Assembly (NCBI GenBank): GCA_021324465.1
Contig: JAJPJB010000024.1
Location: 45,176-109,175, forward strand
Source of the DNA: Hyphomicrobiaceae bacterium
Lineage (GTDB): Bacteria; Pseudomonadota; Alphaproteobacteria; Rhizobiales; Xanthobacteraceae
Direction: 5' to 3'
Length of the DNA stretch: 64,000 bases
Shown: piece by piece, positions 1 to 64,000 of the stretch
How positions within the stretch are numbered: position 1 is the first letter of the stretch
Layout: every line of letters begins with the position of its first letter
Notes under the pieces: model-generated
Told to the model about the DNA's origin: nothing
Database searches by the model: none
Seen by the model: the letters and a program-made list of their open reading frames with translations, nothing else
Position numbers and translations under genes: made by a program

Positions 1-491
1 CCATGCCGCCACAGGCGGTGATCGCAGCCTGCTATGCCGGCGGCAGCATCGCGCCGGCGGTCACCGACGCGCTCGCCGGCTCGGGCTGGGGCTGGCATAT
101 CGAGACCGCCGTTCACATTCTCCGCCTCATTCTCGGCGGCGTGTTCGACGCCTTTCCGAAGCTGCAGTTCGTGATCGGCCATCTCGGCGAGACGCTGCCG
201 TTCATGATCCAGCGCTTTGATCATGCGCTTTCGCCCGGGGTTACCAAGCTCAAGCAGCCGGTCAGCTTCTATCTGCGCAACAACGTCCACTACACCATTT
301 CCGGTTTCAATTTTCCGGCGGCGTTCCTCGATCTGCTTCTTGAAGTCGGCGTCGATCGCATCATGTTCTCGGCAGATTACCCCTATCAGTCGATGACCGA
401 TGCGCGCGCCTTCCTCGCCCAGCTTCCGGTCAGCGCCGCCGATCGCGAGCGCATCGCGCACGGTAATGCGGAGAAGCTGTTTAAGCTGTGA
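1..491 (+). CDS. Amidohydrolase family protein, C-terminal part (cut by window start)
   Basis: This is the C-terminal half of a metal-dependent amidohydrolase of the ACMSD/resorcylate-decarboxylase type (amidohydrolase 2). The visible part has the family's IGHLGETLPF segment and the late aspartate motif FSADYPYQSM, where the Asp is the usual metal or catalytic residue. The track starts at an ATG at base 3, but family members need about 150 more residues with the N-terminal metal motif, so that ATG is almost certainly internal and the gene begins before the window. It is related to the complete amidohydrolase at 45057-46013. Members decarboxylate or hydrolyse aromatic and cyclic acids; the substrate cannot be read from this fragment. 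Confidence 0.85.
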   Translation, partial: MPPQAVIAACYAGGSIAPAVTDALAGSGWGWHIETAVHILRLILGGVFDAFPKLQFVIGHLGETLPFMIQRFDHALSPGVTKLKQPVSFYLRNNVHYTISGFNFPAAFLDLLLEVGVDRIMFSADYPYQSMTDARAFLAQLPVSAADRERIAHGNAEKLFKL

Positions 492-509
492 TGCCGCATA
501 AAGCAGTAC

Positions 510-808
510 GGTTCCCGGGCGCAGCGCAGCAAGCGCGTTCACGCGCGTCTGCGACGCGCTATGGCGAAGCGGAATGGTGCGCTGCCGACCCGGGATCGTT
601 ACGAGATCGGAGTTTGAGACGATCCTGGAACAGCGGCGCACCACTTCGTGCTGCGCCGCATCCGGGATACACAGTCTCTCTGGTTTCAGAGCCGTTAAAC
701 CTCCCTTCGTCCTGACCGGACTCGTTCCGACCATCCACGTCTTTCGCCTCCAAGGCGCTGATAAAGACATAGATGCCCGCGACAAGCGCGCACATGACGA
801 CGTTTGGT
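510..808. repeat. Intergenic block of dispersed palindromic repeats
   Basis: The 396-base gap between the amidohydrolase and the FlgC-like gene holds no convincing gene. It contains three repeat-like pieces. Bases 510-598 have CCCGGG-containing ends in opposite orientation. Bases 620-670 have GCGGCGCA opposite TGCGCCGC inside ATCC/GGAT ends. Bases 706-808 read, in one frame, GLVPTIHVF...DARDKRAHDD, a translation typical of a repeat scattered through Bradyrhizobiaceae genomes. The short ORFs listed here on both strands are translations of these repeats. The family assignment is from memory of such sequences. Confidence 0.55.
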
Positions 809-887
809 AAGTTGCCGGGACCCATTTCGATAAAATTCTAACGATCTCTGGAACCCGCGCTTAGGCCGCCTCGCGTATCGAGCGCGC

Positions 888-1298
888 ATGGAGCCGATCC
901 TGTCGATTGCCACATCGGGAATGCTCGCCGCCGCCACCCGCCTGCAGGTCTCGGCGGAGAATGTCGCCAATGCGCAATCCGACGGCCCGTTGCCGTCGGC
1001 CGACCCGCCGACCGCGGCACAATATCCGTCCGCTTATGGGCCCAAACAGGTCAATCAGATCGCCACGGCCGGCGGCGGCACCAAGGCCGTCGTGACCAAC
1101 GCGCGGCCGGCGACCGTGCCGGCCTATGCTCCGACCGCGCCCTATGCCGACGCCAACGGCGAAGTGGCGGCGCCAAACGTCGACTACGTCCACGAAGCCC
1201 TGCAGCAGGCTACGGCGAGCTATACCTTCGCCATGAACGCCGCGGTGGCGCGCGCCTATGCGCGGATGATGAAGTCGCTGCTCGATATCAAGACGTAA
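888..1298 (+). CDS. FlgC-like flagellar basal-body rod protein, orphan
   Basis: The 136-residue protein has the two hallmarks of flagellar rod proteins of the FlgC class. The N-terminal helix carries SGMLAAATRLQVSAENVANA, matching the family's SGM...R...S.NVAN signature. The C-terminal region GEVAAPNVDYVHEAL, ending in MMKSLLDI, matches the FlgC end. The middle, about residues 30-85, is Pro/Ala-rich and short. FlgC forms part of the proximal rod that crosses the periplasm. No other flagellar gene lies in the window, so this is either an outlying or additional rod paralogue or a relic. The ATG at 888 gives the expected N-terminus. Confidence 0.75.
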   Translation: MEPILSIATSGMLAAATRLQVSAENVANAQSDGPLPSADPPTAAQYPSAYGPKQVNQIATAGGGTKAVVTNARPATVPAYAPTAPYADANGEVAAPNVDYVHEALQQATASYTFAMNAAVARAYARMMKSLLDIKT

Positions 1299-1467
1299 TG
1301 GCGTAGCTTCGATTTGTTCCGCCTTTTCTCGGCTGCAAAACGATGGTGAGCTGCAATTGCCGGCCGCGGCAATCTCGGCAAAATGGGCCTACCGCGGAGC
1401 CGTGCTGCGATTACGCATGGATACGGCAGCATGCGCAGTGGCCAGGCACGTGGTCAGCTGAAAATTG

Positions 1468-1495
1468 GTGTATAGAGTGCTCCGCACCTATACAC
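1468..1495. promoter_or_regulatory. Inverted repeat directly upstream of fumarase
   Basis: Arms GTGTATAG and CTATACAC are perfect inverse complements. Inside them GTGC and GCAC continue the pairing around a TCC loop, with one bulged A. The element ends 16 bases before the fumarase ATG, where an operator overlapping the transcription start or a 5'-UTR hairpin would sit. No regulator gene is adjacent, so what reads it is unknown. Confidence 0.55.
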
Positions 1496-1511
1496 GGCCT
1501 GGAATGATCTT

Positions 1512-3188
1512 ATGAACGCCCCGCTCTCCGCCCATCCGACCCCGTCCTATAGGCACACGCCGCTGTTTCCCCTCGGCAAGGATACGACGCCTTACCGAAA
1601 GATCGACCTTGGTACTGCTGGCGGCGCCTTGGGCGTGCGGATCGAGCGCGTGCTAGGCGAGGAGGTGCTGGTGGTGCCGCGCGAGGCGCTGCGCGCGCTG
1701 GCCGAAGCGGCTTTCACCGACATCAATCATCTTTTGCGGCCGTCGCATCTTGCTTCGCTCAAGGCCATCGTCGAGGATCCGGAAGCCTCCGACAACGACA
1801 AGTTCGTCGCCTACGATTTTCTCAAGAACGCCAATATCGCGGCGGGGGGCGTGCTGCCGATGTGCCAGGACACCGGCACCGCGATCATCATGGGCAGGAA
1901 GGGCCGGCTGATCTGGACCGACGGCGACGACGAGGCGGCGCTCGCGGAAGGCGCGCGCGACGCGTATCTCAAGCGCAATCTGCGCTATTCGCAGCTCGCG
2001 CCGCTGTCGATGTTCGAGGAGAAGAACACGCGCTCCAACATGCCGGCGCAGGTCGAGTTGTACGCGGAAGGCGCTGGCGAGGGCGAGGGCGCCTACAAAT
2101 TTCTGTTCATCGCCAAAGGCGGCGGCTCGGCCAACAAGTCGTTTCTGTTCCAGGCGACGCCGTCCATCCTGACGCGTGAGCGCATGCTCGCTTTCCTCAA
2201 AGAGAAAGTGCTCACGCTCGGCACCGCGGCGTGCCCGCCCTACCATCTCGCGATTGTCATCGGCGGCACGTCGGCGGAAATGACCATGAAGACGGTAAAG
2301 CTTGCGTCCTGCAAATATTATGATTCGCTGCCCGACAAAGGCTCCGAGGACGGCCACGCCTTCCGTGATCGCGACATGGAGCAGGAAATCCACAAGATGA
2401 CGCAGTCGCTTGGCGTCGGCGCGCAATTCGGCGGAAAATATTTCTGCCACGACGTGCGCGTCATCCGTCTGCCGCGCCATGGCGCGTCGCTGCCGATCGG
2501 GCTTGGCGTGTCCTGCTCGGCCGATCGCCAGGCTTTGGGCAAGATCACGCGCGACGGCGTGTTTCTGGAGGAGCTCGAGCACAATCCGGCGAAATATCTG
2601 CCGGAAGTCGATACCAGGAAGCTGGGCGGCGAGGTGGTCAGAATCGATCTCACCAAGCCGATGCAGGCCATATTGGCGCAGCTGTCACAGTACCCGATCA
2701 AGACGCGGCTGTCGCTCAACGGCCCGATGATCGTCGCACGCGACTTGGCGCATGCCAAATTGCGCGAGCGGCTGGAGAAGGGGCAGGGACTGCCGGACTA
2801 TTTCAAGAATCATCCTGTCTATTACGCTGGCCCGGCAAAGACGCCGGAGGGCTATGCCTCGGGCGCCTTCGGTCCGACGACCGCGGGTCGCATGGATTCC
2901 TTTGTTGCCGATTTTCAGGCCGCCGGCGGCTCGATGGTGATGCTGGCCAAGGGCAATCGCGCGCCGGTCGTGCGGGAAGCGTGCAAAAAATACGGCGGCT
3001 TCTACCTCGCTTCGATCGGCGGCGCGGCCGCCAATCTCGCCGAGCACTGTATCAAGAAGGTCGAGTGTATCGAATATCCCGAGCTCGGCATGGAAGCGAT
3101 CTGGCGCATCGAAGTCGTCGATTTCCCAGCTTTCATTGTCATCGACGACAAGGGCAACGACTTTTTCAAGGAATTGAATCTGGGGTGA
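1512..3188 (+). CDS. fumA: Class I fumarate hydratase (Fe-S type)
   Basis: Class I fumarases reversibly hydrate fumarate to L-malate in the cytosolic TCA cycle with an oxygen-sensitive [4Fe-4S] cluster. The 558-residue length fits the FumA/FumB type, with alpha and beta domains in one chain. Visible signatures are MCQDTGTA near residue 118 (a cluster cysteine), [31 protein letters not shown] (another candidate cluster cysteine) and the C-terminal beta-domain motif [12 protein letters not shown]. The start at 1512 has a GGA-containing ribosome site. A three-codon ORF starting at 1504 overlaps it. A strong inverted repeat lies just upstream. The gene stands alone. Related tartrate dehydratases exist, but the length and fused architecture favour fumarase. 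Confidence 0.93.
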
Positions 3189-3256
3189 TTTGGCGCCGGG
3201 TCATTGCCGGACTCGTTCTGGCAATCTCTATTCGATAAGCGCGCCGCAGTGGCATC

Positions 3257-3312
3257 GTGTCCCGGACGCGGGGCAGCGTGCGGCGAAGCAAAGCGGTGCA
3301 CCGCAGATCCGG
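3257..3312. repeat. Dispersed palindromic repeat copy
   Basis: A GTGTCCCGGACGCGG...CCGCAGATCCGG-type element resembles the intergenic palindromes common in Bradyrhizobiaceae and is similar in style to the pieces at 510-670. It abuts the 5' side of the SRPBCC remnant. The flanking bases 3206-3240 also look repeat-derived (a GLVLAIS-type translation). Confidence 0.5.
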
Positions 3313-3326
3313 CGCGTGCTAACGGT

Positions 3327-3485
3327 AATGCGACTGAGACGTTGGTGCGGTTCGACCTCGCTGAACAGAACGGGGTCACCACGGTTTGCGTCACGCATTC
3401 CAGCTTTGCCACCCAGGGCTCGCACAACGCCCATCACGGCTGGCCGCAGATTCCGGGCTGGCCCAAGGCCTTCGCCGAAGCTTGA
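3327..3485 (+). pseudogene. Remnant of an SRPBCC/AHSA1-domain gene (C-terminal end only)
   Basis: About 50 residues ending the reading frame at 3485 (ATETLVRFDLAEQNGVTT..., VTHSSFA, HHGWPQIPGWPKAF) match the last beta strand and C-terminal helix of SRPBCC (activator of Hsp90 ATPase-like) proteins, whose typical end is a THSG...GWPQIL.WL.A motif. Nothing upstream encodes the rest of this roughly 150-residue fold. The upstream DNA is dispersed repeat sequence. The piece is therefore read as a truncated gene remnant, not as the 93-residue ORF given in the track. Confidence 0.6.
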
Positions 3486-3672
3486 GCCGTTCCCGGCGGT
3501 TTGATCCCGTCCCGTTTCGTGGCTATGCATTTTGGGCTCGCGTCTGTCGCGCGAGCCCGAACTCGGCCAACCGAATCGGCCAACACCGCCAGGAAGACGC
3601 CGCTTGCCGCCACTTTGGCCATTTCGGTCGGTTCGACCGCTTGCGCCGTGCCGTATTCGCCTCGCCTTTGCC

Positions 3673-4704
3673 ATGCTGGCGATGGCGGCACCGATAGCGG
3701 TGCTTTGGCCGGCCGCCGCGCAGCAGCCTCAGGCGCCCTCGCACAGTTCGCCGGCGCCTGCCGTCTCTCCGCCAAGCGCGCCGGTCGAATTCAAGGTCGG
3801 CATTGCCGACCCGGCAAACACGGTGCTGCCCCTGTACATGGCCCGCGCAATCGGCGCCGATGCCGCACAAGGTCTCGCCCTCGCCATCATCAATATGGAG
3901 GGCGGCAGCCGCGGCGCCGAGCAATTGCAGGCGGGACGTATCGACGTGATGGATGTCGGGCTGTCCTCCGTGGTCAAGGTCAATCAATCCGGCGGCAATC
4001 TGCGGCTCATCGCCTCGCTCTCCAACGTCATCCGCTTCACAATCTTTTCTGCACGCGGGGTCAACAGCGCGGCCGACCTCAAGGGCGGCACGGTCGGCAT
4101 CAGCACCGTGGGTTCCGAAAGCGATTCGACCGCCACCCTGGCGCTGCAGAAACTCGGCCTCTCCCGCAACGACGTCATCATCAAGGAGTATGGCTCGAGT
4201 GCTCGCCGGCTCGCTGCCTTGAAGTCCGGTGAGATCAAGGCGGCGCCGCTCGGCGAGCCGGCCGCTTCGCGTGCGCGTCAGGCCGGTCTCAACGTGCTGG
4301 TCGATCTCGCGCCGATGCGCATTCCGTGGCTGTTCGCCGGCATTGCCGTGCGCCACGACGACATCGCCGCACGCCGCGATCTGCTGACGCGATTTCTTAA
4401 AGCCAACATCGAAGGCAATTACGCCGCGCTCAACGACGAGGCGCGCGCCAAGCAGGTGCTGAAGAAGGACCTCAAGATCACCGGTGCCAAGAGCATTGAC
4501 ATCGCCTATCGCGACTTCGTTGACCAAGCGGTCCAAAACCTTGAGCCGTCGCTGCAAGGCGCGGAGAAAATTCTCAAGCTCTTTCCCAGTGCCAGCCAGA
4601 GTGTCGGCGACTATGTCGACATGAGCCTCCTCGACGCACTTAAGGATCAGAAATTTTTTTCTGCGATGGAAGAGAAATACGGTCAGCGCGGGCAAAAGCC
4701 GTGA
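3673..4704 (+). CDS. ABC transporter substrate-binding protein, NitT/TauT (NMT1/THI5-like) family
   Basis: This periplasmic type-2 binding protein is about 343 residues from the ATG at 3673. That start gives a signal peptide MLAMAAPIAVLWPAAAQQ; the track start at 3532 adds a basic Pro/Arg-rich stretch that looks non-coding, although part of it (RIRLAFA) could extend the signal peptide. After a Pro/Ser linker the mature fold begins with FKVGIADPANTVLPLYMARA. The family pattern follows: GGSRGAEQLQAGRIDVMDVG, then DLKGGTVGISTVGSESD, typical of SsuA/TauA-like proteins. No permease or ATPase gene is adjacent, so it is an orphan receptor. The ligand is unknown. Confidence 0.8.
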   Translation: MLAMAAPIAVLWPAAAQQPQAPSHSSPAPAVSPPSAPVEFKVGIADPANTVLPLYMARAIGADAAQGLALAIINMEGGSRGAEQLQAGRIDVMDVGLSSVVKVNQSGGNLRLIASLSNVIRFTIFSARGVNSAADLKGGTVGISTVGSESDSTATLALQKLGLSRNDVIIKEYGSSARRLAALKSGEIKAAPLGEPAASRARQAGLNVLVDLAPMRIPWLFAGIAVRHDDIAARRDLLTRFLKANIEGNYAALNDEARAKQVLKKDLKITGAKSIDIAYRDFVDQAVQNLEPSLQGAEKILKLFPSASQSVGDYVDMSLLDALKDQKFFSAMEEKYGQRGQKP

Positions 4705-4819
4705 CGCTGGCTTTGCATCTGCCTTGGCTTCGCACGAGGTATGACGCCCGGGCTTTCGTGCCTATCTTGCGACCGATAGCGAAGTTTGCCATAGGCGGCT
4801 TTGCCGAGCTCAATGACGA

Positions 4820-5767
4820 ATGGAAAGATTGAGAATGAGCACAATGAGCACAACGAGCACGATGACTACGGCGAATGCGCGCGTGAAAGGCCCGATCGTC
4901 TGGCTCGATATGGATCAGAAGGAGCTTGATGACGCCTACGATCAGCTGGTCTATGCGCCGAACCGCGATCAAGTCGCCAAGCGTCGGCTTGCCAATAGCG
5001 CGGCAGCGCGAGAGCGGCTAGGCCTGCCGCAGCGCCTGGCCTATGGATCGGCGCCAAACGAGGGGCTCGATCTCTACCGCAGTCCCATCGTTCTCTCGGC
5101 TGCCCCGATCGCGATCTTCGTTCATGGCGGCGCCTGGCGCGCGGGCACAGCTTCCGAGCATGCGTTTTTGGCCGAGCCGTTCGTGCATGCCGGCGCGCAT
5201 GTCGCGATCCTGGACTTCATGAATGTGGACGAAGCCGGCGGCAGTCTGTTCCCGCTCGTGGAGCAGGTGCGACGCGCGGTCGGGTTTGTCTACCGCAACG
5301 CCGAACGTCTTGGTGGCGATCGCAATCGGCTCTTTTTGATGTCGCACTCGTCAGGCTCGCATTTGGCAGGGTGCGTTCTCACCAGCGACTGGAGGAAGGA
5401 AGATCTGCCGGCTGACATCGTCAAAGGCGCGCTGTTGTCGAGCGGCATGTACGACCTCAAACCGGTACGGCTCTCCAAGCGCTCGCAATACGTGAAATTC
5501 ACCGATGCGATGGAGCAGGAGCTCTCCGCGATCCGACATATCGATCGGCTTCGCGCGCCGCTGGTGCTGACCTACGGCACCTGCGAGACGCCGGAATTTC
5601 AGCGCCAGTCGCGCGATTTTGCGGCGGCGGTGAAAGCGGCCGGCAAGCCGGCCGAGCTCCTCGTCGGCGAGGGCTACAACCATTTCGAAATGCTGGAGAC
5701 GCTCGCCAATCCCTACGGGCTGCTCGGCCACGCCATGCTCAAGCTGATGGGACTGTCGAGGCGTTAG
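4820..5767 (+). CDS. Alpha/beta hydrolase (carboxylesterase / kynurenine formamidase-like)
   Basis: A serine hydrolase of the alpha/beta fold. It has the oxyanion-hole motif HGGAWRAG, the nucleophile elbow SHSSGSHLAG (Ser in a SxSxG context), and a C-terminal catalytic His in GYNHFEML. The size (about 310 residues) and an N-terminal DAYDQLVYAPN segment resemble arylformamidase/BD-FAE esterases, in which the N-terminal helices cap the active site. Several start codons lie in a row (ATG at 4820, 4835, 4844 and 4862), so the true N-terminus is uncertain; an N-terminal Met/Ser/Thr run results from the most upstream one. Its 3' end overlaps the convergent zinc-ribbon gene by four bases. The substrate is not inferable. 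Confidence 0.8.
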   Translation: MERLRMSTMSTTSTMTTANARVKGPIVWLDMDQKELDDAYDQLVYAPNRDQVAKRRLANSAAARERLGLPQRLAYGSAPNEGLDLYRSPIVLSAAPIAIFVHGGAWRAGTASEHAFLAEPFVHAGAHVAILDFMNVDEAGGSLFPLVEQVRRAVGFVYRNAERLGGDRNRLFLMSHSSGSHLAGCVLTSDWRKEDLPADIVKGALLSSGMYDLKPVRLSKRSQYVKFTDAMEQELSAIRHIDRLRAPLVLTYGTCETPEFQRQSRDFAAAVKAAGKPAELLVGEGYNHFEMLETLANPYGLLGHAMLKLMGLSRR

Positions 5768-5970
5768 GCCGCTTCGGGCTCCGGCCTCGCGGTCGCACGG
5801 ATCGATGTGCGGACAAGCTCGGCCCCGCAGCGCCGGCAGGCATAGACAGTGTCCTCGACCTCGGTGGAGACCGGGCGGCGGCCGTTATAAGCCATGCGGC
5901 CCGCGCAGACCGGACAAGGCATCATCAGCGATGGCAGACTTGACGCGGGTGCGGCCGCTTGATGGCGCAT
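5764..5970 (-). CDS. Small zinc-ribbon protein
   Basis: A 68-residue protein with two CxxC knuckles, CPVC near residue 19 and CRRC near residue 46, about 24 residues apart. This is the layout of a rubredoxin-like zinc ribbon. The C-terminal tail is Arg/Ala/Glu-rich. Such microproteins are common in Rhizobiales and have no assigned function. The stop codon overlaps the stop of the plus-strand hydrolase gene (TTA/TAG interleaved), which is a compact convergent arrangement. Coding is supported by the ordered Cys pairs, not merely by ORF length. Confidence 0.65.
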   Translation of the reverse strand: MRHQAAAPASSLPSLMMPCPVCAGRMAYNGRRPVSTEVEDTVYACRRCGAELVRTSIRATARPEPEAA

Positions 5971-6047
5971 AGGAAGACCCCTGGCTCGGCCGGGTGGGGA
6001 AAATGACCGATTTATGAATTACCTGCCTCTTTTGCCGCGGAGTCAAG

Positions 6048-6089
6048 AAAAATTGTGCATTGCACACTTGCCGATTGCAATGCGGCAAG
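6048..6089 (-). terminator. Probable Rho-independent terminator of pncB-pncA
   Basis: Read on the minus strand, a CTTGCCG...CGGCAAG hairpin is followed by a second small hairpin (TGTGC-AAT-GCACA) and then ATTTTTC. It lies about 105-150 bases past the pncA stop and before the zinc-ribbon gene, where transcription of the NAD-salvage pair should end. Confidence 0.6.
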
Positions 6090-6194
6090 CGGCTCACGAA
6101 CAAGCCGTTCCCGAGATTAAGCCGTTCCAGGACAGTCGCAGATTGAAGAAAAAAGGTGGCCCCGTTTGCGCAGGACCGTCTCTTGCTCCCTGCT

Positions 6195-6854
6195 TTATCC
6201 TGTTGCCGGTGCGAATTCCGCGGCGGAAATGCAGGGAACTCTGATATCGGCAAGGCTGCGCCGGGTCGCGTCAATCGAGCCGGCGACGTCGATCCCGCGG
6301 CAGGCGTCCTCGATGACAAAGGCAGAAAAATTCTCGCGCCGGGCATCCTCCGCCGAATAGCGCACACAAAAATCAAAGGCGAGCCCGGCTAGGAACGTCC
6401 GGTGCACGCCGCGCTCACGCAGATAACCGGCAAGCCCGGTCGGCGTCTTGCGATCGTTCTCATAGAAGGCCGAATAGGAATCAATGGTCGGGTCGAGGCC
6501 TTTGCGCACGACCAGCGACGCGTGGGGAATATGGAGCTCTTTGTGGAAAGCGGCGCCGGGCGTGTCCTGCACGCAGTGGTCGGGCCACAGCACCTGATCG
6601 CCGTAGGGCGCCGCGATGGTGTCATAGGGCCGTTTGCCGGCATGCATCGAGGCAAAGGAGAAGTGCCCGCGCGGATGCCAGTCTTGCGTCAGCACGACAT
6701 TGCGGAATTTTGCAGCGAGCTGATTGATGATCGGAACGACCTCATCGCCCCGCGGCACCGGCAATGCGCCGCCGGGACAAAAGTCGTTCTGCACGTCAAC
6801 GACAATGAGCACGTCGTGATTATCGGGCGTGATCGCTTCCGCCATGGCTGTCAT
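6195..6854 (-). CDS. pncA: Nicotinamidase (pyrazinamidase)
   Basis: PncA hydrolyses nicotinamide to nicotinate and ammonia in NAD salvage. The isochorismatase-fold catalytic triad is visible: Asp in IVVDVQNDFC, Lys in VVRKGLD and the nucleophilic Cys in AFDFCVRYSA. The metal site is TQDWHPRGHFSF (Asp and two His). The length is about 219 residues, in the family range. The track ORF starts further upstream at 6896, but the ATGs at 6854 and 6845 give the normal N-terminus (M-A-E-A-ITPDNHDVLIVVDVQ). Either start lies inside the end of pncB, a 26-35 base overlap in another frame, which suggests translational coupling. The product feeds the enzyme encoded just upstream. Confidence 0.95.
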   Translation of the reverse strand: MTAMAEAITPDNHDVLIVVDVQNDFCPGGALPVPRGDEVVPIINQLAAKFRNVVLTQDWHPRGHFSFASMHAGKRPYDTIAAPYGDQVLWPDHCVQDTPGAAFHKELHIPHASLVVRKGLDPTIDSYSAFYENDRKTPTGLAGYLRERGVHRTFLAGLAFDFCVRYSAEDARRENFSAFVIEDACRGIDVAGSIDATRRSLADIRVPCISAAEFAPATG

Positions 6855-8208
6855 AATCGCTGTCTTGCACGCGGCTCTGCATACGGCGATCCACATCTGC
6901 AGCGAGCCTGATGAGATCGTCGCCGACTTCTACCGGATAGGTGGCGCCGGGAGTAAGCTCGCGCAATGGTCCCGGCAGGCATTCAAGCTCGCGTTTGGCG
7001 CGCCGCCGGATGTCATCGAGCGACGGCACCGGTTGCAGGCGTCGCCCGCCGAGCATGACGGGATGGATCAGCGGTTCCCCTGATTTTTGGTGATCGGCGA
7101 GCGAGAGCAGATCGCCGGCCATCCGGCCGTCGGCGTCGTATTGCCGCCAGACCTGCTTGCGTCCCGGCCAAGTCGCTTTTTTCTCCGAGCGCTTGCGCCG
7201 TGGCATGCCGGCATAGTCCTGCAGCTTATAGACACAGTCGATCGACGGAACGTCGCTCGACGTCGTCATATCGGTTCCAATCCCAAGCCCATCGATCGGC
7301 GCACCTGCTTTGGCGAATTCGCGCAGTTGATCTTCATCAAGCCCGCCGCTCGCAAAGATCGTCGTGCCTTCAAGTCCGCCTTGGTCGAGAATGGCGCGCA
7401 CGCTTTTGGACAATGCAACCAGATCGCCAGAGTCGAGACGTACGCCGCGGATGGCAATTCCCGCCGCTTTCAAGCGCGGCGCCAGGGCGACGACTTTGCG
7501 CGCCGCGGCTTCAGTGTCGTAGGTATCGAGCAGCAGCACGACATTGTCCGGCCGCAGGCGGGCGAAAGTCTCGAAAGCTTGCGTTTCATCGTCGAAGGCC
7601 TCGATGAAGGAATGCGCCATGGTGCCGAAGAGCGGAATGCCGAATTGCCGCCCAGCCAAGACCGTCGCGGTGCCGGCGAAGCCGGCAATGTAGCTTGCGC
7701 GCGCCGCCATGAGGCCGGCCTCGGCGCCATGCGCGCGGCGGAAGCCAAAATCGACCAGCAATTTGTTCGGCGCGGCCAGCACCGAGCGTGCCGCTTTCGA
7801 GGCGATCAGGGTTTGAAAGTGCAGAATATTGATCAGACGCGACTCGACCAGTTGCGCCTGCGGCAGCGGCGCGGTCAGCCGCAGGATCGGCTCGTTGGCA
7901 AAAAAGGCGGTGCCCTCGGGCATCGCATGCACGTCGCCGGTGAAGCGGAGGTCGGCGAGATAATCGATGAGGTTTGCGCGGAATCGCCCGGTGCCCTGCA
8001 GCCAGGCGATCTCAGCGGCCGAAAAGCGGAGATTCTCCAGATAGTCGAGTGCCTGTTCGAGACCGGCGGCGAGCAAGAAACCGCGGCGGGGCGGCAGCGT
8101 ACGGACAAACATCTCGAAGACGGCCGTCTCGGTGTCGGCATGGTCCAGATAAACCTGGATCATGTTGAGCTGGTAAAGGTCCGTCAGCAGCGGGCTAGCG
8201 AATTCCAT
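6820..8208 (-). CDS. pncB: Nicotinate phosphoribosyltransferase
   Basis: This enzyme makes nicotinate mononucleotide from nicotinate and PRPP (Preiss-Handler pathway). Recognisable blocks are LLTDLYQLNMIQ at the N-terminus, FGFRRAHG, GTMAHSFIEAF (around the catalytic His), GVRLDSGDLVAL, ASGGLDE and GIGTDMTTSSD. The track ORF begins at 8358, but its first 50 residues are unlike the family. The ATG at 8208 gives MEFASPLLTDLYQLNM, the usual start, for 462 residues. It forms a two-gene operon with pncA, whose start lies within its last codons. An 8-bp inverted repeat sits 12 bases before the start. Confidence 0.95.
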   Translation of the reverse strand: MEFASPLLTDLYQLNMIQVYLDHADTETAVFEMFVRTLPPRRGFLLAAGLEQALDYLENLRFSAAEIAWLQGTGRFRANLIDYLADLRFTGDVHAMPEGTAFFANEPILRLTAPLPQAQLVESRLINILHFQTLIASKAARSVLAAPNKLLVDFGFRRAHGAEAGLMAARASYIAGFAGTATVLAGRQFGIPLFGTMAHSFIEAFDDETQAFETFARLRPDNVVLLLDTYDTEAAARKVVALAPRLKAAGIAIRGVRLDSGDLVALSKSVRAILDQGGLEGTTIFASGGLDEDQLREFAKAGAPIDGLGIGTDMTTSSDVPSIDCVYKLQDYAGMPRRKRSEKKATWPGRKQVWRQYDADGRMAGDLLSLADHQKSGEPLIHPVMLGGRRLQPVPSLDDIRRRAKRELECLPGPLRELTPGATYPVEVGDDLIRLAADVDRRMQSRVQDSDYDSHGGSDHAR

Positions 8209-8219
8209 CGTGGTGTCCC

Positions 8220-8249
8220 ATCCCGATGCACAATATGGGGTATCGGGAT
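8220..8249. promoter_or_regulatory. Inverted repeat before pncB (candidate operator)
   Basis: ATCCCGAT (8220-8227) and ATCGGGAT (8242-8249) are perfect inverse complements separated by 14 bases. Each is flanked by a further CCC or GGG at one-base offset. The element sits 12 bases upstream of the pncB ATG. NAD-salvage genes are regulated by NrtR, NiaR or NadR in various bacteria, but no such regulator is encoded nearby and the motif was not matched to a known site. Confidence 0.5.
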
Positions 8250-8589
8250 AGGGATTGCCGCCCGACAGCGCACTTTTGCCTCCGATTAATCTCGGCAACC
8301 AATCGGGAAGGGGGCAACTGTCGTCGCCAGCAAGGACAAAATTCCGACCAAGCGTCACAGCGAGCCTACCGGAGTACCGGCCACTGCGCTGTGACCCTGG
8401 TCACCGTGTCGCACGGTTAATTTCACCTTAATCCCTAATAAGTTCTTGCCCAGATGCGACGACTTGTAACAATGTACATCGACAATCTGGCTTTGCGCAG
8501 CGGTCCAGGGGATGGGCGAGGGGCGGCTGCGATCCACCCGGCGAGCTAGGGGGAGGTTGACGACGACGCTCTGATTGGGGGGCGGTCTG

Positions 8590-11500
8590 ATGACTTATGG
8601 CTTGAGGAATGATGGAGGATTGGGCGCGGCGGCGCCGTCAATACATTTCAATTCCCTCCGATCGGACTCCTCGCACACGGACAGCATCGTCGTCCCCGAC
8701 GCGCAATTACTGTTCACCGCACAGTTTCACCGCGCCGGACCCGATCTCGTGCTGATCGGGCATGACGGCCGTCATTTCATCGTTCCCGGCTATTTCGCGA
8801 GCGAACATCGCCCGGCGCTCGTGGCGCCGAACGGCGCGGGACTTTTGCCGAATCTGATCGATCTGTTGGCCGGTTCGCCGGCACCGAACGAATACGCGCA
8901 AGCGCAAACCCAGACCGCCGCGCCACCTGATTCGATCGGCAAGGTGCAGAAGGTGATCGGCACCGCTACCGTCGTACGCAACGGCGTATCGGTCGCGCTC
9001 AATGTGGGCGATGTCGTCTACAAGAGCGACGTGATTGTGACCGGCGCCGATTCGAAATGTGGTCTGACTTTTCCCGACGGCACAGCGCTCGAGCTGCTCG
9101 CCAATACTCGGATGGCGCTCAATGAGTATTCCTACGACCCGCACGGAGACTCGAACTCGGCGCTCTTTACATATGTCAGCGGCACGTTCGGCTTCTTCGC
9201 AGGCAAGGTTGCACATAGCGGCAACATGAAAATTGACACGCCGGTCGCGACTATGGGGATTCGCGGCACCACCGGCGTCATGGGCCAGGGCAAGGACGCC
9301 GACGGCAACGACATCTTTTGGCAGGTCATCTACGACGATCCCGGCACCACGCGCTCCGGTGCGTGGGACGACTTCCTGCGCAATCCGGACGGCACGGTCT
9401 TTGTGGGCGTCACGGTTTCGCAAACCGATTTCATGACCATCTTCACCTTGCGGCCGGGGCAGCCGCCGGACATCAAGACCATCCCGCTTCCGGATTCTTA
9501 CAACGCGATCGGCAAGGAGATTATTCAAGAACTCACCGATCTCCTCGGCACGATGCCGCGTACGCTGCCGGGCGCGTCGGGAAGCCCGGAAGATCCGCTA
9601 CTGAAGTTCGAGCTGAATTTTCTGCCCGGAGTGCCGGGCGGCGGAGAACCGTTTACATACAATTACGGTCTGCCCGGCCTGCCTAATCTTCCGCTGCCGC
9701 CGATTCCGCCGTTCCAGCCGCCGCCCTCGAACCCGTCGAATCCGTCCAACGTGTTCATCTGGCCGACCGGCAGCGGCACTTGGCCCACGGGTTCGCAATG
9801 GAACCAAGGGGTCGCGCCGACGCCGAATGCGATTGTCATTATCGAATCCGGCGATGTTCAATACGATCTGCCGCAGCCTCTAACAATCTTCAGTTTGACC
9901 GTCGACGGGCCGGGCGAGCTCGACATGATTGGGGGCGGCCTCACCGTTACCGATGGTCTTGATGTCGCAGGCATCCTTCGGCTCGACGGCGACCCGCCGA
10001 TCTTTACGAGTTACGGCCCGAGCACCATAGAGAGCGGCGGTCGGGTGATCGCGAGCGGCGCCGGCGCCTTCATTGATTTCATGCCGGATCCGTCCAATCC
10101 TGGCGCAAAACCCGTCATCGTCGACAATTTCGGCACGATTGCCGCAAAGCATGGCGGCGAGATCGACTTCATCCAGGCCGCGGTCAGTAACGAAGCGGCG
10201 AATGCGGGCAATACCAACTCTGAGATCGCCACGCCGGCCGGCCGGATCATCTCGATCGGCGGCGACTCGGTGGTCGATTTCACGAATTCCACTCTGGACA
10301 ATGCCGGACGGCTCGCCGCCAGGTGGTATGGCGAGATCGCTCTCGTCGATTCGTCGGTCACCAACCTGGCCGGCGGCCGCATCGTCGCGGCACATTGGGG
10401 GCTGATCAAATTCGCGGGCGGCAGCGTCGAGAATCAGTCGGGTGTTGGCATCACCGCGCGAGAGCACGGTGTTATTACTTTCGACCGCAAAAATAATTCG
10501 ATCGCGGTCGCCAACGATGCCGGCGGCAACATCACCGCTAAGGACTGCGGCATCATCGCCTTCAAGAACGCCACGCTGTCCAATGATGCCGGCGCCAAGA
10601 TAACGGCGAAGGATTACGGCATCGTCACGTTTGTCGAAACCGCCGATTCGACCGCCGGCATCACCAACCTGGGCACGATGGCGGCGCGCCATCACGGCAT
10701 TCTTGCCTTCGTCGATGTCGGCGGCGGCGACAATAACGGTGTCAGCAATACCGGCGGCACAATTGAAGCCATCGGCTGCGGCGCCGAGGTCAAGCTTGCC
10801 GATACGGTCATCATCGGCGGCACGCTGCGCACGCGCGAGGGCGGCGTCATCGAGAGCGTCTGCGGCTACAATACGCTGATCAACGTTACCTTGGACGGCG
10901 CGGTGGTCCGCGTCGATTGCGATACGACGCTCGCGCTGGTGGACGGCGCGCCGCTGGGTAGCGCTGCCGTGATCAACGGGACGGTCAGATTCGAGGGCGG
11001 CGGCACGGTACTGTTGGCGTATGAGAGTTACAAGCTTGTCGCCGGACAGAGCGGCTCCACGCTGATCAATGACGCGACGATCTTCGGCCTCGGCCAGATC
11101 GGCACCGGCGATGACGCGCTCACCTTCTTCAACGAAGGCCTGCTCGAAGCGCGTCTCATCGACCCCAAGGTAGGCGATCACGGCGACACTTTCACGATCG
11201 CCACCGGTAAAAACACCGTCACCAATGACGGCGTGATGCAGGCGGATCGCGGAACCCTGCTCGACATCGACAGCAAGCTCGACAATTCTGGCCGTATAAT
11301 CGCGCAGAGCGGCACCGTTGCCTTCGATCATAATGTCGTCAACGAGGCAGGCGGCCTGATTGAAGCCAAGTCTGGCGGCACCGTCACCTTCGACGAGGTC
11401 AAAATCACCAACGAGGGCTGCGACGAAGAAGACGCTCCGGCGGCCCGCATCGTGGCCAAAGGCGAAGACTCGTTGGTTTCCATCGTCGACAGCACGGTCG

Positions 11501-14500
11501 ACAATCATGGCGACATAGCCGCAAGGAAGGGCGGCCATGTCGATATCGAAGACAGCATAGTCCACAACCGCGGCGGGGTGATCAAAGCGACCGGGTCAGA
11601 ATCGGTTGTCGAGCTGTCAGATTCGACGGTCGATCACGGCGCGATTTCGGTCACCCATGACGGCCTCATCCAGATCGAAGGCGATTCCGGCGCCACATTC
11701 GACGATGTCGCCGTCGATCTCGACAGCCACGGCAAGGTCGAGATCGCGTCAGGGTCGATTCTGACGCTCGAAGACGGCTCGACGGTCTCGGGCGGCACAC
11801 TGGTTATCGACACCGACAGCACGCTCGATCTCGAGAACGGGCTTACGGTGCTGGCCGGCGTCGACGTGAAAAATTTGGGCGGCGTGGAAATCGATAGCTC
11901 AGACGTCACGGCAGCCTTGCAGCTCAGCGGCGGGACCACGCTTGACGGCAACATCACCGTCGGCCCCACGGGCGAGCTCGACGTCAATGGCGCGACGCTT
12001 GACGGCGCGAGCATCAACGACCAGGGCTTCGTCAATTTCGGCGGACCGGTGACGCTTGCCGGCGACAACACAATCAATATGGACGGCGGCCATTTCGCTG
12101 ACACCGCGAGCGGGGCCATCATCTATATTGCGGACGATACCAGCGCATCGCTCGGCTTCACAGGCGCGAGCGGCGCCCTTGGCAGAGTTGATATCGAGAG
12201 CCATGCGACCTTTGCCGTCAACAATGCCAAGGCGACAGACGTCGATTTCGTCGCCACCGATGGCACGTTCCAGATCGACTCCGTCAACGATATCCCCGGC
12301 ACTATCGCCGATTTCGCCAAGGGCGACGTGATCGACCTCGCCAATCTCGCCTTCTCGCCCATCCAATACGATATTTGGACGCAGGGCATCGGCGGCGGCA
12401 CGCTCGCGATCTATCAGGGATCGACGTTGGAGGAGACGCTCAATCTCTCCGGCACCTACAGCCAAAATCAGTTCGAGCTGAAGCAAGACGGCGCCGGCAC
12501 CGACGTGCTCTTGGTCGAGCCGGTTCTAAAGGGGTCAACGGCCGAGACGGTGATCGAAGGTACCACGCAAGTAAGCCTCGGCGTAACGGATCACGCCGAC
12601 GGGACGGTGACGATCACCGGCCTGCCGACCGATCTCAGCAACGTCAACAAAGGCACCTACACCGCTGCCACAGGGATCTGGACCGGCACCAAGGCGCAGT
12701 TCAACGACCTCAACTTCACGGCCGGCGATGAGGGCACGTTCGACCTGGTGATCACCGAGGCCAGTCCGAAGACCGATCCGAACACGACCACGAGCGAGAC
12801 TTATAAGCTCACCGTGACAGACGCGGCGCTGACCGCTGGAACTGTGACGGCGACCGGGGGCGTTGAGGGCGTTACGCCGACATCGCTGACGGCGTCGTTC
12901 ACTGATGCCAATCCGGGCGACCACCATGGCGACTTCACAGCGAGCATCGACTGGGGCGACGGCTTGCAGGCTTCGTCGGGCACCGTCACCTACGACAGCA
13001 CCACCAAGATCTACTCAGTCGCCGGCAGCCACACCTATGCGGAAGATGGCAGCTACGATGTCACCGTGACAGTCAACGATGACGGCGGGAGCGCGACGAC
13101 CATCACCGGCACAGCGACGGTCAGCTCGACCGCGGAGAATCCGACGTTGAGCGAAGCCGCATCGACCATTTCGCTGATGGCACAAGTGGCGACGGCGCTC
13201 GGCCTCACGCTAACGCCGGCCGACAGCGACGATTCGCTGACGGTGACGATCACCGGCGTACCGAACGGTGCGACCTTCAACGCCGGTACGCTGAATGGCA
13301 GCACTCTGACGATCACTCAAGCGCAGCTTGATGCGCTCGGTGGCCTTGGCAATCTCACCATGACCGCCGGCGGCGCCGGCGGCACCTTGCACGTGACCGC
13401 GACCAACGCGGAAGGCGGCTCGGCGAGCGAAGACCTCACCGTCAACGTGAGCGGCACGACAACGATCACGTCCGCCAATGCGCTGGGTGTCGTCACGGAC
13501 GATGATTCCTATCTCGGGAATCTGATCCTCAACGGCGGTTTCGAGACCTGGAGCTACAATTATCAAACCCGGGTCTACACCGTCCCGGATTGGACGTTTG
13601 GAGGGAATTTTTATTATCCGCCCGGTGTCGGCACTCCCGCCCACTCGGGAGGTGCCGCGCTGGATGTTTATAACTACAACCTCGGCACCGGCACGGCGAG
13701 CGAGACCTTCGCGACCGACGTCGGTCAGTCCTACCAAGTCACTTTCTACGTGTACAAGGGGCAGGGATCGACGAACTCCTTTAGCGCGCAGTGGAACGGT
13801 ACGACCGAGGTGTCGCTCATCAATTATGCGAACTTCGGCAGTTATCAGGAATATCAGTTCAGCGCCGTTGCCACGTCGAGCACGTCGACGCTGCAGTTCG
13901 ATTTCAATAGCGGCGTGGTCGGCTACTGGTTCCTGGACGACGTCTCGGTGGTGCCGGCCGGCAGCAGCCCCGGGACTGAGACACGTACCGGCACGATCAC
14001 TTTCACTGATACCGATACGGCCGACAGCCATACCGTCGGTGTGACGCCGCAGGGCAGCGGCTATCTCGGCACCTTCACCGCGAATCTCACGCAAGATTCG
14101 ACCGGCGGGAAGACCGGTAACGTCGTGTGGAACTACACCGTTGGCGATTCCGCCCTGGCATCGCTTTCCCCCGGCCAGGAGGTCACTCAGACCTACGAGG
14201 TCACCGTCAACGGCGCCGACAGCGCGCCGGTGCAACAGGCTGTCACCATCCAACTTGTCGGCATCCAACAGCCGACGGGTTTCGTGTTCACGCCCTACAC
14301 GGCAGGCTTGAGTTCATTGGAGCAGGGCGACCATCTCAACAGCGGCGGTGGCGGAGAGATCGGCACGTTCACTCAGAGCGGGGGACTGAGCGGCGACAAC
14401 TACGCGTTCTCGATCGGCGGCACAGGCCTCTCCTACTTCTCTCCGGATGGCCTGATTGCCAACGAGGAAATCCTCTATACGGCGAATACCCAGACCGTTC

Positions 14501-17145
14501 CGGGTGGCAATCCGGCAAAGGTCTACGCGCTGACCGTGACGGTCACCGACACCACCAATGGTGGGCGCACCAGCGCCCTGCCGTTCGACGTCGTAGTCGA
14601 TAATGCGACTGGCAACACCATCAAGCTCGAATCCGGCATCGGCAATCTCGGCATCAGCGCAGCGACGCCGACCATCGTCTATGGATTGAACGGCAACGAC
14701 ACTATCGATGCCACCAGCATGACGGCGAACGTCTGGTTCGTCGGCGGCCAAGGCGCCGATACGATAACCGGCGGAACGGGCGTCAACAGATTTCTGTACG
14801 GGTCGGCCGGCGAGTCGAACCCTAGCGGTAAGGATACGATCACCAATTTCCATACGACGTCTGCAACTGGCGCCGACAATGACGGCAAGAACGACATCGT
14901 CGACTTGTCGGGGATCACTTTTGCCGGTTCAGTCACCATCGGAGCGAACACCATCTCGTCCGGCAAAATCAGCGCCGACAGCATTGGCTGGATCCAGAAC
15001 GGGTCTGAGACGGATATTTATGTCAACACAACAACCAACCAGAAATCGCTTACCAGCGCGAGCATGGAGATCGTGCTGCAGAACTTTACCGCGTCGTGGC
15101 TCAGCGCCAGTAACTTCAGCTATACCGGGCATGTCATTCCGGCAGGCGTAGCCGGCGCGCCGATCAATCTGGCGCTGACCAATCCGGCCGCGGATCAGAA
15201 CGCGGACATCACAGTCACGATCACCGACATGCCCGCCGCCTGGGTTCTCGATGGCGGCAAGCAGAACGCCGACGGCAGTTGGACGGTGCAGACGAGCGAT
15301 CTTTCCTCGCTGGCGGTCACCGCGCCACTCGATTTTGCCGGCGCCACCGTGCTCAATGTCATGGAAACTTGGGCAAACCGGGATGGCAGCACCAGCCTTG
15401 TCCATGTAGCCGACAATGTCGAGGCCTATGCGCCCGGCAACCCGATCTTCGCGCTCCCGGGTGAGGACAATCTGACCGGGAGCGCCGGCGACGACCTGTT
15501 CGTGGTCGGAGCCGACCTCGGCAACGACACGATTTACGATTTCAACGCCACGACCGACAAGATCGATCTGGTCGGGCTTAAGCTGACAAGTTTCGGGGAC
15601 TTGCACATCGCCGACGATGGCAATGGCGACGCGCTGATTGCTGTCGGCCCCGGCGAGACCATCGCCCTGCACGGCGTCGCTACAGCATTGCTGCATCCCA
15701 GCGATTTTCTGTTCGACCAGGCACCGACCGTCGACAACACCGGCACGATGTCGATCGGCGCAGGCGCAGTGCTGCCGCTTGGCGGCATGATCGACAACAC
15801 CGGCACGATTGCGCTGAATTCGACCGGCCAGCAGGCAGAGTTGGAGCTTGTCGGGAATAGCGTCGTTCTGGCGGGTGGCGGCCAAGTCACCCTCGCCAGC
15901 GATGCGCTTGTGGCCGGGACCGGTGCCACCAGCACGCTGACCAACGTTGATAATACCATTTCCGGTGCTGGACAGATCGGCATTGGCGACGGCACGCTGT
16001 CTCTGGTGAATGCGGCGCATGGCACTGTCGACGCCAATATCGCCGGCGCATTGTTGGCGCTCGACACCGGGACCACCATCGAAAATTTGGGTCTCTTGGA
16101 AGCCAGCAACGGTGGTTCGCTGGTGGTCGCCGACGAGGTGAGCAACTCCGGCACTCTGGCGGCGCATGGCGGCACGCTTCATTTCGAAAATGCCGTCGTC
16201 AATTCTGCCGCGGGCAATGCCGTGATCGCCGGCGGTGTGCTGGAATTCGATACCGGGGCGAATGTCAATGTCTGCTTCGACAACGGTCAGAATGGCACAA
16301 GCTACGGCGAACTGGTGCTCAGCGACGCCGCGCAGTTCACCGGCGACATCTCGGGCTTTGCCGGCGCCGCGCCGGACCAGGCGCATTCCGATGTGATCGA
16401 TCTTGCCGAGATAGACTTCAACTCGGCGCAGTTCGCCGCGACCTACCACGCGGCGACCGGCGTGCTGTCAGTCACCGACGGCGCACACAGCGCCGATCTC
16501 ACATTCGACAATTTCCAGGGCGCGCTCAACTTCGTCTCCGACGGCCATGGCGGCACCGCGATCACCGACGCGCCCGCCAATGCCTCGGCCGATCTGTTGA
16601 GCGCCGACACCGTGCAAGGCATGCTGTTGTTTGCCGACAATGATGCGAGCACCGATCTCGGCGCGGCTGTCACGCCCGAGGGCCAGAACTATGTCGGCAG
16701 CCTCACCGCCGGCACCGTGAGCGAGAGCAACGGCATTGCCGCGGTCGATTACGGCTTCGTGCTCGGCAATGATCGGATCGATCTTGCGTCAGGCCGAACT
16801 GTGACGCAGTCATATCAGGTTAGCCTAACCGACACGCAAAACCCTGTCGCGAACGCGAGCCAGACCGTGGCTGTCACGATCGGCGGCAGCGGATCAGACA
16901 ATTTCGTGTTCGCGCCCGGCATCGGCGCCGACACGGTGCTGAATTTCGACGCGCCGCACGACACGATCGAGCTGGACCACTTTGTCAATGTACAGACCGT
17001 GCAGGAATTGCAGGATCTGATTACGACAAACGCACCTGGCGATGCCTTCATCGATCTCGGCAATCACGATTCGATTACGGTCGCCGGCGTGACCGCGGCA
17101 CAACTGCAGCAGGTCGTCCAGTCCGGCCACGTGCTGCTGCATTGA
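8590..17145 (+). CDS. Giant FecR-domain repetitive surface protein 1 (VCBS/PKD/RTX-like, probable type I-secreted adhesin)
   Basis: About 2851 residues from the ATG at 8590; the TTG used by the track at 8575 lies in the G-rich ribosome site. No signal peptide is visible. Approximate residues: 20-110, an N-terminal module shared with the next gene (IVVPDAQLLFTAQFHRAGPDL); 118-230, a FecR domain ending in TPVATMGIRGTTG; 370-390, a Pro/Asn linker; 400-1310, Gly/Asp-rich beta-solenoid repeats (ITAKDxGIxxF units); 1417-1505, a PKD-like domain (IDWGDG...HTYAEDGSY); 1643-1794, a DUF642/carbohydrate-binding-like module (LILNGGFETW, FLDDVSV); 1800-1892, VCBS-like; about 2034-2077 and 2295-2330, RTX-like GGxGxD stretches; 2677-2851, the shared tail. 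This architecture fits a large adhesin exported by a type I system through its C-terminus, but no exporter is in the window. The surface or matrix role is inferred. Confidence 0.8.
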   Translation: MTYGLRNDGGLGAAAPSIHFNSLRSDSSHTDSIVVPDAQLLFTAQFHRAGPDLVLIGHDGRHFIVPGYFASEHRPALVAPNGAGLLPNLIDLLAGSPAPNEYAQAQTQTAAPPDSIGKVQKVIGTATVVRNGVSVALNVGDVVYKSDVIVTGADSKCGLTFPDGTALELLANTRMALNEYSYDPHGDSNSALFTYVSGTFGFFAGKVAHSGNMKIDTPVATMGIRGTTGVMGQGKDADGNDIFWQVIYDDPGTTRSGAWDDFLRNPDGTVFVGVTVSQTDFMTIFTLRPGQPPDIKTIPLPDSYNAIGKEIIQELTDLLGTMPRTLPGASGSPEDPLLKFELNFLPGVPGGGEPFTYNYGLPGLPNLPLPPIPPFQPPPSNPSNPSNVFIWPTGSGTWPTGSQWNQGVAPTPNAIVIIESGDVQYDLPQPLTIFSLTVDGPGELDMIGGGLTVTDGLDVAGILRLDGDPPIFTSYGPSTIESGGRVIASGAGAFIDFMPDPSNPGAKPVIVDNFGTIAAKHGGEIDFIQAAVSNEAANAGNTNSEIATPAGRIISIGGDSVVDFTNSTLDNAGRLAARWYGEIALVDSSVTNLAGGRIVAAHWGLIKFAGGSVENQSGVGITAREHGVITFDRKNNSIAVANDAGGNITAKDCGIIAFKNATLSNDAGAKITAKDYGIVTFVETADSTAGITNLGTMAARHHGILAFVDVGGGDNNGVSNTGGTIEAIGCGAEVKLADTVIIGGTLRTREGGVIESVCGYNTLINVTLDGAVVRVDCDTTLALVDGAPLGSAAVINGTVRFEGGGTVLLAYESYKLVAGQSGSTLINDATIFGLGQIGTGDDALTFFNEGLLEARLIDPKVGDHGDTFTIATGKNTVTNDGVMQADRGTLLDIDSKLDNSGRIIAQSGTVAFDHNVVNEAGGLIEAKSGGTVTFDEVKITNEGCDEEDAPAARIVAKGEDSLVSIVDSTVDNHGDIAARKGGHVDIEDSIVHNRGGVIKATGSESVVELSDSTVDHGAISVTHDGLIQIEGDSGATFDDVAVDLDSHGKVEIASGSILTLEDGSTVSGGTLVIDTDSTLDLENGLTVLAGVDVKNLGGVEIDSSDVTAALQLSGGTTLDGNITVGPTGELDVNGATLDGASINDQGFVNFGGPVTLAGDNTINMDGGHFADTASGAIIYIADDTSASLGFTGASGALGRVDIESHATFAVNNAKATDVDFVATDGTFQIDSVNDIPGTIADFAKGDVIDLANLAFSPIQYDIWTQGIGGGTLAIYQGSTLEETLNLSGTYSQNQFELKQDGAGTDVLLVEPVLKGSTAETVIEGTTQVSLGVTDHADGTVTITGLPTDLSNVNKGTYTAATGIWTGTKAQFNDLNFTAGDEGTFDLVITEASPKTDPNTTTSETYKLTVTDAALTAGTVTATGGVEGVTPTSLTASFTDANPGDHHGDFTASIDWGDGLQASSGTVTYDSTTKIYSVAGSHTYAEDGSYDVTVTVNDDGGSATTITGTATVSSTAENPTLSEAASTISLMAQVATALGLTLTPADSDDSLTVTITGVPNGATFNAGTLNGSTLTITQAQLDALGGLGNLTMTAGGAGGTLHVTATNAEGGSASEDLTVNVSGTTTITSANALGVVTDDDSYLGNLILNGGFETWSYNYQTRVYTVPDWTFGGNFYYPPGVGTPAHSGGAALDVYNYNLGTGTASETFATDVGQSYQVTFYVYKGQGSTNSFSAQWNGTTEVSLINYANFGSYQEYQFSAVATSSTSTLQFDFNSGVVGYWFLDDVSVVPAGSSPGTETRTGTITFTDTDTADSHTVGVTPQGSGYLGTFTANLTQDSTGGKTGNVVWNYTVGDSALASLSPGQEVTQTYEVTVNGADSAPVQQAVTIQLVGIQQPTGFVFTPYTAGLSSLEQGDHLNSGGGGEIGTFTQSGGLSGDNYAFSIGGTGLSYFSPDGLIANEEILYTANTQTVPGGNPAKVYALTVTVTDTTNGGRTSALPFDVVVDNATGNTIKLESGIGNLGISAATPTIVYGLNGNDTIDATSMTANVWFVGGQGADTITGGTGVNRFLYGSAGESNPSGKDTITNFHTTSATGADNDGKNDIVDLSGITFAGSVTIGANTISSGKISADSIGWIQNGSETDIYVNTTTNQKSLTSASMEIVLQNFTASWLSASNFSYTGHVIPAGVAGAPINLALTNPAADQNADITVTITDMPAAWVLDGGKQNADGSWTVQTSDLSSLAVTAPLDFAGATVLNVMETWANRDGSTSLVHVADNVEAYAPGNPIFALPGEDNLTGSAGDDLFVVGADLGNDTIYDFNATTDKIDLVGLKLTSFGDLHIADDGNGDALIAVGPGETIALHGVATALLHPSDFLFDQAPTVDNTGTMSIGAGAVLPLGGMIDNTGTIALNSTGQQAELELVGNSVVLAGGGQVTLASDALVAGTGATSTLTNVDNTISGAGQIGIGDGTLSLVNAAHGTVDANIAGALLALDTGTTIENLGLLEASNGGSLVVADEVSNSGTLAAHGGTLHFENAVVNSAAGNAVIAGGVLEFDTGANVNVCFDNGQNGTSYGELVLSDAAQFTGDISGFAGAAPDQAHSDVIDLAEIDFNSAQFAATYHAATGVLSVTDGAHSADLTFDNFQGALNFVSDGHGGTAITDAPANASADLLSADTVQGMLLFADNDASTDLGAAVTPEGQNYVGSLTAGTVSESNGIAAVDYGFVLGNDRIDLASGRTVTQSYQVSLTDTQNPVANASQTVAVTIGGSGSDNFVFAPGIGADTVLNFDAPHDTIELDHFVNVQTVQELQDLITTNAPGDAFIDLGNHDSITVAGVTAAQLQQVVQSGHVLLH

Positions 17146-17176
17146 TGGTGTACTGATACCATCAACCAAGACGGCT

Positions 17177-17193
17177 CCGCGCGCACTGCGCGG
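17177..17193. terminator. GC-rich hairpin after giant gene 1
   Basis: CCGCGC-GCACT-GCGCGG forms a 6-bp stem 32 bases past the stop of the first giant gene. No T-run follows, so it is at best a weak or Rho-assisted terminator or an RNA-end stabiliser. The remaining roughly 220 bases to the next gene are AT-richer in part (TTTATTTACATTACT) and probably hold its promoter, though no clear -35/-10 pair was identified. Confidence 0.35.
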
Positions 17194-17414
17194 GCTCCCA
17201 GCTGCGACATCACGCAGAATCTCCGTGGATCTACGTGATTTCACATATTTAGCTCGCTACCGCCGTTCACCGTTTATTTACATTACTGTTGCCCGCCGGT
17301 GAAAAATCGCGCATTTTAAGCTCGGTCGGTCGCCGCTGGGGATGCGGTGAAGGGTGGCGGCCGCGCTGCTGGCAAGGTGGGGACTGACTGTCACGCTCTT
17401 TGAGGGGCGGGGAA

Positions 17415-20400
17415 ATGATGGCTGCGTTCGCGCGGGAAGGTGGGTACGGGGCGCCGAGCTCCGTGATCCACGTTGATTCCTCGCATCCTGACACCATCGT
17501 CGTTCCTGATGCTCAGCTGCTGTTCACTGCGCATTTTCACCGCGCAGGTCCCGATCTCATTCTCACCGGCCATGATGGCCGCAATCACATCATTCCGGGC
17601 TACTTCACGGGCGCGCACCGGCCGGCTTTGGTCGCGCCGAACGGCGCCGCGCTGTCGCCAGATCTGGTCGAGCTGTTGGCGGGATCGCCGACGCCAAACG
17701 AATACGCGCAAGCCGGGCAGGGCACCGCGGCACCCGAACCGATCGGGCGCGTCGAGAAGGTGGTCGGCACCGTCACGGTGATCCGCAACGGCGTCGCGGT
17801 CGCGCTCAATGTCGGCGATACCGTCTACAAGAGCGACGTGGTGCAGACCGCGGCCGGCTCTTCGGTCGGCATCGGCTTTCCGGACGGCAGCGCGCTCAAC
17901 CTCGTCGCCAACACGCGGATGGCGCTGAACGACTATTCCTACGATCCGAACTCGACGTCGAATTCCGCGCTGTTCAGTCTGGTCGAAGGCGGCCTGTCCT
18001 TCGTCGCCGGCAAGGTGGCGCATACCGGCGACATGAAGATCGGCACGCCGATCGCCACCATGGGCATCCGCGGCACCGCCGGCTGGCTCTACGAGGATCA
18101 GGTCGCCACGGTGACGGCGAATGCGGGCAACGTCACGCTGCACTTCGCCGCGGTCTACGACACGGTCACCAACACGGAGAGCACGTATACGCTCTACGCC
18201 GTCGATGCCAACGGCCAGCTGATGCACGACGCCAACGGCAATCTCATTTCGCTGGCGACGGTATCCTCGACCCAGAACGGCCTGGTGACGACGCTGACCG
18301 GCAACGGCATCGGCGCGCTGCCGAACGTGTCGACCGCGCCGGCCGACTTCACACAGCAACAGTTCCAGCAGGAGGTCATGCCGCAAGTCATCAATTTCGC
18401 GGTGCAGGCCATCCAGCAATTTCAGCAGCAGAACCAGCAGACTAATCCGCAGTCGACGCCCAACAGCACCGGCAGCCCGGAAACGCCGCCGAGCAACAAC
18501 AGCAACGAACATACGCAGCAGCTGAACTTCAATCTCAACAACGGCCAGACCGTAACGATTACCGTCACGGAAAATCAGCCGAGCAACCCGCCGCCGCAGA
18601 ACAACAATCCGCCGCCGCAACAGACGCAGACGCAAAGCGGACCCCAGACTTTCAATTTTGATCCTCCCGCCAATAGCGGGCCGCAGACTTTCCCGACGCC
18701 GCCGGACTACTCTCCGGGCGGCGTTCCGGGTCCGACGGACAATCTCACGGATAATTCGTCAGTTCCGCTGGTCGTCAACGATTCCCGCACCATCAACAAT
18801 CTGACAGTCGGCAGCGGCGCCTTCGTTCATGTCGTTGGCAGCAGTGCACCGGGTTCGCTAACGGTTATCGGTAACACCGATACCAGCGGAATGATCCAGG
18901 CCGATTCCACGCAGAACGACCCGACAATCACATTCAACAATGCGGTCACCGTTCACGCCGGCGGCGAGATACAGGCGCTCGCGCAAGGCATCGCTTCGTC
19001 CATTGTCTTCGCGCAAGACGTGACGCTCGAGGCCGCGGCGGGTGAGACGCCCGGTGGCAAGATCGATGCGAACGGCAGTGGCGCCTCGTTGACCTTGACG
19101 AACGGGGCGACGATCGGGGCCGGCGCCGAGATCGAAGCGAATGGCGCCGGCGCATCGGTTTTCATCACCGGCGCCGCCGGCGTCGATAATGCCGGCACGA
19201 TGATCGCCGACAAGGGCGGCGCCGTTACGCTCTTCAACGTTCAGGTCAGGGACAGTGCGGCTGGCGTGGTCGAGGCCGTCGATTCGGGCTCGCTGGTTTC
19301 GTTGTCCGGATCCGACATCGTCGGCGGCACGCTTGAGACTGGAGATCCCGCCAACGCGGGCAACGGCTTTATCGAGGTCGGCGCGGGACTTGAAGCGACT
19401 TTCTTCGACGGCTCGACGAGCAACGGTCCTGTGACGGTTGACGCCTTCGTTCAGGTGGATGACGGCTCGAACCTTGAACTGCTGGGTGCGATCAACGGGG
19501 ACGGCGCAGTCTCCGTGATGAGCGGCGCGACACTGTCGCTCTCTAACACGACCGTCAATGGCCTGAACGTCGACAATTTCGGTACCGTGAGCGTAAGGGG
19601 CGCGGCTGTCGCAACGTTCGAGAACGGCAGCTTCATCAACGAGAATGGCGGCGAGGTTATCGCGACCGGCGCTGGCTCGGAGATCATCATCGACGGCGCC
19701 GACAATTTCGGCACTGTCGACGCGACCTCCGGCGGCATCGTTTCGCTGAACGGCGATCTGATCAATGAGAGCGACGCCATCGTCAAGGCGCTAAATGATG
19801 GCACCGTCAATATCGATCCTACGAGCGGCGAGAATGACGGCACCATAGCGGCCGATGGCTTGAACGCATCGGCCACACTCAACCTCGCCGACAGCGCGCA
19901 GGACAACAACAGCCACGGCAACGTCGGCGCCATGCAGGCGCTCGACGGCGGCACCTTCACAATAACCGGCAGCGAGGGGCAGACTTTCGACAATCCCGGC
20001 ACGCTAGATGCCGAAAGCGGCGGCAAGATTTCAGTCGAGGTCGCAACCGACAACACCGGCGACGGGGTCAGCGACGGCGGCCAGATCGCGGTGTCCGGTG
20101 CCGGCAGCTTTATCGATTTTTACCTCGGCGTTACCGGCGGCACTGCTATCATCAGCGACGGCGGCAAGCTGGAATACGGCTGGTCGTCCGATGTCGCCAC
20201 GACTTTCGACGGCGCCGGCACGCTGGTGCTGGATCATCAAAATCGATCGGGCTCCGATTTTGTTCTGTCATCGCCCTATTATATTGGGAACACGTCATTC
20301 GATACGGCGTCCTATATCGGCACGATCGGCGGCTTCGGTCCGCACGACACGATCGATTTGACCGACGTCACCTACAGCTCGGGCGAGTATGCCGTCTGGA

Positions 20401-23400
20401 ATCAAACGAGTACACAGAACGGCGGCAGCGGCGTCCTGCGGATCTTCAGCGCCGCCGGCGCGTTTGAAGCGTCGCTCAATCTGAACGGTATCTACACGTC
20501 GGGCGAATTCGCGCTGGCGCACGACAGCGGCACCGGCACCGACGTCAATTTCAACTACATCTCGTTCGCCGACGGCCAAATCAATACGAACGGCAATGTC
20601 ACGCCGGTCATCAGCCCGGATGGCAGCGCGCTGCAATTGACCAACGGCGGCGGGTCCGAGGCCGCGAGTTGGTTCGCCGCCAATCCGGTCTCGGTTGCTT
20701 CGAGCTTCACCGCATCGTTCGACTACCAGGCGACGCCACAAGGGGGCGGCCTTGCGGACGGCGTCGCCTTCATATTGCAGGATTCCAGCGCGGGCCTTAA
20801 CGCTTTGGGGGGCAATGGCTCCTCGCTTGGTTATGGTCCCGCCCAAGATTATACCGGCGGTACTGCGATTTCGCCCAGCGCAGCCGTCGAGCTGAATCTC
20901 TACGATTCCGGCGGCTCCCATATCCCGGGCACGAACTTCGCGACTGGTGGCGACTACGGAAGCTACAGTCCAACCGGCAATGTTGATTTCTGGGACACCG
21001 GGGACACAGTTCAGGTCGTTCTTTCCTACAACGGCAGTTCGCTAACCGAGACGCTGACCGACCTCGTCAACGGCAACACTTATTCGGCAACCTACAACAA
21101 TGTCGATCTTGCCCAGATTTTGGGCGCGGACACGGCCTATATCGGCTTCTCGGCTGCCACTGGAGGCGCCGTATCGACACAGACCGTAAGCGATTTCACC
21201 TTCACGTCGGGACAACTCATTGATACCTGGAATGGTACCGGCGACTGGGTCAACGATCCTGAGAACTGGACTCTGGGTGCACCGCCAAATCCCGGCGACA
21301 CGGCGGCCGTTGGCCGCGGCGCCGCCCAAATCAACTCTGATCTCGCCTTCGACGGTCTCACGATTCAAAACAGCGCCGAGATTGATGTCGCCGTAACGTC
21401 GGGGGCAATCCTGACGCTTGCCGACGGCACCGTGATCGACGGCGGCACGCTGATGATCAGCGATGGCAGCGACGGTGAAGTTCACGTAGAGGCCGACAAC
21501 GGCAATGCGTCCGGGGCGACGTTTGACCACGTGCAGGTCGATGACCTCGGTAATCTTCAGGTCGATGTCGTCCAATCTGCAGTGACCTTGACGCTCAGCG
21601 ACGGCACCGTGGTCGATGGTGGCGATGCACAAGGCACGCTGACAGTAGGACCCACCGGGAATGTAGAGGTTGCAAGCGGCCCCGATGGTTTGGGAGCCGC
21701 TCTCAACAATCTCACTGTCAATTTTAACGGCGATCGGGGGACCATCACTGTTCAAGGCGCTCTGGATCTCAGCCGGGACACGATCAGCGGCGGCACAATC
21801 GACGCTGTCCTGGGAGCGGGCGTCACGCACCCGATTGAAATTTCGGTGCCGGGTTTCGATGCGATCGGCCCGGAGGTGAGCGCCAGCGGCCGGTTCATGG
21901 CCTATATCGCCGCGACGAGCCTGCCGGGGCAGGGCAACGATACGAGTGGCGACATCTACCTTTACAATGTGGCGACGGGCACGAGCATCAAGATTACCGA
22001 TACGAGCGTCTCGGGCAGGTTTGCTCAGGGCGTCTTGCAGCCGAACGAGAAGTTCAGCGGCGTGCCCTCGATCAGCGACAGCGGCCGCTTTGTTGTTTTT
22101 GATGGCAAATATGCGGTCACCTCGGAGTCGGAAAACGGCCCGCAGTCCCAGCAATCGGATGTCCTTCTTTATGACCAGCAAACGCAGCAGATAGCGCTTG
22201 TTCAATCCGACGCGAACGAGGGCGCGATCAGCGGTGACGGTCAGACCATTGCCTTCGACGAACAGGTCACCGTTTCCGTCAATTCAGACGAACAAACCAT
22301 CACTGAAACCGGACCGGCGATCGGCGTCGAAGGTCCTTCTGGCAACATCACGATCGTGGGTGACAATTTCACCCAATGGGACTCCATCGGCGATCCGGCG
22401 CTGAGCGATGACGGCCGCTTTGTCACATTCTGGAGCACCGCAAGCCAGATCACCGTCACGCAGGGCGAAACGAGCAACACATTCAATACCGGCAATGCCG
22501 GCGAAACGAACGCGCAGGTCTATGTCTACGACTCGCTGAAGCACACGCTGGAGGCGGTCTCGGTCAACGGCGGGCAGCTCGGCGACGGCAACAGCGGGAC
22601 GCTCGACACGGGCGAGAACAGCAACGGCGGCTGGCGCGCCAGCATCAGCGGCAATGGCCGTTTCGTCGTGTTCCAGAGCAATGCCGCCAACCTGGTCGCG
22701 GGCGTCGGCGATGCCAACCACGATGTCTCCAATATCTTCCTTTACGACCGGCAGACCGGCGGCATCGTCGCGCTGACCGACGCCAATAGCTCCGATGTAA
22801 CGGGCAGCAGCATCCGTCCAGCGATCAGTGCCGACGGCAAATATGTCACCTTCACCAGCGACGAGAGCGATTTGCCCGGCGCCAATGGTGGCTGGCAGAC
22901 CTATATGGTCGCCATCGATCCGACTACGGGCGCGCCTTCGGGCATGCCCGAACTGCTGTCGACGGGCTTCGCCGGCTTCGACAACGGTCAGAACAATCTC
23001 GGCAACAGCGTCAGCGACGGCGGTGGGGTGGCCGCGTTCGGCGGCGCCGTGCTGGCGATCGATGTCGACAACGGCAAAGCGACGCCGGGCGACGGCACGA
23101 TCACATTCTCGGGCGCCTCGGTTGTCGATTTCAATGGTGCAAGCGACAACCTGACGTTCACCATGAGCGTTCAGCACGGCACGCTTGCGCCTAAACAGCT
23201 GTCCGGGCTGAGCATCGTCGGCAGCAATGACGGCAGCCACGGCGTCCTCGAATTCATGGGCTCGCTTGCCGCGATCAATGCCGCCCTGCAGAGCGGCGTG
23301 ACTTACACGCCCAGCTCGTCCGGCAATGACTCGCTGTCGATGACCGTTCAGGACAACGTCACCGGCCAAACCGCAAACCTGACGGCGCAATTCAACCCCG

Positions 23401-26300
23401 GCGCCGACGACCCGAGCCAAGTCTTCCAGAGCATAACGGTCGATACCGGCCAATACGATATTTTCCTCACGCAGCAGCAGAGCATCAACGTCAACGGCGA
23501 TACGACGATCAACGGCACGACGATTGACGGCGGCCTGATCACGGTGGCGAGCGGGGTGACGCTCGCGCTCGACGACGTCACCGACAACGGCAGCACGTTC
23601 CACAATTTCGGCGGCACCGTCGACTTCACCGGATCGAGCGTGCTGACCAATGCCGACATCTTCGGCCGCTCAGCACTCGGCTTCTCCGTCGGCGGCGCGC
23701 AAGCGACGCAGGGTTCGTCGCCCGGCACCGTCAGGTTCCTGGGCGCGTCAATCATCGGCTTTGCGGCCGCCGACCAGATGGTGACCATTACGCTTAGCGT
23801 TGCGCATGGGACGCTTACGCCGATCCACAACGAAAACGTCACGGGACTGACCATCGTCGGCAACAACGACGGCACGCACGGCGTTCTCGAGTTCACCGGC
23901 AAGGTCTCGGACGTCAACAGGGCGCTGCAAACTGCCGGCGTGCTTTACACTGACAACGCCAATGCGCCTGCCACCGACACTCTCAGCATGACGGTGACCG
24001 ACGCGGCGGGCCACAGCGGAAACGAAGCGCTGCAATTCAACTGGGAGGCGGACGGAAACATCATCACCGCCGTCAACGGCGCTTCGGACAGCAATATCAC
24101 GCTTGCGGCGGGGACAACCCTGACGCTCGACGACGTTGTGCTCAAGAACGTCGCGGTCACGGCCTACAGCGACGGTCAGACGCCAAGTTTTCAGATCAAT
24201 GAAGGCCGTACGCTGGTCTGGGCGGGCCACAGCACCTTCGGTGGCCCGAGTTCGGTCATCGTCGACAACAACGGCCACATTATTCATAGCGGCGCGCTGG
24301 ACGTGGAGTTTTCGCAGACAACGCTCGAAGGCTCCGGCTTCGACACCTTCAACGGCGGCAATAGCAGCAGCATTGCACACACGCTGGTCAACGACGGCAA
24401 TACGATCGATGGCTACCAGACGTTCGGAAGCCTGGTGACCATCGACAACGAAGCCGGCAGCTTCGATGCCGATGTCGCCGGCCAGGCGCTGGTGCTCGAC
24501 ACCGGCAAGACGGTCACCAACGACGGCACCTTCATCGCCGACGGCGGCATCCTGAAGGTGTTCGATCCAGTCGTCGGCGCCGGCTCGGCGATCATCGAGC
24601 ACAACGGCACGCTCGAGCTCGGCAATTCCGATGCCCAAACGGTCACCTTCAACGATCAGCACAAGGTCAACGATCCATACACGACCTCGACGGCGCTCTA
24701 TGGCATTGGCGATGACGGCCTTATTGCCGGTTATGCGACCGACGGCTCCGCCATTTTCACGCTGAGCGGGAGCACCTTTACCAATTACAGCAGCAGCTCG
24801 TTCGGCGTGATCGCAGTCGGCGCGCGTGATGTCAACGATTCGGCTGACGTCGTTGGTGGGTATTACAGCGGTGGCGCGTACGGACACGCCTTTGTAATGA
24901 CGTCGCCCGGCGACCTGACGACGATCGATCCGACATCGCTAGGCGCCGTTGGCGCACAGGGCTACGGCATCAACGATGCCGGAACTGTGGTCGGCACCTA
25001 CACAACAAGCGCCGGCTATAACGGCTCGTTCGAGTACAATCTCAACACCGGTCAATACACCGATATCCGGGAGACGGGTGCGACTTCGATCGCAGCACTT
25101 GCGATCAGCAATAATGGCGATGTCGTCGGCAACTACGTATCCAGTGCCGACCATCAAACTCACGGTTTCCTGCTCACCGCCGCGCAGCAGTTCGAGACGC
25201 TCAGCCTGCGGTCGGATGCGACCGTTCAGGGCATCAACAACTCCGACGATATAGTCGGTTACATCGGTCAGCCGGGATACGGCAGCCACGGCTTCCTCTA
25301 CATCGACGGTGCGATGCACACGTTCGATTTCGCGGGCGCGCGCGACACGCTGCTCGAAGGCATCAACGATTCGGGTCAGATCGTCGGCTACTATTACGAC
25401 AACAGCGGCATAGCCCACGGCTTCACCACCACGGCGTCCGCCGTGCTGGGCGACACTCTGATCCTCGACAATCCGGCGTCATTCACCGGCAAAATAGCAG
25501 GGATTTCGGGGTCCAATGATGTGCTCGACCTCAAAGGATTCCACGCGACGACCACGTCGGCCGCGACCGATGCCGGCAGCTATGATGCAGAGACGGGCAT
25601 TACGACGCTGACGGTAACGGATTCGTCGGATCACCAGACCGTGCAGCTTGAGCTTTTGGGCGATTACTCGAACGCTCACTGGACAGTTACCGACGACCTT
25701 AATGGCGGCGCCAACGTATTCGATCCGCCAGCGACGGATTCAGCGACCACTTCCGGGATCGACACCGCCAAGGGCAGCCTCGCCTTTGCCGACCAAAATT
25801 CCGCCGACACGGTGAGCGCAAGCGCCACGCCCGAAGGCTCGAACTATCTCGGCACCTTCTCGGTCGATCAGCCGAGCACCAGCGACGGCAACGCGACGGT
25901 GAGCTGGGAGTTCGACTTCACCAACGACCAGGCCTCGCTGTCAGCGGGTCAGACCGTGACACAGTCTTACAACGTCACGCTTGCCGACGCGCTGAATCCA
26001 AGCGCTAATCAATCGCAGATCGTCTCGGTGACCATCGGCGGTCCCGGCAACGATAACTTTGTCTTCGCGCCCGGCATCGGCGCCGATACGGTGCTGAACT
26101 TCAATCCGCAGCAGGACACGGTCGAGCTCGACCACTTTGCCAACGCGCAAACGGTGCAGGAGCTGCAATCGCTTGTTGTAACCGACATTCATGGCGATGC
26201 CGTGCTCGATCTCGGCCAACACGACAGCATCACATTCGCGAACGTAACGACGCCGCAATTGCAGCAGGCGATCCAGGCCGGCCACGTGCTGCTGCATTGA
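17415..26300 (+). CDS. Giant FecR-domain repetitive surface protein 2 (lectin, beta-propeller and HAF modules)
   Basis: About 2961 residues from the ATG at 17415, preceded by GAGGGGCGGGGAA. It is a paralogue of the preceding gene at both ends only. Approximate residues: 10-105, shared N-terminal module; 112-223, FecR domain ending TPIATMGIRGTAG; 316-435, a Gln/Asn/Pro-rich linker; 449-930, beta-solenoid repeats; 1047-1266, an L-type (legume) lectin-like domain (SFTASFDYQ, LADGVAFILQD, AAVELNLYDSGG); 1269-1300, a DTWNGTGDWVNDPENW cap motif; 1479-1849, a TolB/WD40-like propeller with repeated SxxGRFVxF blades; 1895-1989 and 2102-2202, two related cadherin-like repeats; 2426-2672, HAF-type repeats (INDxGxVVGxY); 2779-2961, VCBS/RTX-like tail ending GHVLLH as in gene 1. 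Probable secreted carbohydrate-binding surface protein; no signal peptide is seen and the function is inferred. Confidence 0.8.
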   Translation: MMAAFAREGGYGAPSSVIHVDSSHPDTIVVPDAQLLFTAHFHRAGPDLILTGHDGRNHIIPGYFTGAHRPALVAPNGAALSPDLVELLAGSPTPNEYAQAGQGTAAPEPIGRVEKVVGTVTVIRNGVAVALNVGDTVYKSDVVQTAAGSSVGIGFPDGSALNLVANTRMALNDYSYDPNSTSNSALFSLVEGGLSFVAGKVAHTGDMKIGTPIATMGIRGTAGWLYEDQVATVTANAGNVTLHFAAVYDTVTNTESTYTLYAVDANGQLMHDANGNLISLATVSSTQNGLVTTLTGNGIGALPNVSTAPADFTQQQFQQEVMPQVINFAVQAIQQFQQQNQQTNPQSTPNSTGSPETPPSNNSNEHTQQLNFNLNNGQTVTITVTENQPSNPPPQNNNPPPQQTQTQSGPQTFNFDPPANSGPQTFPTPPDYSPGGVPGPTDNLTDNSSVPLVVNDSRTINNLTVGSGAFVHVVGSSAPGSLTVIGNTDTSGMIQADSTQNDPTITFNNAVTVHAGGEIQALAQGIASSIVFAQDVTLEAAAGETPGGKIDANGSGASLTLTNGATIGAGAEIEANGAGASVFITGAAGVDNAGTMIADKGGAVTLFNVQVRDSAAGVVEAVDSGSLVSLSGSDIVGGTLETGDPANAGNGFIEVGAGLEATFFDGSTSNGPVTVDAFVQVDDGSNLELLGAINGDGAVSVMSGATLSLSNTTVNGLNVDNFGTVSVRGAAVATFENGSFINENGGEVIATGAGSEIIIDGADNFGTVDATSGGIVSLNGDLINESDAIVKALNDGTVNIDPTSGENDGTIAADGLNASATLNLADSAQDNNSHGNVGAMQALDGGTFTITGSEGQTFDNPGTLDAESGGKISVEVATDNTGDGVSDGGQIAVSGAGSFIDFYLGVTGGTAIISDGGKLEYGWSSDVATTFDGAGTLVLDHQNRSGSDFVLSSPYYIGNTSFDTASYIGTIGGFGPHDTIDLTDVTYSSGEYAVWNQTSTQNGGSGVLRIFSAAGAFEASLNLNGIYTSGEFALAHDSGTGTDVNFNYISFADGQINTNGNVTPVISPDGSALQLTNGGGSEAASWFAANPVSVASSFTASFDYQATPQGGGLADGVAFILQDSSAGLNALGGNGSSLGYGPAQDYTGGTAISPSAAVELNLYDSGGSHIPGTNFATGGDYGSYSPTGNVDFWDTGDTVQVVLSYNGSSLTETLTDLVNGNTYSATYNNVDLAQILGADTAYIGFSAATGGAVSTQTVSDFTFTSGQLIDTWNGTGDWVNDPENWTLGAPPNPGDTAAVGRGAAQINSDLAFDGLTIQNSAEIDVAVTSGAILTLADGTVIDGGTLMISDGSDGEVHVEADNGNASGATFDHVQVDDLGNLQVDVVQSAVTLTLSDGTVVDGGDAQGTLTVGPTGNVEVASGPDGLGAALNNLTVNFNGDRGTITVQGALDLSRDTISGGTIDAVLGAGVTHPIEISVPGFDAIGPEVSASGRFMAYIAATSLPGQGNDTSGDIYLYNVATGTSIKITDTSVSGRFAQGVLQPNEKFSGVPSISDSGRFVVFDGKYAVTSESENGPQSQQSDVLLYDQQTQQIALVQSDANEGAISGDGQTIAFDEQVTVSVNSDEQTITETGPAIGVEGPSGNITIVGDNFTQWDSIGDPALSDDGRFVTFWSTASQITVTQGETSNTFNTGNAGETNAQVYVYDSLKHTLEAVSVNGGQLGDGNSGTLDTGENSNGGWRASISGNGRFVVFQSNAANLVAGVGDANHDVSNIFLYDRQTGGIVALTDANSSDVTGSSIRPAISADGKYVTFTSDESDLPGANGGWQTYMVAIDPTTGAPSGMPELLSTGFAGFDNGQNNLGNSVSDGGGVAAFGGAVLAIDVDNGKATPGDGTITFSGASVVDFNGASDNLTFTMSVQHGTLAPKQLSGLSIVGSNDGSHGVLEFMGSLAAINAALQSGVTYTPSSSGNDSLSMTVQDNVTGQTANLTAQFNPGADDPSQVFQSITVDTGQYDIFLTQQQSINVNGDTTINGTTIDGGLITVASGVTLALDDVTDNGSTFHNFGGTVDFTGSSVLTNADIFGRSALGFSVGGAQATQGSSPGTVRFLGASIIGFAAADQMVTITLSVAHGTLTPIHNENVTGLTIVGNNDGTHGVLEFTGKVSDVNRALQTAGVLYTDNANAPATDTLSMTVTDAAGHSGNEALQFNWEADGNIITAVNGASDSNITLAAGTTLTLDDVVLKNVAVTAYSDGQTPSFQINEGRTLVWAGHSTFGGPSSVIVDNNGHIIHSGALDVEFSQTTLEGSGFDTFNGGNSSSIAHTLVNDGNTIDGYQTFGSLVTIDNEAGSFDADVAGQALVLDTGKTVTNDGTFIADGGILKVFDPVVGAGSAIIEHNGTLELGNSDAQTVTFNDQHKVNDPYTTSTALYGIGDDGLIAGYATDGSAIFTLSGSTFTNYSSSSFGVIAVGARDVNDSADVVGGYYSGGAYGHAFVMTSPGDLTTIDPTSLGAVGAQGYGINDAGTVVGTYTTSAGYNGSFEYNLNTGQYTDIRETGATSIAALAISNNGDVVGNYVSSADHQTHGFLLTAAQQFETLSLRSDATVQGINNSDDIVGYIGQPGYGSHGFLYIDGAMHTFDFAGARDTLLEGINDSGQIVGYYYDNSGIAHGFTTTASAVLGDTLILDNPASFTGKIAGISGSNDVLDLKGFHATTTSAATDAGSYDAETGITTLTVTDSSDHQTVQLELLGDYSNAHWTVTDDLNGGANVFDPPATDSATTSGIDTAKGSLAFADQNSADTVSASATPEGSNYLGTFSVDQPSTSDGNATVSWEFDFTNDQASLSAGQTVTQSYNVTLADALNPSANQSQIVSVTIGGPGNDNFVFAPGIGADTVLNFNPQQDTVELDHFANAQTVQELQSLVVTDIHGDAVLDLGQHDSITFANVTTPQLQQAIQAGHVLLH

Positions 26301-26429
26301 GGCTGGCTTTTTAACGCTCCAGCACCACCACTCCGTCGCCTTGAGTTGCGCGCCCATAGCAGGCGCAGCCCGCGTAAACTGGCGGCGATGGCGCGCCTCG
26401 AAGGGTGCCGGGCGAAAGCGTCGAAGCTG

Positions 26430-26466
26430 CATCCTTCGAGAGCTGCTTCGCGGCCGCCGTAGGATG
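26430..26466 (-). repeat. Dispersed palindromic repeat, possible terminator hairpin
   Basis: CATCCT...AGGATG ends enclose a GC-rich core (TTCGAGAGCTGCTTCGCGG...), the form of a palindromic repeat frequent in Rhizobiales intergenic DNA. It lies immediately past the stop of the minus-strand glycosyltransferase gene, where it could act as a 3' hairpin. Confidence 0.5.
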
Positions 26467-26471
26467 TCGAG

Positions 26472-27644
26472 TCATAAGATGCGCGGAATCTCCAGCCTGT
26501 CGGCCTCGGCGAGCACTGAGGGCAAATGCTGGTATCCGGCGCCGAAACGGCTATTCGGGTCGGTCAGCGGCACCGTGTGCACGCCGTCCAGGCGATAATG
26601 CTTGTCGTGGACGAGGCAGCGGCTGCGGATGAGCGGCCACAGCATCAGGCCGAGCATGCGCTGGTCGTGGCCGTATTTGGCGGTCGGCCCGAATTTGAAA
26701 TAGCGTCGCATCAGCGCAACGATATCGATGCCGCAATCGGTGCGTCCACCCCAGAGGCAGCCGATCATCAGTTCATTGTGCAGGACGTGGTCGCGCACGA
26801 CGTGAAACGGATAACCGCTCTCGATCCATTGCCGTACCAGATCGGCTTCGGCTGCCGAAAGCCTGGCGTCGCAGTCGCGTACCAGAAAGCGGCCAACCGT
26901 CGGATCATTCATGACCAGAAACCGCTGGAACAGGCCGATCCCGGGATACTCATCCTCAATGTTGCGGATATCGGCGCCATTGTCGCGCAGATAGGCGATG
27001 CAGGTGCGCGGCACATCGGCATCGACATAGAATCGGCACTGCCAATCCGGATAAAACTTGCGGGCCAGCACCAGATTGATCATCGCGCCGTAGGCATAGC
27101 AAGGCACCGGGCCCCACAATGAAAACGACAGGACATTCTGTCCTGCCGGCTGCCCGCTCGGCTCGACGACCGTGACGGGCGGCGGCGCACGGCATGCTTC
27201 ACTGTCGCGCAGCTCGATGGCGCGACGGCCGTATTGGATCGCTTGCGCCGTCTTGCCGCTATAGAAATGCGCTACCTTAAGCGCATCCAAGACGGTGAGA
27301 TCTTCGCCATGCCGGACGATGTAGCGAAAGGCCTGTGCGATCGCTTCGTCGTATCGCTTCATATTCGATAAGGTCGCGATCAGCGCTTTCTCCAGCCGCG
27401 GCACGTTGGGCTGCCGCCGCGCCAGCTCCTCGGCGAGCTTAAGCGCGGGTGCCCATTCGCGCTTTTGAAAGAAGGCGTCGAACAAAAGCTCCTTGGCGAT
27501 CAGATCGTCGGGCCGGACAACCACAATGGCGCAGGTCTTGACGATCGCCTCGTCGTTTCTCCCGGCGCGCAGCAGCGCGCGAATGACGTCGTAGAGCTGC
27601 GGCGATTCTGTTGGCGACGCCGCCTCGCTTGCGCCGTTGCTCAT
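26472..27644 (-). CDS. TPR-repeat protein with C-terminal glycosyltransferase-like domain
   Basis: The 390-residue protein starts at the ATG at 27644 (MSNGASEAAS); the track ORF adds 95 upstream residues derived from repeat-rich DNA. Residues about 12-175 are TPR-like helical pairs (LYDVIRALLRAGRNDEAI, ALIATLSNMKRYDEAIAQAF, FYSGKTAQAIQYGRRAIEL). Residues about 195-390 look like a small GT-A-type domain: WQCRFYVDADVPRTC, then FLVRDCDARLSAAE with a DxD-like metal or nucleotide motif, then HNELMIGCLWGG. TPR-GT fusions often modify surface proteins. Its place directly behind the two giant surface-protein genes suggests it may glycosylate them, an inference from position alone. It is convergent with giant gene 2. 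Confidence 0.65.
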   Translation of the reverse strand: MSNGASEAASPTESPQLYDVIRALLRAGRNDEAIVKTCAIVVVRPDDLIAKELLFDAFFQKREWAPALKLAEELARRQPNVPRLEKALIATLSNMKRYDEAIAQAFRYIVRHGEDLTVLDALKVAHFYSGKTAQAIQYGRRAIELRDSEACRAPPPVTVVEPSGQPAGQNVLSFSLWGPVPCYAYGAMINLVLARKFYPDWQCRFYVDADVPRTCIAYLRDNGADIRNIEDEYPGIGLFQRFLVMNDPTVGRFLVRDCDARLSAAEADLVRQWIESGYPFHVVRDHVLHNELMIGCLWGGRTDCGIDIVALMRRYFKFGPTAKYGHDQRMLGLMLWPLIRSRCLVHDKHYRLDGVHTVPLTDPNSRFGAGYQHLPSVLAEADRLEIPRIL

Positions 27645-27829
27645 CGCCACACTCCGCCCCCTCCGACAACCTCGGGCTGTCGGCGCCGATCTCCCGGGAT
27701 AAGCCGAAAGTGTAACGCCAGCGCGCAATGGCGCGAAGCCCGCGCCCGCCCCGGCGTCCGCCGTCTGCCCTCGCAGTGACAAAGTCTCTCTCGGTGGCTG
27801 AGGTAGTGGGCCAAAGCCCGCTAAAGTGC

Positions 27830-28519
27830 CTATTTGCCCCAGCCGAAGTGATAATTCAGTCCGGCGCGGACCACATCTTCGTGCATCGACACATTGTCGG
27901 TGGGTGCAATGCCGCAATTGCCGCCGCAATTATTGTGGCCGAGATCGACGTGCAGATATTCCGCCTTGGCGCTCCAGTTGCCCGGCAGCGCGAACTCAAG
28001 CCCGCCGCCGACGGTCCAGCCGGCATTGGTTGAAGTGGCGCCGGGAAAACCCGGTGTTGCGGCGTGGATGTCGCCGACGGCAAGGCCGCCGGTCACATAG
28101 GGCATGACGCTGCCGAAAGCGTAGCCGGCGCGACCGCGCACCGTGGAAAGCCAGCTGCCGGAGGTCGTGCAGCCGCTCGGGCACAATGTCGACGTCGACG
28201 TCCCCTTCAGGTTTGACCAGTCGATATCGCCTTCGAGGCCGAGCACGGCATTGCCGAACTGCCAATTGTAACCCGCGGTGCCGCCGACTTGGCCGCCGGA
28301 AAGATTGATGCCGGTGGCATTGGCATCCCAGCGCGAATGGCCCCACCCGCCGCCGCCGTTGATGCCGAGGTAAAAGCCGCTCCAATTGTAAGCGGGGTTC
28401 GTCGGCGCCGGCGGCGGCGCCTTATAGAGCGGTGCTACCGACAAATCGGCCGCACCGGCTGATTGCGCCACGATCAGCGCGGCCAAAGCAAAGCAGCCCG
28501 CAAGGATCTTTTTCATCAT
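27830..28519 (-). CDS. Outer-membrane beta-barrel protein (Omp25/Omp31-like porin family)
   Basis: The track start (28594) precedes a clear signal peptide beginning at the ATGATG at 28519/28516: MMKKILAGCFALAALIVAQSAGAAD. The mature protein continues DLSVAPLYKAPPPAP...YNWSGFYLGINGGGGWG, the hallmark start of the Rhizobiales outer-membrane beta-barrel family. It ends in alternating strands with LNYHFGWGK; the penultimate-strand pattern AEYLHVDLG is also typical. At about 229 residues it fits an 8-stranded barrel. Six Cys are present, some in adjacent strands (CPSGCTTSG, CGGNCG), which is unusual for a barrel and may give disulfide-linked loops. It is transcribed alone, away from the DMT pseudogene. 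Confidence 0.88.
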   Translation of the reverse strand: MMKKILAGCFALAALIVAQSAGAADLSVAPLYKAPPPAPTNPAYNWSGFYLGINGGGGWGHSRWDANATGINLSGGQVGGTAGYNWQFGNAVLGLEGDIDWSNLKGTSTSTLCPSGCTTSGSWLSTVRGRAGYAFGSVMPYVTGGLAVGDIHAATPGFPGATSTNAGWTVGGGLEFALPGNWSAKAEYLHVDLGHNNCGGNCGIAPTDNVSMHEDVVRAGLNYHFGWGK

Positions 28520-28859
28520 TCGGCAGGTCCTGGCCTCACGCATTGCAGTCCGCAAACCCCTTCGCAAAATCGGCAGCCGTCCACAGCTGGACATTACGCA
28601 GAATAATTATTACCCCCGGCTTACCCTTATGGTTAACCGGCTTCGGATCTCGGTGCTGGTTGCTACTTTATTGACCAGGAAGGCAAAATTGTGCCGATGC
28701 GGGGGCGGGAGGGCGGTGCTCCCGCGACGATTGGAACCATCGTGCGCCGACAAGTCGCTGATTCCCAACGAGGGAATCTCCATGCAAGCAACGACGTCAT
28801 GCGCACAAGATTGCGGTACGCAGGAGATTGCGGAGGAGGCGCAAGTGTCCCGTGTCGTC

Positions 28860-29438
28860 TTTGCCTTCCCGGCCCGGGGCTGGGAGCCGTTTCCGTCCAT
28901 GTGGACAAGTACCTGGCGGAGCGATTCTGCAAGCAGAGCAACGTCGCGGTGATGGTGCCGTTTACCGCCTTTGTTGGCCTGCTGCTGTTGCCGGCGATCC
29001 GGCCCTATCGCCCATCGGCGACTGCGCCGGGCGCGGCAAGCATCGCGCTCATCATTCTGGACCACCACATTCTGGATGTTCTGGATGTTCGCCGGCGAGG
29101 CGATCTTCGGCTGCGGTCTGTTACTGGTCCCGACTTTTCGCAGGCAGCTTGCTGCGATGCTGCGGCTGAACACTGTGGCGCTGTTGGCAATCAGCGGCTC
29201 CAGCACGCTTATCGATCTTGGCGGCGGATTGGGTAATCGGTATGCGCTGATGTTTGCGCCGCTGTCGGTCGTCCAAGCCATCGGCTCGACCACGATGCTA
29301 TTTGTGTTTGCCATAGGCGTCGTGCTCAGCCTGTTTTGGCCGAAATTCGGACGCCAAAATCCGGCCGCTCGTGAATTCGCGCAAAACGGCATCGCTGCCG
29401 CCCTTGTAACCGCCGGCGTGACGCTGGTGACACTTTGA
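28860..29438 (+). pseudogene. EamA/DMT-type transporter pseudogene (frameshift and internal deletion)
   Basis: Two frames carry consecutive pieces of one EamA-like membrane protein. The first frame reads AVSVHVDKYLAERF, VAVMVPFTAFVGLLLLPAI up to SIALIIL near 29050. After a frame change the second reads FWMFAGEAIFGCGLLLVP, LNTVALLAISGSSTLIDLGGGLG and GIAAALVTAGVTLVTL, ending at 29438. Intact relatives have about 70-80 further residues between these parts and a longer N-terminus. The gene therefore seems to have lost its middle and reading frame. The track's 155-residue ORF from 28971 is only the surviving C-terminal half with a spurious beginning. The Nudix gene follows 24 bases later and probably has its own start signals. 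Confidence 0.65.
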
Positions 29439-29462
29439 AGAGGGTAAGTTTCAGGACATTGC

Positions 29463-30041
29463 ATGACACAAAGCAACAACGATAGCGTCGAAATCGTCGA
29501 GGCCCGTGAGATTTACGCCGGCTGGACCGAGCTCTTGATCGCGACCATAAGGCTGCCCGACGGGCGCACCATCAAGCGCGAGATCGAGGATCACGGCGAA
29601 GCCGTTTGTGTCCTGCCGTACCATCCCCTGCGCAAGACGGCGGTCCTGGTGCGGCAATCGCGGGTACCTGTGCTCTACGCGGCAAAACGGCAGCACATGC
29701 TCGAAGCCATTGCCGGCGTGGTCGAGGACAAGGACGCTGCGACCTGCGTCCATCGTGAAGCGATGGAAGAGGCGCGGCTAAGCCTTGACGCGCTCGAGCA
29801 TGTCTTCACGGCTTGGACGATGCCCGGACTGTCCACCGAGCTGATGCATTTCTATCTGGCGACATATTCGGGGGAGCCGCGGCCGGATACGCCTGCCGGC
29901 GTCGACGAGGATGAAGCAACTTTGGCCATCGAATTCAAGCTTGCCGATTTGGCGCAAATGGCGGACAAGAACGCCTTGCCCGATGCGAAAACGCTCGTGC
30001 TATTGCAGACATTGCGTTTGCGCCGTCCCGATTTGTTTTAA
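29463..30041 (+). CDS. Nudix hydrolase (ADP-ribose / GDP-sugar pyrophosphatase type)
   Basis: A 192-residue Nudix hydrolase. The Nudix box is IAGVVEDKDAATCVHREAMEEARL (residues about 84-106, shown in part), with the REAMEEA helix that binds the divalent metals. It has the spacing seen in NudK-like GDP-mannose pyrophosphatases rather than MutT. The usual Gly after the second Glu pair is Ala. Upstream strands KREIEDHGEAVCVLPYHPLRKTAVLVRQSR fit the NudF/NudK substrate-domain pattern. Such enzymes cleave nucleoside diphosphate-linked sugars (ADP-ribose, GDP-mannose) to limit their build-up. The gene is solitary, between the transporter pseudogene and accD; the exact substrate is not decided. Confidence 0.85.
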   Translation: MTQSNNDSVEIVEAREIYAGWTELLIATIRLPDGRTIKREIEDHGEAVCVLPYHPLRKTAVLVRQSRVPVLYAAKRQHMLEAIAGVVEDKDAATCVHREAMEEARLSLDALEHVFTAWTMPGLSTELMHFYLATYSGEPRPDTPAGVDEDEATLAIEFKLADLAQMADKNALPDAKTLVLLQTLRLRRPDLF

Positions 30042-30207
30042 TCGTCGGCGTCGAGGCCTGGATTTCGAGCAGTGTGCGTCGCAAATGTGCCTCCGCAACG
30101 GCTGCGATCGGCGCGGGTTGTTGCAGCAGCGATTCGTGTGTGCTTTCGGGCGTGCTATAGTGACCGCTCGTAAGATCGCGCGGGTCCAAGAATAGGTCAG
30201 GCCTCAG

Positions 30208-31097
<890 letters not shown>

Positions 31098-31101
<4 letters not shown>

Positions 31102-32432
31102 GCGCCGTGCACGGCAATGCGCCGCCGATCGACGCGATGCTGGCGCGGCTCTTGGCGCTCCATCCCAAGCGGATCGATCTTTCGCTCGACCGTATCAAGC
31201 GCATCTGCGCCGCGCTGGGCCACCCGGAGCGGCATTTGCCGCCGGTGATCCATGTCGCCGGTACAAATGGCAAAGGCTCGAGCATTGCGTTCATGCGCGC
31301 GATCCTCGAAGCCGCCGGCAAGCGTGTGCACGTTTATACTTCGCCAAATCTTGTGCGCCTCAACGAGCGGTTTCGCATCGGCAAAACAGGCGGCGGAACA
31401 TTCGTCAGCGATGCCGAGCTCGCCGAGGCGCTGGCCGAATGCGAGGCGAAAAACGGCGAAGCGCCGATCACCGTCTTCGAGATCGAGACCGCCGCGGCAT
31501 TCCTTCTGTTCTCGCACAATCCGGCCGACGTGCTGCTGCTCGAAGTGGGCCTTGGCGGCCGCCTCGACGCCACCAACGTGATCGAGCGCCCGATCGCGAG
31601 CGTCATCACCAAACTGTCGCTCGATCATCGCGACTTTTTGGGCGATACGATCGTTCAGATCGCCGCCGAGAAGGCGGGAATCCTCAAGCGTGACGTGCCT
31701 GCGGTCACAGTCGCTCAGCCGCGCGAGGCGCTGGCGGTCATCGAACGGCAGGCGGCGCGGATGCGCTCACCGCTGTCGATTGCCGGCGAAGATTGGACGG
31801 CGACCGAAGAACGCGGCCGGCTCGTCTATCAGGACGGCGCCGGGCTTCTGGATTTGCCGGCCCCAAAGCTTTACGGGCGGCACCAATACGAGAATGCCGG
31901 TGCGGCGATCGCCGCGCTCCGCGTCAGCGGCTTGAAGCTTCCGGCCGCCGCCTTCGAGGCTGGCATGACGCGCGTCGAGTGGCCGGCGCGCATGCAGCGG
32001 CTGTCGTATGGCAAGCTGGTTGATCTTGCGCCGCCGGAAAGTGAGCTCTGGCTCGATGGCGGGCATAACGTTGATGGCGGCCAGGCCATCGCTGCCGCCT
32101 TGGCCGATCTGGAGGAGCGCGTGTCGCGGCCGCTCGTGCTGATTGTCGGCATGCTGTCGACCAAAGACTCGTCTGGATTTTTGAAGAATTTTTCCGGCCT
32201 CACGCGACGCGTTATCGCCGTGCCGATTCATCAGGATAAGGCTATTCCGGCGGGAGAACTCGCCGACATTGCCGCAAATGTCGGCATTCCCTCACTGGCC
32301 CGCGATAGCCTTGAAGGCGCGCTCACCGCGGCCGGCAGGCTCGGCCTCGAGCCTGCACCGCGCATCCTCATTACCGGCTCGCTTTATCTCGCCGGCGAAG
32401 TCTTGGCGGCCAATGGCACGCCGCCGCAGTGA
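31098..32432 (+). CDS. folC: Folylpolyglutamate synthase / dihydrofolate synthase
   Basis: FolC joins L-glutamate to dihydropteroate and extends folate polyglutamates using ATP. The Mur-ligase fold is seen in the P-loop [50 protein letters not shown] and the C-terminal WPARMQRL and [10 protein letters not shown] motifs. The GTG at 31098 overlaps the accD stop (GTGA) and gives 444 residues. The track's earlier start at 31026 lies inside accD in another frame and adds unrelated sequence. Coupled translation with accD is likely. Confidence 0.95.
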
Positions 32433-32489
32433 GTGTTCTCCACCTTTTCTTCCCCGCGCAGGCGCCGCCGTCCACCCGTCAGGATAAGT

Positions 32490-33485
32490 TTACTCCACCT
32501 TGATATTCGCCTCCTGGATCACCTTCGCCCATTTGGCGCGTTCGGCCTTGATGTAAGCAGCGAACTGCTCCGGCGAATCGGCCATCGATTCAAACATTTG
32601 CGGATCGAGGAAGCGGGCGCGGAATTCCGCAGTGCTGAAAATCCGCCTCACTTCCTTATCGATCTTCATGACGACGTCGCGTGGCATGCCGGCCGGGCCG
32701 AACAGACCGAACCAGGCGGTCGCCTGATAGCCGGGCAAGCCGCTCTCCGAGACCGTCGGCACATCGGGCACGAGCGGCATGCGTTGCGGGCTACCGACGC
32801 CAAGCATCTTGATTTGGCCGGCGCGAAACGCCGGCAGGCCCGACGCGATGCTGACAATCATGCTGTCGATGGAGCCGCCGATCAGATCGTTGAGCGCGGG
32901 GGTCGCGCCGCGATAATGCACAGGCACGAGTCTTATGCCGGCCATGTTGGCAAATAATTCCGCATTCATATGCAGCGCAGAGCCGATGCCGGCCGTGCCA
33001 AAGGTGATCCGCCGCGGTTTCTGTTTTGCAAGCGCAATCAGGTCGGCGGCGTTGCTCACCGGCAGCGCCTTCGCCGCAAGCAGCGCTTGATAGATGCGCA
33101 CAAGACCCGTGATCGGCGTGAAATCTTTGTCGGCGTCGTAGGGAAGTTGCTCCTTGGGCAAGAGGGTCGGATTGACGGTAAAAGTGCCGGATTCGCCAAC
33201 GAGCAGCGTGTAACCATCGGCGGCAGCTTTAGCCACCGTGCCGGCGCCGATCGCATGCGCCGCACCGCCTTTGTTCTCGACCACTACCGGCTGACCCCAG
33301 GCTTTGGTCAATTCCTGCGCCAATGCGCGGGCGGTAACGTCGGTGACCCCGCCGGGCACCGAGGTGACAATGAGTGTGATCGGGCGCGCCGGATAGGGTG
33401 GTGTCTGCGCCGCGCCGATGCCGCAAACAGCGAACAGCGCAAGCGGAACCAAGAGCAGGGCGGCGATCGGTTGGCGCATGGGCAT
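32490..33485 (-). CDS. Bug/TctC-family tripartite tricarboxylate transporter substrate-binding protein
   Basis: A 331-residue periplasmic binding protein. The start at 33485 yields the signal peptide MPMRQPIAALLLVPLALFAVCGIGAAQ; the track start at 33803 runs back into the Mo-enzyme small-subunit region. Family motifs are YPARPITLIVTSVPGGVTDVTARALAQELT, PVVVENKGGA, HYRGATPALNDLIGGSID and PDVPTVSESGLPGY. Bug proteins bind carboxylates and aromatic acids. It lies 50 bases downstream of the transhydroxylase-like small-subunit gene on the same strand, so it probably belongs to that operon and may capture the substrate or a precursor of the enzyme. The membrane subunits TctA/TctB are absent here. 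Confidence 0.9.
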   Translation of the reverse strand: MPMRQPIAALLLVPLALFAVCGIGAAQTPPYPARPITLIVTSVPGGVTDVTARALAQELTKAWGQPVVVENKGGAAHAIGAGTVAKAAADGYTLLVGESGTFTVNPTLLPKEQLPYDADKDFTPITGLVRIYQALLAAKALPVSNAADLIALAKQKPRRITFGTAGIGSALHMNAELFANMAGIRLVPVHYRGATPALNDLIGGSIDSMIVSIASGLPAFRAGQIKMLGVGSPQRMPLVPDVPTVSESGLPGYQATAWFGLFGPAGMPRDVVMKIDKEVRRIFSTAEFRARFLDPQMFESMADSPEQFAAYIKAERAKWAKVIQEANIKVE

Positions 33486-33535
33486 TATGTTCAAGCTGGT
33501 CCTCAGCGCTGGCGCGGCGGACGGCAGCAACGATG

Positions 33536-34372
33536 TTATATCCTGATCTCGCCGAGATTGATGCTGACCCCAAGATGGGCTTCGACCATTTTCGAACGGC
33601 CGCCGGCGTAAATCTGCACCGTATACGCACCGGAATCCTCGTCGAGCTTGTCGAATTTGAAGTCGCCGTAATTGTCGGTCGTTGTCACCGCGATCGACGC
33701 GCCGTCTTTGACCAGTTGGACGCTCGCACCTTCGACGCAGTCGACGACGCCGTCCTTTTCCTCGGCCACCGAGCCGCCGATGAAGCACTTCGAGTAGCGC
33801 CACAGGTTGCGGTAGTAGACCCGGGGCCTAGTGCCAAGCTCCGGCTTCAGCACTTCAAGCTGTTGCTCGTTCGCGATTCGCGCCATCTCGTCGTCCTCAA
33901 GCTTGATCGCGCGCATCGCTCCGGTCGGACAGGATTGCTGGCCGCGGGTCTGCTGCCAGCCCTGGTCGAGCAAATGGGCGTCGAACGTCCAGGCCTGCGG
34001 CAGCTGCAATTCCTCGTTCCACCAGATATGCCCGTACGGACATGCGTCGACGAGCTGCTTTTGTCCCTTGGCCTTCACCGGGTGGATCAGCACGATGCCG
34101 TCCCGGCGCTTCTTGATGGCGCCTTTCGGCGCCGCCTTGATGCAAGGCGCGTCGTCGCAGTGATTGCACATGGTCGGAACATAGGCGATGTCGATCATCG
34201 GCATCTGCCCGCGCTCCTTCTGCAGGATATTGATCCACTTGTGACCGTGTTTCGGCATCGGCGCCGAATAGCCGGGCCATTCATTGCCGACATATTCGTC
34301 CATGGCGGCGAGCGTGCACAAATTGCAATTTGTGCACTCGGCCACGTCGATGATCAGGTTCCATTTTTTCAT
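33536..34372 (-). CDS. Pyrogallol-phloroglucinol transhydroxylase-like small subunit (Fe-S, with C-terminal Ig-like domain)
   Basis: At 278 residues it follows the transhydroxylase beta-subunit layout: ferredoxin-like motifs ECTNCNLC (near 13-19), [22 protein letters not shown], and a C-terminal Cna-B/carboxypeptidase-regulatory-like domain from about 205 ([19 protein letters not shown]). Compared with the Pelobacter enzyme as remembered, the fourth Cys of the first motif is Ala, the CxxC of the later motif is WTFD, and one more Cys is lost (QSCPTGA). Only eight of the twelve cluster Cys remain, so at most two [4Fe-4S] clusters seem possible. The ATG overlaps the stop of the large-subunit gene (ATGA), which indicates stoichiometric expression. 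Confidence 0.85.
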
Positions 34373-37300
34373 TTGGCTGGCACCAGTTCCGCTTGTTTCA
34401 ATGTGCGTTTTATGCCCGTGTCCTTCTCCATTGCAGCAAAGCTAGCGGAGAGATGATCTGTACCGCCATCCCACAGCTCGATCTGCACCAGCGCGTTCGA
34501 GCCGGCGAGCGAATGGGTGGACTTGGTCTGCGTGCGCTCCGGCGTCAGCAGGTTGAGACAGCCGCCGCGATCGACTGACTTGCCGGGCTCACCCATTGGA
34601 TCGTAGATCGCCGATGACTCGTAGCCGTGGGCGACACCGCGCGGCAAGCGCTGGGTCGGCAATGCCGCGCAGATCACCGCGCCGCGATCGTTGAAGACCT
34701 TGACCAGATCATGCGTGCCGATGCCGCGCTCCTTGGCGTCATCGGCGTTCATCCGCACGATCCAATAATAGTAGCCGTCGATGTAGACGCGGTGGTCTTC
34801 GATGTTGAGCAGGAACGAGTCCTTGCCGTCGCCCTGCGTGTGGAACGAATATTTGGAATGCGGTGTCAGAAGCTGCAGCGGATAGCGCTGAAACAGGTCT
34901 CCAGAATGCGGCCCTTCCCACGAAGGCGTGTATTTGACGATCGGCGGCCGTTCCGGATCATTGAAGCGTTTCAATGAGTTACATTCGAATTCAAGCTTGC
35001 CGGACTGGGTCTGTAGGCCGCGCAGATATTCCTCCGTGTAGTCGGACGGCAGCGGCTGCGCTTCCGGCACGTCCTTTTTGCGGTTTTCGAAGAACCAGCG
35101 GAACGAAACCGGCGCGCGCAACTTCTCCTTCTCCGCCGGCACGACGAAATAGCCGCGCCTTAAAAATTTCTTCCACGAGATGTGCCTTGGCAGGTCGGAA
35201 GCTAGAAATGCGCGCTTGACCCAGTCGATTTCGTTGATGCCTTCCGAAAAGTAGTTGGCGAGCCCCAGCGGCTTGCACAGCTCGTTGAAGATCCAGAAGT
35301 CCGACTTTGATTCTCCCAGCGGCTTGATCGCCGGCGCCTGAAATACGATCACGCGATGATTGAGCTGCTGCTGGCCGTGATGGCCATAGCCACCAAGGCC
35401 CGCCCATTCGCTGATATCGGTACGCTCGAAATTGGTGCAGGCCGGCAGAATCACGTCGGCGAATTTCGCCTCGCCCTCGAACCAGATCGACTGGTTGACG
35501 ACGAATTCGAGATTGGGCGCTTGATACATCCGCACCCAGCGGTTGGTGTTGTTCATGGTCGAGAGAATCGAGCCGCCGTATTTGTAGAGCATATGCACCG
35601 GCGAATGGCCTGCGGCCGGGTAGGAGAAGCGGGCGAATTGGTGCTCGATCGATTTGCCGACCCATGGATAGCCGTCGGCCTTGCCCTCGATGATCGCTTC
35701 CGGCGTGAAAATGCGCGGGATGCGCTGCCCGTTTGAATTCATGCTCGGCAGCTGCGGCATGCGCTGATAGAGCTCGACCGGCATCGCGGTGTTTTCCAGA
35801 TCGCCCGACATGCCGCCATCGGCATAGCCGGGAAAATAGAAATTGAAGTCGATCGGCGTGCCCCATTGCAGATTGCCCATATTCACGCCTGGCTTGCCCA
35901 GGCCCTGCATGGCGATGAGGCACACCATGACGCGCGCCCAAGGAATGCCGGTCTGATTGCGGCAGGCGCCGCCATGGCCGTTGCCCCAGCCGCCGGGCGC
36001 AAGATAGACACGCTTTCGTCCCCATTCGCGCGCCAGCGCGCGCACGTCCTTGGCGGGGACGCCGGTCTCTTTTTCTTGCCATTCCGGCGTTTTTTGAACG
36101 CCGTCTTCGTCGCCGAGCAGATAGGCTTTCCACCTGTCGAAGCCAACCGTGCGGGTTGCGACGTAATCCTTGTCGTAGAGATCTTCCTTGATCCACACGT
36201 AAGCGATCGCCATGGCCATGGCGACCGACGTGGTCGGCCTTGGCGCGAACCATTTGCCGGGCAGAAATTGCGCCGAGGCGTTGTAATAAGGATCGACGTG
36301 GACGACCTTGATGCCGAGCTTTTGGTTCTTCAGCCACTGCCGGCGCGTGGTGCCTTCCTGCGCGCCATAGGAGCCTGACGTCGATTCCGGGTCGGCCGCC
36401 CAGAACACGATCATGTCGCAGTTCTGCAGACAGTCCTCGACCGTGCCGTAAGTCTCGGATTGGCCGACGCGCAGCGTGTGGCCCCAGTGATGGACCGCCC
36501 CCCAGTACCAGCCCTCCCAGGAGTCCGGATTGTGATGGATGCGCGTCATGCCCACCGCATTGGCGAAGCGGAACAGGGCGGAGAGATAATAGCCGATATT
36601 GCCCCAGGTATGATGCGAGCCGTGCGAGAAGGCGATTGAGCCCGGACCGTACTCGCGCTTTTGCCGCTTGATCTCGTCGGTGACGATCTTGATCGCTTCG
36701 TGCCACGAGATGCGCACATAGCCGGACTTGCCACGGTTCTGCGGATTGCGCTCGCCATCGGGATCGAAGTCGACCCGCTTCATCGGATAGAGCAGGCGAT
36801 CGGGCGAATAGACGATGGACTTTGCGTTCTGCCCATGCGGGGCGAGCGTCGTTTTGCGCGGCGGCGCGAGTTTTAGGCCCTTCGCCTCGATCGTCCATGA
36901 CGCGCCGTCATCCTCAGCGAGATCGATCGGCGTCATGCGCAGGATCTTGCCGTCCTTGACGTAAACAAACACCGGCCCGCCATTGGTCATGTTGCAATAG
37001 CGTGTTACGCCACGGCCAACTTTTGTGCCGTATTTGAGCCCGGCAGTCTGACTCATCATCAATGTTTGTGCGAACCAATTGGTGAGATGCTCCGGCCCCT
37101 CCAGCGTGAGCGTGAAATCCTTCTGAGCATTGATCTGTTCAAGCCAATCGATCGGCGGCGTCAGCAATGCGGCGCCGACCGCAGCGTTCTTGAACATCAA
37201 TTTGATGTCAGGCTTGTCATGCAGACCGGCGGCCGAGGTGACGTCTCCGTCCTTAAATTCGATCCAGCGGCCGATTCCTTCATCGCGCGTCATGATCTGC

Positions 37301-37431
37301 GCGATGAGATTGTGCTCCTTAAGCCGCGCTTTGAATTCCGCATGCCGCCGCGCCGCGTGTTTGAGCAACTGCGCCGCGCCGAACAGGATGACCGGCAATC
37401 TGACGCCAGCGAATGCCACCTTCCTCGACAT
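34369..37431 (-). CDS. SCP2-like domain fused to transhydroxylase-like molybdopterin oxidoreductase large subunit
   Basis: The ATG at 37431 follows AGGAGG (GGAGGAAGCC) and gives 1020 residues; the track's extra 70 are upstream DNA. Residues about 30-135 resemble an SCP2 lipid-binding domain ([31 protein letters not shown]). From about 139 the protein matches the bis-MGD large subunit of pyrogallol-phloroglucinol transhydroxylase and resorcinol hydroxylase: [62 protein letters not shown]. The DSW motif places Ser as the Mo ligand, and His, Tyr and Asp partners are kept; a Cys in the Pelobacter site is Leu here. There is no twin-Arg signal, so the enzyme is probably cytoplasmic. The reaction would be hydroxylation or hydroxyl transfer on polyhydroxylated aromatics (inferred). 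Confidence 0.85.
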
Positions 37432-37546
37432 TGGCTTCCTCCTTCGCCCCCCTTTGGCGCGGTCTGTCCTTGGCGCCGCGGCTATGGTTCTGTTGGCTTG
37501 CGGCGGCCACCGCGGGAAGCGGCAATTCTGCAATATTTTTCGAGCC

Positions 37547-37594
37547 TTGGACACTCCACTTGGACGCTCCACTTGGACGCTCCACTCGGACACT
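37547..37594. promoter_or_regulatory. Tandem 13-bp repeats between divergent Mo-enzyme and TetR genes
   Basis: Three full units TTGGACrCTCCAC begin at 37547, 37560 and 37573; a fourth partial unit (TCGGACACT) begins at 37586. Each junction makes a 10-bp palindrome TCCACTTGGA (the last one TCCACTCGGA). The array lies 116 bases from the large-subunit start and 127 from the TetR start, where a regulator of the divergent pair would bind. Head-to-tail spacing of 13 bp is a little over one helical turn. Confidence 0.6.
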
Positions 37595-37720
37595 GAATGA
37601 CCTTGAAGATGTTCGCACAGTGGACAGCCCGCCGTCAGCACTGCGGCTTATATTGCCGGTCGCGGCAAAATCGATCAGGGTGCGGCTCGATCTTAGTATC
37701 GGTGATTTAGAGACTTTGCG

Positions 37721-38530
37721 ATGAGGACACCGGCGCAGTCCAAGTCATTGGCGTCGACGACTTGGCATTCGATCGCGCCGAAGTCGCGACCTGCGAAGGC
37801 CCGGGATCTTCCGGGCGGCGGGCGCGCAAAAGGATCGCCGCGCCGCGCCGACCCCTCGCGCACGCGCCCGCGCCGCAACGCTGCCGCGACACGTGCGCGA
37901 ATCCTGCAAGCGGCCATGCGGGAATTCGCCGCCAAAGGCCTTGATGCGGCGCGCGTCGAGGACATCGCCGAGATGGCCGGGGCCAATCGCCGCATGGCCT
38001 ATTATTACTTCGGCAGCAAAGAGGGGCTGTATCTCGCCGCGCTGGAAGCCGCTTACTTCGAACTGGTCGAAGTGGAGAAGGCGATCGATGTCGACGCGCT
38101 CGGTCCTATCGACGCCATCGCGGCGATGATCTCCGCAAAGTTCGAGCATTACGTCAAATATCCGCACTACGTTGAATTCGTGAAGATGGAGAACCTCTAT
38201 CGCGCGCGGCATTTGAAGCGTTCACGCCGGATCGCCGAAATGCGCGCGCCTCTGATCAGCATCATCAGGCGCGTACTGGAGCGGGGCGCGGCGACCGGCG
38301 TTTTGCGCAGCGGCGTCGATCCGCTCGATCTTTACTTGTCGATCTGCGCGCTCGGATTTTTTGTGTTCTCCAATCGGCACACATTGGGCGCAATCTTCAA
38401 TACCGACGTCACCAGCGCGACGGCCTTGCGCCGCCGCCGCGCGCTGGTGATCGATATGATCATGGCCTATCTCGCGCCGAAAAGGCCGGGCGGCAAACAA
38501 GACGGAGCGTTCGACAGCCGGCCAACTTGA
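37721..38530 (+). CDS. TetR/AcrR-family transcriptional regulator
   Basis: The DNA-binding domain is at about residues 52-100: ATRARILQAAMREFAAKGLDAARVEDIAEMAG, followed by NRRMAYYYFGSKEGLY, the turn-recognition helix typical of the RutR/YcdC-like TetR subgroup. The C-terminal ligand-binding half (about 105-255) includes HYVEFVKMENLYRARHL. The first 50 residues are basic and Pro/Arg-rich and may be a linker or an over-extended start; internal GTG/ATG choices cannot be decided. It is divergent from the molybdenum-enzyme operon, and its stop codon overlaps the -35 box of the next operon, so it is a good candidate regulator of one or both. Confidence 0.85.
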   Translation: MRTPAQSKSLASTTWHSIAPKSRPAKARDLPGGGRAKGSPRRADPSRTRPRRNAAATRARILQAAMREFAAKGLDAARVEDIAEMAGANRRMAYYYFGSKEGLYLAALEAAYFELVEVEKAIDVDALGPIDAIAAMISAKFEHYVKYPHYVEFVKMENLYRARHLKRSRRIAEMRAPLISIIRRVLERGAATGVLRSGVDPLDLYLSICALGFFVFSNRHTLGAIFNTDVTSATALRRRRALVIDMIMAYLAPKRPGGKQDGAFDSRPT

Positions 38531-38568
38531 CAGTATCGGCCCGCAAATTTAACTCACCCGAGAGTTAA
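38527..38568 (+). promoter_or_regulatory. Promoter with overlapping operator for the epimerase-M24-cupin-ABC operon
   Basis: A perfect TTGACA (38527-38532, containing the TetR stop codon) is followed after 17 bases by TAACTC, a weak -10. The -10 overlaps the left arm of a perfect palindrome TTAACTC-N6-GAGTTAA (38549-38568). The layout, with an operator over the -10 just downstream of a TetR gene, suggests repression by that TetR. The epimerase ATG is 25 bases further on. Confidence 0.55.
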
Positions 38569-38593
38569 TTAGGCGGTCGAGGGATGGGGACGC

Positions 38594-39565
38594 ATGAAGG
38601 TCTTGATTACCGGCGGGGTGGGGGTGATCGGCGCCGAGACCAGCCGCAAATTCGTGCGTGAGGGCCACCGCCCGGTCGTTTTTGCCCGCCACCGGGACGA
38701 CAGCCTGATCGGCGACATTGTCGACAGGATCGATTTCGAGCCCGGCGACATTCTCGACATGCCGCGGCTTCTCGACGTCATCAAGCGGCATCGCGTAACG
38801 CATATTGTTCATGCCGCCGCCTTCGTCGGCGCGGTCTCCGCCGCCAATCCGCCGCTGAGCATTCAGGTCAATGTCATGGGCACTGTGAACGTGCTCGAGG
38901 GCGCGCGGCTGTTCGACATCCGCCGCCTCGTATTCACCAGCGCCAAGGGCATCTATGGGCCGATCCGCGGCGAATACGGCCCGCCGCTCTACCGGCCGAT
39001 GCCCGAGGACATGCCAAAGAATCCGCAGCGCATCTACGACAGCGCCAAGCTGATGGCCGAGCAGGCCTCGCTCTACTACGCGGCCAATTTCGATGTCGAC
39101 GTTGCGATCCTGCGCTTTGCCACGACCTATGGCCCCGGCAAGACGGCGCGTCATGGCAAGATGGGTGTCACCAGCCAGATCGTCGAAAATCCGTTTAATG
39201 GTCTGCCTTTTCATCACCCCTATGGCAGCGAAGCCAAGGACGACTTCATCTACAACAAGGACTCGGCTCTTGCTGTCTATCTCGCCGCCGTCGCCGACAA
39301 AGTGCCGAGTCGTGTCTATAATATCGGTAGCGGCGAGGGTCTGACGTTGAATGACTTCGCCGCGGTGATCCGCAAGCAGATTCCTGGTGCCGATATTGAG
39401 ATCGGGCCGGGTGACAATTTTCTCGGCATGCCATACCCGCCGCACGGCATCTACGATGTCAGCCGCGCGCGCAGCGAGCTCGGCTTCAAGCCGGAATATG
39501 ACATCGAGCGGGCCATCGCCGATTATATCGAGAGCCTCAAGCGCATGAGGGCGCAAAGCCATTGA
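38594..39565 (+). CDS. NAD-dependent epimerase/dehydratase (extended SDR)
   Basis: A 323-residue extended short-chain dehydrogenase. The Rossmann motif is ITGGVGVIGAE at the N-terminus. The active-site region is FTSAKGIYGP followed by YDSAKLMAEQASLYYA, giving the YxxxK pair. HHPYGSEAKDDFIYNKD and YNIGSGEGLTLNDFAAVI are typical of nucleotide-sugar epimerases and related enzymes. It is the first gene of a tightly spaced operon with an M24-family protein, a cupin and an ABC importer, so its substrate may be a small imported compound rather than a nucleotide sugar; this is inferred from context. Confidence 0.88.
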   Translation: MKVLITGGVGVIGAETSRKFVREGHRPVVFARHRDDSLIGDIVDRIDFEPGDILDMPRLLDVIKRHRVTHIVHAAAFVGAVSAANPPLSIQVNVMGTVNVLEGARLFDIRRLVFTSAKGIYGPIRGEYGPPLYRPMPEDMPKNPQRIYDSAKLMAEQASLYYAANFDVDVAILRFATTYGPGKTARHGKMGVTSQIVENPFNGLPFHHPYGSEAKDDFIYNKDSALAVYLAAVADKVPSRVYNIGSGEGLTLNDFAAVIRKQIPGADIEIGPGDNFLGMPYPPHGIYDVSRARSELGFKPEYDIERAIADYIESLKRMRAQSH

Positions 39566-39592
39566 TGGCCGCTGACCAGAACGGAGCGCGCA

Positions 39593-40816
39593 ATGCGTGA
39601 AAAACTCGAGCTGCCGCGGCTGTCAATGAAAGAGCGCGATCGCCGCTGGGCCCTGACGCGCAAAGACATGGAAACGCGCGGCCTTGATTGCCTCGTGCTC
39701 TGGGGTTGGCCCGCAGTGTGGGACTTCTGTACTGCGAATGCGCGCTACTTGGCGCCGATCGGCGGCAATGCCGAATTCAACGTGCTGGTGTTTCCGCTGC
39801 ACGGCGAACCGACGTCCTATGTGATGATGCCGACCTTTGTCGACGGCTGGCGCGCAGCACAAGACTGGGTCGCCGATGTGCGGCCGCGGCGGCGGACCTG
39901 GGCCGATTCTGTCGTCGAGCGGATCAACGAGCTCGGGCTGACCAAAGGACGCATCGGCATCGACGGCCTGGCTGGTCCGCTCGATCCGGACGGCTGGCTG
40001 CCGCACAGCGTCTATGTGCGGCTGCAGGAACTCCTGCCGCAAGCCGAATTCATCAATCTCGACGACATGATGGAAATGCTGCGCACCGTCAAAAGCGACG
40101 AGGAGCTGCAAATCCTCGCGCGTGCGGCTCGGCTCGGCGATCTGATGCTGACCAACTGCCGCGATACGGCGCGGCCCGGGGTCAAAGAATCGAAAGTCTA
40201 TGGCAGCATGATGGAGACCATGCTCGCCAATGGCGGCGAAGAGCCGACGTTGTTTCTGTGGGCCTGTGACGCGCTGCCTTATCCGCATCCGTTCCGCATG
40301 CCGACCACGCGCGAAATCGCGCGCGGCGACCTGATCATCTGCGAGATTCATCCCAAGATCGGCGGCTATTACACTCATGTCGAGCGCACTTTCTGCATCG
40401 GCGAGCCAAGGCCGGAGCAGAGGCGCATCTATGAGGGATGCCTCGACGCCTACGACGAAGGCATGAGAAATTTCGGCCCCGGCCGGCCGATTTCAGTCGC
40501 CATGGACAAAGTGCGCGATGTCATTCACGCGCGCGGGCTCGGCATGTGCGAGACCGGTATACACGGCCACGGGCTCGCCTCGCTCGAATATCCGCGCTAT
40601 CGGCATCATGCAATCGCCGCGGATCAGGCCGCACTGAAGAAGCTCGGCGATGCCTTCCGGTCCGGCATGGTGTTCGCGTTCAACATTGATCTGGTCGATC
40701 CGAACTTCTACGACGGCAAGACCGGCTGCGTTTTTGCCGAAACCGTGCTGATCACTGAGACCGGCGCCAAGCGGCTCCACGATTATCCGATGAGTTTCCA
40801 AACAATCGCAGTATGA
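39593..40816 (+). CDS. M24-family (creatinase/aminopeptidase P-like) protein with altered metal site
   Basis: The 407-residue protein has the creatinase-type N-terminal domain (to about residue 160) and a pita-bread C-terminal domain. Metallopeptidases of this fold use Asp-Asp-His-Glu-Glu. Here the two Asp positions read CEIHP and YTHVERTF (Glu and His). The central His motif HGHGLASLEYP is kept. The first Glu position reads VFAFNIDL (Asn) and the last reads FAETVLITE, with Glu shifted by one. A dinuclear-metal peptidase is therefore unlikely; a creatinase-like hydrolase or a lyase is more plausible. It lies 27 bases after the epimerase gene and 18 before the cupin gene, in one operon with a NitT/TauT-type importer. 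Confidence 0.8.
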   Translation: MREKLELPRLSMKERDRRWALTRKDMETRGLDCLVLWGWPAVWDFCTANARYLAPIGGNAEFNVLVFPLHGEPTSYVMMPTFVDGWRAAQDWVADVRPRRRTWADSVVERINELGLTKGRIGIDGLAGPLDPDGWLPHSVYVRLQELLPQAEFINLDDMMEMLRTVKSDEELQILARAARLGDLMLTNCRDTARPGVKESKVYGSMMETMLANGGEEPTLFLWACDALPYPHPFRMPTTREIARGDLIICEIHPKIGGYYTHVERTFCIGEPRPEQRRIYEGCLDAYDEGMRNFGPGRPISVAMDKVRDVIHARGLGMCETGIHGHGLASLEYPRYRHHAIAADQAALKKLGDAFRSGMVFAFNIDLVDPNFYDGKTGCVFAETVLITETGAKRLHDYPMSFQTIAV

Positions 40817-40834
40817 GTAGGGAGGGGCACGCGC

Positions 40835-41344
40835 GTGACCGACACTAAGCCAAGCTATCCGCCGATCCGCCGTGTGGTCACCGGACATGATGGCGCGGTC
40901 GCCAAGGTGCTGTTCGACGGGCCGGCGACCAATGCCAAATATCCCTCGGCCGGCACCGTCTCGACGCTGATCTGGAGCACGGACAAAACGCCGGCGGCGA
41001 TCCCCATCGGCACCAATATCGAAGATATGGGCGCCCGCATCCTGGGCACGGCGCCGCCCGCCAATGGCACACGTTTTGCGGTCATTGACTTCCCGCCCGG
41101 CAATAAGCCGCATATGCACCGGACCGAAACTATCGATTATGTGCTGGTGCTCGAGGGCGAGATCGAAATGGACATGGACGATTCGACGGTGAAGCTGAAG
41201 GCCGGTGACGTGATGGTGCAGCGCGGCACCAATCACGCCTGGGCCAATCGCAGCTCGTCGCGCGCCCGCGTCGCCTTTGTGCTGATCGATGCCGAGCCGC
41301 TCGGTATCGGCAGGCCGGTGGTCGGCACGGCGAACGCGCGCTAG
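40835..41344 (+). CDS. Cupin-domain protein
   Basis: A 169-residue single-cupin protein starting at GTG 40835, preceded by GGGAGGGGCAC. Cupin motif 1 is PHMHRTETIDYVLVLEGEIEM, with the two His and the Glu that bind a metal. Motif 2 is AGDVMVQRGTNHAWANRS, with the third His. The metal site looks intact. Cupins of this layout, with an N-terminal part of about 80 residues, are common in catabolic operons as isomerases, dioxygenases or sensors. The position between the M24-like gene and the ABC transporter genes suggests a role in the same pathway. Reaction unknown. Confidence 0.85.
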   Translation: MTDTKPSYPPIRRVVTGHDGAVAKVLFDGPATNAKYPSAGTVSTLIWSTDKTPAAIPIGTNIEDMGARILGTAPPANGTRFAVIDFPPGNKPHMHRTETIDYVLVLEGEIEMDMDDSTVKLKAGDVMVQRGTNHAWANRSSSRARVAFVLIDAEPLGIGRPVVGTANAR

Positions 41345-41356
41345 TAGATCATCGCG

Positions 41357-42136
41357 ATGCTCGAATTCCGCAACATCAGCTTTTCCTTTCCGGGACGCCG
41401 CGGCCCGGTCGAGGTCCTGCGCGACGTCTCCTTTACCTGTGCGGAGGACGAGATTGTTGCGGTCATCGGGCCGAGCGGTTGCGGCAAGTCAACGCTGCTC
41501 AGCCTCGCTATCGGCCTGCGCAAACCGACCGCCGGCGAGGTGCTCCTGGACGGCCGGCCCGTCAAAGGCGCCGACCGCCGGCTCGGCATGCTGTTTCAGC
41601 AAACGACGCTGCTGCCTTGGCGATCGGTGCTCGAGAATATCGAGCTGGGACTTGAAATCCGCGGCGAGCTCAAGGCGCAGCGGCGCAAACGCGCGCTCGC
41701 ACTGATGCAGCAATACGGCCTGGCCGGTTTCGAGCGCAAGTATCCGCACGCTCTGTCCGGCGGGATGCAGAAGCGCGCAGCGCTCGCGCAAACGCTGGCG
41801 ATAGAGCCGACCGTGCTGTTGCTCGACGAACCGTTCGCCGCGCTCGACGCGCAGACCCGCGTCGTCATCGAAAACGATGTCGTGAAAATCTGCCGCGCCG
41901 GCAAGCGCACCATGGTGATCGTCACGCATGATATCGCGGAAGCGATCTCGATGGCCGATCGCGTCGTCGTGCTCAGCCGCCGGCCCGCGACAGTAAAGCA
42001 GATCTATCAAATCCCGCTCAGCCGCAAAGCGGCAAACGTCGCCGACGTGCCGAGCATGCAGGAATTCACTTACTTCTTCAAAAGCATCTGGGATGCTCTC
42101 GACATCAGCGTCACTGGCATGAGCGCAGCCGCATGA
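41357..42136 (+). CDS. ABC transporter ATP-binding protein, NitT/TauT family
   Basis: A 259-residue ATPase with Walker A GPSGCGKST, Q-loop LFQQTTLLPW, signature LSGGMQKRAALAQ, Walker B VLLLDEPFAALD and the H-loop IVTHDIAEAISMADRV. It energises import across the inner membrane with the permease encoded next (ATGA overlap) and the binding protein after that. The SsuB/TauB-type ATPases it resembles import nitrate, taurine, alkanesulfonates, aromatic sulfonates and pyrimidine precursors. The ligand here is unknown, and there are no sulfonatase genes beside it. Confidence 0.95.
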   Translation: MLEFRNISFSFPGRRGPVEVLRDVSFTCAEDEIVAVIGPSGCGKSTLLSLAIGLRKPTAGEVLLDGRPVKGADRRLGMLFQQTTLLPWRSVLENIELGLEIRGELKAQRRKRALALMQQYGLAGFERKYPHALSGGMQKRAALAQTLAIEPTVLLLDEPFAALDAQTRVVIENDVVKICRAGKRTMVIVTHDIAEAISMADRVVVLSRRPATVKQIYQIPLSRKAANVADVPSMQEFTYFFKSIWDALDISVTGMSAAA

Positions 42137-42909
42137 CGAGGCTCTCCCACCGGCCGCTTGTCATCCTGGGACGCCTGGCGGTACTGGCGATCATCTTGAT
42201 CGGTGCGGAGCTTGGCGTCCGTTATGGCATGCTGAGCCAACTCTTCTTCTCGAGCCCAAGCCAGATCTTCGAGGCGTTGCTCACGCAATGGTCGAATGGG
42301 AGCTTCCTGCAGGACGCCGGCATCACGATCCTGGAGACCATGCTCGGCCTCGCGGCCGGCTCGCTTTTGGGGATGGGCATCGGATTACTGCTGCCGCAGT
42401 TGCGCCTGCTTTCAAGCGTCTTCGAGCCGTTTCTCATGGTGCTCAACGGCATTCCCGTCATCGTGATCGCACCATTGTTTATTCTCTGGCTTGGTCTGGG
42501 CGTACCGTCGAAGATCGGGATCAGCGTTTACATCGTGTTTTTTGCCATGTTCATTCCGGTCTATACCGCCTCGCTGCGACTTGATACGACGCTGGTCGAC
42601 GCGCTGCGGGTAATGGGAGCGAGCCGCAGCCAGATCTTTTGGAAAGTCATCGTGCCCTCATCGCTGCCGAGCGTCTATACCGGCTTGAAGATCGGCTCGG
42701 GATTGGCGCTGATCGGCGCGGTCATCGGCGAGTTCGTCGCCTCCCGCGCCGGGCTCGGACACATGATTCTATACGCATCCGGCACGCTCGATACGCCGAC
42801 GCTCTATCTCGGCATTCTCACGCTCGCGATCTTCGCGGCGGCTTTGAGTCTCACTATCGACGCCCTGGGTCCCGTGCTCGTGCACTGGCGATTTTCGGAC
42901 GAGAAATAA
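42133..42909 (+). CDS. ABC transporter permease, NitT/TauT family
   Basis: A 258-residue membrane protein with about six transmembrane helices and the BPD_transp_1 coupling motif region LDTTLVDALRVMGASRSQIFWKVIVPSSLPSVYTGLKIG (the EAA-type loop), which docks onto the ATPase. The start ATG overlaps the stop of the ATPase gene (ATGA), as usual for paired subunits. It is followed after 37 bases by the binding-protein gene, with a short GCCGCC-TGAA-GGCGGC hairpin between. Confidence 0.95.
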   Translation: MTRLSHRPLVILGRLAVLAIILIGAELGVRYGMLSQLFFSSPSQIFEALLTQWSNGSFLQDAGITILETMLGLAAGSLLGMGIGLLLPQLRLLSSVFEPFLMVLNGIPVIVIAPLFILWLGLGVPSKIGISVYIVFFAMFIPVYTASLRLDTTLVDALRVMGASRSQIFWKVIVPSSLPSVYTGLKIGSGLALIGAVIGEFVASRAGLGHMILYASGTLDTPTLYLGILTLAIFAAALSLTIDALGPVLVHWRFSDEK

Positions 42910-42913
42910 CGAA

Positions 42914-42929
42914 GCCGCCTGAAGGCGGC
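42914..42929 (+). promoter_or_regulatory. Intercistronic hairpin before the binding-protein gene
   Basis: GCCGCC-TGAA-GGCGGC forms a 6-bp stem with a 4-base loop in the 37-base gap between the permease and binding-protein genes. There is no T-run, so it is more likely an mRNA-stability element that protects the 3' segment than a terminator. Higher binding-protein expression is common in such operons. Confidence 0.45.
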
Positions 42930-42946
42930 AACAGAGGGAGAGAACC

Positions 42947-43900
42947 ATGCGATATCTCGCACCGATTACGGCGGCCGCGCTGGCGCTCGCATTTGCGCGG
43001 CCCGCGCAAGCCGAGACTGTGAAACTCGCGCTGCCCGTCGCCTCGCTCGAATCGCTGCCGATCTACATCGCGCAAGCGAACGGCTTGTTCAAGAAGCGCG
43101 ATGTCGATGTCGACGTCATCACGAGCCGCGGCGGCGGTGAAGCGATGAAGGCCTATATCGCCGGCGACGTGCAGATCGTGGCCACCGGGTTTCCGGAAGT
43201 CGGCCTCATGCGCGCGCGCAATGTCGATGTCGAACTGTTCTTCGCACAGATGTCCCGCGCGCCGTTCGCACTGATCGGACGTAAAGACGAAAACTTGAAA
43301 TCGGTTGCCGACCTCAAGGGCAAGACCATTGCGGTGACCAGTCCTGGCTCGCTGACGGCGAACTTGACCCGCTATTTCGTCAAGGATGCCGGGCTCGATC
43401 CTGACAAGGACGTCAGCCTGATCTCGGTCGGTGGCGGCGGCGAGATTTTGGGCGCGCTCAAGAGCAGCCGCGCCGACGCGGCGATGCTGTTCGAGCCGTT
43501 CGTGACCATCGCCCTTCAGCAGGGCATCGCGACCATGCTGGTTGATGTGCCGGAAAAGCTCGACGCATTCTCGTCGTCACCGCTCTCCACGAGCAAGACG
43601 TTCATCGAAAAATCGTCAAAGGACGCACGCGGGGTCTTTGACGGGCTCGCCGAGGCTTTGACCTTTATTCACAATAATCCCTCCGGCGCATTCGATATCG
43701 CCAAGCGGAACTTTCCCAGTGCCGATAATCAGGTGCTGCAGGCGGCGCTGGGGCGCTTGCAGAAATGGTATTCCAGAGATGGAAAATTCGGTCGCGAACA
43801 CGTCGAGCGAACGGAAAAGATTTCGGTTGATTTGAAGATCATGCCGCAGGCCTATCCTTATGACGATGTGGTTGCACCCATGGCCCGGGAGGGCGGCTAA
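42947..43900 (+). CDS. ABC transporter substrate-binding protein, NitT/TauT family
   Basis: A 317-residue protein with signal peptide MRYLAPITAAALALAFARPAQA and a mature start ETVKLALPVASLESLPIYIAQANGLF, the characteristic NMT1/SsuA-like opening. Downstream are SRGGGEAMKAYIAGDVQIVATG and DLKGKTIAVTSPGSLTANLTRYF. It delivers the ligand to the permease/ATPase pair encoded immediately upstream. It is the last gene of the operon that begins with the epimerase; a hairpin candidate lies 143 bases further on. Confidence 0.93.
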   Translation: MRYLAPITAAALALAFARPAQAETVKLALPVASLESLPIYIAQANGLFKKRDVDVDVITSRGGGEAMKAYIAGDVQIVATGFPEVGLMRARNVDVELFFAQMSRAPFALIGRKDENLKSVADLKGKTIAVTSPGSLTANLTRYFVKDAGLDPDKDVSLISVGGGGEILGALKSSRADAAMLFEPFVTIALQQGIATMLVDVPEKLDAFSSSPLSTSKTFIEKSSKDARGVFDGLAEALTFIHNNPSGAFDIAKRNFPSADNQVLQAALGRLQKWYSRDGKFGREHVERTEKISVDLKIMPQAYPYDDVVAPMAREGG

Positions 43901-44042
43901 TGGCCCCGTTGCCCACCCGACAACGGCTGAGCGCACCCGGCTAGGCGCGGTGACCGCCGCCGACCTGAACTTTGGTTGCACGGCCGTGCTAACTCATCTG
44001 GTCGACATCAGCGCGTGTTTTGCCCCGGGCCGAGCTCTCGCG

Positions 44043-44071
44043 CAAGCCGCCATCAGCGGCCTTGCGGCTTG
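44043..44071. terminator. Hairpin between convergent genes (bidirectional terminator candidate)
   Basis: CAAGCCGC and GCGGCTTG form a perfect 8-bp stem around a 13-base loop. It lies between the plus-strand binding-protein gene (end 43900) and the minus-strand dehydrogenase gene (end 44083). No long T-run flanks either side, so Rho-independent action is uncertain. Confidence 0.45.
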
Positions 44072-44082
44072 GAAATAACCGC

Positions 44083-45027
44083 TCAATGCGGCACGATATT
44101 CCGCATTTCGTCAGTGCGGCCGGCCAAAAACAGCCGCATGTTGTCAATGATCAGCGGCATGACGAGCTCCTCGTACTCGACGATATAGCCGCCGATATGC
44201 GGCGTTATGAAAACATTGGGCAAGTGCCAGAAAGGGCTCTCCGGCGGCAACGGCTCGGTCTGGAAAACATCCAAGCCGGCTCCGGCAATGCGGCGCTCGC
44301 GCAAAGCTGCAATCAGGGCAGCCTCGTCGACAGTCTGGCCGCGCCCGGCGCTGATGTAATAGGCCGAAGGCTTCATCGCATCGAAGATCGTTGCGTCGAA
44401 CAGACCAATGTTTTCCGGGCTCGCCGGCAATACATTGATCAGATAATCGGCTTTTGCCGCAGCTTTGATGAGGCGATCAGCCGGCATGATCTCGTCAAAT
44501 CCCTCGACCCGTCGCGGCGTGCGGGTGACGCCGATCACGTGCATGCCGAAAGCCTTGAGCAAAACGCCGATTGCCGCCCCGACGATCCCGGTACCGGCGA
44601 CAACCGCGGTCTTGCCGTACAAAGTGCTCCATAGCCGCCGTTGCCAGATCCGGTGCTGATAATCCTCGACCTGGCGCGTGGCGTCGCGACTCACGGCCAT
44701 CATCAAATAGACGACCTGCTCGCGCATCGGCGGCCCGTGAATGCCGCGGCCGCTGGTGATCACCACGTTCGACGTGAGTGAAGGGCAGCGCAGAAAATGG
44801 TCGACGCCGGTCGCCAGCGACTGAATCCACTTCAGCTTCGGCGCGCCGGCCAAAAACGCGTCCCGCACTTCGATGCCGAACATGATCATCACGTCGACAT
44901 CGGAAAGTTCGCCGCTCACCGCGGCCGCCTCGTGGAACAGCAGGAATTGCAGGGCTGGAAATTCCGCCTGCAAGTGGTCGCGATACGTCTCGGCGTGGAT
45001 GTCGACGATGAGAACTTTTGCAGTCAT
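44083..45027 (-). CDS. D-2-hydroxyacid dehydrogenase (NAD-binding)
   Basis: A 314-residue member of the D-isomer-specific 2-hydroxyacid dehydrogenases. The cofactor domain has VVAGTGIVGAAIG (GxGxxG). The catalytic Arg lies in YISAGRGQTVDEAAL, the Glu in VFQTEPLPPESPFWHL and the His in VFITPHIGGY. The N-terminal domain includes the usual QSLATGVDHFL stretch. These enzymes reduce 2-oxoacids to D-2-hydroxyacids or the reverse. It is 29 bases downstream of the amidohydrolase gene on the same strand and probably co-transcribed, so it may process the carboxylic product of that pathway. Confidence 0.92.
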   Translation of the reverse strand: MTAKVLIVDIHAETYRDHLQAEFPALQFLLFHEAAAVSGELSDVDVMIMFGIEVRDAFLAGAPKLKWIQSLATGVDHFLRCPSLTSNVVITSGRGIHGPPMREQVVYLMMAVSRDATRQVEDYQHRIWQRRLWSTLYGKTAVVAGTGIVGAAIGVLLKAFGMHVIGVTRTPRRVEGFDEIMPADRLIKAAAKADYLINVLPASPENIGLFDATIFDAMKPSAYYISAGRGQTVDEAALIAALRERRIAGAGLDVFQTEPLPPESPFWHLPNVFITPHIGGYIVEYEELVMPLIIDNMRLFLAGRTDEMRNIVPH

Positions 45028-45056
45028 GCAGGGGGAAATGCGAGGCGGAGGAGCGG

Positions 45057-46013
45057 TTACTTCGCCAAGCCAAGATGCCTGACCGCATTGTTATAAGCAA
45101 TGTCCTCGCGCACGCGCGCGGTGAGCGGGACGTGATCGAGAAACCCGCCGGCCTCCTCTGTTGACTCGAACGGATAATCGGCGGCAAACATCACGTGCTC
45201 GTGACCAAGCGCCGAAATCGTGCAATTGAGCGGATCAGCCGAGCACATGCCGGACGTCGTTACCATGATGTTTTGCCTGATATAGGCCGAGGGCTCTTGG
45301 GCGAGCTTGACGCTGTAGAGCTTGGCGCGGCTGTCGAACCGCCAGAGCAGGAATGGCAGTGTTTCACCGAGATGACCGAGCAGGACCTTGACACGCGGAA
45401 AGCGGTCGAACAGCCCGCCGAAGACCAGGCGCAACGCATGCGAACCGGTCTCAAAGCCCCATTCCCAGGTGGCGCGGCGCAGGCCGTTATAGCCTTCGAG
45501 CGCCGGCGACGGCGTAACCGGGTCAGTCGGATGAATGTAGATCGGGGCGCCGAGCGCCTCGGCTCGTTCCCAGAACGGATAGAGTGCCGGATGATCGAGA
45601 TATTGGCCATTGGTATGGCCGTTGATCATGGCGCCGCAAAATTTCAGGTCGCGCATGCAGCGCTCAAGTTCGGCGGCGGCGGCACGCGCGTCCTGCATGG
45701 CAAGATGCGCAAAGCCTGAATAACGATCCGGACGCCTGGCGATCTCGTCCGCGAGGAAATCGTTGGCGGCCTTGGCGTTGCGGATTGCAGTCGTGGTGTC
45801 GCGTTCGATCTGCACACCGGGACCGGCCAGGCCGAGGACGGCGCGCGTAATTCCGGCCTGATCCATCGCGGCCAGGCGCATCTCGCCGAAATCGGTCAGC
45901 GCGGCAAGCAACTTGGCGGCATGCTTGGGATCGACATTGCCGACTGTCGATCGCCAATAGCCCGCAAAGCCGGGTGGCAGAAAATGCTCTTCGAGCGCGA
46001 TCTTTTGCACCAT
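45057..46013 (-). CDS. Amidohydrolase-family decarboxylase, gamma-resorcylate decarboxylase-like
   Basis: The start at 46013 (ATG, MVQKIALEEHFLPPGF) gives 318 residues; the track's additional 46 are upstream DNA. The N-terminal motif ALEEHF (ExH), instead of the DxHxH of hydrolases, is typical of nonoxidative 2,6-dihydroxybenzoate/gamma-resorcylate decarboxylases. IYIHPTDP supplies the His and FAADYPFES the Asp of the metal site. IGHLGETLPFLLWRFD-type sequence (read here as LGHLGETLPFLLWRFD) is shared with the fragment at the window start. The product of such an enzyme would be a resorcinol-type phenol, a plausible substrate for the transhydroxylase-like enzyme at 34-37 kb. The gene is divergent from the IclR regulator. 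Confidence 0.82.
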   Translation of the reverse strand: MVQKIALEEHFLPPGFAGYWRSTVGNVDPKHAAKLLAALTDFGEMRLAAMDQAGITRAVLGLAGPGVQIERDTTTAIRNAKAANDFLADEIARRPDRYSGFAHLAMQDARAAAAELERCMRDLKFCGAMINGHTNGQYLDHPALYPFWERAEALGAPIYIHPTDPVTPSPALEGYNGLRRATWEWGFETGSHALRLVFGGLFDRFPRVKVLLGHLGETLPFLLWRFDSRAKLYSVKLAQEPSAYIRQNIMVTTSGMCSADPLNCTISALGHEHVMFAADYPFESTEEAGGFLDHVPLTARVREDIAYNNAVRHLGLAK

Positions 46014-46134
46014 CTCGCCCCGGGGCCTTGCCGCGCCGGTTCTGGTGCCGGCTCCGTCCTCTGTACCGTATGGCGGTGATCCTGTATCAAAGTACGAACC
46101 GGGCAGCAAGATTGAGCAAAGAACGGGGCAACCC

Positions 46135-46938
46135 ATGCAGGCAACCGGCACGCGCGCTTTGAGCGTCAGGAGCAGTGCGAAAGGCAGCGATAAGAGTCAG
46201 GTGCAGGTGATTTCGCGTGCGGCCGCAATCCTGCGCGTTCTTGAGGACGAGGTCGACGGCTTGAGCCTCGGCCAGATCGCACACCGCGTCGGTCTGGCGC
46301 GCTCGACGGTACAGCGCATCGTTGGTGCGCTTGCCGCCGAGAAATTTCTGATTGCGGCCTCCCCGAATGGCCGTGTGCGGCTCGGCCCGACGATCTTGCG
46401 GCTTGCCGCATCAGCGCGCACCGATTTCGTCGCGGCGGCGCGCCCGTTCCTAATGCGGCTGTCGAACGAGCTGAAAGAGACCGCCGATCTCGCCGTAATC
46501 AAGGGTGATCATCTGGTGTTCGTCGATCAGGTGGTGGGCTCACACCGCCTGCGGGCCGTCTCGGCGGTCGGCGAAAGCTTTCCACTCTATTGCACGGCCA
46601 ACGGCAAGGCCTATCTCGCCGAGCTGGACGCTGCCGCAATCGAACGGCTGATCGGCACGACTTACGAGCGTCGCACGCCAAACACGCTGACACGGCTCGA
46701 GGACCTCACCCGAGACCTCAAATCCGTGCGCAAGGCGGGCGTTGCCATTGACCGCGAGGAACACACGCAGGGCATCTGCGCTGCCGGCGTCGTCACCCGC
46801 GATCCGATGGGCAACGTGCTGGCGATCTCGGTGCCGGTCCCGGCGCACCGCTTTTATACGCATCAAAAACACATTGTGGAGCGGCTGCGCGCAACCAAGG
46901 AGTCGCTCGAGCGGCATCTTTTGGCAGCTGCAGCATAG
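46135..46938 (+). CDS. IclR-family transcriptional regulator
   Basis: About 267 residues from the ATG at 46135; the track start at 46045 adds 30 residues lying in the divergent promoter region. The N-terminal winged helix (residues about 25-85) reads QVISRAAAILRVLEDEVDGLSLGQIAHRVGLARSTVQRIVGALAAEKFL. The effector domain follows, with FVDQVVGSHRLRAVSAVGESFPLYCTANGKAYLAEL and the conserved GICAAGVV near the end. IclR regulators typically control neighbouring aromatic or carboxylate catabolic genes. A near-perfect 22-bp palindrome lies 30 bases after its stop, before the cyclase operon, and a related half-site lies in the divergent gap upstream. Confidence 0.92.
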   Translation: MQATGTRALSVRSSAKGSDKSQVQVISRAAAILRVLEDEVDGLSLGQIAHRVGLARSTVQRIVGALAAEKFLIAASPNGRVRLGPTILRLAASARTDFVAAARPFLMRLSNELKETADLAVIKGDHLVFVDQVVGSHRLRAVSAVGESFPLYCTANGKAYLAELDAAAIERLIGTTYERRTPNTLTRLEDLTRDLKSVRKAGVAIDREEHTQGICAAGVVTRDPMGNVLAISVPVPAHRFYTHQKHIVERLRATKESLERHLLAAAA

Positions 46939-46968
46939 CCCTGTGGACGGCTTGTCCGGCCAACCACG

Positions 46969-46990
46969 ATTCGATACAAATGTATCGAAT
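46969..46990. promoter_or_regulatory. 22-bp palindrome, candidate IclR operator for the cyclase operon
   Basis: Arms ATTCGATACA and TGTATCGAAT are perfect inverse complements separated by AA. It lies 58 bases before the cyclase GTG start and 30 bases after the IclR stop. The sequence TGTATCAAA, close to the right arm, occurs at 46083-46091 between the divergent amidohydrolase and IclR genes, consistent with one regulator for both promoters. Confidence 0.6.
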
Positions 46991-47048
46991 TGCAGTACAT
47001 GCCCGCCGACGCGACGGCGGGCGCGCAGGTGACCGGGAGGAGGACGCC

Positions 47049-47894
47049 GTGACCCAAAAAATTCGCGGAGTGACGTTTGAGGAAAACCTCAACAATGCGA
47101 TGGGGCTCGAGTTCTACAATCTGTCGCATCGCTTCGGCTATCAGTCACCCAACTGGCCCTATTTCGAAGACGTCAAGATCGAGCGCATCCATTACATGGC
47201 CAAGTCGGGCGTGCTGTCGCAGCGCATTACGACGTCGATGCACAACACCACCCATATTGATGCGCCCGCCCATGTCGTGCAGGGCACGCCGTTCATCGAC
47301 GAAGTGCCGCTGCCGCACTTCTTCGGCTCCGGCATCGTGGTCTCGATCCCCAAGAAGAAATGGGAATCGATCACCTATGAGGACCTCGAGAAGGCGGCCG
47401 GCAAGTTTGTCCGCCCGCGCGATGTCGTGATCGTCAATACCGGCTGGCACAAGCTTTACGAGGACAGCGAGGATTACTTCTGCTATGCGCCGGGCTTCGT
47501 GCCGTCGGCCGGCCAATGGTTCGTCGAAAAGCAAGTGAAGGTGGTCGGTCACGACACTCAGGCGAACGATCATCCGCTGGCGACCGCAATCGGTCCGCAG
47601 CGCAACGGTCCGCTGCATCCGCACCTTGCCGCCGAGTACAAGGAGTGGTCCGGAGGCCGCGACTGGAAGGACGATTTCCCCGAATGGGAGCCGGTGCACC
47701 GCATTCTGTTCAAGAACGGCATCCTGGGCATCGAGAATGTTGGCGGCGACATCGACAAAGTCACTGGCAAACGCTGCACTTTCGCATTCTTCCCGTGGAA
47801 CTGGGATCGCGGCGACGGCTGCATCATCCGCCTTGTCGCCATTGTCGACCCGAAGGGCACTTATCGCATCGAGAAAGGGGAGGCACTGGCATGA
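47049..47894 (+). CDS. Cyclase-family (PF04199, kynurenine formamidase-like) hydrolase
   Basis: A 281-residue protein from the GTG at 47049, which follows GGGAGGAGGACGCC; the ATG used by the track (46980) lies upstream of this ribosome site. The family metal motif is MHNTTHIDAPAHV (HxxTHxDxPxH). VNTGWHKLYEDSEDYF and VVGHDTQANDHPL follow the family order. Members hydrolyse amides or lactone-like ring bonds, as in N-formylkynurenine, isatin and some ring-opening reactions. It forms the head of an operon with the next gene (ATGA overlap). A second, distinct paralogue is at 60559. Confidence 0.88.
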   Translation: MTQKIRGVTFEENLNNAMGLEFYNLSHRFGYQSPNWPYFEDVKIERIHYMAKSGVLSQRITTSMHNTTHIDAPAHVVQGTPFIDEVPLPHFFGSGIVVSIPKKKWESITYEDLEKAAGKFVRPRDVVIVNTGWHKLYEDSEDYFCYAPGFVPSAGQWFVEKQVKVVGHDTQANDHPLATAIGPQRNGPLHPHLAAEYKEWSGGRDWKDDFPEWEPVHRILFKNGILGIENVGGDIDKVTGKRCTFAFFPWNWDRGDGCIIRLVAIVDPKGTYRIEKGEALA

Positions 47895-48229
47895 TCGTGC
47901 GCAAGTTTTCCGACGCCAAGCCGTACGAAGCGCCGAACCATCGTGACTACAAGTCCTTTCGCGTATTCGGCGCCGAGATGGGCGGGTCGCAGACACTTGT
48001 CTTCGGCATTTCGCATTTTCTGCCGGGCGGCGGTGCCGGTCCGGACGCGTCCCCGCCGGAAAAGATTTACTACGTGCTCGCCGGGGAGTTGACCGTGATC
48101 GCCGGCGGCAAGGAGGCGGTCATCAAAGCAGGCGACAGCTGCTACATCGGTCCGAACGAAAGCCGCGAGATCGTCAATCGCGGCCACGATGTTTGCACCA
48201 TCGCGGTGGCTGTCGCGCCGGTGCGGTGA
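47891..48229 (+). CDS. Small cupin-domain protein lacking the metal-binding histidines
   Basis: A 112-residue single-domain cupin; the ATG at 47891 overlaps the cyclase stop (ATGA). The track's longer ORF from 47516 runs inside the cyclase gene. Cupin motif 1 reads GPDASPPEKIYYVLAGEL, with no HxH pair. Motif 2 reads AGDSCYIGPNESREIVNRG, with no His. The fold is recognisable, but the usual Fe/Mn site is absent, suggesting a binding or non-metal catalytic role. It is likely co-translated with the cyclase and acts in the same pathway. Confidence 0.82.
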   Translation: MIVRKFSDAKPYEAPNHRDYKSFRVFGAEMGGSQTLVFGISHFLPGGGAGPDASPPEKIYYVLAGELTVIAGGKEAVIKAGDSCYIGPNESREIVNRGHDVCTIAVAVAPVR

Positions 48230-48257
48230 CGCTCTGCAAGCGTCATGATCACGCCTG

Positions 48258-48277
48258 ACGCGGCGGTCCGCGTTTTT
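48258..48277 (+). terminator. Rho-independent terminator after the cyclase-cupin pair
   Basis: ACGCGG-CGGT-CCGCGT is a 6-bp stem with a 4-base loop followed directly by further T residues (the stem's final T plus four more). It starts 29 bases past the cupin stop. It separates the cyclase-cupin unit from the SDR gene at 48352. Confidence 0.7.
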
Positions 48278-48351
48278 GCGTTTAACGAGGCGGGTGCCCG
48301 GCACAGGCGGGACATGGCAAAGCGCTTTCTTCCAAATATGAGGCGTGCTCA

Positions 48352-49155
48352 ATGGCGGAAGACTTTTTGAAAAACCCACTCTCTCTCTTCGATGTCCGCG
48401 GCAGGACCGCCGTCATCACCGGAGCGACTGGCGCCTTCGGCGCGATCGCGGCAAAGACGCTGGCTGCGGCGGGTGCGGGCGTCGTGATTGCCGCCAACAA
48501 CGCGGAGGGGCTCAAAAAGCTCGCCGCGCAATGCGCCGGGCTCGGCGGCAGGGCCGAAGTCATCGCCAAGCGTCCGAGCTCGGAAGCAAATTGCGACGCC
48601 ATTGTCGCAACCGCGGTCGAAAAATTTGGCGGCCTCGACATACTGGTCGTGGCTTCGGGTCAGAACAAAGTTTCGAAGATCGTCGAGCAGAAGCCTGAAG
48701 ACTTTCTCGATGTGATGGATGCCAATGTCACGCAGTCCTGGCTGATGGCGCGCGCCGCGGCGCGACAGATGATGAAACAGGGTCGCGGCGGCAAGATCAT
48801 TCTGATGTCCTCGGCGCGCGGCCTGCTTGGGCATCCGGCGGGTTATACGGCCTATTGCGCGTCGAAATCGGCCGTGGACGGCATCACCAAGGCGCTCGGC
48901 TGCGAGCTCGGCGCAACCGGGATCACCGTCAACGCGCTCGGACCGACGGTTTTCCGCTCGCCGCTCACCGAATGGATGTTTGCCGACGACGAGCGCGGCA
49001 AAGCGGTGCGCGCCGGCTTTCTCACGCGCGTGCCCAAGGGCCGCCTCGGCGAGCCCGAGGATCTCGCCGGCCCGCTCTTGTTCCTCGCCTCCAAGGCCTC
49101 GGATTTCTATACCGGCCATATCCTGTATGCCGACGGCGGCTATACGGCGGGCTGA
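48352..49155 (+). CDS. Short-chain dehydrogenase/reductase (SDR)
   Basis: A 267-residue classical SDR. The cofactor motif is TGATGAFG (TGxxxGxG), the catalytic Ser lies in ILMSSARG, and YxxxK is YCASKSA. The C-terminal LFLASKASDFYTGHILYADGG is typical of FabG-like enzymes. Asn is present in MDANVTQSW. Substrates are hydroxy or keto compounds with NAD(P). The next gene, a hydroxyacyl-CoA dehydrogenase type enzyme, starts 2 bases after its stop, so both belong to one transcript with its own promoter after the terminator at 48277. Confidence 0.9.
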   Translation: MAEDFLKNPLSLFDVRGRTAVITGATGAFGAIAAKTLAAAGAGVVIAANNAEGLKKLAAQCAGLGGRAEVIAKRPSSEANCDAIVATAVEKFGGLDILVVASGQNKVSKIVEQKPEDFLDVMDANVTQSWLMARAAARQMMKQGRGGKIILMSSARGLLGHPAGYTAYCASKSAVDGITKALGCELGATGITVNALGPTVFRSPLTEWMFADDERGKAVRAGFLTRVPKGRLGEPEDLAGPLLFLASKASDFYTGHILYADGGYTAG

Positions 49156-49157
49156 AC

Positions 49158-50072
49158 ATGGCGCATGAGGTGACCAACGCGCGCATTGCAGTCATCGGTG
49201 CCGGATTGATGGGTCACGGCATCGCGCAGGTTTTTGCGCTTGCCGGCCTCGACGTTACCATCACTGATACCGTTGCCAAGAGCCTCGACACAGTGAAGGC
49301 ACGGATATCCGCCAATCTGCGCGACTTGGGTGACGATGCGGCGGCGGTGGAACGTGTTTCGCCCCGCGCCGAACTCGCCGACGCGGTGCGCGATGCCGAT
49401 TATGTGGTCGAGGCGGTGTCCGAGGATCTGCCGCTTAAGCAAAAATTGTTTGCCGAGATCGAGCGTCACGTACGTCCCGACACGATCCTCGCCAGCAACA
49501 CGTCGGTCATTCCGATCACGGCAATCATGCAAGGCCTCCACAGGCGCGAGCGCGCGCTTGGCACGCATTGGTGGAATCCGCCGTTCCTGGTGCCGCTGGT
49601 CGAAGTGATCGAGACGCAATGGACGTCGCCCGAGGTGATCGCCTGGACCATGCAATTGCATCGCGCCGCAGGCAAGAAGCCGGCGCATGTCAAAAAGGAC
49701 GTGCCGGGCTTCATCGGCAATCGGCTGCAGCACGCGCTGTGGCGTGAAGCAATTTCCCTGGTCGAGAATGACATCTGTGATGCGCAAACCGTCGACGACG
49801 TGATCAAGGCCTTGTCCGGTCGCCGCATTGCGGTGCTCGGTCCGCTCGAGAACGCCGATCTGGTCGGTACCGATCTTACGCTCGCCATTCATGAGACGGT
49901 TCTGCCGGCGATCGACAGCCGGCCCGGACCCTCACCCTATCTGAAAAAGCTTGTGGCCGATGGCAAGCTCGGTTTCAAATCAGGCGAGGGATTTCGCAAA
50001 TGGAGCGCCGAGGAACAGGCGGCGCTGCGCGCCAAGGTCGTAGCGCATCTCAAAGCATTACGCGATCGCTGA
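49158..50072 (+). CDS. 3-hydroxyacyl-CoA dehydrogenase-family protein
   Basis: A 304-residue NAD-dependent dehydrogenase starting at ATG 49158, 2 bases past the SDR stop; the track's 405-residue ORF extends back through the SDR gene in another frame. The Rossmann fold is VIGAGLMGHGIAQVFALAGLDVTITD. The catalytic region is ASNTSVIPI and LGTHWWNPPFLVPLVEVI (His). The C-terminal helical domain is VPGFIGNRLQHALWREAISLVE. The single-domain length and the HWWNPP variant recall lambda-crystallin/carnitine-dehydrogenase-like enzymes that oxidise free hydroxyacids as well as CoA esters. Context suggests a catabolic hydroxyacid. Confidence 0.9.
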   Translation: MAHEVTNARIAVIGAGLMGHGIAQVFALAGLDVTITDTVAKSLDTVKARISANLRDLGDDAAAVERVSPRAELADAVRDADYVVEAVSEDLPLKQKLFAEIERHVRPDTILASNTSVIPITAIMQGLHRRERALGTHWWNPPFLVPLVEVIETQWTSPEVIAWTMQLHRAAGKKPAHVKKDVPGFIGNRLQHALWREAISLVENDICDAQTVDDVIKALSGRRIAVLGPLENADLVGTDLTLAIHETVLPAIDSRPGPSPYLKKLVADGKLGFKSGEGFRKWSAEEQAALRAKVVAHLKALRDR

Positions 50073-50084
50073 TGGGAGGATTCC

Positions 50085-51362
50085 ATGATCGACAAAGGCA
50101 AGCTCAATCGTCGCGCTATTGTCGCCGGCGGCCTTGGGGCGTTGGTGGCGCCCGCAATGCTGCGGATCATTCCGGCTAACGCGCAATCCAAAACCATCAA
50201 GATCGGACATGTCAGTCCGAAGACCGGGCCACTGGCCGGCTTCGGTGAATCCGATGCTTTTATCCTCGATCAAGTGAAAGGCGTGCTTGCCAAAGGCCTG
50301 CGGACGAGCAGTGGCAAGAGCTATCCGGTCGAGATCATTTCAAAAGATAGCCAGTCGACCAGCACGCGCGCTTCCGAGGTCGCCTCCGAACTCATTGTGC
50401 ACGATAGAGTCGATCTCATTGTCGCCTCGGCGGCGCCTGACACGACCAATCCGGTCGCCGATCAGGCCGAAGTCAACGAGGTGCCCTGCGTGACGACCAA
50501 TTGCCCGTGGCAGCCTTATTTCTTCGGTCGCAACGGTGATCCGAAAAAGGGCTTCACCTGGACCTACCACTTCTTCTGGGGCCTCGAAGACGTCATCGCG
50601 TCGTATCTGCCGATGTGGGATTCGGCACCGACCAACAAGATCATGGGCGGACTGTTTCCGAACGACGCCGACGGCAATGCCTGGGGGGATCCGCAGCGGG
50701 GCCTGCCGCCCGCGCTGATCAAGGCCGGCTACAAGCTCGTCGATCCCGGCCGCTATCAGGTGATGAACAACGATTTCACCTCGCAGATCACGCAGTTCAA
50801 ACAGGCGGGCGCGGAGATCGTGGTCGGCAACATGATCCCGCCGGATTTCGCGACATTCTGGTCGCAAGCAGCGCAGCAGGGCTTTCATCCCAAGGTCGTC
50901 ACCATCGGCAAGGCGCTGCTGTTTCCATCTGTGGTCAATTCGCTCGGACCCCGCGGCAACGGGCTGAGCACGGAAATCTGGTGGACGCCGACGTTCCCGT
51001 TCAAGTCCGGGCTGACCGGGCAGAGCGCGCGCCAGCTGACCGATGCCTATATCGACGCGACGAAGCGGCCATGGACGCAGCCGATCGGCTATCAGCACGC
51101 GTTGTTCGAGGTTGCGCTCGATGTGCTAAAGCGCGCCAAGAGTATCGAGCCGAAGGCGATTCTCGATGCGGTCGTTGCCACCGACTATCAGTCGATCGTC
51201 GGCCCGGTGAAGTGGACCGGTCAGCCCGTCAAGAACGTGACCAAGACACCGCTCGTGGCCGGTCAATGGCAGCGCTCAGGCAACGGCTTTGATCTGGTGA
51301 TCACCGAGAACAAATCGGCGCCCGAAATCCCGGTCGGCGGCAAGTTACAGCTACTATCGTAA
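50085..51362 (+). CDS. Periplasmic binding protein (type 1, branched-chain amino acid ABC-like), putative Tat substrate
   Basis: A 425-residue binding protein preceded by GGGAGG. The N-terminus KGKLNRRAIVAGGLGALVAPAML, ending in NAQS, has an RR-containing, Tat-like signal. The mature part starts KTIKIGHVSPKTGPLAGFGESD, the LivJ/HAAT family opening. It contains long family-typical stretches such as ITQFKQAGAEIVVGNMIPPDF and QPIGYQHALFEVALDVL. Such receptors carry amino acids, amides and aromatic acids to Liv-type ABC importers, but no permease or ATPase gene is adjacent. It follows the dehydrogenase gene by 12 bases and probably belongs to the same operon. Confidence 0.9.
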   Translation: MIDKGKLNRRAIVAGGLGALVAPAMLRIIPANAQSKTIKIGHVSPKTGPLAGFGESDAFILDQVKGVLAKGLRTSSGKSYPVEIISKDSQSTSTRASEVASELIVHDRVDLIVASAAPDTTNPVADQAEVNEVPCVTTNCPWQPYFFGRNGDPKKGFTWTYHFFWGLEDVIASYLPMWDSAPTNKIMGGLFPNDADGNAWGDPQRGLPPALIKAGYKLVDPGRYQVMNNDFTSQITQFKQAGAEIVVGNMIPPDFATFWSQAAQQGFHPKVVTIGKALLFPSVVNSLGPRGNGLSTEIWWTPTFPFKSGLTGQSARQLTDAYIDATKRPWTQPIGYQHALFEVALDVLKRAKSIEPKAILDAVVATDYQSIVGPVKWTGQPVKNVTKTPLVAGQWQRSGNGFDLVITENKSAPEIPVGGKLQLLS

Positions 51363-51378
51363 CCCGGCGGGCTGTCGC

Positions 51379-52443
51379 TCACCGTCCGCGGGATTGCGAT
51401 CCCAGGCTGTCCCACCAGGGACAGACTCCGGACATAACTTCGTAGTTGCCTTCCATCACCTGGACTGGACGGCGAAAGCCATTCTCGGCATTCTTTAGCC
51501 GCAGCGCGCGTGCCTTGGCCCGATCTTCGGGCGAGAGCCAGGACCGGTCATGGCCCCACATGCTCGGGCCTTCCTTGCGCTCGAGGGCTTGCCAATGGTC
51601 GACATCGATCGAACGCGCGCCCCAGCCATATTCCACCATGAAGGCCGAGGGCGTCCAGGTATAGAACGAAGTGATGAAATCGCTGGTATGGCGGCCAAGC
51701 GTCACGGCAACGCGGCCTGCTTCGCCGAGCGCCAGATCGTAGCCCTGCCCGACGTCGTCGAAACTGAACAGCTCCATCATCAAGTGATGAACCGCATTCT
51801 TGCCGGTCTGGATGAAGGCAAGACTGTGATGGCGCGGATTGACATGGAGGAAGCGCGCCACAAAAGGATGCGAGTAATAGTCGGTCAGTCGAAAACCGAG
51901 CGTATCGCGGTAAAATGCCATGAGACGATCGATGGTCTGCGCCGTATCGACATTGAGCACGACATGGCCAAGGCCGAGCGGGCCGGTGCGAAAGCCCGAA
52001 ATAGAGCGGCCGGGCTTGAACGGATCGCTCGATATCTGGGCGCCGTAAAAAATCTCGAGCCGGTTGGCCACCGGATCGTCGAACACGATCAGATCCTTGA
52101 CATGGCGTTGGTCGGCCAGCGCCCGCGATCCGCGCTCGATCCTGATGTCGTTGTGCTCAAGATGCGCGGCGAAGGCGTCGAGTGTCGCGGCGTCGGCGAC
52201 TTCCCAGCCGAAAAAGCCGATGCCCTGCCCGCCATCGGCGTCGACGACCAGCCGCTGCTTGCGGTCGTCCATGCGAAAAGCCAGCGTCGTGCGCGACTTG
52301 TCGATGCGCTGCAGCCCGAGCAAGTTCGTGCCATAGCTCGCCCAATCGCTCAAATCCTTGGTGCGAATACCGACATAGCCCAGAGCTTGAAGCACGGGCC
52401 GCTGTGGCGCGAAATGTTGTAGATCGGTGCTGCTCATGGACAA
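51379..52443 (-). CDS. Type I extradiol dioxygenase (VOC/BphC-like)
   Basis: A 354-residue two-domain vicinal-oxygen-chelate enzyme of the 2,3-dihydroxybiphenyl 1,2-dioxygenase type, which cleaves catechols next to the hydroxyls using Fe(II). The N-terminal domain has LGYVGIRTKDLSDWASY...LGL. The C-terminal catalytic domain has LGLGHVVLNVD (first His), NAVHHLMMELFSFDDVG (second His) and AFMVEYGWG (Glu), giving the 2-His-1-carboxylate triad. The C-terminal tail after about 270 is longer than usual. It sits convergent to the binding-protein gene and divergent from hpnR. It supports an aromatic-degradation role for the island. Confidence 0.88.
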   Translation of the reverse strand: MSMSSTDLQHFAPQRPVLQALGYVGIRTKDLSDWASYGTNLLGLQRIDKSRTTLAFRMDDRKQRLVVDADGGQGIGFFGWEVADAATLDAFAAHLEHNDIRIERGSRALADQRHVKDLIVFDDPVANRLEIFYGAQISSDPFKPGRSISGFRTGPLGLGHVVLNVDTAQTIDRLMAFYRDTLGFRLTDYYSHPFVARFLHVNPRHHSLAFIQTGKNAVHHLMMELFSFDDVGQGYDLALGEAGRVAVTLGRHTSDFITSFYTWTPSAFMVEYGWGARSIDVDHWQALERKEGPSMWGHDRSWLSPEDRAKARALRLKNAENGFRRPVQVMEGNYEVMSGVCPWWDSLGSQSRGR

Positions 52444-52667
52444 TTAGCGTGATACTCCCGGGGCTCCTTTTGGCGCTCCTTTTATTACACCCGCGGCGCT
52501 GCGGCTAAAACGGCCTCCAGACTGGCCGCAAGCTCATGTCGGCAAGCCATCGAAACCAAAAGGCCTGCTCTTGCTTGCCTGGTATCGCGCGAATAGCATG
52601 TTCCGGGAGGGTGCGTTTTTGTCTGGAGAGGCGCTGGTCCCGGGCTAGCCAGCGTCGGGGTATCGCC

Positions 52668-54221
52668 ATGCGACTGCTCTTCGTTCATCCTGGCCCTTTG
52701 CTCTATACCAACGTTTTTCTGCGGCTTGAGCCTTTGGGGCTCGAACTGGTGGCGGCGGCGGCGCGGCGCGCCGGTCATCAAGCGCAACTTATCGATCTTC
52801 AGGTCGAGAGCCATGCCGATTATCGCCGCATGGTCTCCGGCTGGCAGCCGGAATTTATAGCTTTTTCCTGCAATTATCTCGCCAACGTCCCAGAGATCGT
52901 GGACTTGGCCAAGCTCACAAAATCCGTCCTGCCGGGCGCCTTCATTTGCGTCGGCGGGCACAGCGCGTCGTTTACGGCAGGTGCCATTGTCGAGCACGGT
53001 GCCGGCGCGGTTGATTGCGTTCTCAAGGGCGAAGGCGAGGCGGGCATTGTCAAACTGCTGGAAGCGGTGGCCGGCGACCGCAACAGCCTCACCAAAGTAC
53101 CTGGCGTCGTCACTGCGGATGGCGAAGGACCGCGCCCGACCTTTGTCGAAAGCCTGGAAGACATCAGGCCCGCACGCGACCTGGTACGCAAGCGCCGCAA
53201 ATATTTCATCGGCGTGATGGACCCCTGTGCGTCGATCGAATTTTCGCGCGGCTGTCCGTGGGATTGCTCGTTTTGCAGTGCCTGGACGTTCTATGGCCGC
53301 AGCTATCGGCGGCTGAGTCCGCAGCGGGTTATTGAGGATCTGTCGTCGATCCGCGAGCCGGGCGCTTTCATTGTCGATGACGTCGCCTTCATTCAGGACA
53401 AATACGGTTTGGAGATCGGCGAGGCGATCGCGCGCAAGGGCATCCGCAAGAGATATTACCTGGAGACGCGCGGCGACGTTCTGTTGCGCAACAAGGAAGT
53501 ATTTCAGCTCTGGAAGAAGCTTGGCCTCACGCAGATTTTCCTCGGCATCGAAGCGATCGACGAGGCGGGCCTGAAGAAGTTTCGCAAGCGTATCCCGCTC
53601 GGCCGTAATTTCGAGGCGCTGGAGTTCTCACGCTCACTGGGCATCGGCGTGGCCATCAACATCATTGCGGAGCCGGATTGGGACGAAGAACGCTTCCGGA
53701 TCGTGCGTGACTGGTGCATGGAAGTGCCGGAAGTCGTCAACATCAGCATCAATACGCCGTATCCCGGCACCGAGACCTGGATCACCGGTCAGCACAAATT
53801 GGCGACCCGCGACTATCGGCTATTCGACATCCAGCACGTCGTGCTGCCGACCAAGATGCCGCTTGAGAAATTCTATTCTGAGCTCTTGCACACCCAGCGT
53901 GTGCTCTACAGCAAGCACCTCAACTGGCGAAGCACCAAGGGGCTCGCCTATGAGCTCGGCAAGGCCTTGATCCACGGGCAGACCAATTTCATGCGTGGCA
54001 TCATGAACTACAAAAAGGTCTATAATGTCGAAAAGATGCTGGCCGATCACGCGCGGCCGGTCCATTACGAATTGCCCGTAGCGCCGCCGCCGAAGACGCC
54101 CGCTGCGGTTCCGAAAGGGCCTGATCTCTATATTCATGTCAATCGCGGCCGCGCCAGCCGCAATATCGATGACTCGACCGAACGGTTTGTTGATGCGACG
54201 CGCATGGGCGCCGCCGGCTGA
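52668..54221 (+). CDS. hpnR: Hopanoid C-3 methylase, radical SAM with B12-binding domain
   Basis: The ATG at 52668 gives 517 residues beginning MRLLFVHPGPLLYTNVFLRLEPLG; the track's first 44 codons are upstream DNA. The B12-binding-like domain (residues about 1-150) contains LIDLQVESHADYRRM and FSCNYLANVPEIVDLAK. The radical SAM core has the Fe-S motif SRGCPWDCSFCSAW. HpnR-type enzymes add a methyl at C-3 of the hopanoid A-ring using SAM and cobalamin. The sequence order matches that family as remembered. It heads the hopanoid region and is divergent from the dioxygenase gene. Confidence 0.88.
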   Translation: MRLLFVHPGPLLYTNVFLRLEPLGLELVAAAARRAGHQAQLIDLQVESHADYRRMVSGWQPEFIAFSCNYLANVPEIVDLAKLTKSVLPGAFICVGGHSASFTAGAIVEHGAGAVDCVLKGEGEAGIVKLLEAVAGDRNSLTKVPGVVTADGEGPRPTFVESLEDIRPARDLVRKRRKYFIGVMDPCASIEFSRGCPWDCSFCSAWTFYGRSYRRLSPQRVIEDLSSIREPGAFIVDDVAFIQDKYGLEIGEAIARKGIRKRYYLETRGDVLLRNKEVFQLWKKLGLTQIFLGIEAIDEAGLKKFRKRIPLGRNFEALEFSRSLGIGVAINIIAEPDWDEERFRIVRDWCMEVPEVVNISINTPYPGTETWITGQHKLATRDYRLFDIQHVVLPTKMPLEKFYSELLHTQRVLYSKHLNWRSTKGLAYELGKALIHGQTNFMRGIMNYKKVYNVEKMLADHARPVHYELPVAPPPKTPAAVPKGPDLYIHVNRGRASRNIDDSTERFVDATRMGAAG

Positions 54222-54438
54222 GCGGGCTCGCTGCCCATGTCGTCAATCATCGACACACTCTGCAGGCCGAGGCGGGCAACAGACGACAACGATCGGCAAA
54301 GTTGAATAGCCATTCACCGGGCGAAAGAACGGCCTCAGCCGAGTCGTAACGAGGCTCGCTTCCTGGCGCGGGCGCGAGCGAAAACGCGCAGCCCAAGCGC
54401 TTGCCGATGCCGGACCAACTGATTTTGGGAATCCGCGA

Positions 54439-54633
54439 TCAGGATTTCGCCGGCACAGGTGGCGCCGCACCATAACCGAAATCGAAGTTCTGCTCGGCCT
54501 CGCGCTCGGCTTGCATAAAGAGCAGCTCCCAATGCTGCAGGGTCCGGCGCTGTTCGCTGTTGCGCGCGCTCTGCGCCCAGCTGCGACACCGCTCAGCCCA
54601 TTCGCCGAATTCTTCCGCAGCAGACTTGAACAT
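54439..54633 (-). CDS. Small hypothetical helical protein downstream of hpnG
   Basis: About 64 residues from the ATG at 54633 (MFKSAAEEFGEWAERC); the track uses a TTG at 54648. The sequence is a probable two-helix protein, rich in Ala/Glu/Arg (RSWAQSARNSEQRRTLQHWELLFMQAEREAEQ), with a short disordered end. Similar short helical proteins are frequent in Bradyrhizobiaceae and have no known function. It starts just inside or right after the hpnG stop on the same strand, so it is probably the second gene of that unit. The 217 bases to the hpnR stop hold nothing recognisable. Confidence 0.55.
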   Translation of the reverse strand: MFKSAAEEFGEWAERCRSWAQSARNSEQRRTLQHWELLFMQAEREAEQNFDFGYGAAPPVPAKS

Positions 54634-54644
54634 GGCGATGCCTC

Positions 54645-55322
54645 TCAACTCGTGGTCGGCAGCGTAAATGCAGGACCGAGCAGATGTCGTCCACGCACCA
54701 ATGTGGCACGCGCGGCGCGGGCGTCGAGCGCGGTTTGTAACAGAGCCGGCAATTCCTTGGGACGTCGCAGCACTGAACGGAGCATGGCGCCGATATTGGT
54801 CGTACCGTTGGGCCGCATTGCCGCGACCGCTGAGGCTGGCAGAGCGCGCTTGGCCGGATCTGTAATGACCCTGATCGCCGCCACCGGCAAATCATGCGCC
54901 AAGCCAACGGCAGCCACGATGTGCGATTCCATGTCGACCGCAATTGCGCCGGTCTTCATGAAAAGCGCGCGCTTGTCATTTGGATGGGCAATTGGCGTCG
55001 GCACTCCGAGAAGCACACCGGAAATCGCGTCCGGTATGGTTCGCAACAGCTTCTGCGACCATTCGGGGCTGATCGGCATCCGGTTTGCTCCGGAAATCAC
55101 CGCGGAGCCGACGACGCAGGTACCAGGCCGCAGGTCCGGCGCCAGCCCTCCGGCGACGCCGAAGCTGATAATGCCGGGGCAGCCTTGCACGTGCTGCCGG
55201 GCATCGGCGATTGCTGCCGTAAGCTTGGCGGCCAAATCGCGCCCATCGCCACTGCAGATGACGCGCACGCCGGGCCCTGCGGCTATCCGTGCCTCAAATG
55301 CCAGTCCGACGACGATAATCAC
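54645..55322 (-). CDS. hpnG: Hopanoid-associated nucleoside phosphorylase (adenosylhopane nucleosidase)
   Basis: A 225-residue phosphorylase-superfamily protein: MIIVVGLAFEARIAAG, ISFGVAGGLAPDLRPG, VVGSAVISG, and AIAVDMESHIVAAVG followed by LPVAAIRVITDPA. The DMES Asp-Met-Glu-Ser motif is the ribose-binding site of MTAN/PNP-type enzymes. HpnG removes adenine from adenosylhopane to give (phospho)ribosylhopane on the way to bacteriohopanetetrol. The small size fits. It is transcribed opposite to the hpnR and hpnL-I-J genes. HpnH, which makes its substrate, is not in the window. Confidence 0.88.
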   Translation of the reverse strand: MIIVVGLAFEARIAAGPGVRVICSGDGRDLAAKLTAAIADARQHVQGCPGIISFGVAGGLAPDLRPGTCVVGSAVISGANRMPISPEWSQKLLRTIPDAISGVLLGVPTPIAHPNDKRALFMKTGAIAVDMESHIVAAVGLAHDLPVAAIRVITDPAKRALPASAVAAMRPNGTTNIGAMLRSVLRRPKELPALLQTALDARAARATLVRGRHLLGPAFTLPTTS

Positions 55323-55463
55323 GTGGCCCCCACCGCTAGGTCAAAGACTCTGCGCACCCATGCCGCACTCTATCGCACCGCTGCAATTGACCGCGGAATC
55401 CTTCCTAAGGATCGCCTGCAGGAGCGGCCGACACTGCCCGGCACATGCCGACCGTCGTTGCGG

Positions 55464-55574
55464 CTAGCCTTTGGTGACGACGGGCGGAGGCGCCTTGCCC
55501 TTGCCGACCTGGGCGCACCCAGCCATGCTGAGAAGCGCAAGCACAACCGCCGTGCCGAACGCGAGCTTTTTCAT
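55464..55574 (-). CDS. Small lipoprotein (36 residues)
   Basis: Read on the minus strand from the ATG at 55574, the peptide is a complete lipoprotein precursor: MKKLAFGTAVVLALLSMAGC, with the lipobox LSMAGC, then a short mature tail AQVGKGKAPPPVVTKG. A GGGGGGCGAAA ribosome site precedes the start. Tiny lipoproteins with a KGKAPPPVVTKG-like end are common in Rhizobiales, with no defined function. The track lists only longer frames that contain it (55464-55946) or cross it. It lies between hpnG and the divergent hpnL. Confidence 0.65.
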   Translation of the reverse strand: MKKLAFGTAVVLALLSMAGCAQVGKGKAPPPVVTKG

Positions 55575-55739
55575 TTTCGCCCCCCATGATGAGACTACAG
55601 AAGCGCAAGATAGAAGGGGCTCCCAGGGCCCACTAGTGCAGAAAAGACACACATCACATCTGAATCGGTGCGTGTACACCTTCGAGTCGATTTGTCTGCC
55701 GGGAATTTGCCTATATGGCGGTGTGATGATGGCGCTCAA

Positions 55740-56717
55740 ATGAGGATTTTCGCCCCTGCCGCCGGGATTCTCGGCCTCGCGCTGCTGACCGGCCTTGTCG
55801 CCTATTTTGGCTTCGCATCCGTCATGCAGGCGGTGGTCAGCTCGCAATGGGGCACCGTCCTCGTTGTGGCTGCCAGGGCCGTTGCACTCGCCGGCTGTGG
55901 CCTCGGCTGGTGGCTCCTGCTGGAGCCGAAGGGGATCGGGCCGCATCGGTTCATCGTCCTGCGGTACATTCGCGAGGCAATCAATGCCTTATTTCCGTTT
56001 GCGGTGGTCGGCGGCGACATCATAGGTGCGCGGCTGCTCGCCCAATTTGGCGTGGCGATCAATTTGGCCATCGCCAGCGTGCTGATTGATATTTTCGTTC
56101 AGGTCGTATGCCTGCTGATCTATGTCGGCGCTGGAATTGGCATTGCTTTTGATGTGCCCGGACCGCACCGCCTTGGGACGGTCACATTCGTGATGCTTGC
56201 CATCGCATTGCCGGCGGTAAGCGGATTTTTCCTGGCGTTGAATTTCGGTGCATTTGACCCGGTCGTGCGGTGGCTCGTGGCCTTCGGTGAGACACGCCGA
56301 TGGTCCCTTTTTAATCATGTCGCCGATCTCGGCGGACGGCTGCAGCAGATCTGGCGCAATCATCGCGGCCTGTCGGGATCGTTTTTTGTTCACCTGGCCA
56401 CCGTCTTTTTTGGCGCCGTGGAAGTCTGGATCGCCTTCAAGTTCATGGATCATCCGGTGACGCTCGCCGCCGCAATTGCTATCGAAAGCTTAGGCCAAGG
56501 CGGCAAGGCCGCTGCCTTCATGCTGCCCGGCGGCATCGGCGTGCAGGATGGGGCTTTGATCGCCGCCTCGGCGATTTTCGGCGTCCCGGCCGAGGTGGCA
56601 CTCGCCATGGCGTTGATCAAGCGTGTTCCCGATCTGGTGCTGGGAGTGCCTTCGCTGCTGATTTGGCAAGCGCTTGAGGGACGGCGCCTGTTGTCGCACA
56701 GGTCTGTGAGCGGGTGA
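55740..56717 (+). CDS. hpnL: HpnL-like membrane protein (UPF0104/flippase-like)
   Basis: A polytopic membrane protein of about 325 residues from the ATG at 55740 (MRIFAPAAGILGLALL); the track's 24 extra codons are upstream. Several hydrophobic helices and the family segment GGDIIGARLLAQFGV, followed by LPGGIGVQDGALIAASAIFGV, match the UPF0104/lysylphosphatidylglycerol-synthase transmembrane family, including the hopanoid-associated HpnL. The presumed role is lipid transport or export of hopanoids or their sugar adducts. HpnL sits in hopanoid clusters before hpnI and hpnJ, as here. Confidence 0.8.
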   Translation: MRIFAPAAGILGLALLTGLVAYFGFASVMQAVVSSQWGTVLVVAARAVALAGCGLGWWLLLEPKGIGPHRFIVLRYIREAINALFPFAVVGGDIIGARLLAQFGVAINLAIASVLIDIFVQVVCLLIYVGAGIGIAFDVPGPHRLGTVTFVMLAIALPAVSGFFLALNFGAFDPVVRWLVAFGETRRWSLFNHVADLGGRLQQIWRNHRGLSGSFFVHLATVFFGAVEVWIAFKFMDHPVTLAAAIAIESLGQGGKAAAFMLPGGIGVQDGALIAASAIFGVPAEVALAMALIKRVPDLVLGVPSLLIWQALEGRRLLSHRSVSG

Positions 56718-56884
56718 GCCTTTCTTGCCACATTTGCGGGGCTGCATCGCCGCACCCTCTTGGCGCCGCTGGTTTCGCGTGCATCAGGGGGCGCAGGCCA
56801 ATATAGTTTCAGGTGATCACGGTTTTGGGTGTTACAATCTAGATAGTCTTCGGCCGAACAAGGCCGCGTGCGCGGAGCGGGGGC

Positions 56885-58054
56885 GTGGACGATTTTTTCG
56901 CCGAGGGCGCCTTTGTGGCGTCGGTTGCGTGTTATGCATTGGCGGCCCTCGGCTGTTTCTACGCCTTGGCGGCCATTTGGGCGGCGAACCGTTTTGTTCG
57001 CTCGGTACCTCATCGCGATCTGACAAGCTGTCCGCCGGTCACGATCCTTAAACCGCTGCATGGCATCGAGCCCAATCTCTACGACAATTTGGTCTGCTTC
57101 TGTCGCCAGGATTATCCAAGCCCGGTGCAGATTGTTTTCGGAGTCAGCGACCTGGCCGACCCAGCGATCAACATTGTGCGTAAAATTGTCGCGGAATTTC
57201 CCGATCGCGACATCAAGTTGGTGATCAATTCGCGCCGCCACGGCTCGAACCGCAAAGTGTCCAATCTCATCAACATGATGAGCGAAGCGCGCCACGATGT
57301 GCTGATCATATCGGACAGCGACATCAGCGTTGATCCGGATTATGTGCAGGGCATCGCCGCAACGCTGGCTGGTTCCGATGTTGGCCTTGTGACTTGTCTC
57401 TATCGGGGCGTCGCGCAAACCGGCCTTTGGGCAAAATTCGCGGGCGCCGCAATCGACTATCACTTTCTGCCCAGCGTGCTTGTCGGGCTCATGCTCGGCC
57501 TCGCGGAGCCTTGTTTCGGCTCGACCATTGCGATCCGCAGGCAGACGCTCGCGGCGATCGGCGGGCTGCAGACGGTTGCTGATCAATTGGCGGACGATTA
57601 TGCGCTCGGCGCCGCCGTGCGCCGCGCCGGATTACGGGTCGCGATTCCGGCTCGCGTGGTCGGTCACGACTGCACCCAAGCTTCCGCGCTGGATCTGTTT
57701 CGCCACGAATTGCGCTGGGCACGCACGATCCGTTCGATCGATGCGATCGGGTTCGTGGGAACCGCGGTTACGCATGCGCTGCCCCTGGCCTTGCTCGGCC
57801 TATTGCTCGGAGGTATGAACATTTTCGCGCTCCTCGTGCCTGCGGCTTTCCTGTGCCGGAGCGCGCTGCAGATGGAGTTTGATCGCGCTTTCCAGCTGCG
57901 CCGTCGTTTCTACTGGTTGGGTCCGGTTCGCGACATATTGTCATTCTTGATTTTCGTCGCGAGCTTTTTCGGCCGTGATGTCGAGTGGCGCGGCCACCGC
58001 TATGGCGTGCAGCCCGATAATACACTCGCTTGTTACGGTGAGGTTGAAACGTGA
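56885..58054 (+). CDS. hpnI: Hopanoid-biosynthesis glycosyltransferase (GT2 type)
   Basis: A 389-residue membrane-anchored GT-A enzyme beginning at GTG 56885. After an N-terminal transmembrane helix the catalytic domain shows PPVTILKPLHGIEPNL, RQDYPSPVQIVFG, LIISDSDISVDPDY (the DxD metal/UDP-sugar motif), a FGSTIAIRRQTL stretch and ELRWARTIRS (QxxRW-like), then C-terminal helices. HpnI adds N-acetylglucosamine to bacteriohopanetetrol in cyclitol-ether synthesis. It overlaps hpnJ by 1-4 bases and follows hpnL by 167 bases. HpnK, the deacetylase that acts next, is absent from the window. Confidence 0.88.
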   Translation: MDDFFAEGAFVASVACYALAALGCFYALAAIWAANRFVRSVPHRDLTSCPPVTILKPLHGIEPNLYDNLVCFCRQDYPSPVQIVFGVSDLADPAINIVRKIVAEFPDRDIKLVINSRRHGSNRKVSNLINMMSEARHDVLIISDSDISVDPDYVQGIAATLAGSDVGLVTCLYRGVAQTGLWAKFAGAAIDYHFLPSVLVGLMLGLAEPCFGSTIAIRRQTLAAIGGLQTVADQLADDYALGAAVRRAGLRVAIPARVVGHDCTQASALDLFRHELRWARTIRSIDAIGFVGTAVTHALPLALLGLLLGGMNIFALLVPAAFLCRSALQMEFDRAFQLRRRFYWLGPVRDILSFLIFVASFFGRDVEWRGHRYGVQPDNTLACYGEVET

Positions 58055-59475
58055 TGCGTTCGCTGTTTCTGCAGGCGCCTTCCTACGACGGCTTCGACGG
58101 CGGAGCGGGCGCGCGCTACCAGATGAAGCGCGAGGTGAGATCGTTCTGGTACCCGACATGGCTGGCGCAAGCCGCTGCCATGGTGCCAGGCTCGAAGCTC
58201 ATCGACGCGCCGCCGCATCGGCTGACATTCGAGGACATTGAACAGGATGTGAAGTCGCACGATTTCATCGTGATTCACACGTCGACGCCGAGCTTCAAGT
58301 CTGACGTGCAGACCGCAGCCAGGATTCGCGCGCTTAATCCGACGGCCAAAATCGGCTTCATCGGCGCCAAAGTCGCGGTCGAGCCGCACCAAAGCCTGGA
58401 AGCCGCGCCGGCGGTCGATTTCGTCTGCCGCCACGAATATGAATTCACCATCAAGGAGCTCGCCGAGGGCGCCGACTGGCCCGCCATCAAGGGCCTGTCC
58501 TATCGCACGGCCGACGGCAAGATCGTGCACAATCCCGAGCGCGACATCCTGATGGACATGGACAAGCTGCCGTCCGTGCTTCCGCTCTACAAGCAGCTCA
58601 AGATCGAGAATTATTTCGGCGGCTATCTCAAACATCCCTATATGAGCTGGTACACGGGCCGCGGCTGCAAATCACGCTGCACGTTCTGCCTGTGGCCGCA
58701 GACGATCGGCGGTCACAAATATCGCACCATGTCGGTCGAGCGCGTGATTGAGGACGTCAAATACGTGATGAAGGAATTTCCGCAGGTGAGGGAAATCTTC
58801 TTCGACGACGATACACTTACCGACGACCATGCGCGGGTCGAAGCAATCGCGCGCGGGCTGGGCCGGCTCGGCGTCACCTGGTCGTGCAATGCCAAGGCCA
58901 ATGTCCCGCGCAAGACGCTTGAAGTGATGAAGGATAACGGTCTGCGCCTGCTGCTGGTCGGTTACGAGTCCGGCAATCAGAAAATCCTGCACAATATCAA
59001 GAAAGGCATGCTGGTCGACGTCGCGCGCCGCTTCGCCAGGGATTGTCACGAACTCGGCATCATCGTGCACGGCACGTTCATTCTGGGCCTGCCGGGCGAG
59101 ACGCGCGAGACCATCCAGGAGACGCTTGAATTTGCCAAGCAGGTGAATCCGCGCACGCTGCAAGTGTCGCTGGCCGCGCCCTATCCGGGCACTTTCCTCT
59201 ACCAGCAGGCCAAGGAGAATGGCTGGTTTGCCGCCGATACCGATCTACTCGCCGACAACGGCACGCAGATCGCACCGCTTGATTATCCGCATCTCGGCCA
59301 CACCGAGATCTTCGAGTCGGTCGAGGAGTTCTACAAAAAATTCTACTTCCGTCCATCAAAGATTGCGGAGATCCTGGGCGAAATGCTGACCAGCCGCGAC
59401 ATGCTAATGCGGCGATTGCGCGAAGGCATCGAGTTCTTTCACTTCCTGCGCCAGCGCAAGCAGGCCGCGCACTGA
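58054..59475 (+). CDS. hpnJ: Hopanoid-associated radical SAM protein (cyclitol ether synthesis)
   Basis: About 473 residues starting MRSLFLQAPSYDGFDGGAG at the ATG at 58054; the GTG three bases earlier gives one more residue, and the region overlaps the hpnI stop. The N-terminal B12-binding-like domain ends near residue 170. The radical SAM cluster motif is TGRGCKSRCTFCLW. EIFFDDDTLTDDHARVEAIARGLG and VHGTFILGLPGETRETIQETL are typical of HpnJ. HpnJ contracts the sugar to the cyclitol ether of bacteriohopanetetrol. Translational coupling with hpnI is evident. Confidence 0.92.
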   Translation: MRSLFLQAPSYDGFDGGAGARYQMKREVRSFWYPTWLAQAAAMVPGSKLIDAPPHRLTFEDIEQDVKSHDFIVIHTSTPSFKSDVQTAARIRALNPTAKIGFIGAKVAVEPHQSLEAAPAVDFVCRHEYEFTIKELAEGADWPAIKGLSYRTADGKIVHNPERDILMDMDKLPSVLPLYKQLKIENYFGGYLKHPYMSWYTGRGCKSRCTFCLWPQTIGGHKYRTMSVERVIEDVKYVMKEFPQVREIFFDDDTLTDDHARVEAIARGLGRLGVTWSCNAKANVPRKTLEVMKDNGLRLLLVGYESGNQKILHNIKKGMLVDVARRFARDCHELGIIVHGTFILGLPGETRETIQETLEFAKQVNPRTLQVSLAAPYPGTFLYQQAKENGWFAADTDLLADNGTQIAPLDYPHLGHTEIFESVEEFYKKFYFRPSKIAEILGEMLTSRDMLMRRLREGIEFFHFLRQRKQAAH

Positions 59476-59484
59476 CGTATTGGT

Positions 59485-60474
59485 TCAGTTGCTCAGGTAG
59501 CCGTTCTCGCGGAACCAGGTGATCGCATCGGCGATCGCGCTCGCGTAGGGACGGGCGCGATAACCAAGTTCGCGCTCTGCCTTCGCGGACGAAAAGAACA
59601 TCCGATCCTTGGCGAGCCGCAAACCCGTCGTCGTCACGAACGGCTCTCTGCCGCTGAAATAGGCGATTGCTTCGGCGCCGTAGGCGATCGGAAAGATCAG
59701 CCGGCGGGGCAGCCGCAGCCTCGGCGCCGGACGACCGACCTGGCGTGAAATTTCGGCTAGCATTGTGCCGAACAGGACATTCTGACCGCCGAGGATATAA
59801 CGCTCGCCGATGCGGCCTTTTTGCCACGCTGCGATGTGGCCTGCGGCGACATCGTCGACATGAACCAGATTGAGGCCGGTATCGACATAACCGGGCATGC
59901 GGCCGGCGGCGGCCTCCACGATGATCCGCCCCGTCGGCGTCGGCCGGACGTCGCGCGGGCCGATTGGCGTGGACGGGTTAACGATGACAGCCGGCAGCTT
60001 CTGTTCAGCGGCCATCTGCTCGACCAGCCGCTCAGCCATGACCTTGCTGTATTTGTAGGCGCCGATTGCTGCCTTGGCATCAAGGGGGAACGTCTCGTCG
60101 CTCGGCGTTCCATCGGCCCGCGCTTTGAGCGTCGCAACGCTTGAAGTGTACACGATGCGCTCGACACCGGCACGCAATGCGGCATTCATCAGCGCACGCG
60201 TACCATCCACATTGGTCCGTACGATGTCTTTATCGTCACGCGCCCACAGCCGGTAATCGGCGGCAACATGAAAGAGCACGCGAACATCTGTCAGGGCGCG
60301 CTCGAGGGACGCGGCATCGCGCAGATCGCCTTGTGCAAATTCGAGCCGCGGATCGGTAAGATTCACGCGCGAACTGGTCGGACGCACCAGCGCGCGGACC
60401 TGATACCCGGCCTGCAGCAGCGCACGCGCGACCGCAGAGCCGACAAAACCGCTGGCGCCGGTCACCAGGATCAT
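59485..60474 (-). CDS. hpnA: Hopanoid-associated sugar epimerase (NAD-dependent)
   Basis: The ATG at 60474, preceded by GAAGGAGGCGCAC, gives 329 residues starting MILVTGASGFVGSAVARALL; the track start at 60648 adds 58 unrelated codons. The extended-SDR pattern is complete: TGASGFVG, YTSSVATL, then GAYKYSKVMAERLVE (YxxxK) and VNPSTPIGPRD. HpnA is the dihydroflavonol-4-reductase-like protein in hopanoid clusters, presumed to act on the sugar or side chain; its exact reaction is not settled. It is convergent with hpnJ, ending 9 bases from its stop, and divergent from a cyclase-family gene. Confidence 0.88.
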   Translation of the reverse strand: MILVTGASGFVGSAVARALLQAGYQVRALVRPTSSRVNLTDPRLEFAQGDLRDAASLERALTDVRVLFHVAADYRLWARDDKDIVRTNVDGTRALMNAALRAGVERIVYTSSVATLKARADGTPSDETFPLDAKAAIGAYKYSKVMAERLVEQMAAEQKLPAVIVNPSTPIGPRDVRPTPTGRIIVEAAAGRMPGYVDTGLNLVHVDDVAAGHIAAWQKGRIGERYILGGQNVLFGTMLAEISRQVGRPAPRLRLPRRLIFPIAYGAEAIAYFSGREPFVTTTGLRLAKDRMFFSSAKAERELGYRARPYASAIADAITWFRENGYLSN

Positions 60475-60558
60475 GTGCGCCTCCTTCTGGCACAGCGATA
60501 GCCGGTGTGGTTTGATCCCGATAGCAGCAACTGATGCAGGACCGCAAACGGAGAAGCA

Positions 60559-61338
60559 ATGAAACTGCCCAGCCGCCTCGTCGATCTGTCGTCGCCGCTC
60601 GAAAATGAAACGGTCTATGATCCGCCGTTCATGCGGCCAAAAATTCAATATGTCAGCAACACCGAGACCGCACCGCTCCTGACGCAGCTATTTCCGGGGC
60701 TGCGCATCGATGAGCTGCCGGAGGGCGAGGGCTGGGCGATCGAGCAGATCGAGCTGACGACGCATAATGGCACGCACATGGACGCGCCGATCCATTTCCA
60801 GTCCAGGACCATCGACGGCAAACCGATGATGACCATCGATCAAGTGCCGCTCGATTGGTTCTTCCGTCCCGGCGTCAAGCTCGACTTCCGTAAGATGCCA
60901 GACGGCCATGTTGTGACCGCAGCCGAGGTCGAAGCTGAGCTTAAACGCGTCGGCCACGAGCTCAAGCCATTCGACATCGTGCTGGTCAATACCCGCGCTT
61001 CAAGCTGCATCGGCAGCGATGAATATCTCACCGCCGGCTGTGGCATGGGTCGCGAGGCGACCCTCTATCTGACCTCGCGCGGCGTGCGCGTTACCGGCAT
61101 CGACGCCTGGGGTTGGGACGCACCATTCGTCCACATGCGTGAGCGCTGGCTCAAGACGCGGGATCCGTCGATCATCTGGGAAGGCCACAAGGCCGGCCGC
61201 GAGATTCCATATTGTCATATGGAGAAGCTTTGCAATCTCGAGCAGCTTCCCGATCACGGTTTCATCGTCGCGTGCTTTCCGCACAAGGTGAAATCAGGCT
61301 CGGCCGGATGGACACGCGCGGTGGCGCTTTTTGATTAG
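60559..61338 (+). CDS. Cyclase-family (PF04199) hydrolase, second copy
   Basis: A 259-residue protein with the metal motif THNGTHMDAPIHF (HxGTHxDxPxHF), an IVLVNTRASSCIGSDEYL stretch, DAWGWDAPFVHMRERW and a C-terminal NLEQLPDHGFIVACFPHKV, all typical of kynurenine formamidase-like cyclases. It is clearly different from the copy at 47049 (shorter and with the canonical motif). It stands alone, divergent from hpnA. The hydrolysed substrate is unknown; a link to hopanoid synthesis is not implied by the sequence. Confidence 0.88.
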   Translation: MKLPSRLVDLSSPLENETVYDPPFMRPKIQYVSNTETAPLLTQLFPGLRIDELPEGEGWAIEQIELTTHNGTHMDAPIHFQSRTIDGKPMMTIDQVPLDWFFRPGVKLDFRKMPDGHVVTAAEVEAELKRVGHELKPFDIVLVNTRASSCIGSDEYLTAGCGMGREATLYLTSRGVRVTGIDAWGWDAPFVHMRERWLKTRDPSIIWEGHKAGREIPYCHMEKLCNLEQLPDHGFIVACFPHKVKSGSAGWTRAVALFD

Positions 61339-61476
61339 CGTGCTGCATCTTTGCGAGCAAGGCGACGCGAGCCGACCGACCTTGATCAGGTGGGTTCGGA
61401 TCACGGTGCTACGCTCCTGCAATGACGCAACGATCGCCCCATTGAACCGGCCTCGGCGTCGCCTACATGAAGGCGC

Positions 61477-61914
61477 ATGAGCTTCTTGTCGTTCGTTCTG
61501 AATATCCTTTGGATCATCTTCGGCGGGCTGTGGATGGCCGTCGCCTGGGTGATCGCGGCGATTGTCATGGCGATCACCATTATCGGCCTGCCTTGGGCCT
61601 GGGCGGCGTTCAACATTGCATCCTATACGCTCTTACCATTCGGTCGAAAGGCGGTGTCGCGCGCCGAATATTCGGGCCACGACATCGGCACTGGCCCGCT
61701 CGGGCTGCTCGGCAATATCATCTGGTTCGTGCTCGCCGGCTGGTGGCTCGCGCTCGGCCATCTCATTACCGCAGTCCTGCTCGCCATCACCATTATCGGC
61801 ATTCCGTTCGCCTGGGCGCATTTGAAACTCGCCGGCATCGCGCTGTGGCCGATCGGCAAGGAGATTGTGGCGAGCGATGCCATGCCGCAGCGCGTACCGG
61901 GTCGTGCGAACTGA
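61477..61914 (+). CDS. yccF: YccF-family (DUF307) inner-membrane protein
   Basis: The 145-residue membrane protein consists of two similar halves: LNILWIIFGGLWMAVAWVIA...AITIIGLPWAWAAFNIASY and LGNIIWFVLAGWWLALGHLI...AITIIGIPFAWAHLKLAGI. This internal duplication of a two-helix unit with an IxIIGxPxAWA loop defines the YccF/DUF307 family. The function is unknown. The gene is alone, convergent with the molybdopterin oxidoreductase gene. Confidence 0.9.
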   Translation: MSFLSFVLNILWIIFGGLWMAVAWVIAAIVMAITIIGLPWAWAAFNIASYTLLPFGRKAVSRAEYSGHDIGTGPLGLLGNIIWFVLAGWWLALGHLITAVLLAITIIGIPFAWAHLKLAGIALWPIGKEIVASDAMPQRVPGRAN

Positions 61915-61924
61915 TGGTTGTTTC

Positions 61925-61942
61925 GGCCCGCCTGAGCGGGCC
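61925..61942. terminator. GC hairpin between yccF and the molybdopterin oxidoreductase gene
   Basis: GGCCCGC-CTGA-GCGGGCC is a perfect 7-bp stem with a 4-base loop. It starts 11 bases after the yccF stop and lies about 80 bases from the stop of the convergent gene. No T-run follows on either strand, so termination would need Rho or another factor. Confidence 0.45.
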
Positions 61943-62021
61943 TGAGGCGGCCGCTGCCGGGACCGCGGGAGGCGGTGTAGTCATTCAGCCTTTGGCGTCG
62001 TTCGCCGCCATTGCTGTCAGA

Positions 62022-64000
62022 TCAAGCCGCCCTACGCAGCCAAACCTTGTTGTCGTGGAACGCTGCGCCGCCAAACGGCGCCACCGCATCCGATCCGGTC
62101 AGCGTGTTGATGCCGCGGCCATCGGGATAGGCGGAATTGGGCCAGATCGATTCGGCAATCAGCACGCCGCGCCGCACGCCCTCGAACAGCCTTGCATGCA
62201 GTCGCACCTGGCCGCGCCGATTGCCGAGGGTGACCATGTCGCCGCCGCTGATGCCGAGCGGTGCCGCGTCGTCCGGGTGGATCATCACCTCGGGCCGCCG
62301 CTCATGGGCGAGCGAGGTTGACGTCTCGGTGAATGTTGAATTGAGAAAGCCGCGCGCCGGCGAGGTCGCCAGCCGAAACGGATGTTCGGAATCGGCCTCC
62401 TCAATCACCTCCCAGTGATCCGGCAAATTCGGCATTGCCGGTGCCGGCACGTTGCGATGCCAGCGCCGGAACGGCACGTTGGGCCAATCCGGCTTGAAAC
62501 GGAATTTGCCGTCCGGATAGGCGAAGCCTTTGAGGTAATGGGCGGTCGCAAAGTCGGGCTGGCAGTCAATCCAGCGATTGGCTTCGAGCTCCTGGAGCGT
62601 ACCCCAGCCGGATTTTCGCAGCGTCGCGTCGATCAGTTGGCGCGGCGTCATGGCAAAGCCCGGGTGCTCTGCGGCCAGCCGCTTTGCGAGACCGCAGATC
62701 ACTTCGTGGTTGTTGCGGCATTGGCCCGGCGGCTCGATCAGCTTCGGCCCAAGTAAAATATATTGGCTGCCGCCGGCGGTATAGATGTCGTCATGCTCGA
62801 CGAACATGGTCGCCGGCAGGACCACATCCGCCATGCGCGCGGTGTCGGTCATGACCTGCTCGTGCACGCAGACGAACAGATCATCGCGGGCAAAGCCGCG
62901 CTTGACGGTCTCCTGATCGGGCGCCACCGAGACCGGGTTGGTGTTCTGAATGAGCATTGCCGTAACCGGCGGCCCGCCGATGAGCGCCTCCTTGTCGCCG
63001 GTCAGAATAGGGCCGATGCGCGACTGATCGAGCATGCGTATCGCGGGATCGCGCAGATCGCTACCCTCGATCAGGCTGAGATCGAGATGAAAGATCGCCC
63101 CGTTATTGTGAAACGCGCCGCCGCCTTCATATTGCCAGGCGCCAACCACGGCCGCGATGCAGCTTGCGGCATGCATGTTGACGGCGCCGTTGCGCGAGCG
63201 CGAGAAGCCATAGCCGAGGCGGTAATAGGCGCGCGGACGCTCGCCGACCAGACGCGCGAAAGCCTCGATCGTTTGCACCGGACAGCCGGTGATCTTGGCG
63301 GCCCAGTCGGGCCCGCGCGTACGCACATGCGCGGCCAACTCGCGCGGCGCGTCGGTATAGCGGTCGAGATAGTCCCAGTCGGCTTTACCGTCGCGAAACA
63401 GGCAATGCATCACTGCGCAGGCCAGCGCGCCGTCGGTGCCGGGGCGAATCAGCACCGGCAGATCGGCCTGTTTCATCGTTGAATTCATGTAGACGTCGAT
63501 GACGACAATCTTGGCGCCGCGCTCTTTGCGGGCGCGCGTTGCATGCGTCATCACATTGACCTGGGTGTTGACTGCATTGGTGCCCCAGATCACGACCAGG
63601 TCGGATCTTGCCATTTCGCGCGGGTCGGTGCCGGCGAGCTTGCCGGTACCGGCGATAAAGCCGGTCCAGGCCGGATTGACGCAAATGGTCGAGAAGAAGC
63701 CGGAATATTTCTTGGCGTGACGCAGGCGATGAATGCCGTCGCGCATCACATAGCCCATGGTGCCGGCATAGAGATAAGGCCACACCGCTTCCGAGCCGTG
63801 CGCCTGTTCGGCGCGTACAAAATTCTCGGCAACGATGTCGAGCGCATCATCCCAGGAAATGGGCGCGAACTCCCCCGAGCCCTTCGGGCCGGTGCGGCGC
63901 AGCGGCTGCTTCAGCCGGGCGGGATTGTGCACGCGCTCGGCATAACGCGCGACCTTGGCGCAGACGACGCCGGCCGTGTACGCATTGTCGGCGGCGCCGC
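62022..64000 (-). CDS. Molybdopterin oxidoreductase, catalytic subunit (cut by window end)
   Basis: The visible part (about 660 residues) is most of a DMSO-reductase-superfamily enzyme: HNPARLKQPLRRTGPKGSG, SWDDALDIVAENFVRAEQ, IWGTNAVNTQVNVMTHA, MSNTMK-like metal-pterin turn (here YMNSTMKQADLPVLIRPGTDGAL), NPVSVAPDQ and the C-terminal molydopterin-binding RPEVMIHPDDAAPLGISGGDMV. The track start (GTG 63932) is internal: the reading frame continues without stop to the window end with NAYTAGVVCAKVARYAERV, the usual Fe-S-proximal start of these enzymes. The electron donor or acceptor partner and the substrate are unknown. It belongs to a different subfamily from the transhydroxylase-like enzyme at 34-37 kb. 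Confidence 0.88.
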   Translation of the reverse strand, partial: GAADNAYTAGVVCAKVARYAERVHNPARLKQPLRRTGPKGSGEFAPISWDDALDIVAENFVRAEQAHGSEAVWPYLYAGTMGYVMRDGIHRLRHAKKYSGFFSTICVNPAWTGFIAGTGKLAGTDPREMARSDLVVIWGTNAVNTQVNVMTHATRARKERGAKIVVIDVYMNSTMKQADLPVLIRPGTDGALACAVMHCLFRDGKADWDYLDRYTDAPRELAAHVRTRGPDWAAKITGCPVQTIEAFARLVGERPRAYYRLGYGFSRSRNGAVNMHAASCIAAVVGAWQYEGGGAFHNNGAIFHLDLSLIEGSDLRDPAIRMLDQSRIGPILTGDKEALIGGPPVTAMLIQNTNPVSVAPDQETVKRGFARDDLFVCVHEQVMTDTARMADVVLPATMFVEHDDIYTAGGSQYILLGPKLIEPPGQCRNNHEVICGLAKRLAAEHPGFAMTPRQLIDATLRKSGWGTLQELEANRWIDCQPDFATAHYLKGFAYPDGKFRFKPDWPNVPFRRWHRNVPAPAMPNLPDHWEVIEEADSEHPFRLATSPARGFLNSTFTETSTSLAHERRPEVMIHPDDAAPLGISGGDMVTLGNRRGQVRLHARLFEGVRRGVLIAESIWPNSAYPDGRGINTLTGSDAVAPFGGAAFHDNKVWLRRAA

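Follow-up and report, generated by a model that had tools for sequence, protein, structure and literature searches.

Usual operators of TetR-family regulators measure 15 bp or more. IclR proteins can use three boxes or tandem palindromes (PMC8222616). Operators of the PcaU, PobR and HmgR type, which stand near catabolic promoters, alternate inverted with direct half-sites (PMC8222616), and the array shares both features. In Neisseria and Haemophilus, repeats within promoters alter expression through spacing or through the number of binding sites (PMC3899988). Like the bacterial promoter minisatellites and VNTR loci, the array described here, which lies in a stretch of 64,000 nucleotides (the window), is built of short, near-identical intergenic units arranged head to tail and is found in one lineage; it overlaps a –35-like element yet leaves the spacing between –35 and –10 unaltered. 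As a kind, it is a promoter-proximal minisatellite. We consider it probably a lineage-specific, minisatellite-like slippage duplication beside the –35-like element, rather than an operator for the TetR protein encoded next to it. It resembles TetR-family operators in having small palindromes near a tetR gene, but its arms are only 4 bp long, and a conserved site elsewhere is the better operator candidate for the TetR. The features of the locus are collected in Table 1.

Table 1. Features of the array locus, in window coordinates
Feature	Position	Strand	Basis or description
4Fe-4S subunit of the Mo enzyme	33539..34372	-	
Large subunit of the Mo enzyme, pyrogallol hydroxytransferase-like	34372..37434	-	4v4c (pyrogallol hydroxytransferase large subunit), E 6e-286
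Conserved core TGTCCA(A)-N13-TTGCA in the Mo-operon promoter region	37529..37553	-	alignment with congeners
13-bp tandem array	37547..37594	.	three complete units, then 9 bp of a fourth
TetR-family regulator (TetR_N + TetR_C_29)	37721..38527	+	
Predicted TetR operator, TTAACTCACCCGAGAGTTAA, TTAACTC-N6-GAGTTAA	38549..38568	.	L143 and L144 share its arms and placement
Operon of the TetR: SDR, M24 peptidase-like, cupin, ABC ATPase, permease, binding protein	38594..43897	+	

On the plus strand the array reads TTGGACACTCCAC (37547–37559), two identical copies of TTGGACGCTCCAC (37560–37572 and 37573–37585) and the nine bases TCGGACACT (37586–37594); one whole unit has A for G relative to the two identical ones. 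The 13-bp tandem units described in the initial annotation are thus present in the sequence, and Tandem Repeats Finder gave them the top score of any tandem repeat in the window (37546–37594, period 13, 3.8 copies, score 77). Their head-to-tail near-identity exceeds chance: the period-13 self-match score was 27, and 25 order-3 Markov copies of the window reached at most 18 over periods 7 to 40, and 11 at period 13. A search of 37300–37800 against Rfam matched no RNA element. Translation through the array, in a long open reading frame from GTG 37641, was set aside because ATG 37434 has an AGGAGGA Shine-Dalgarno sequence ahead of it and alignments with relatives begin approximately there.

The overlapping palindromes that had also been described fared less well. 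The elements TCCACTTGGA do occur in the array, with no arm as long as 5 bp, but 17.8% of the 13-mers drawn from the window yielded an equally good pair of 4-bp dyads once tandemised. With these tandemised 13-mers as control, the inverted repeats of the array did not exceed chance, and they are therefore not independent evidence for an operator. Any tandemised 13-mer containing both TGGA and TCCA will form two dyads automatically.

The initial annotation placed the array in a divergent promoter serving both the TetR and the Mo-enzyme genes. It does adjoin the promoter region of the Mo operon, which lies to its left and is transcribed leftwards from 37434, but not the TetR start at 37721. The gene for the Mo enzyme is carried by 10 of 19 congeners (76–91% identity), and in 8 of these 10 loci a core T(T/G)TC(C/A)A(A/T)-N13-TTGCA stands approximately 96–107 bases ahead of the start codon, a match expected by chance about 0.001 times per sequence. 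The core was degenerate in L126 and absent in L133. In the window it stands 119 bases ahead of the start codon; its –35-like hexamer TGTCCA (37553–37548) sits inside the first, that is the terminal, unit of the array, and a –10-like CAGAAT (37530–37525) follows 17 bp beyond. A scan with the sigma-70 consensus called no promoter at this core; its conservation, spacing and position suggest that it is one. A sigma-54 promoter was considered and rejected: a GG-N10-GC arrangement was seen by eye in one congener (L130) and was absent from the others.

The array itself is restricted to one lineage and is not conserved with the Mo operon. The species is represented by one genome, and comparison was made with congeners and with other genomes of the order. 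None of the eight core-bearing congeners has the array, a search of 397 other genomes of the order that allowed up to three mismatches did not find it, and the intergenic region of the window had no homologous match at the array's place among members of the genus. Most congeners keep a single copy of the corresponding stretch, which reads TGGAGAGTTTCCAA in L128, L129 and L134 against TGGAGTGTCCAA in the array, both placed 13 bp ahead of TTGCA. One congener, L125, has an unrelated repeat of its own at the equivalent place, GCGGA three times, just upstream of TTTCAATCACG. Within the whole genome the two-unit pattern of the array is unique. Arrays scoring at least 77 numbered six in 464 kb of this genome, or about one per 77 kb, the window's own included (400 kb of stretches were sampled; the count covers 464 kb), and several of the six are probably in coding DNA. 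Another of the six, the array with most copies in the genome sample, was an 11-bp one of 7.4 copies, CTTGCATCGGA, at 11973–12053 of L153 (G000:C65), with overlapping open reading frames. Elsewhere in the intergenic region, 28 bases of the window (37659–37686) were 93% identical to positions 1501–1528 of the congener L137, inside what by eye resembles a pyrE gene; the similarity may be chance or a gene remnant.

The position of the TetR gene was examined through its relatives, five of which (47–73% identity) were found among 300 genomes of the family. In L143 and L144, from another genus, the tetR-sdr-M24-cupin-ABC operon is fully colinear at 74–85% identity, and the TetR orthologues themselves are 71–73% identical. 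In the window, the gene products from the cupin to the binding protein were named by reading translations. L145 keeps the operon at 71–81% identity with a divergent tetR, and L147 retains sdr and the M24 gene. By this synteny, TetR is assigned to the rightward sdr operon.

Between tetR and sdr, approximately 1,000 bases from the array, lies a perfect inverted repeat, the predicted operator of Table 1. It overlaps the –10 region in the promoter of sdr, which has TTGACA at 38527–38532 and a 16-bp spacer. On the coding strand the site reads TTAACTCACGCGCGAGTTAA in L143 and TTAACTCACACGTGAGTTAA in L144, and in these two loci as in the window it extends over the –10 position of a promoter that has TTGAC(A/T/G) and a spacer of 16–17 bp. 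Sequences related to the palindrome were present in L145 and L147, and the pattern, with its N8 spacing, occurs at one place in the whole genome. The window TetR and the L143 and L144 proteins have an identical segment, NRRMAYYYFGSKEGLYLAALE, that covers the recognition helix. We infer that TetR would bind this palindrome. Since the palindrome is conserved and NRRMAYYYFGSKEGLYLAALE is identical in the orthologues, TetR most likely represses sdr and the genes downstream through it.

These results bear directly on the proposal of the initial annotation that the array is a ladder of tandem operators for cooperative binding of the neighbouring TetR, and on control of both divergent promoters by such binding. 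Adjacency and divergent orientation speak for it, but TetR travels with the sdr operon and not with the Mo operon. Within up to 4 kb of flank at the 80 nearest Mo-operon homologue loci, tblastn (E 1e-5) found no TetR relative. The same method detects TetR relatives of 34–48% identity elsewhere, and a moderately similar TetR at the Mo loci would therefore have shown; a very divergent TetR, or one past a short contig end, would have escaped the search. The array motif is likewise absent from all five loci with a TetR relative (L143–L147), among them those of the orthologues with an identical NRRMAYYYFGSKEGLYLAALE, L143 and L144, in which a different, perfect palindrome is kept between tetR and sdr. 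The TGGA-N3-TCCA and TCCA-N2-TGGA elements are, moreover, short compared with usual TetR operators. Synteny and the conserved alternative site together rule against binding of TetR to the array, and control of both promoters from it is scarcely credible. The absence of the array from all congeners and from the other sampled genomes of the order favours instead slippage, which the initial annotation had offered as its alternative.

A different regulator might use the array, for instance an IclR-family protein whose TGGA/TCCA half-sites would cover the –35 of the Mo operon and extend upstream of it. The location suits a regulator, TGGA-N5-TCCA occurs at the array's place in L128, L129 and L134, a relative (L045) has an open reading frame directly upstream of the Mo gene that is IclR-like by eye, and the window holds one IclR gene, with an IclR-family regulator domain (about 46414–46905). 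The closest functional analogy to the array is offered by IclR-type multi-box operators, with a misfit in arrangement, spacing and sequence: the array has 13-bp units, against 18–22 nt between IclR tandem sites, and another arrangement of boxes (PMC8222616). Compared by eye, its units fit neither the group 1 consensus GKTYCRYW3-4RYGRAMC nor the group 2 consensus TGRAACAN1-2TGTTYCA (PMC8222616). No IclR gene adjoins the Mo operon, the nearest in the genome being approximately 9 kb off on the far side of the TetR operon; half-site spacing and sequence are not kept in L125, L127 and L130–L132, and the palindromes are within chance. An operator for a non-TetR regulator is unlikely. A more specific version is very unlikely: tandem copying of a half-palindromic –35 element would recently have amplified an operator for another regulator of the Mo operon, and the array and the GCGGA repeat of L125 would be independent amplifications at one regulatory hotspot. 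A phase-variable promoter, with the Mo operon turned up or down as units are gained or lost, in the way of promoter repeats in Neisseria and Haemophilus (PMC3899988), is likewise very unlikely. Gain or loss of units keeps the distance from the –35 position to TTGCA, although the first base of the hexamer changes from T to C. High instability is not expected of 13-bp units at fewer than four copies, which also counts against phase variation.

In the slippage reading, a 13-bp stretch containing and flanking the –35-like element of the Mo promoter would have been copied in tandem through replication slippage. The added copies would have been placed upstream of that element, and the –35-like hexamer would still come from the terminal unit, spaced at the conserved 17 bp. 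Removal of whole units in silico left the distance to TTGCA unchanged and turned the hexamer TGTCCA into CGTCCA; loss of a unit therefore need not be wholly silent. Slippage from the –35 flank would explain the single copy in congeners, the repeat of L125, the absence of the array elsewhere and the six arrays of the genome. The duplication is located precisely where a regulator would bind, and this counts against the slippage reading; the near-identity of the units is compatible with a recent origin but equally with selection. The array is real, lineage-specific and probably ordinary.

The value of this result is mainly corrective: taken as a TetR operator, the array would have joined two unrelated operons. 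The analysis also yields a well-supported operator prediction for the TetR_C_29 regulator of the SDR/M24/cupin/ABC operon, and a predicted, conserved core promoter element for the pyrogallol hydroxytransferase-like operon.
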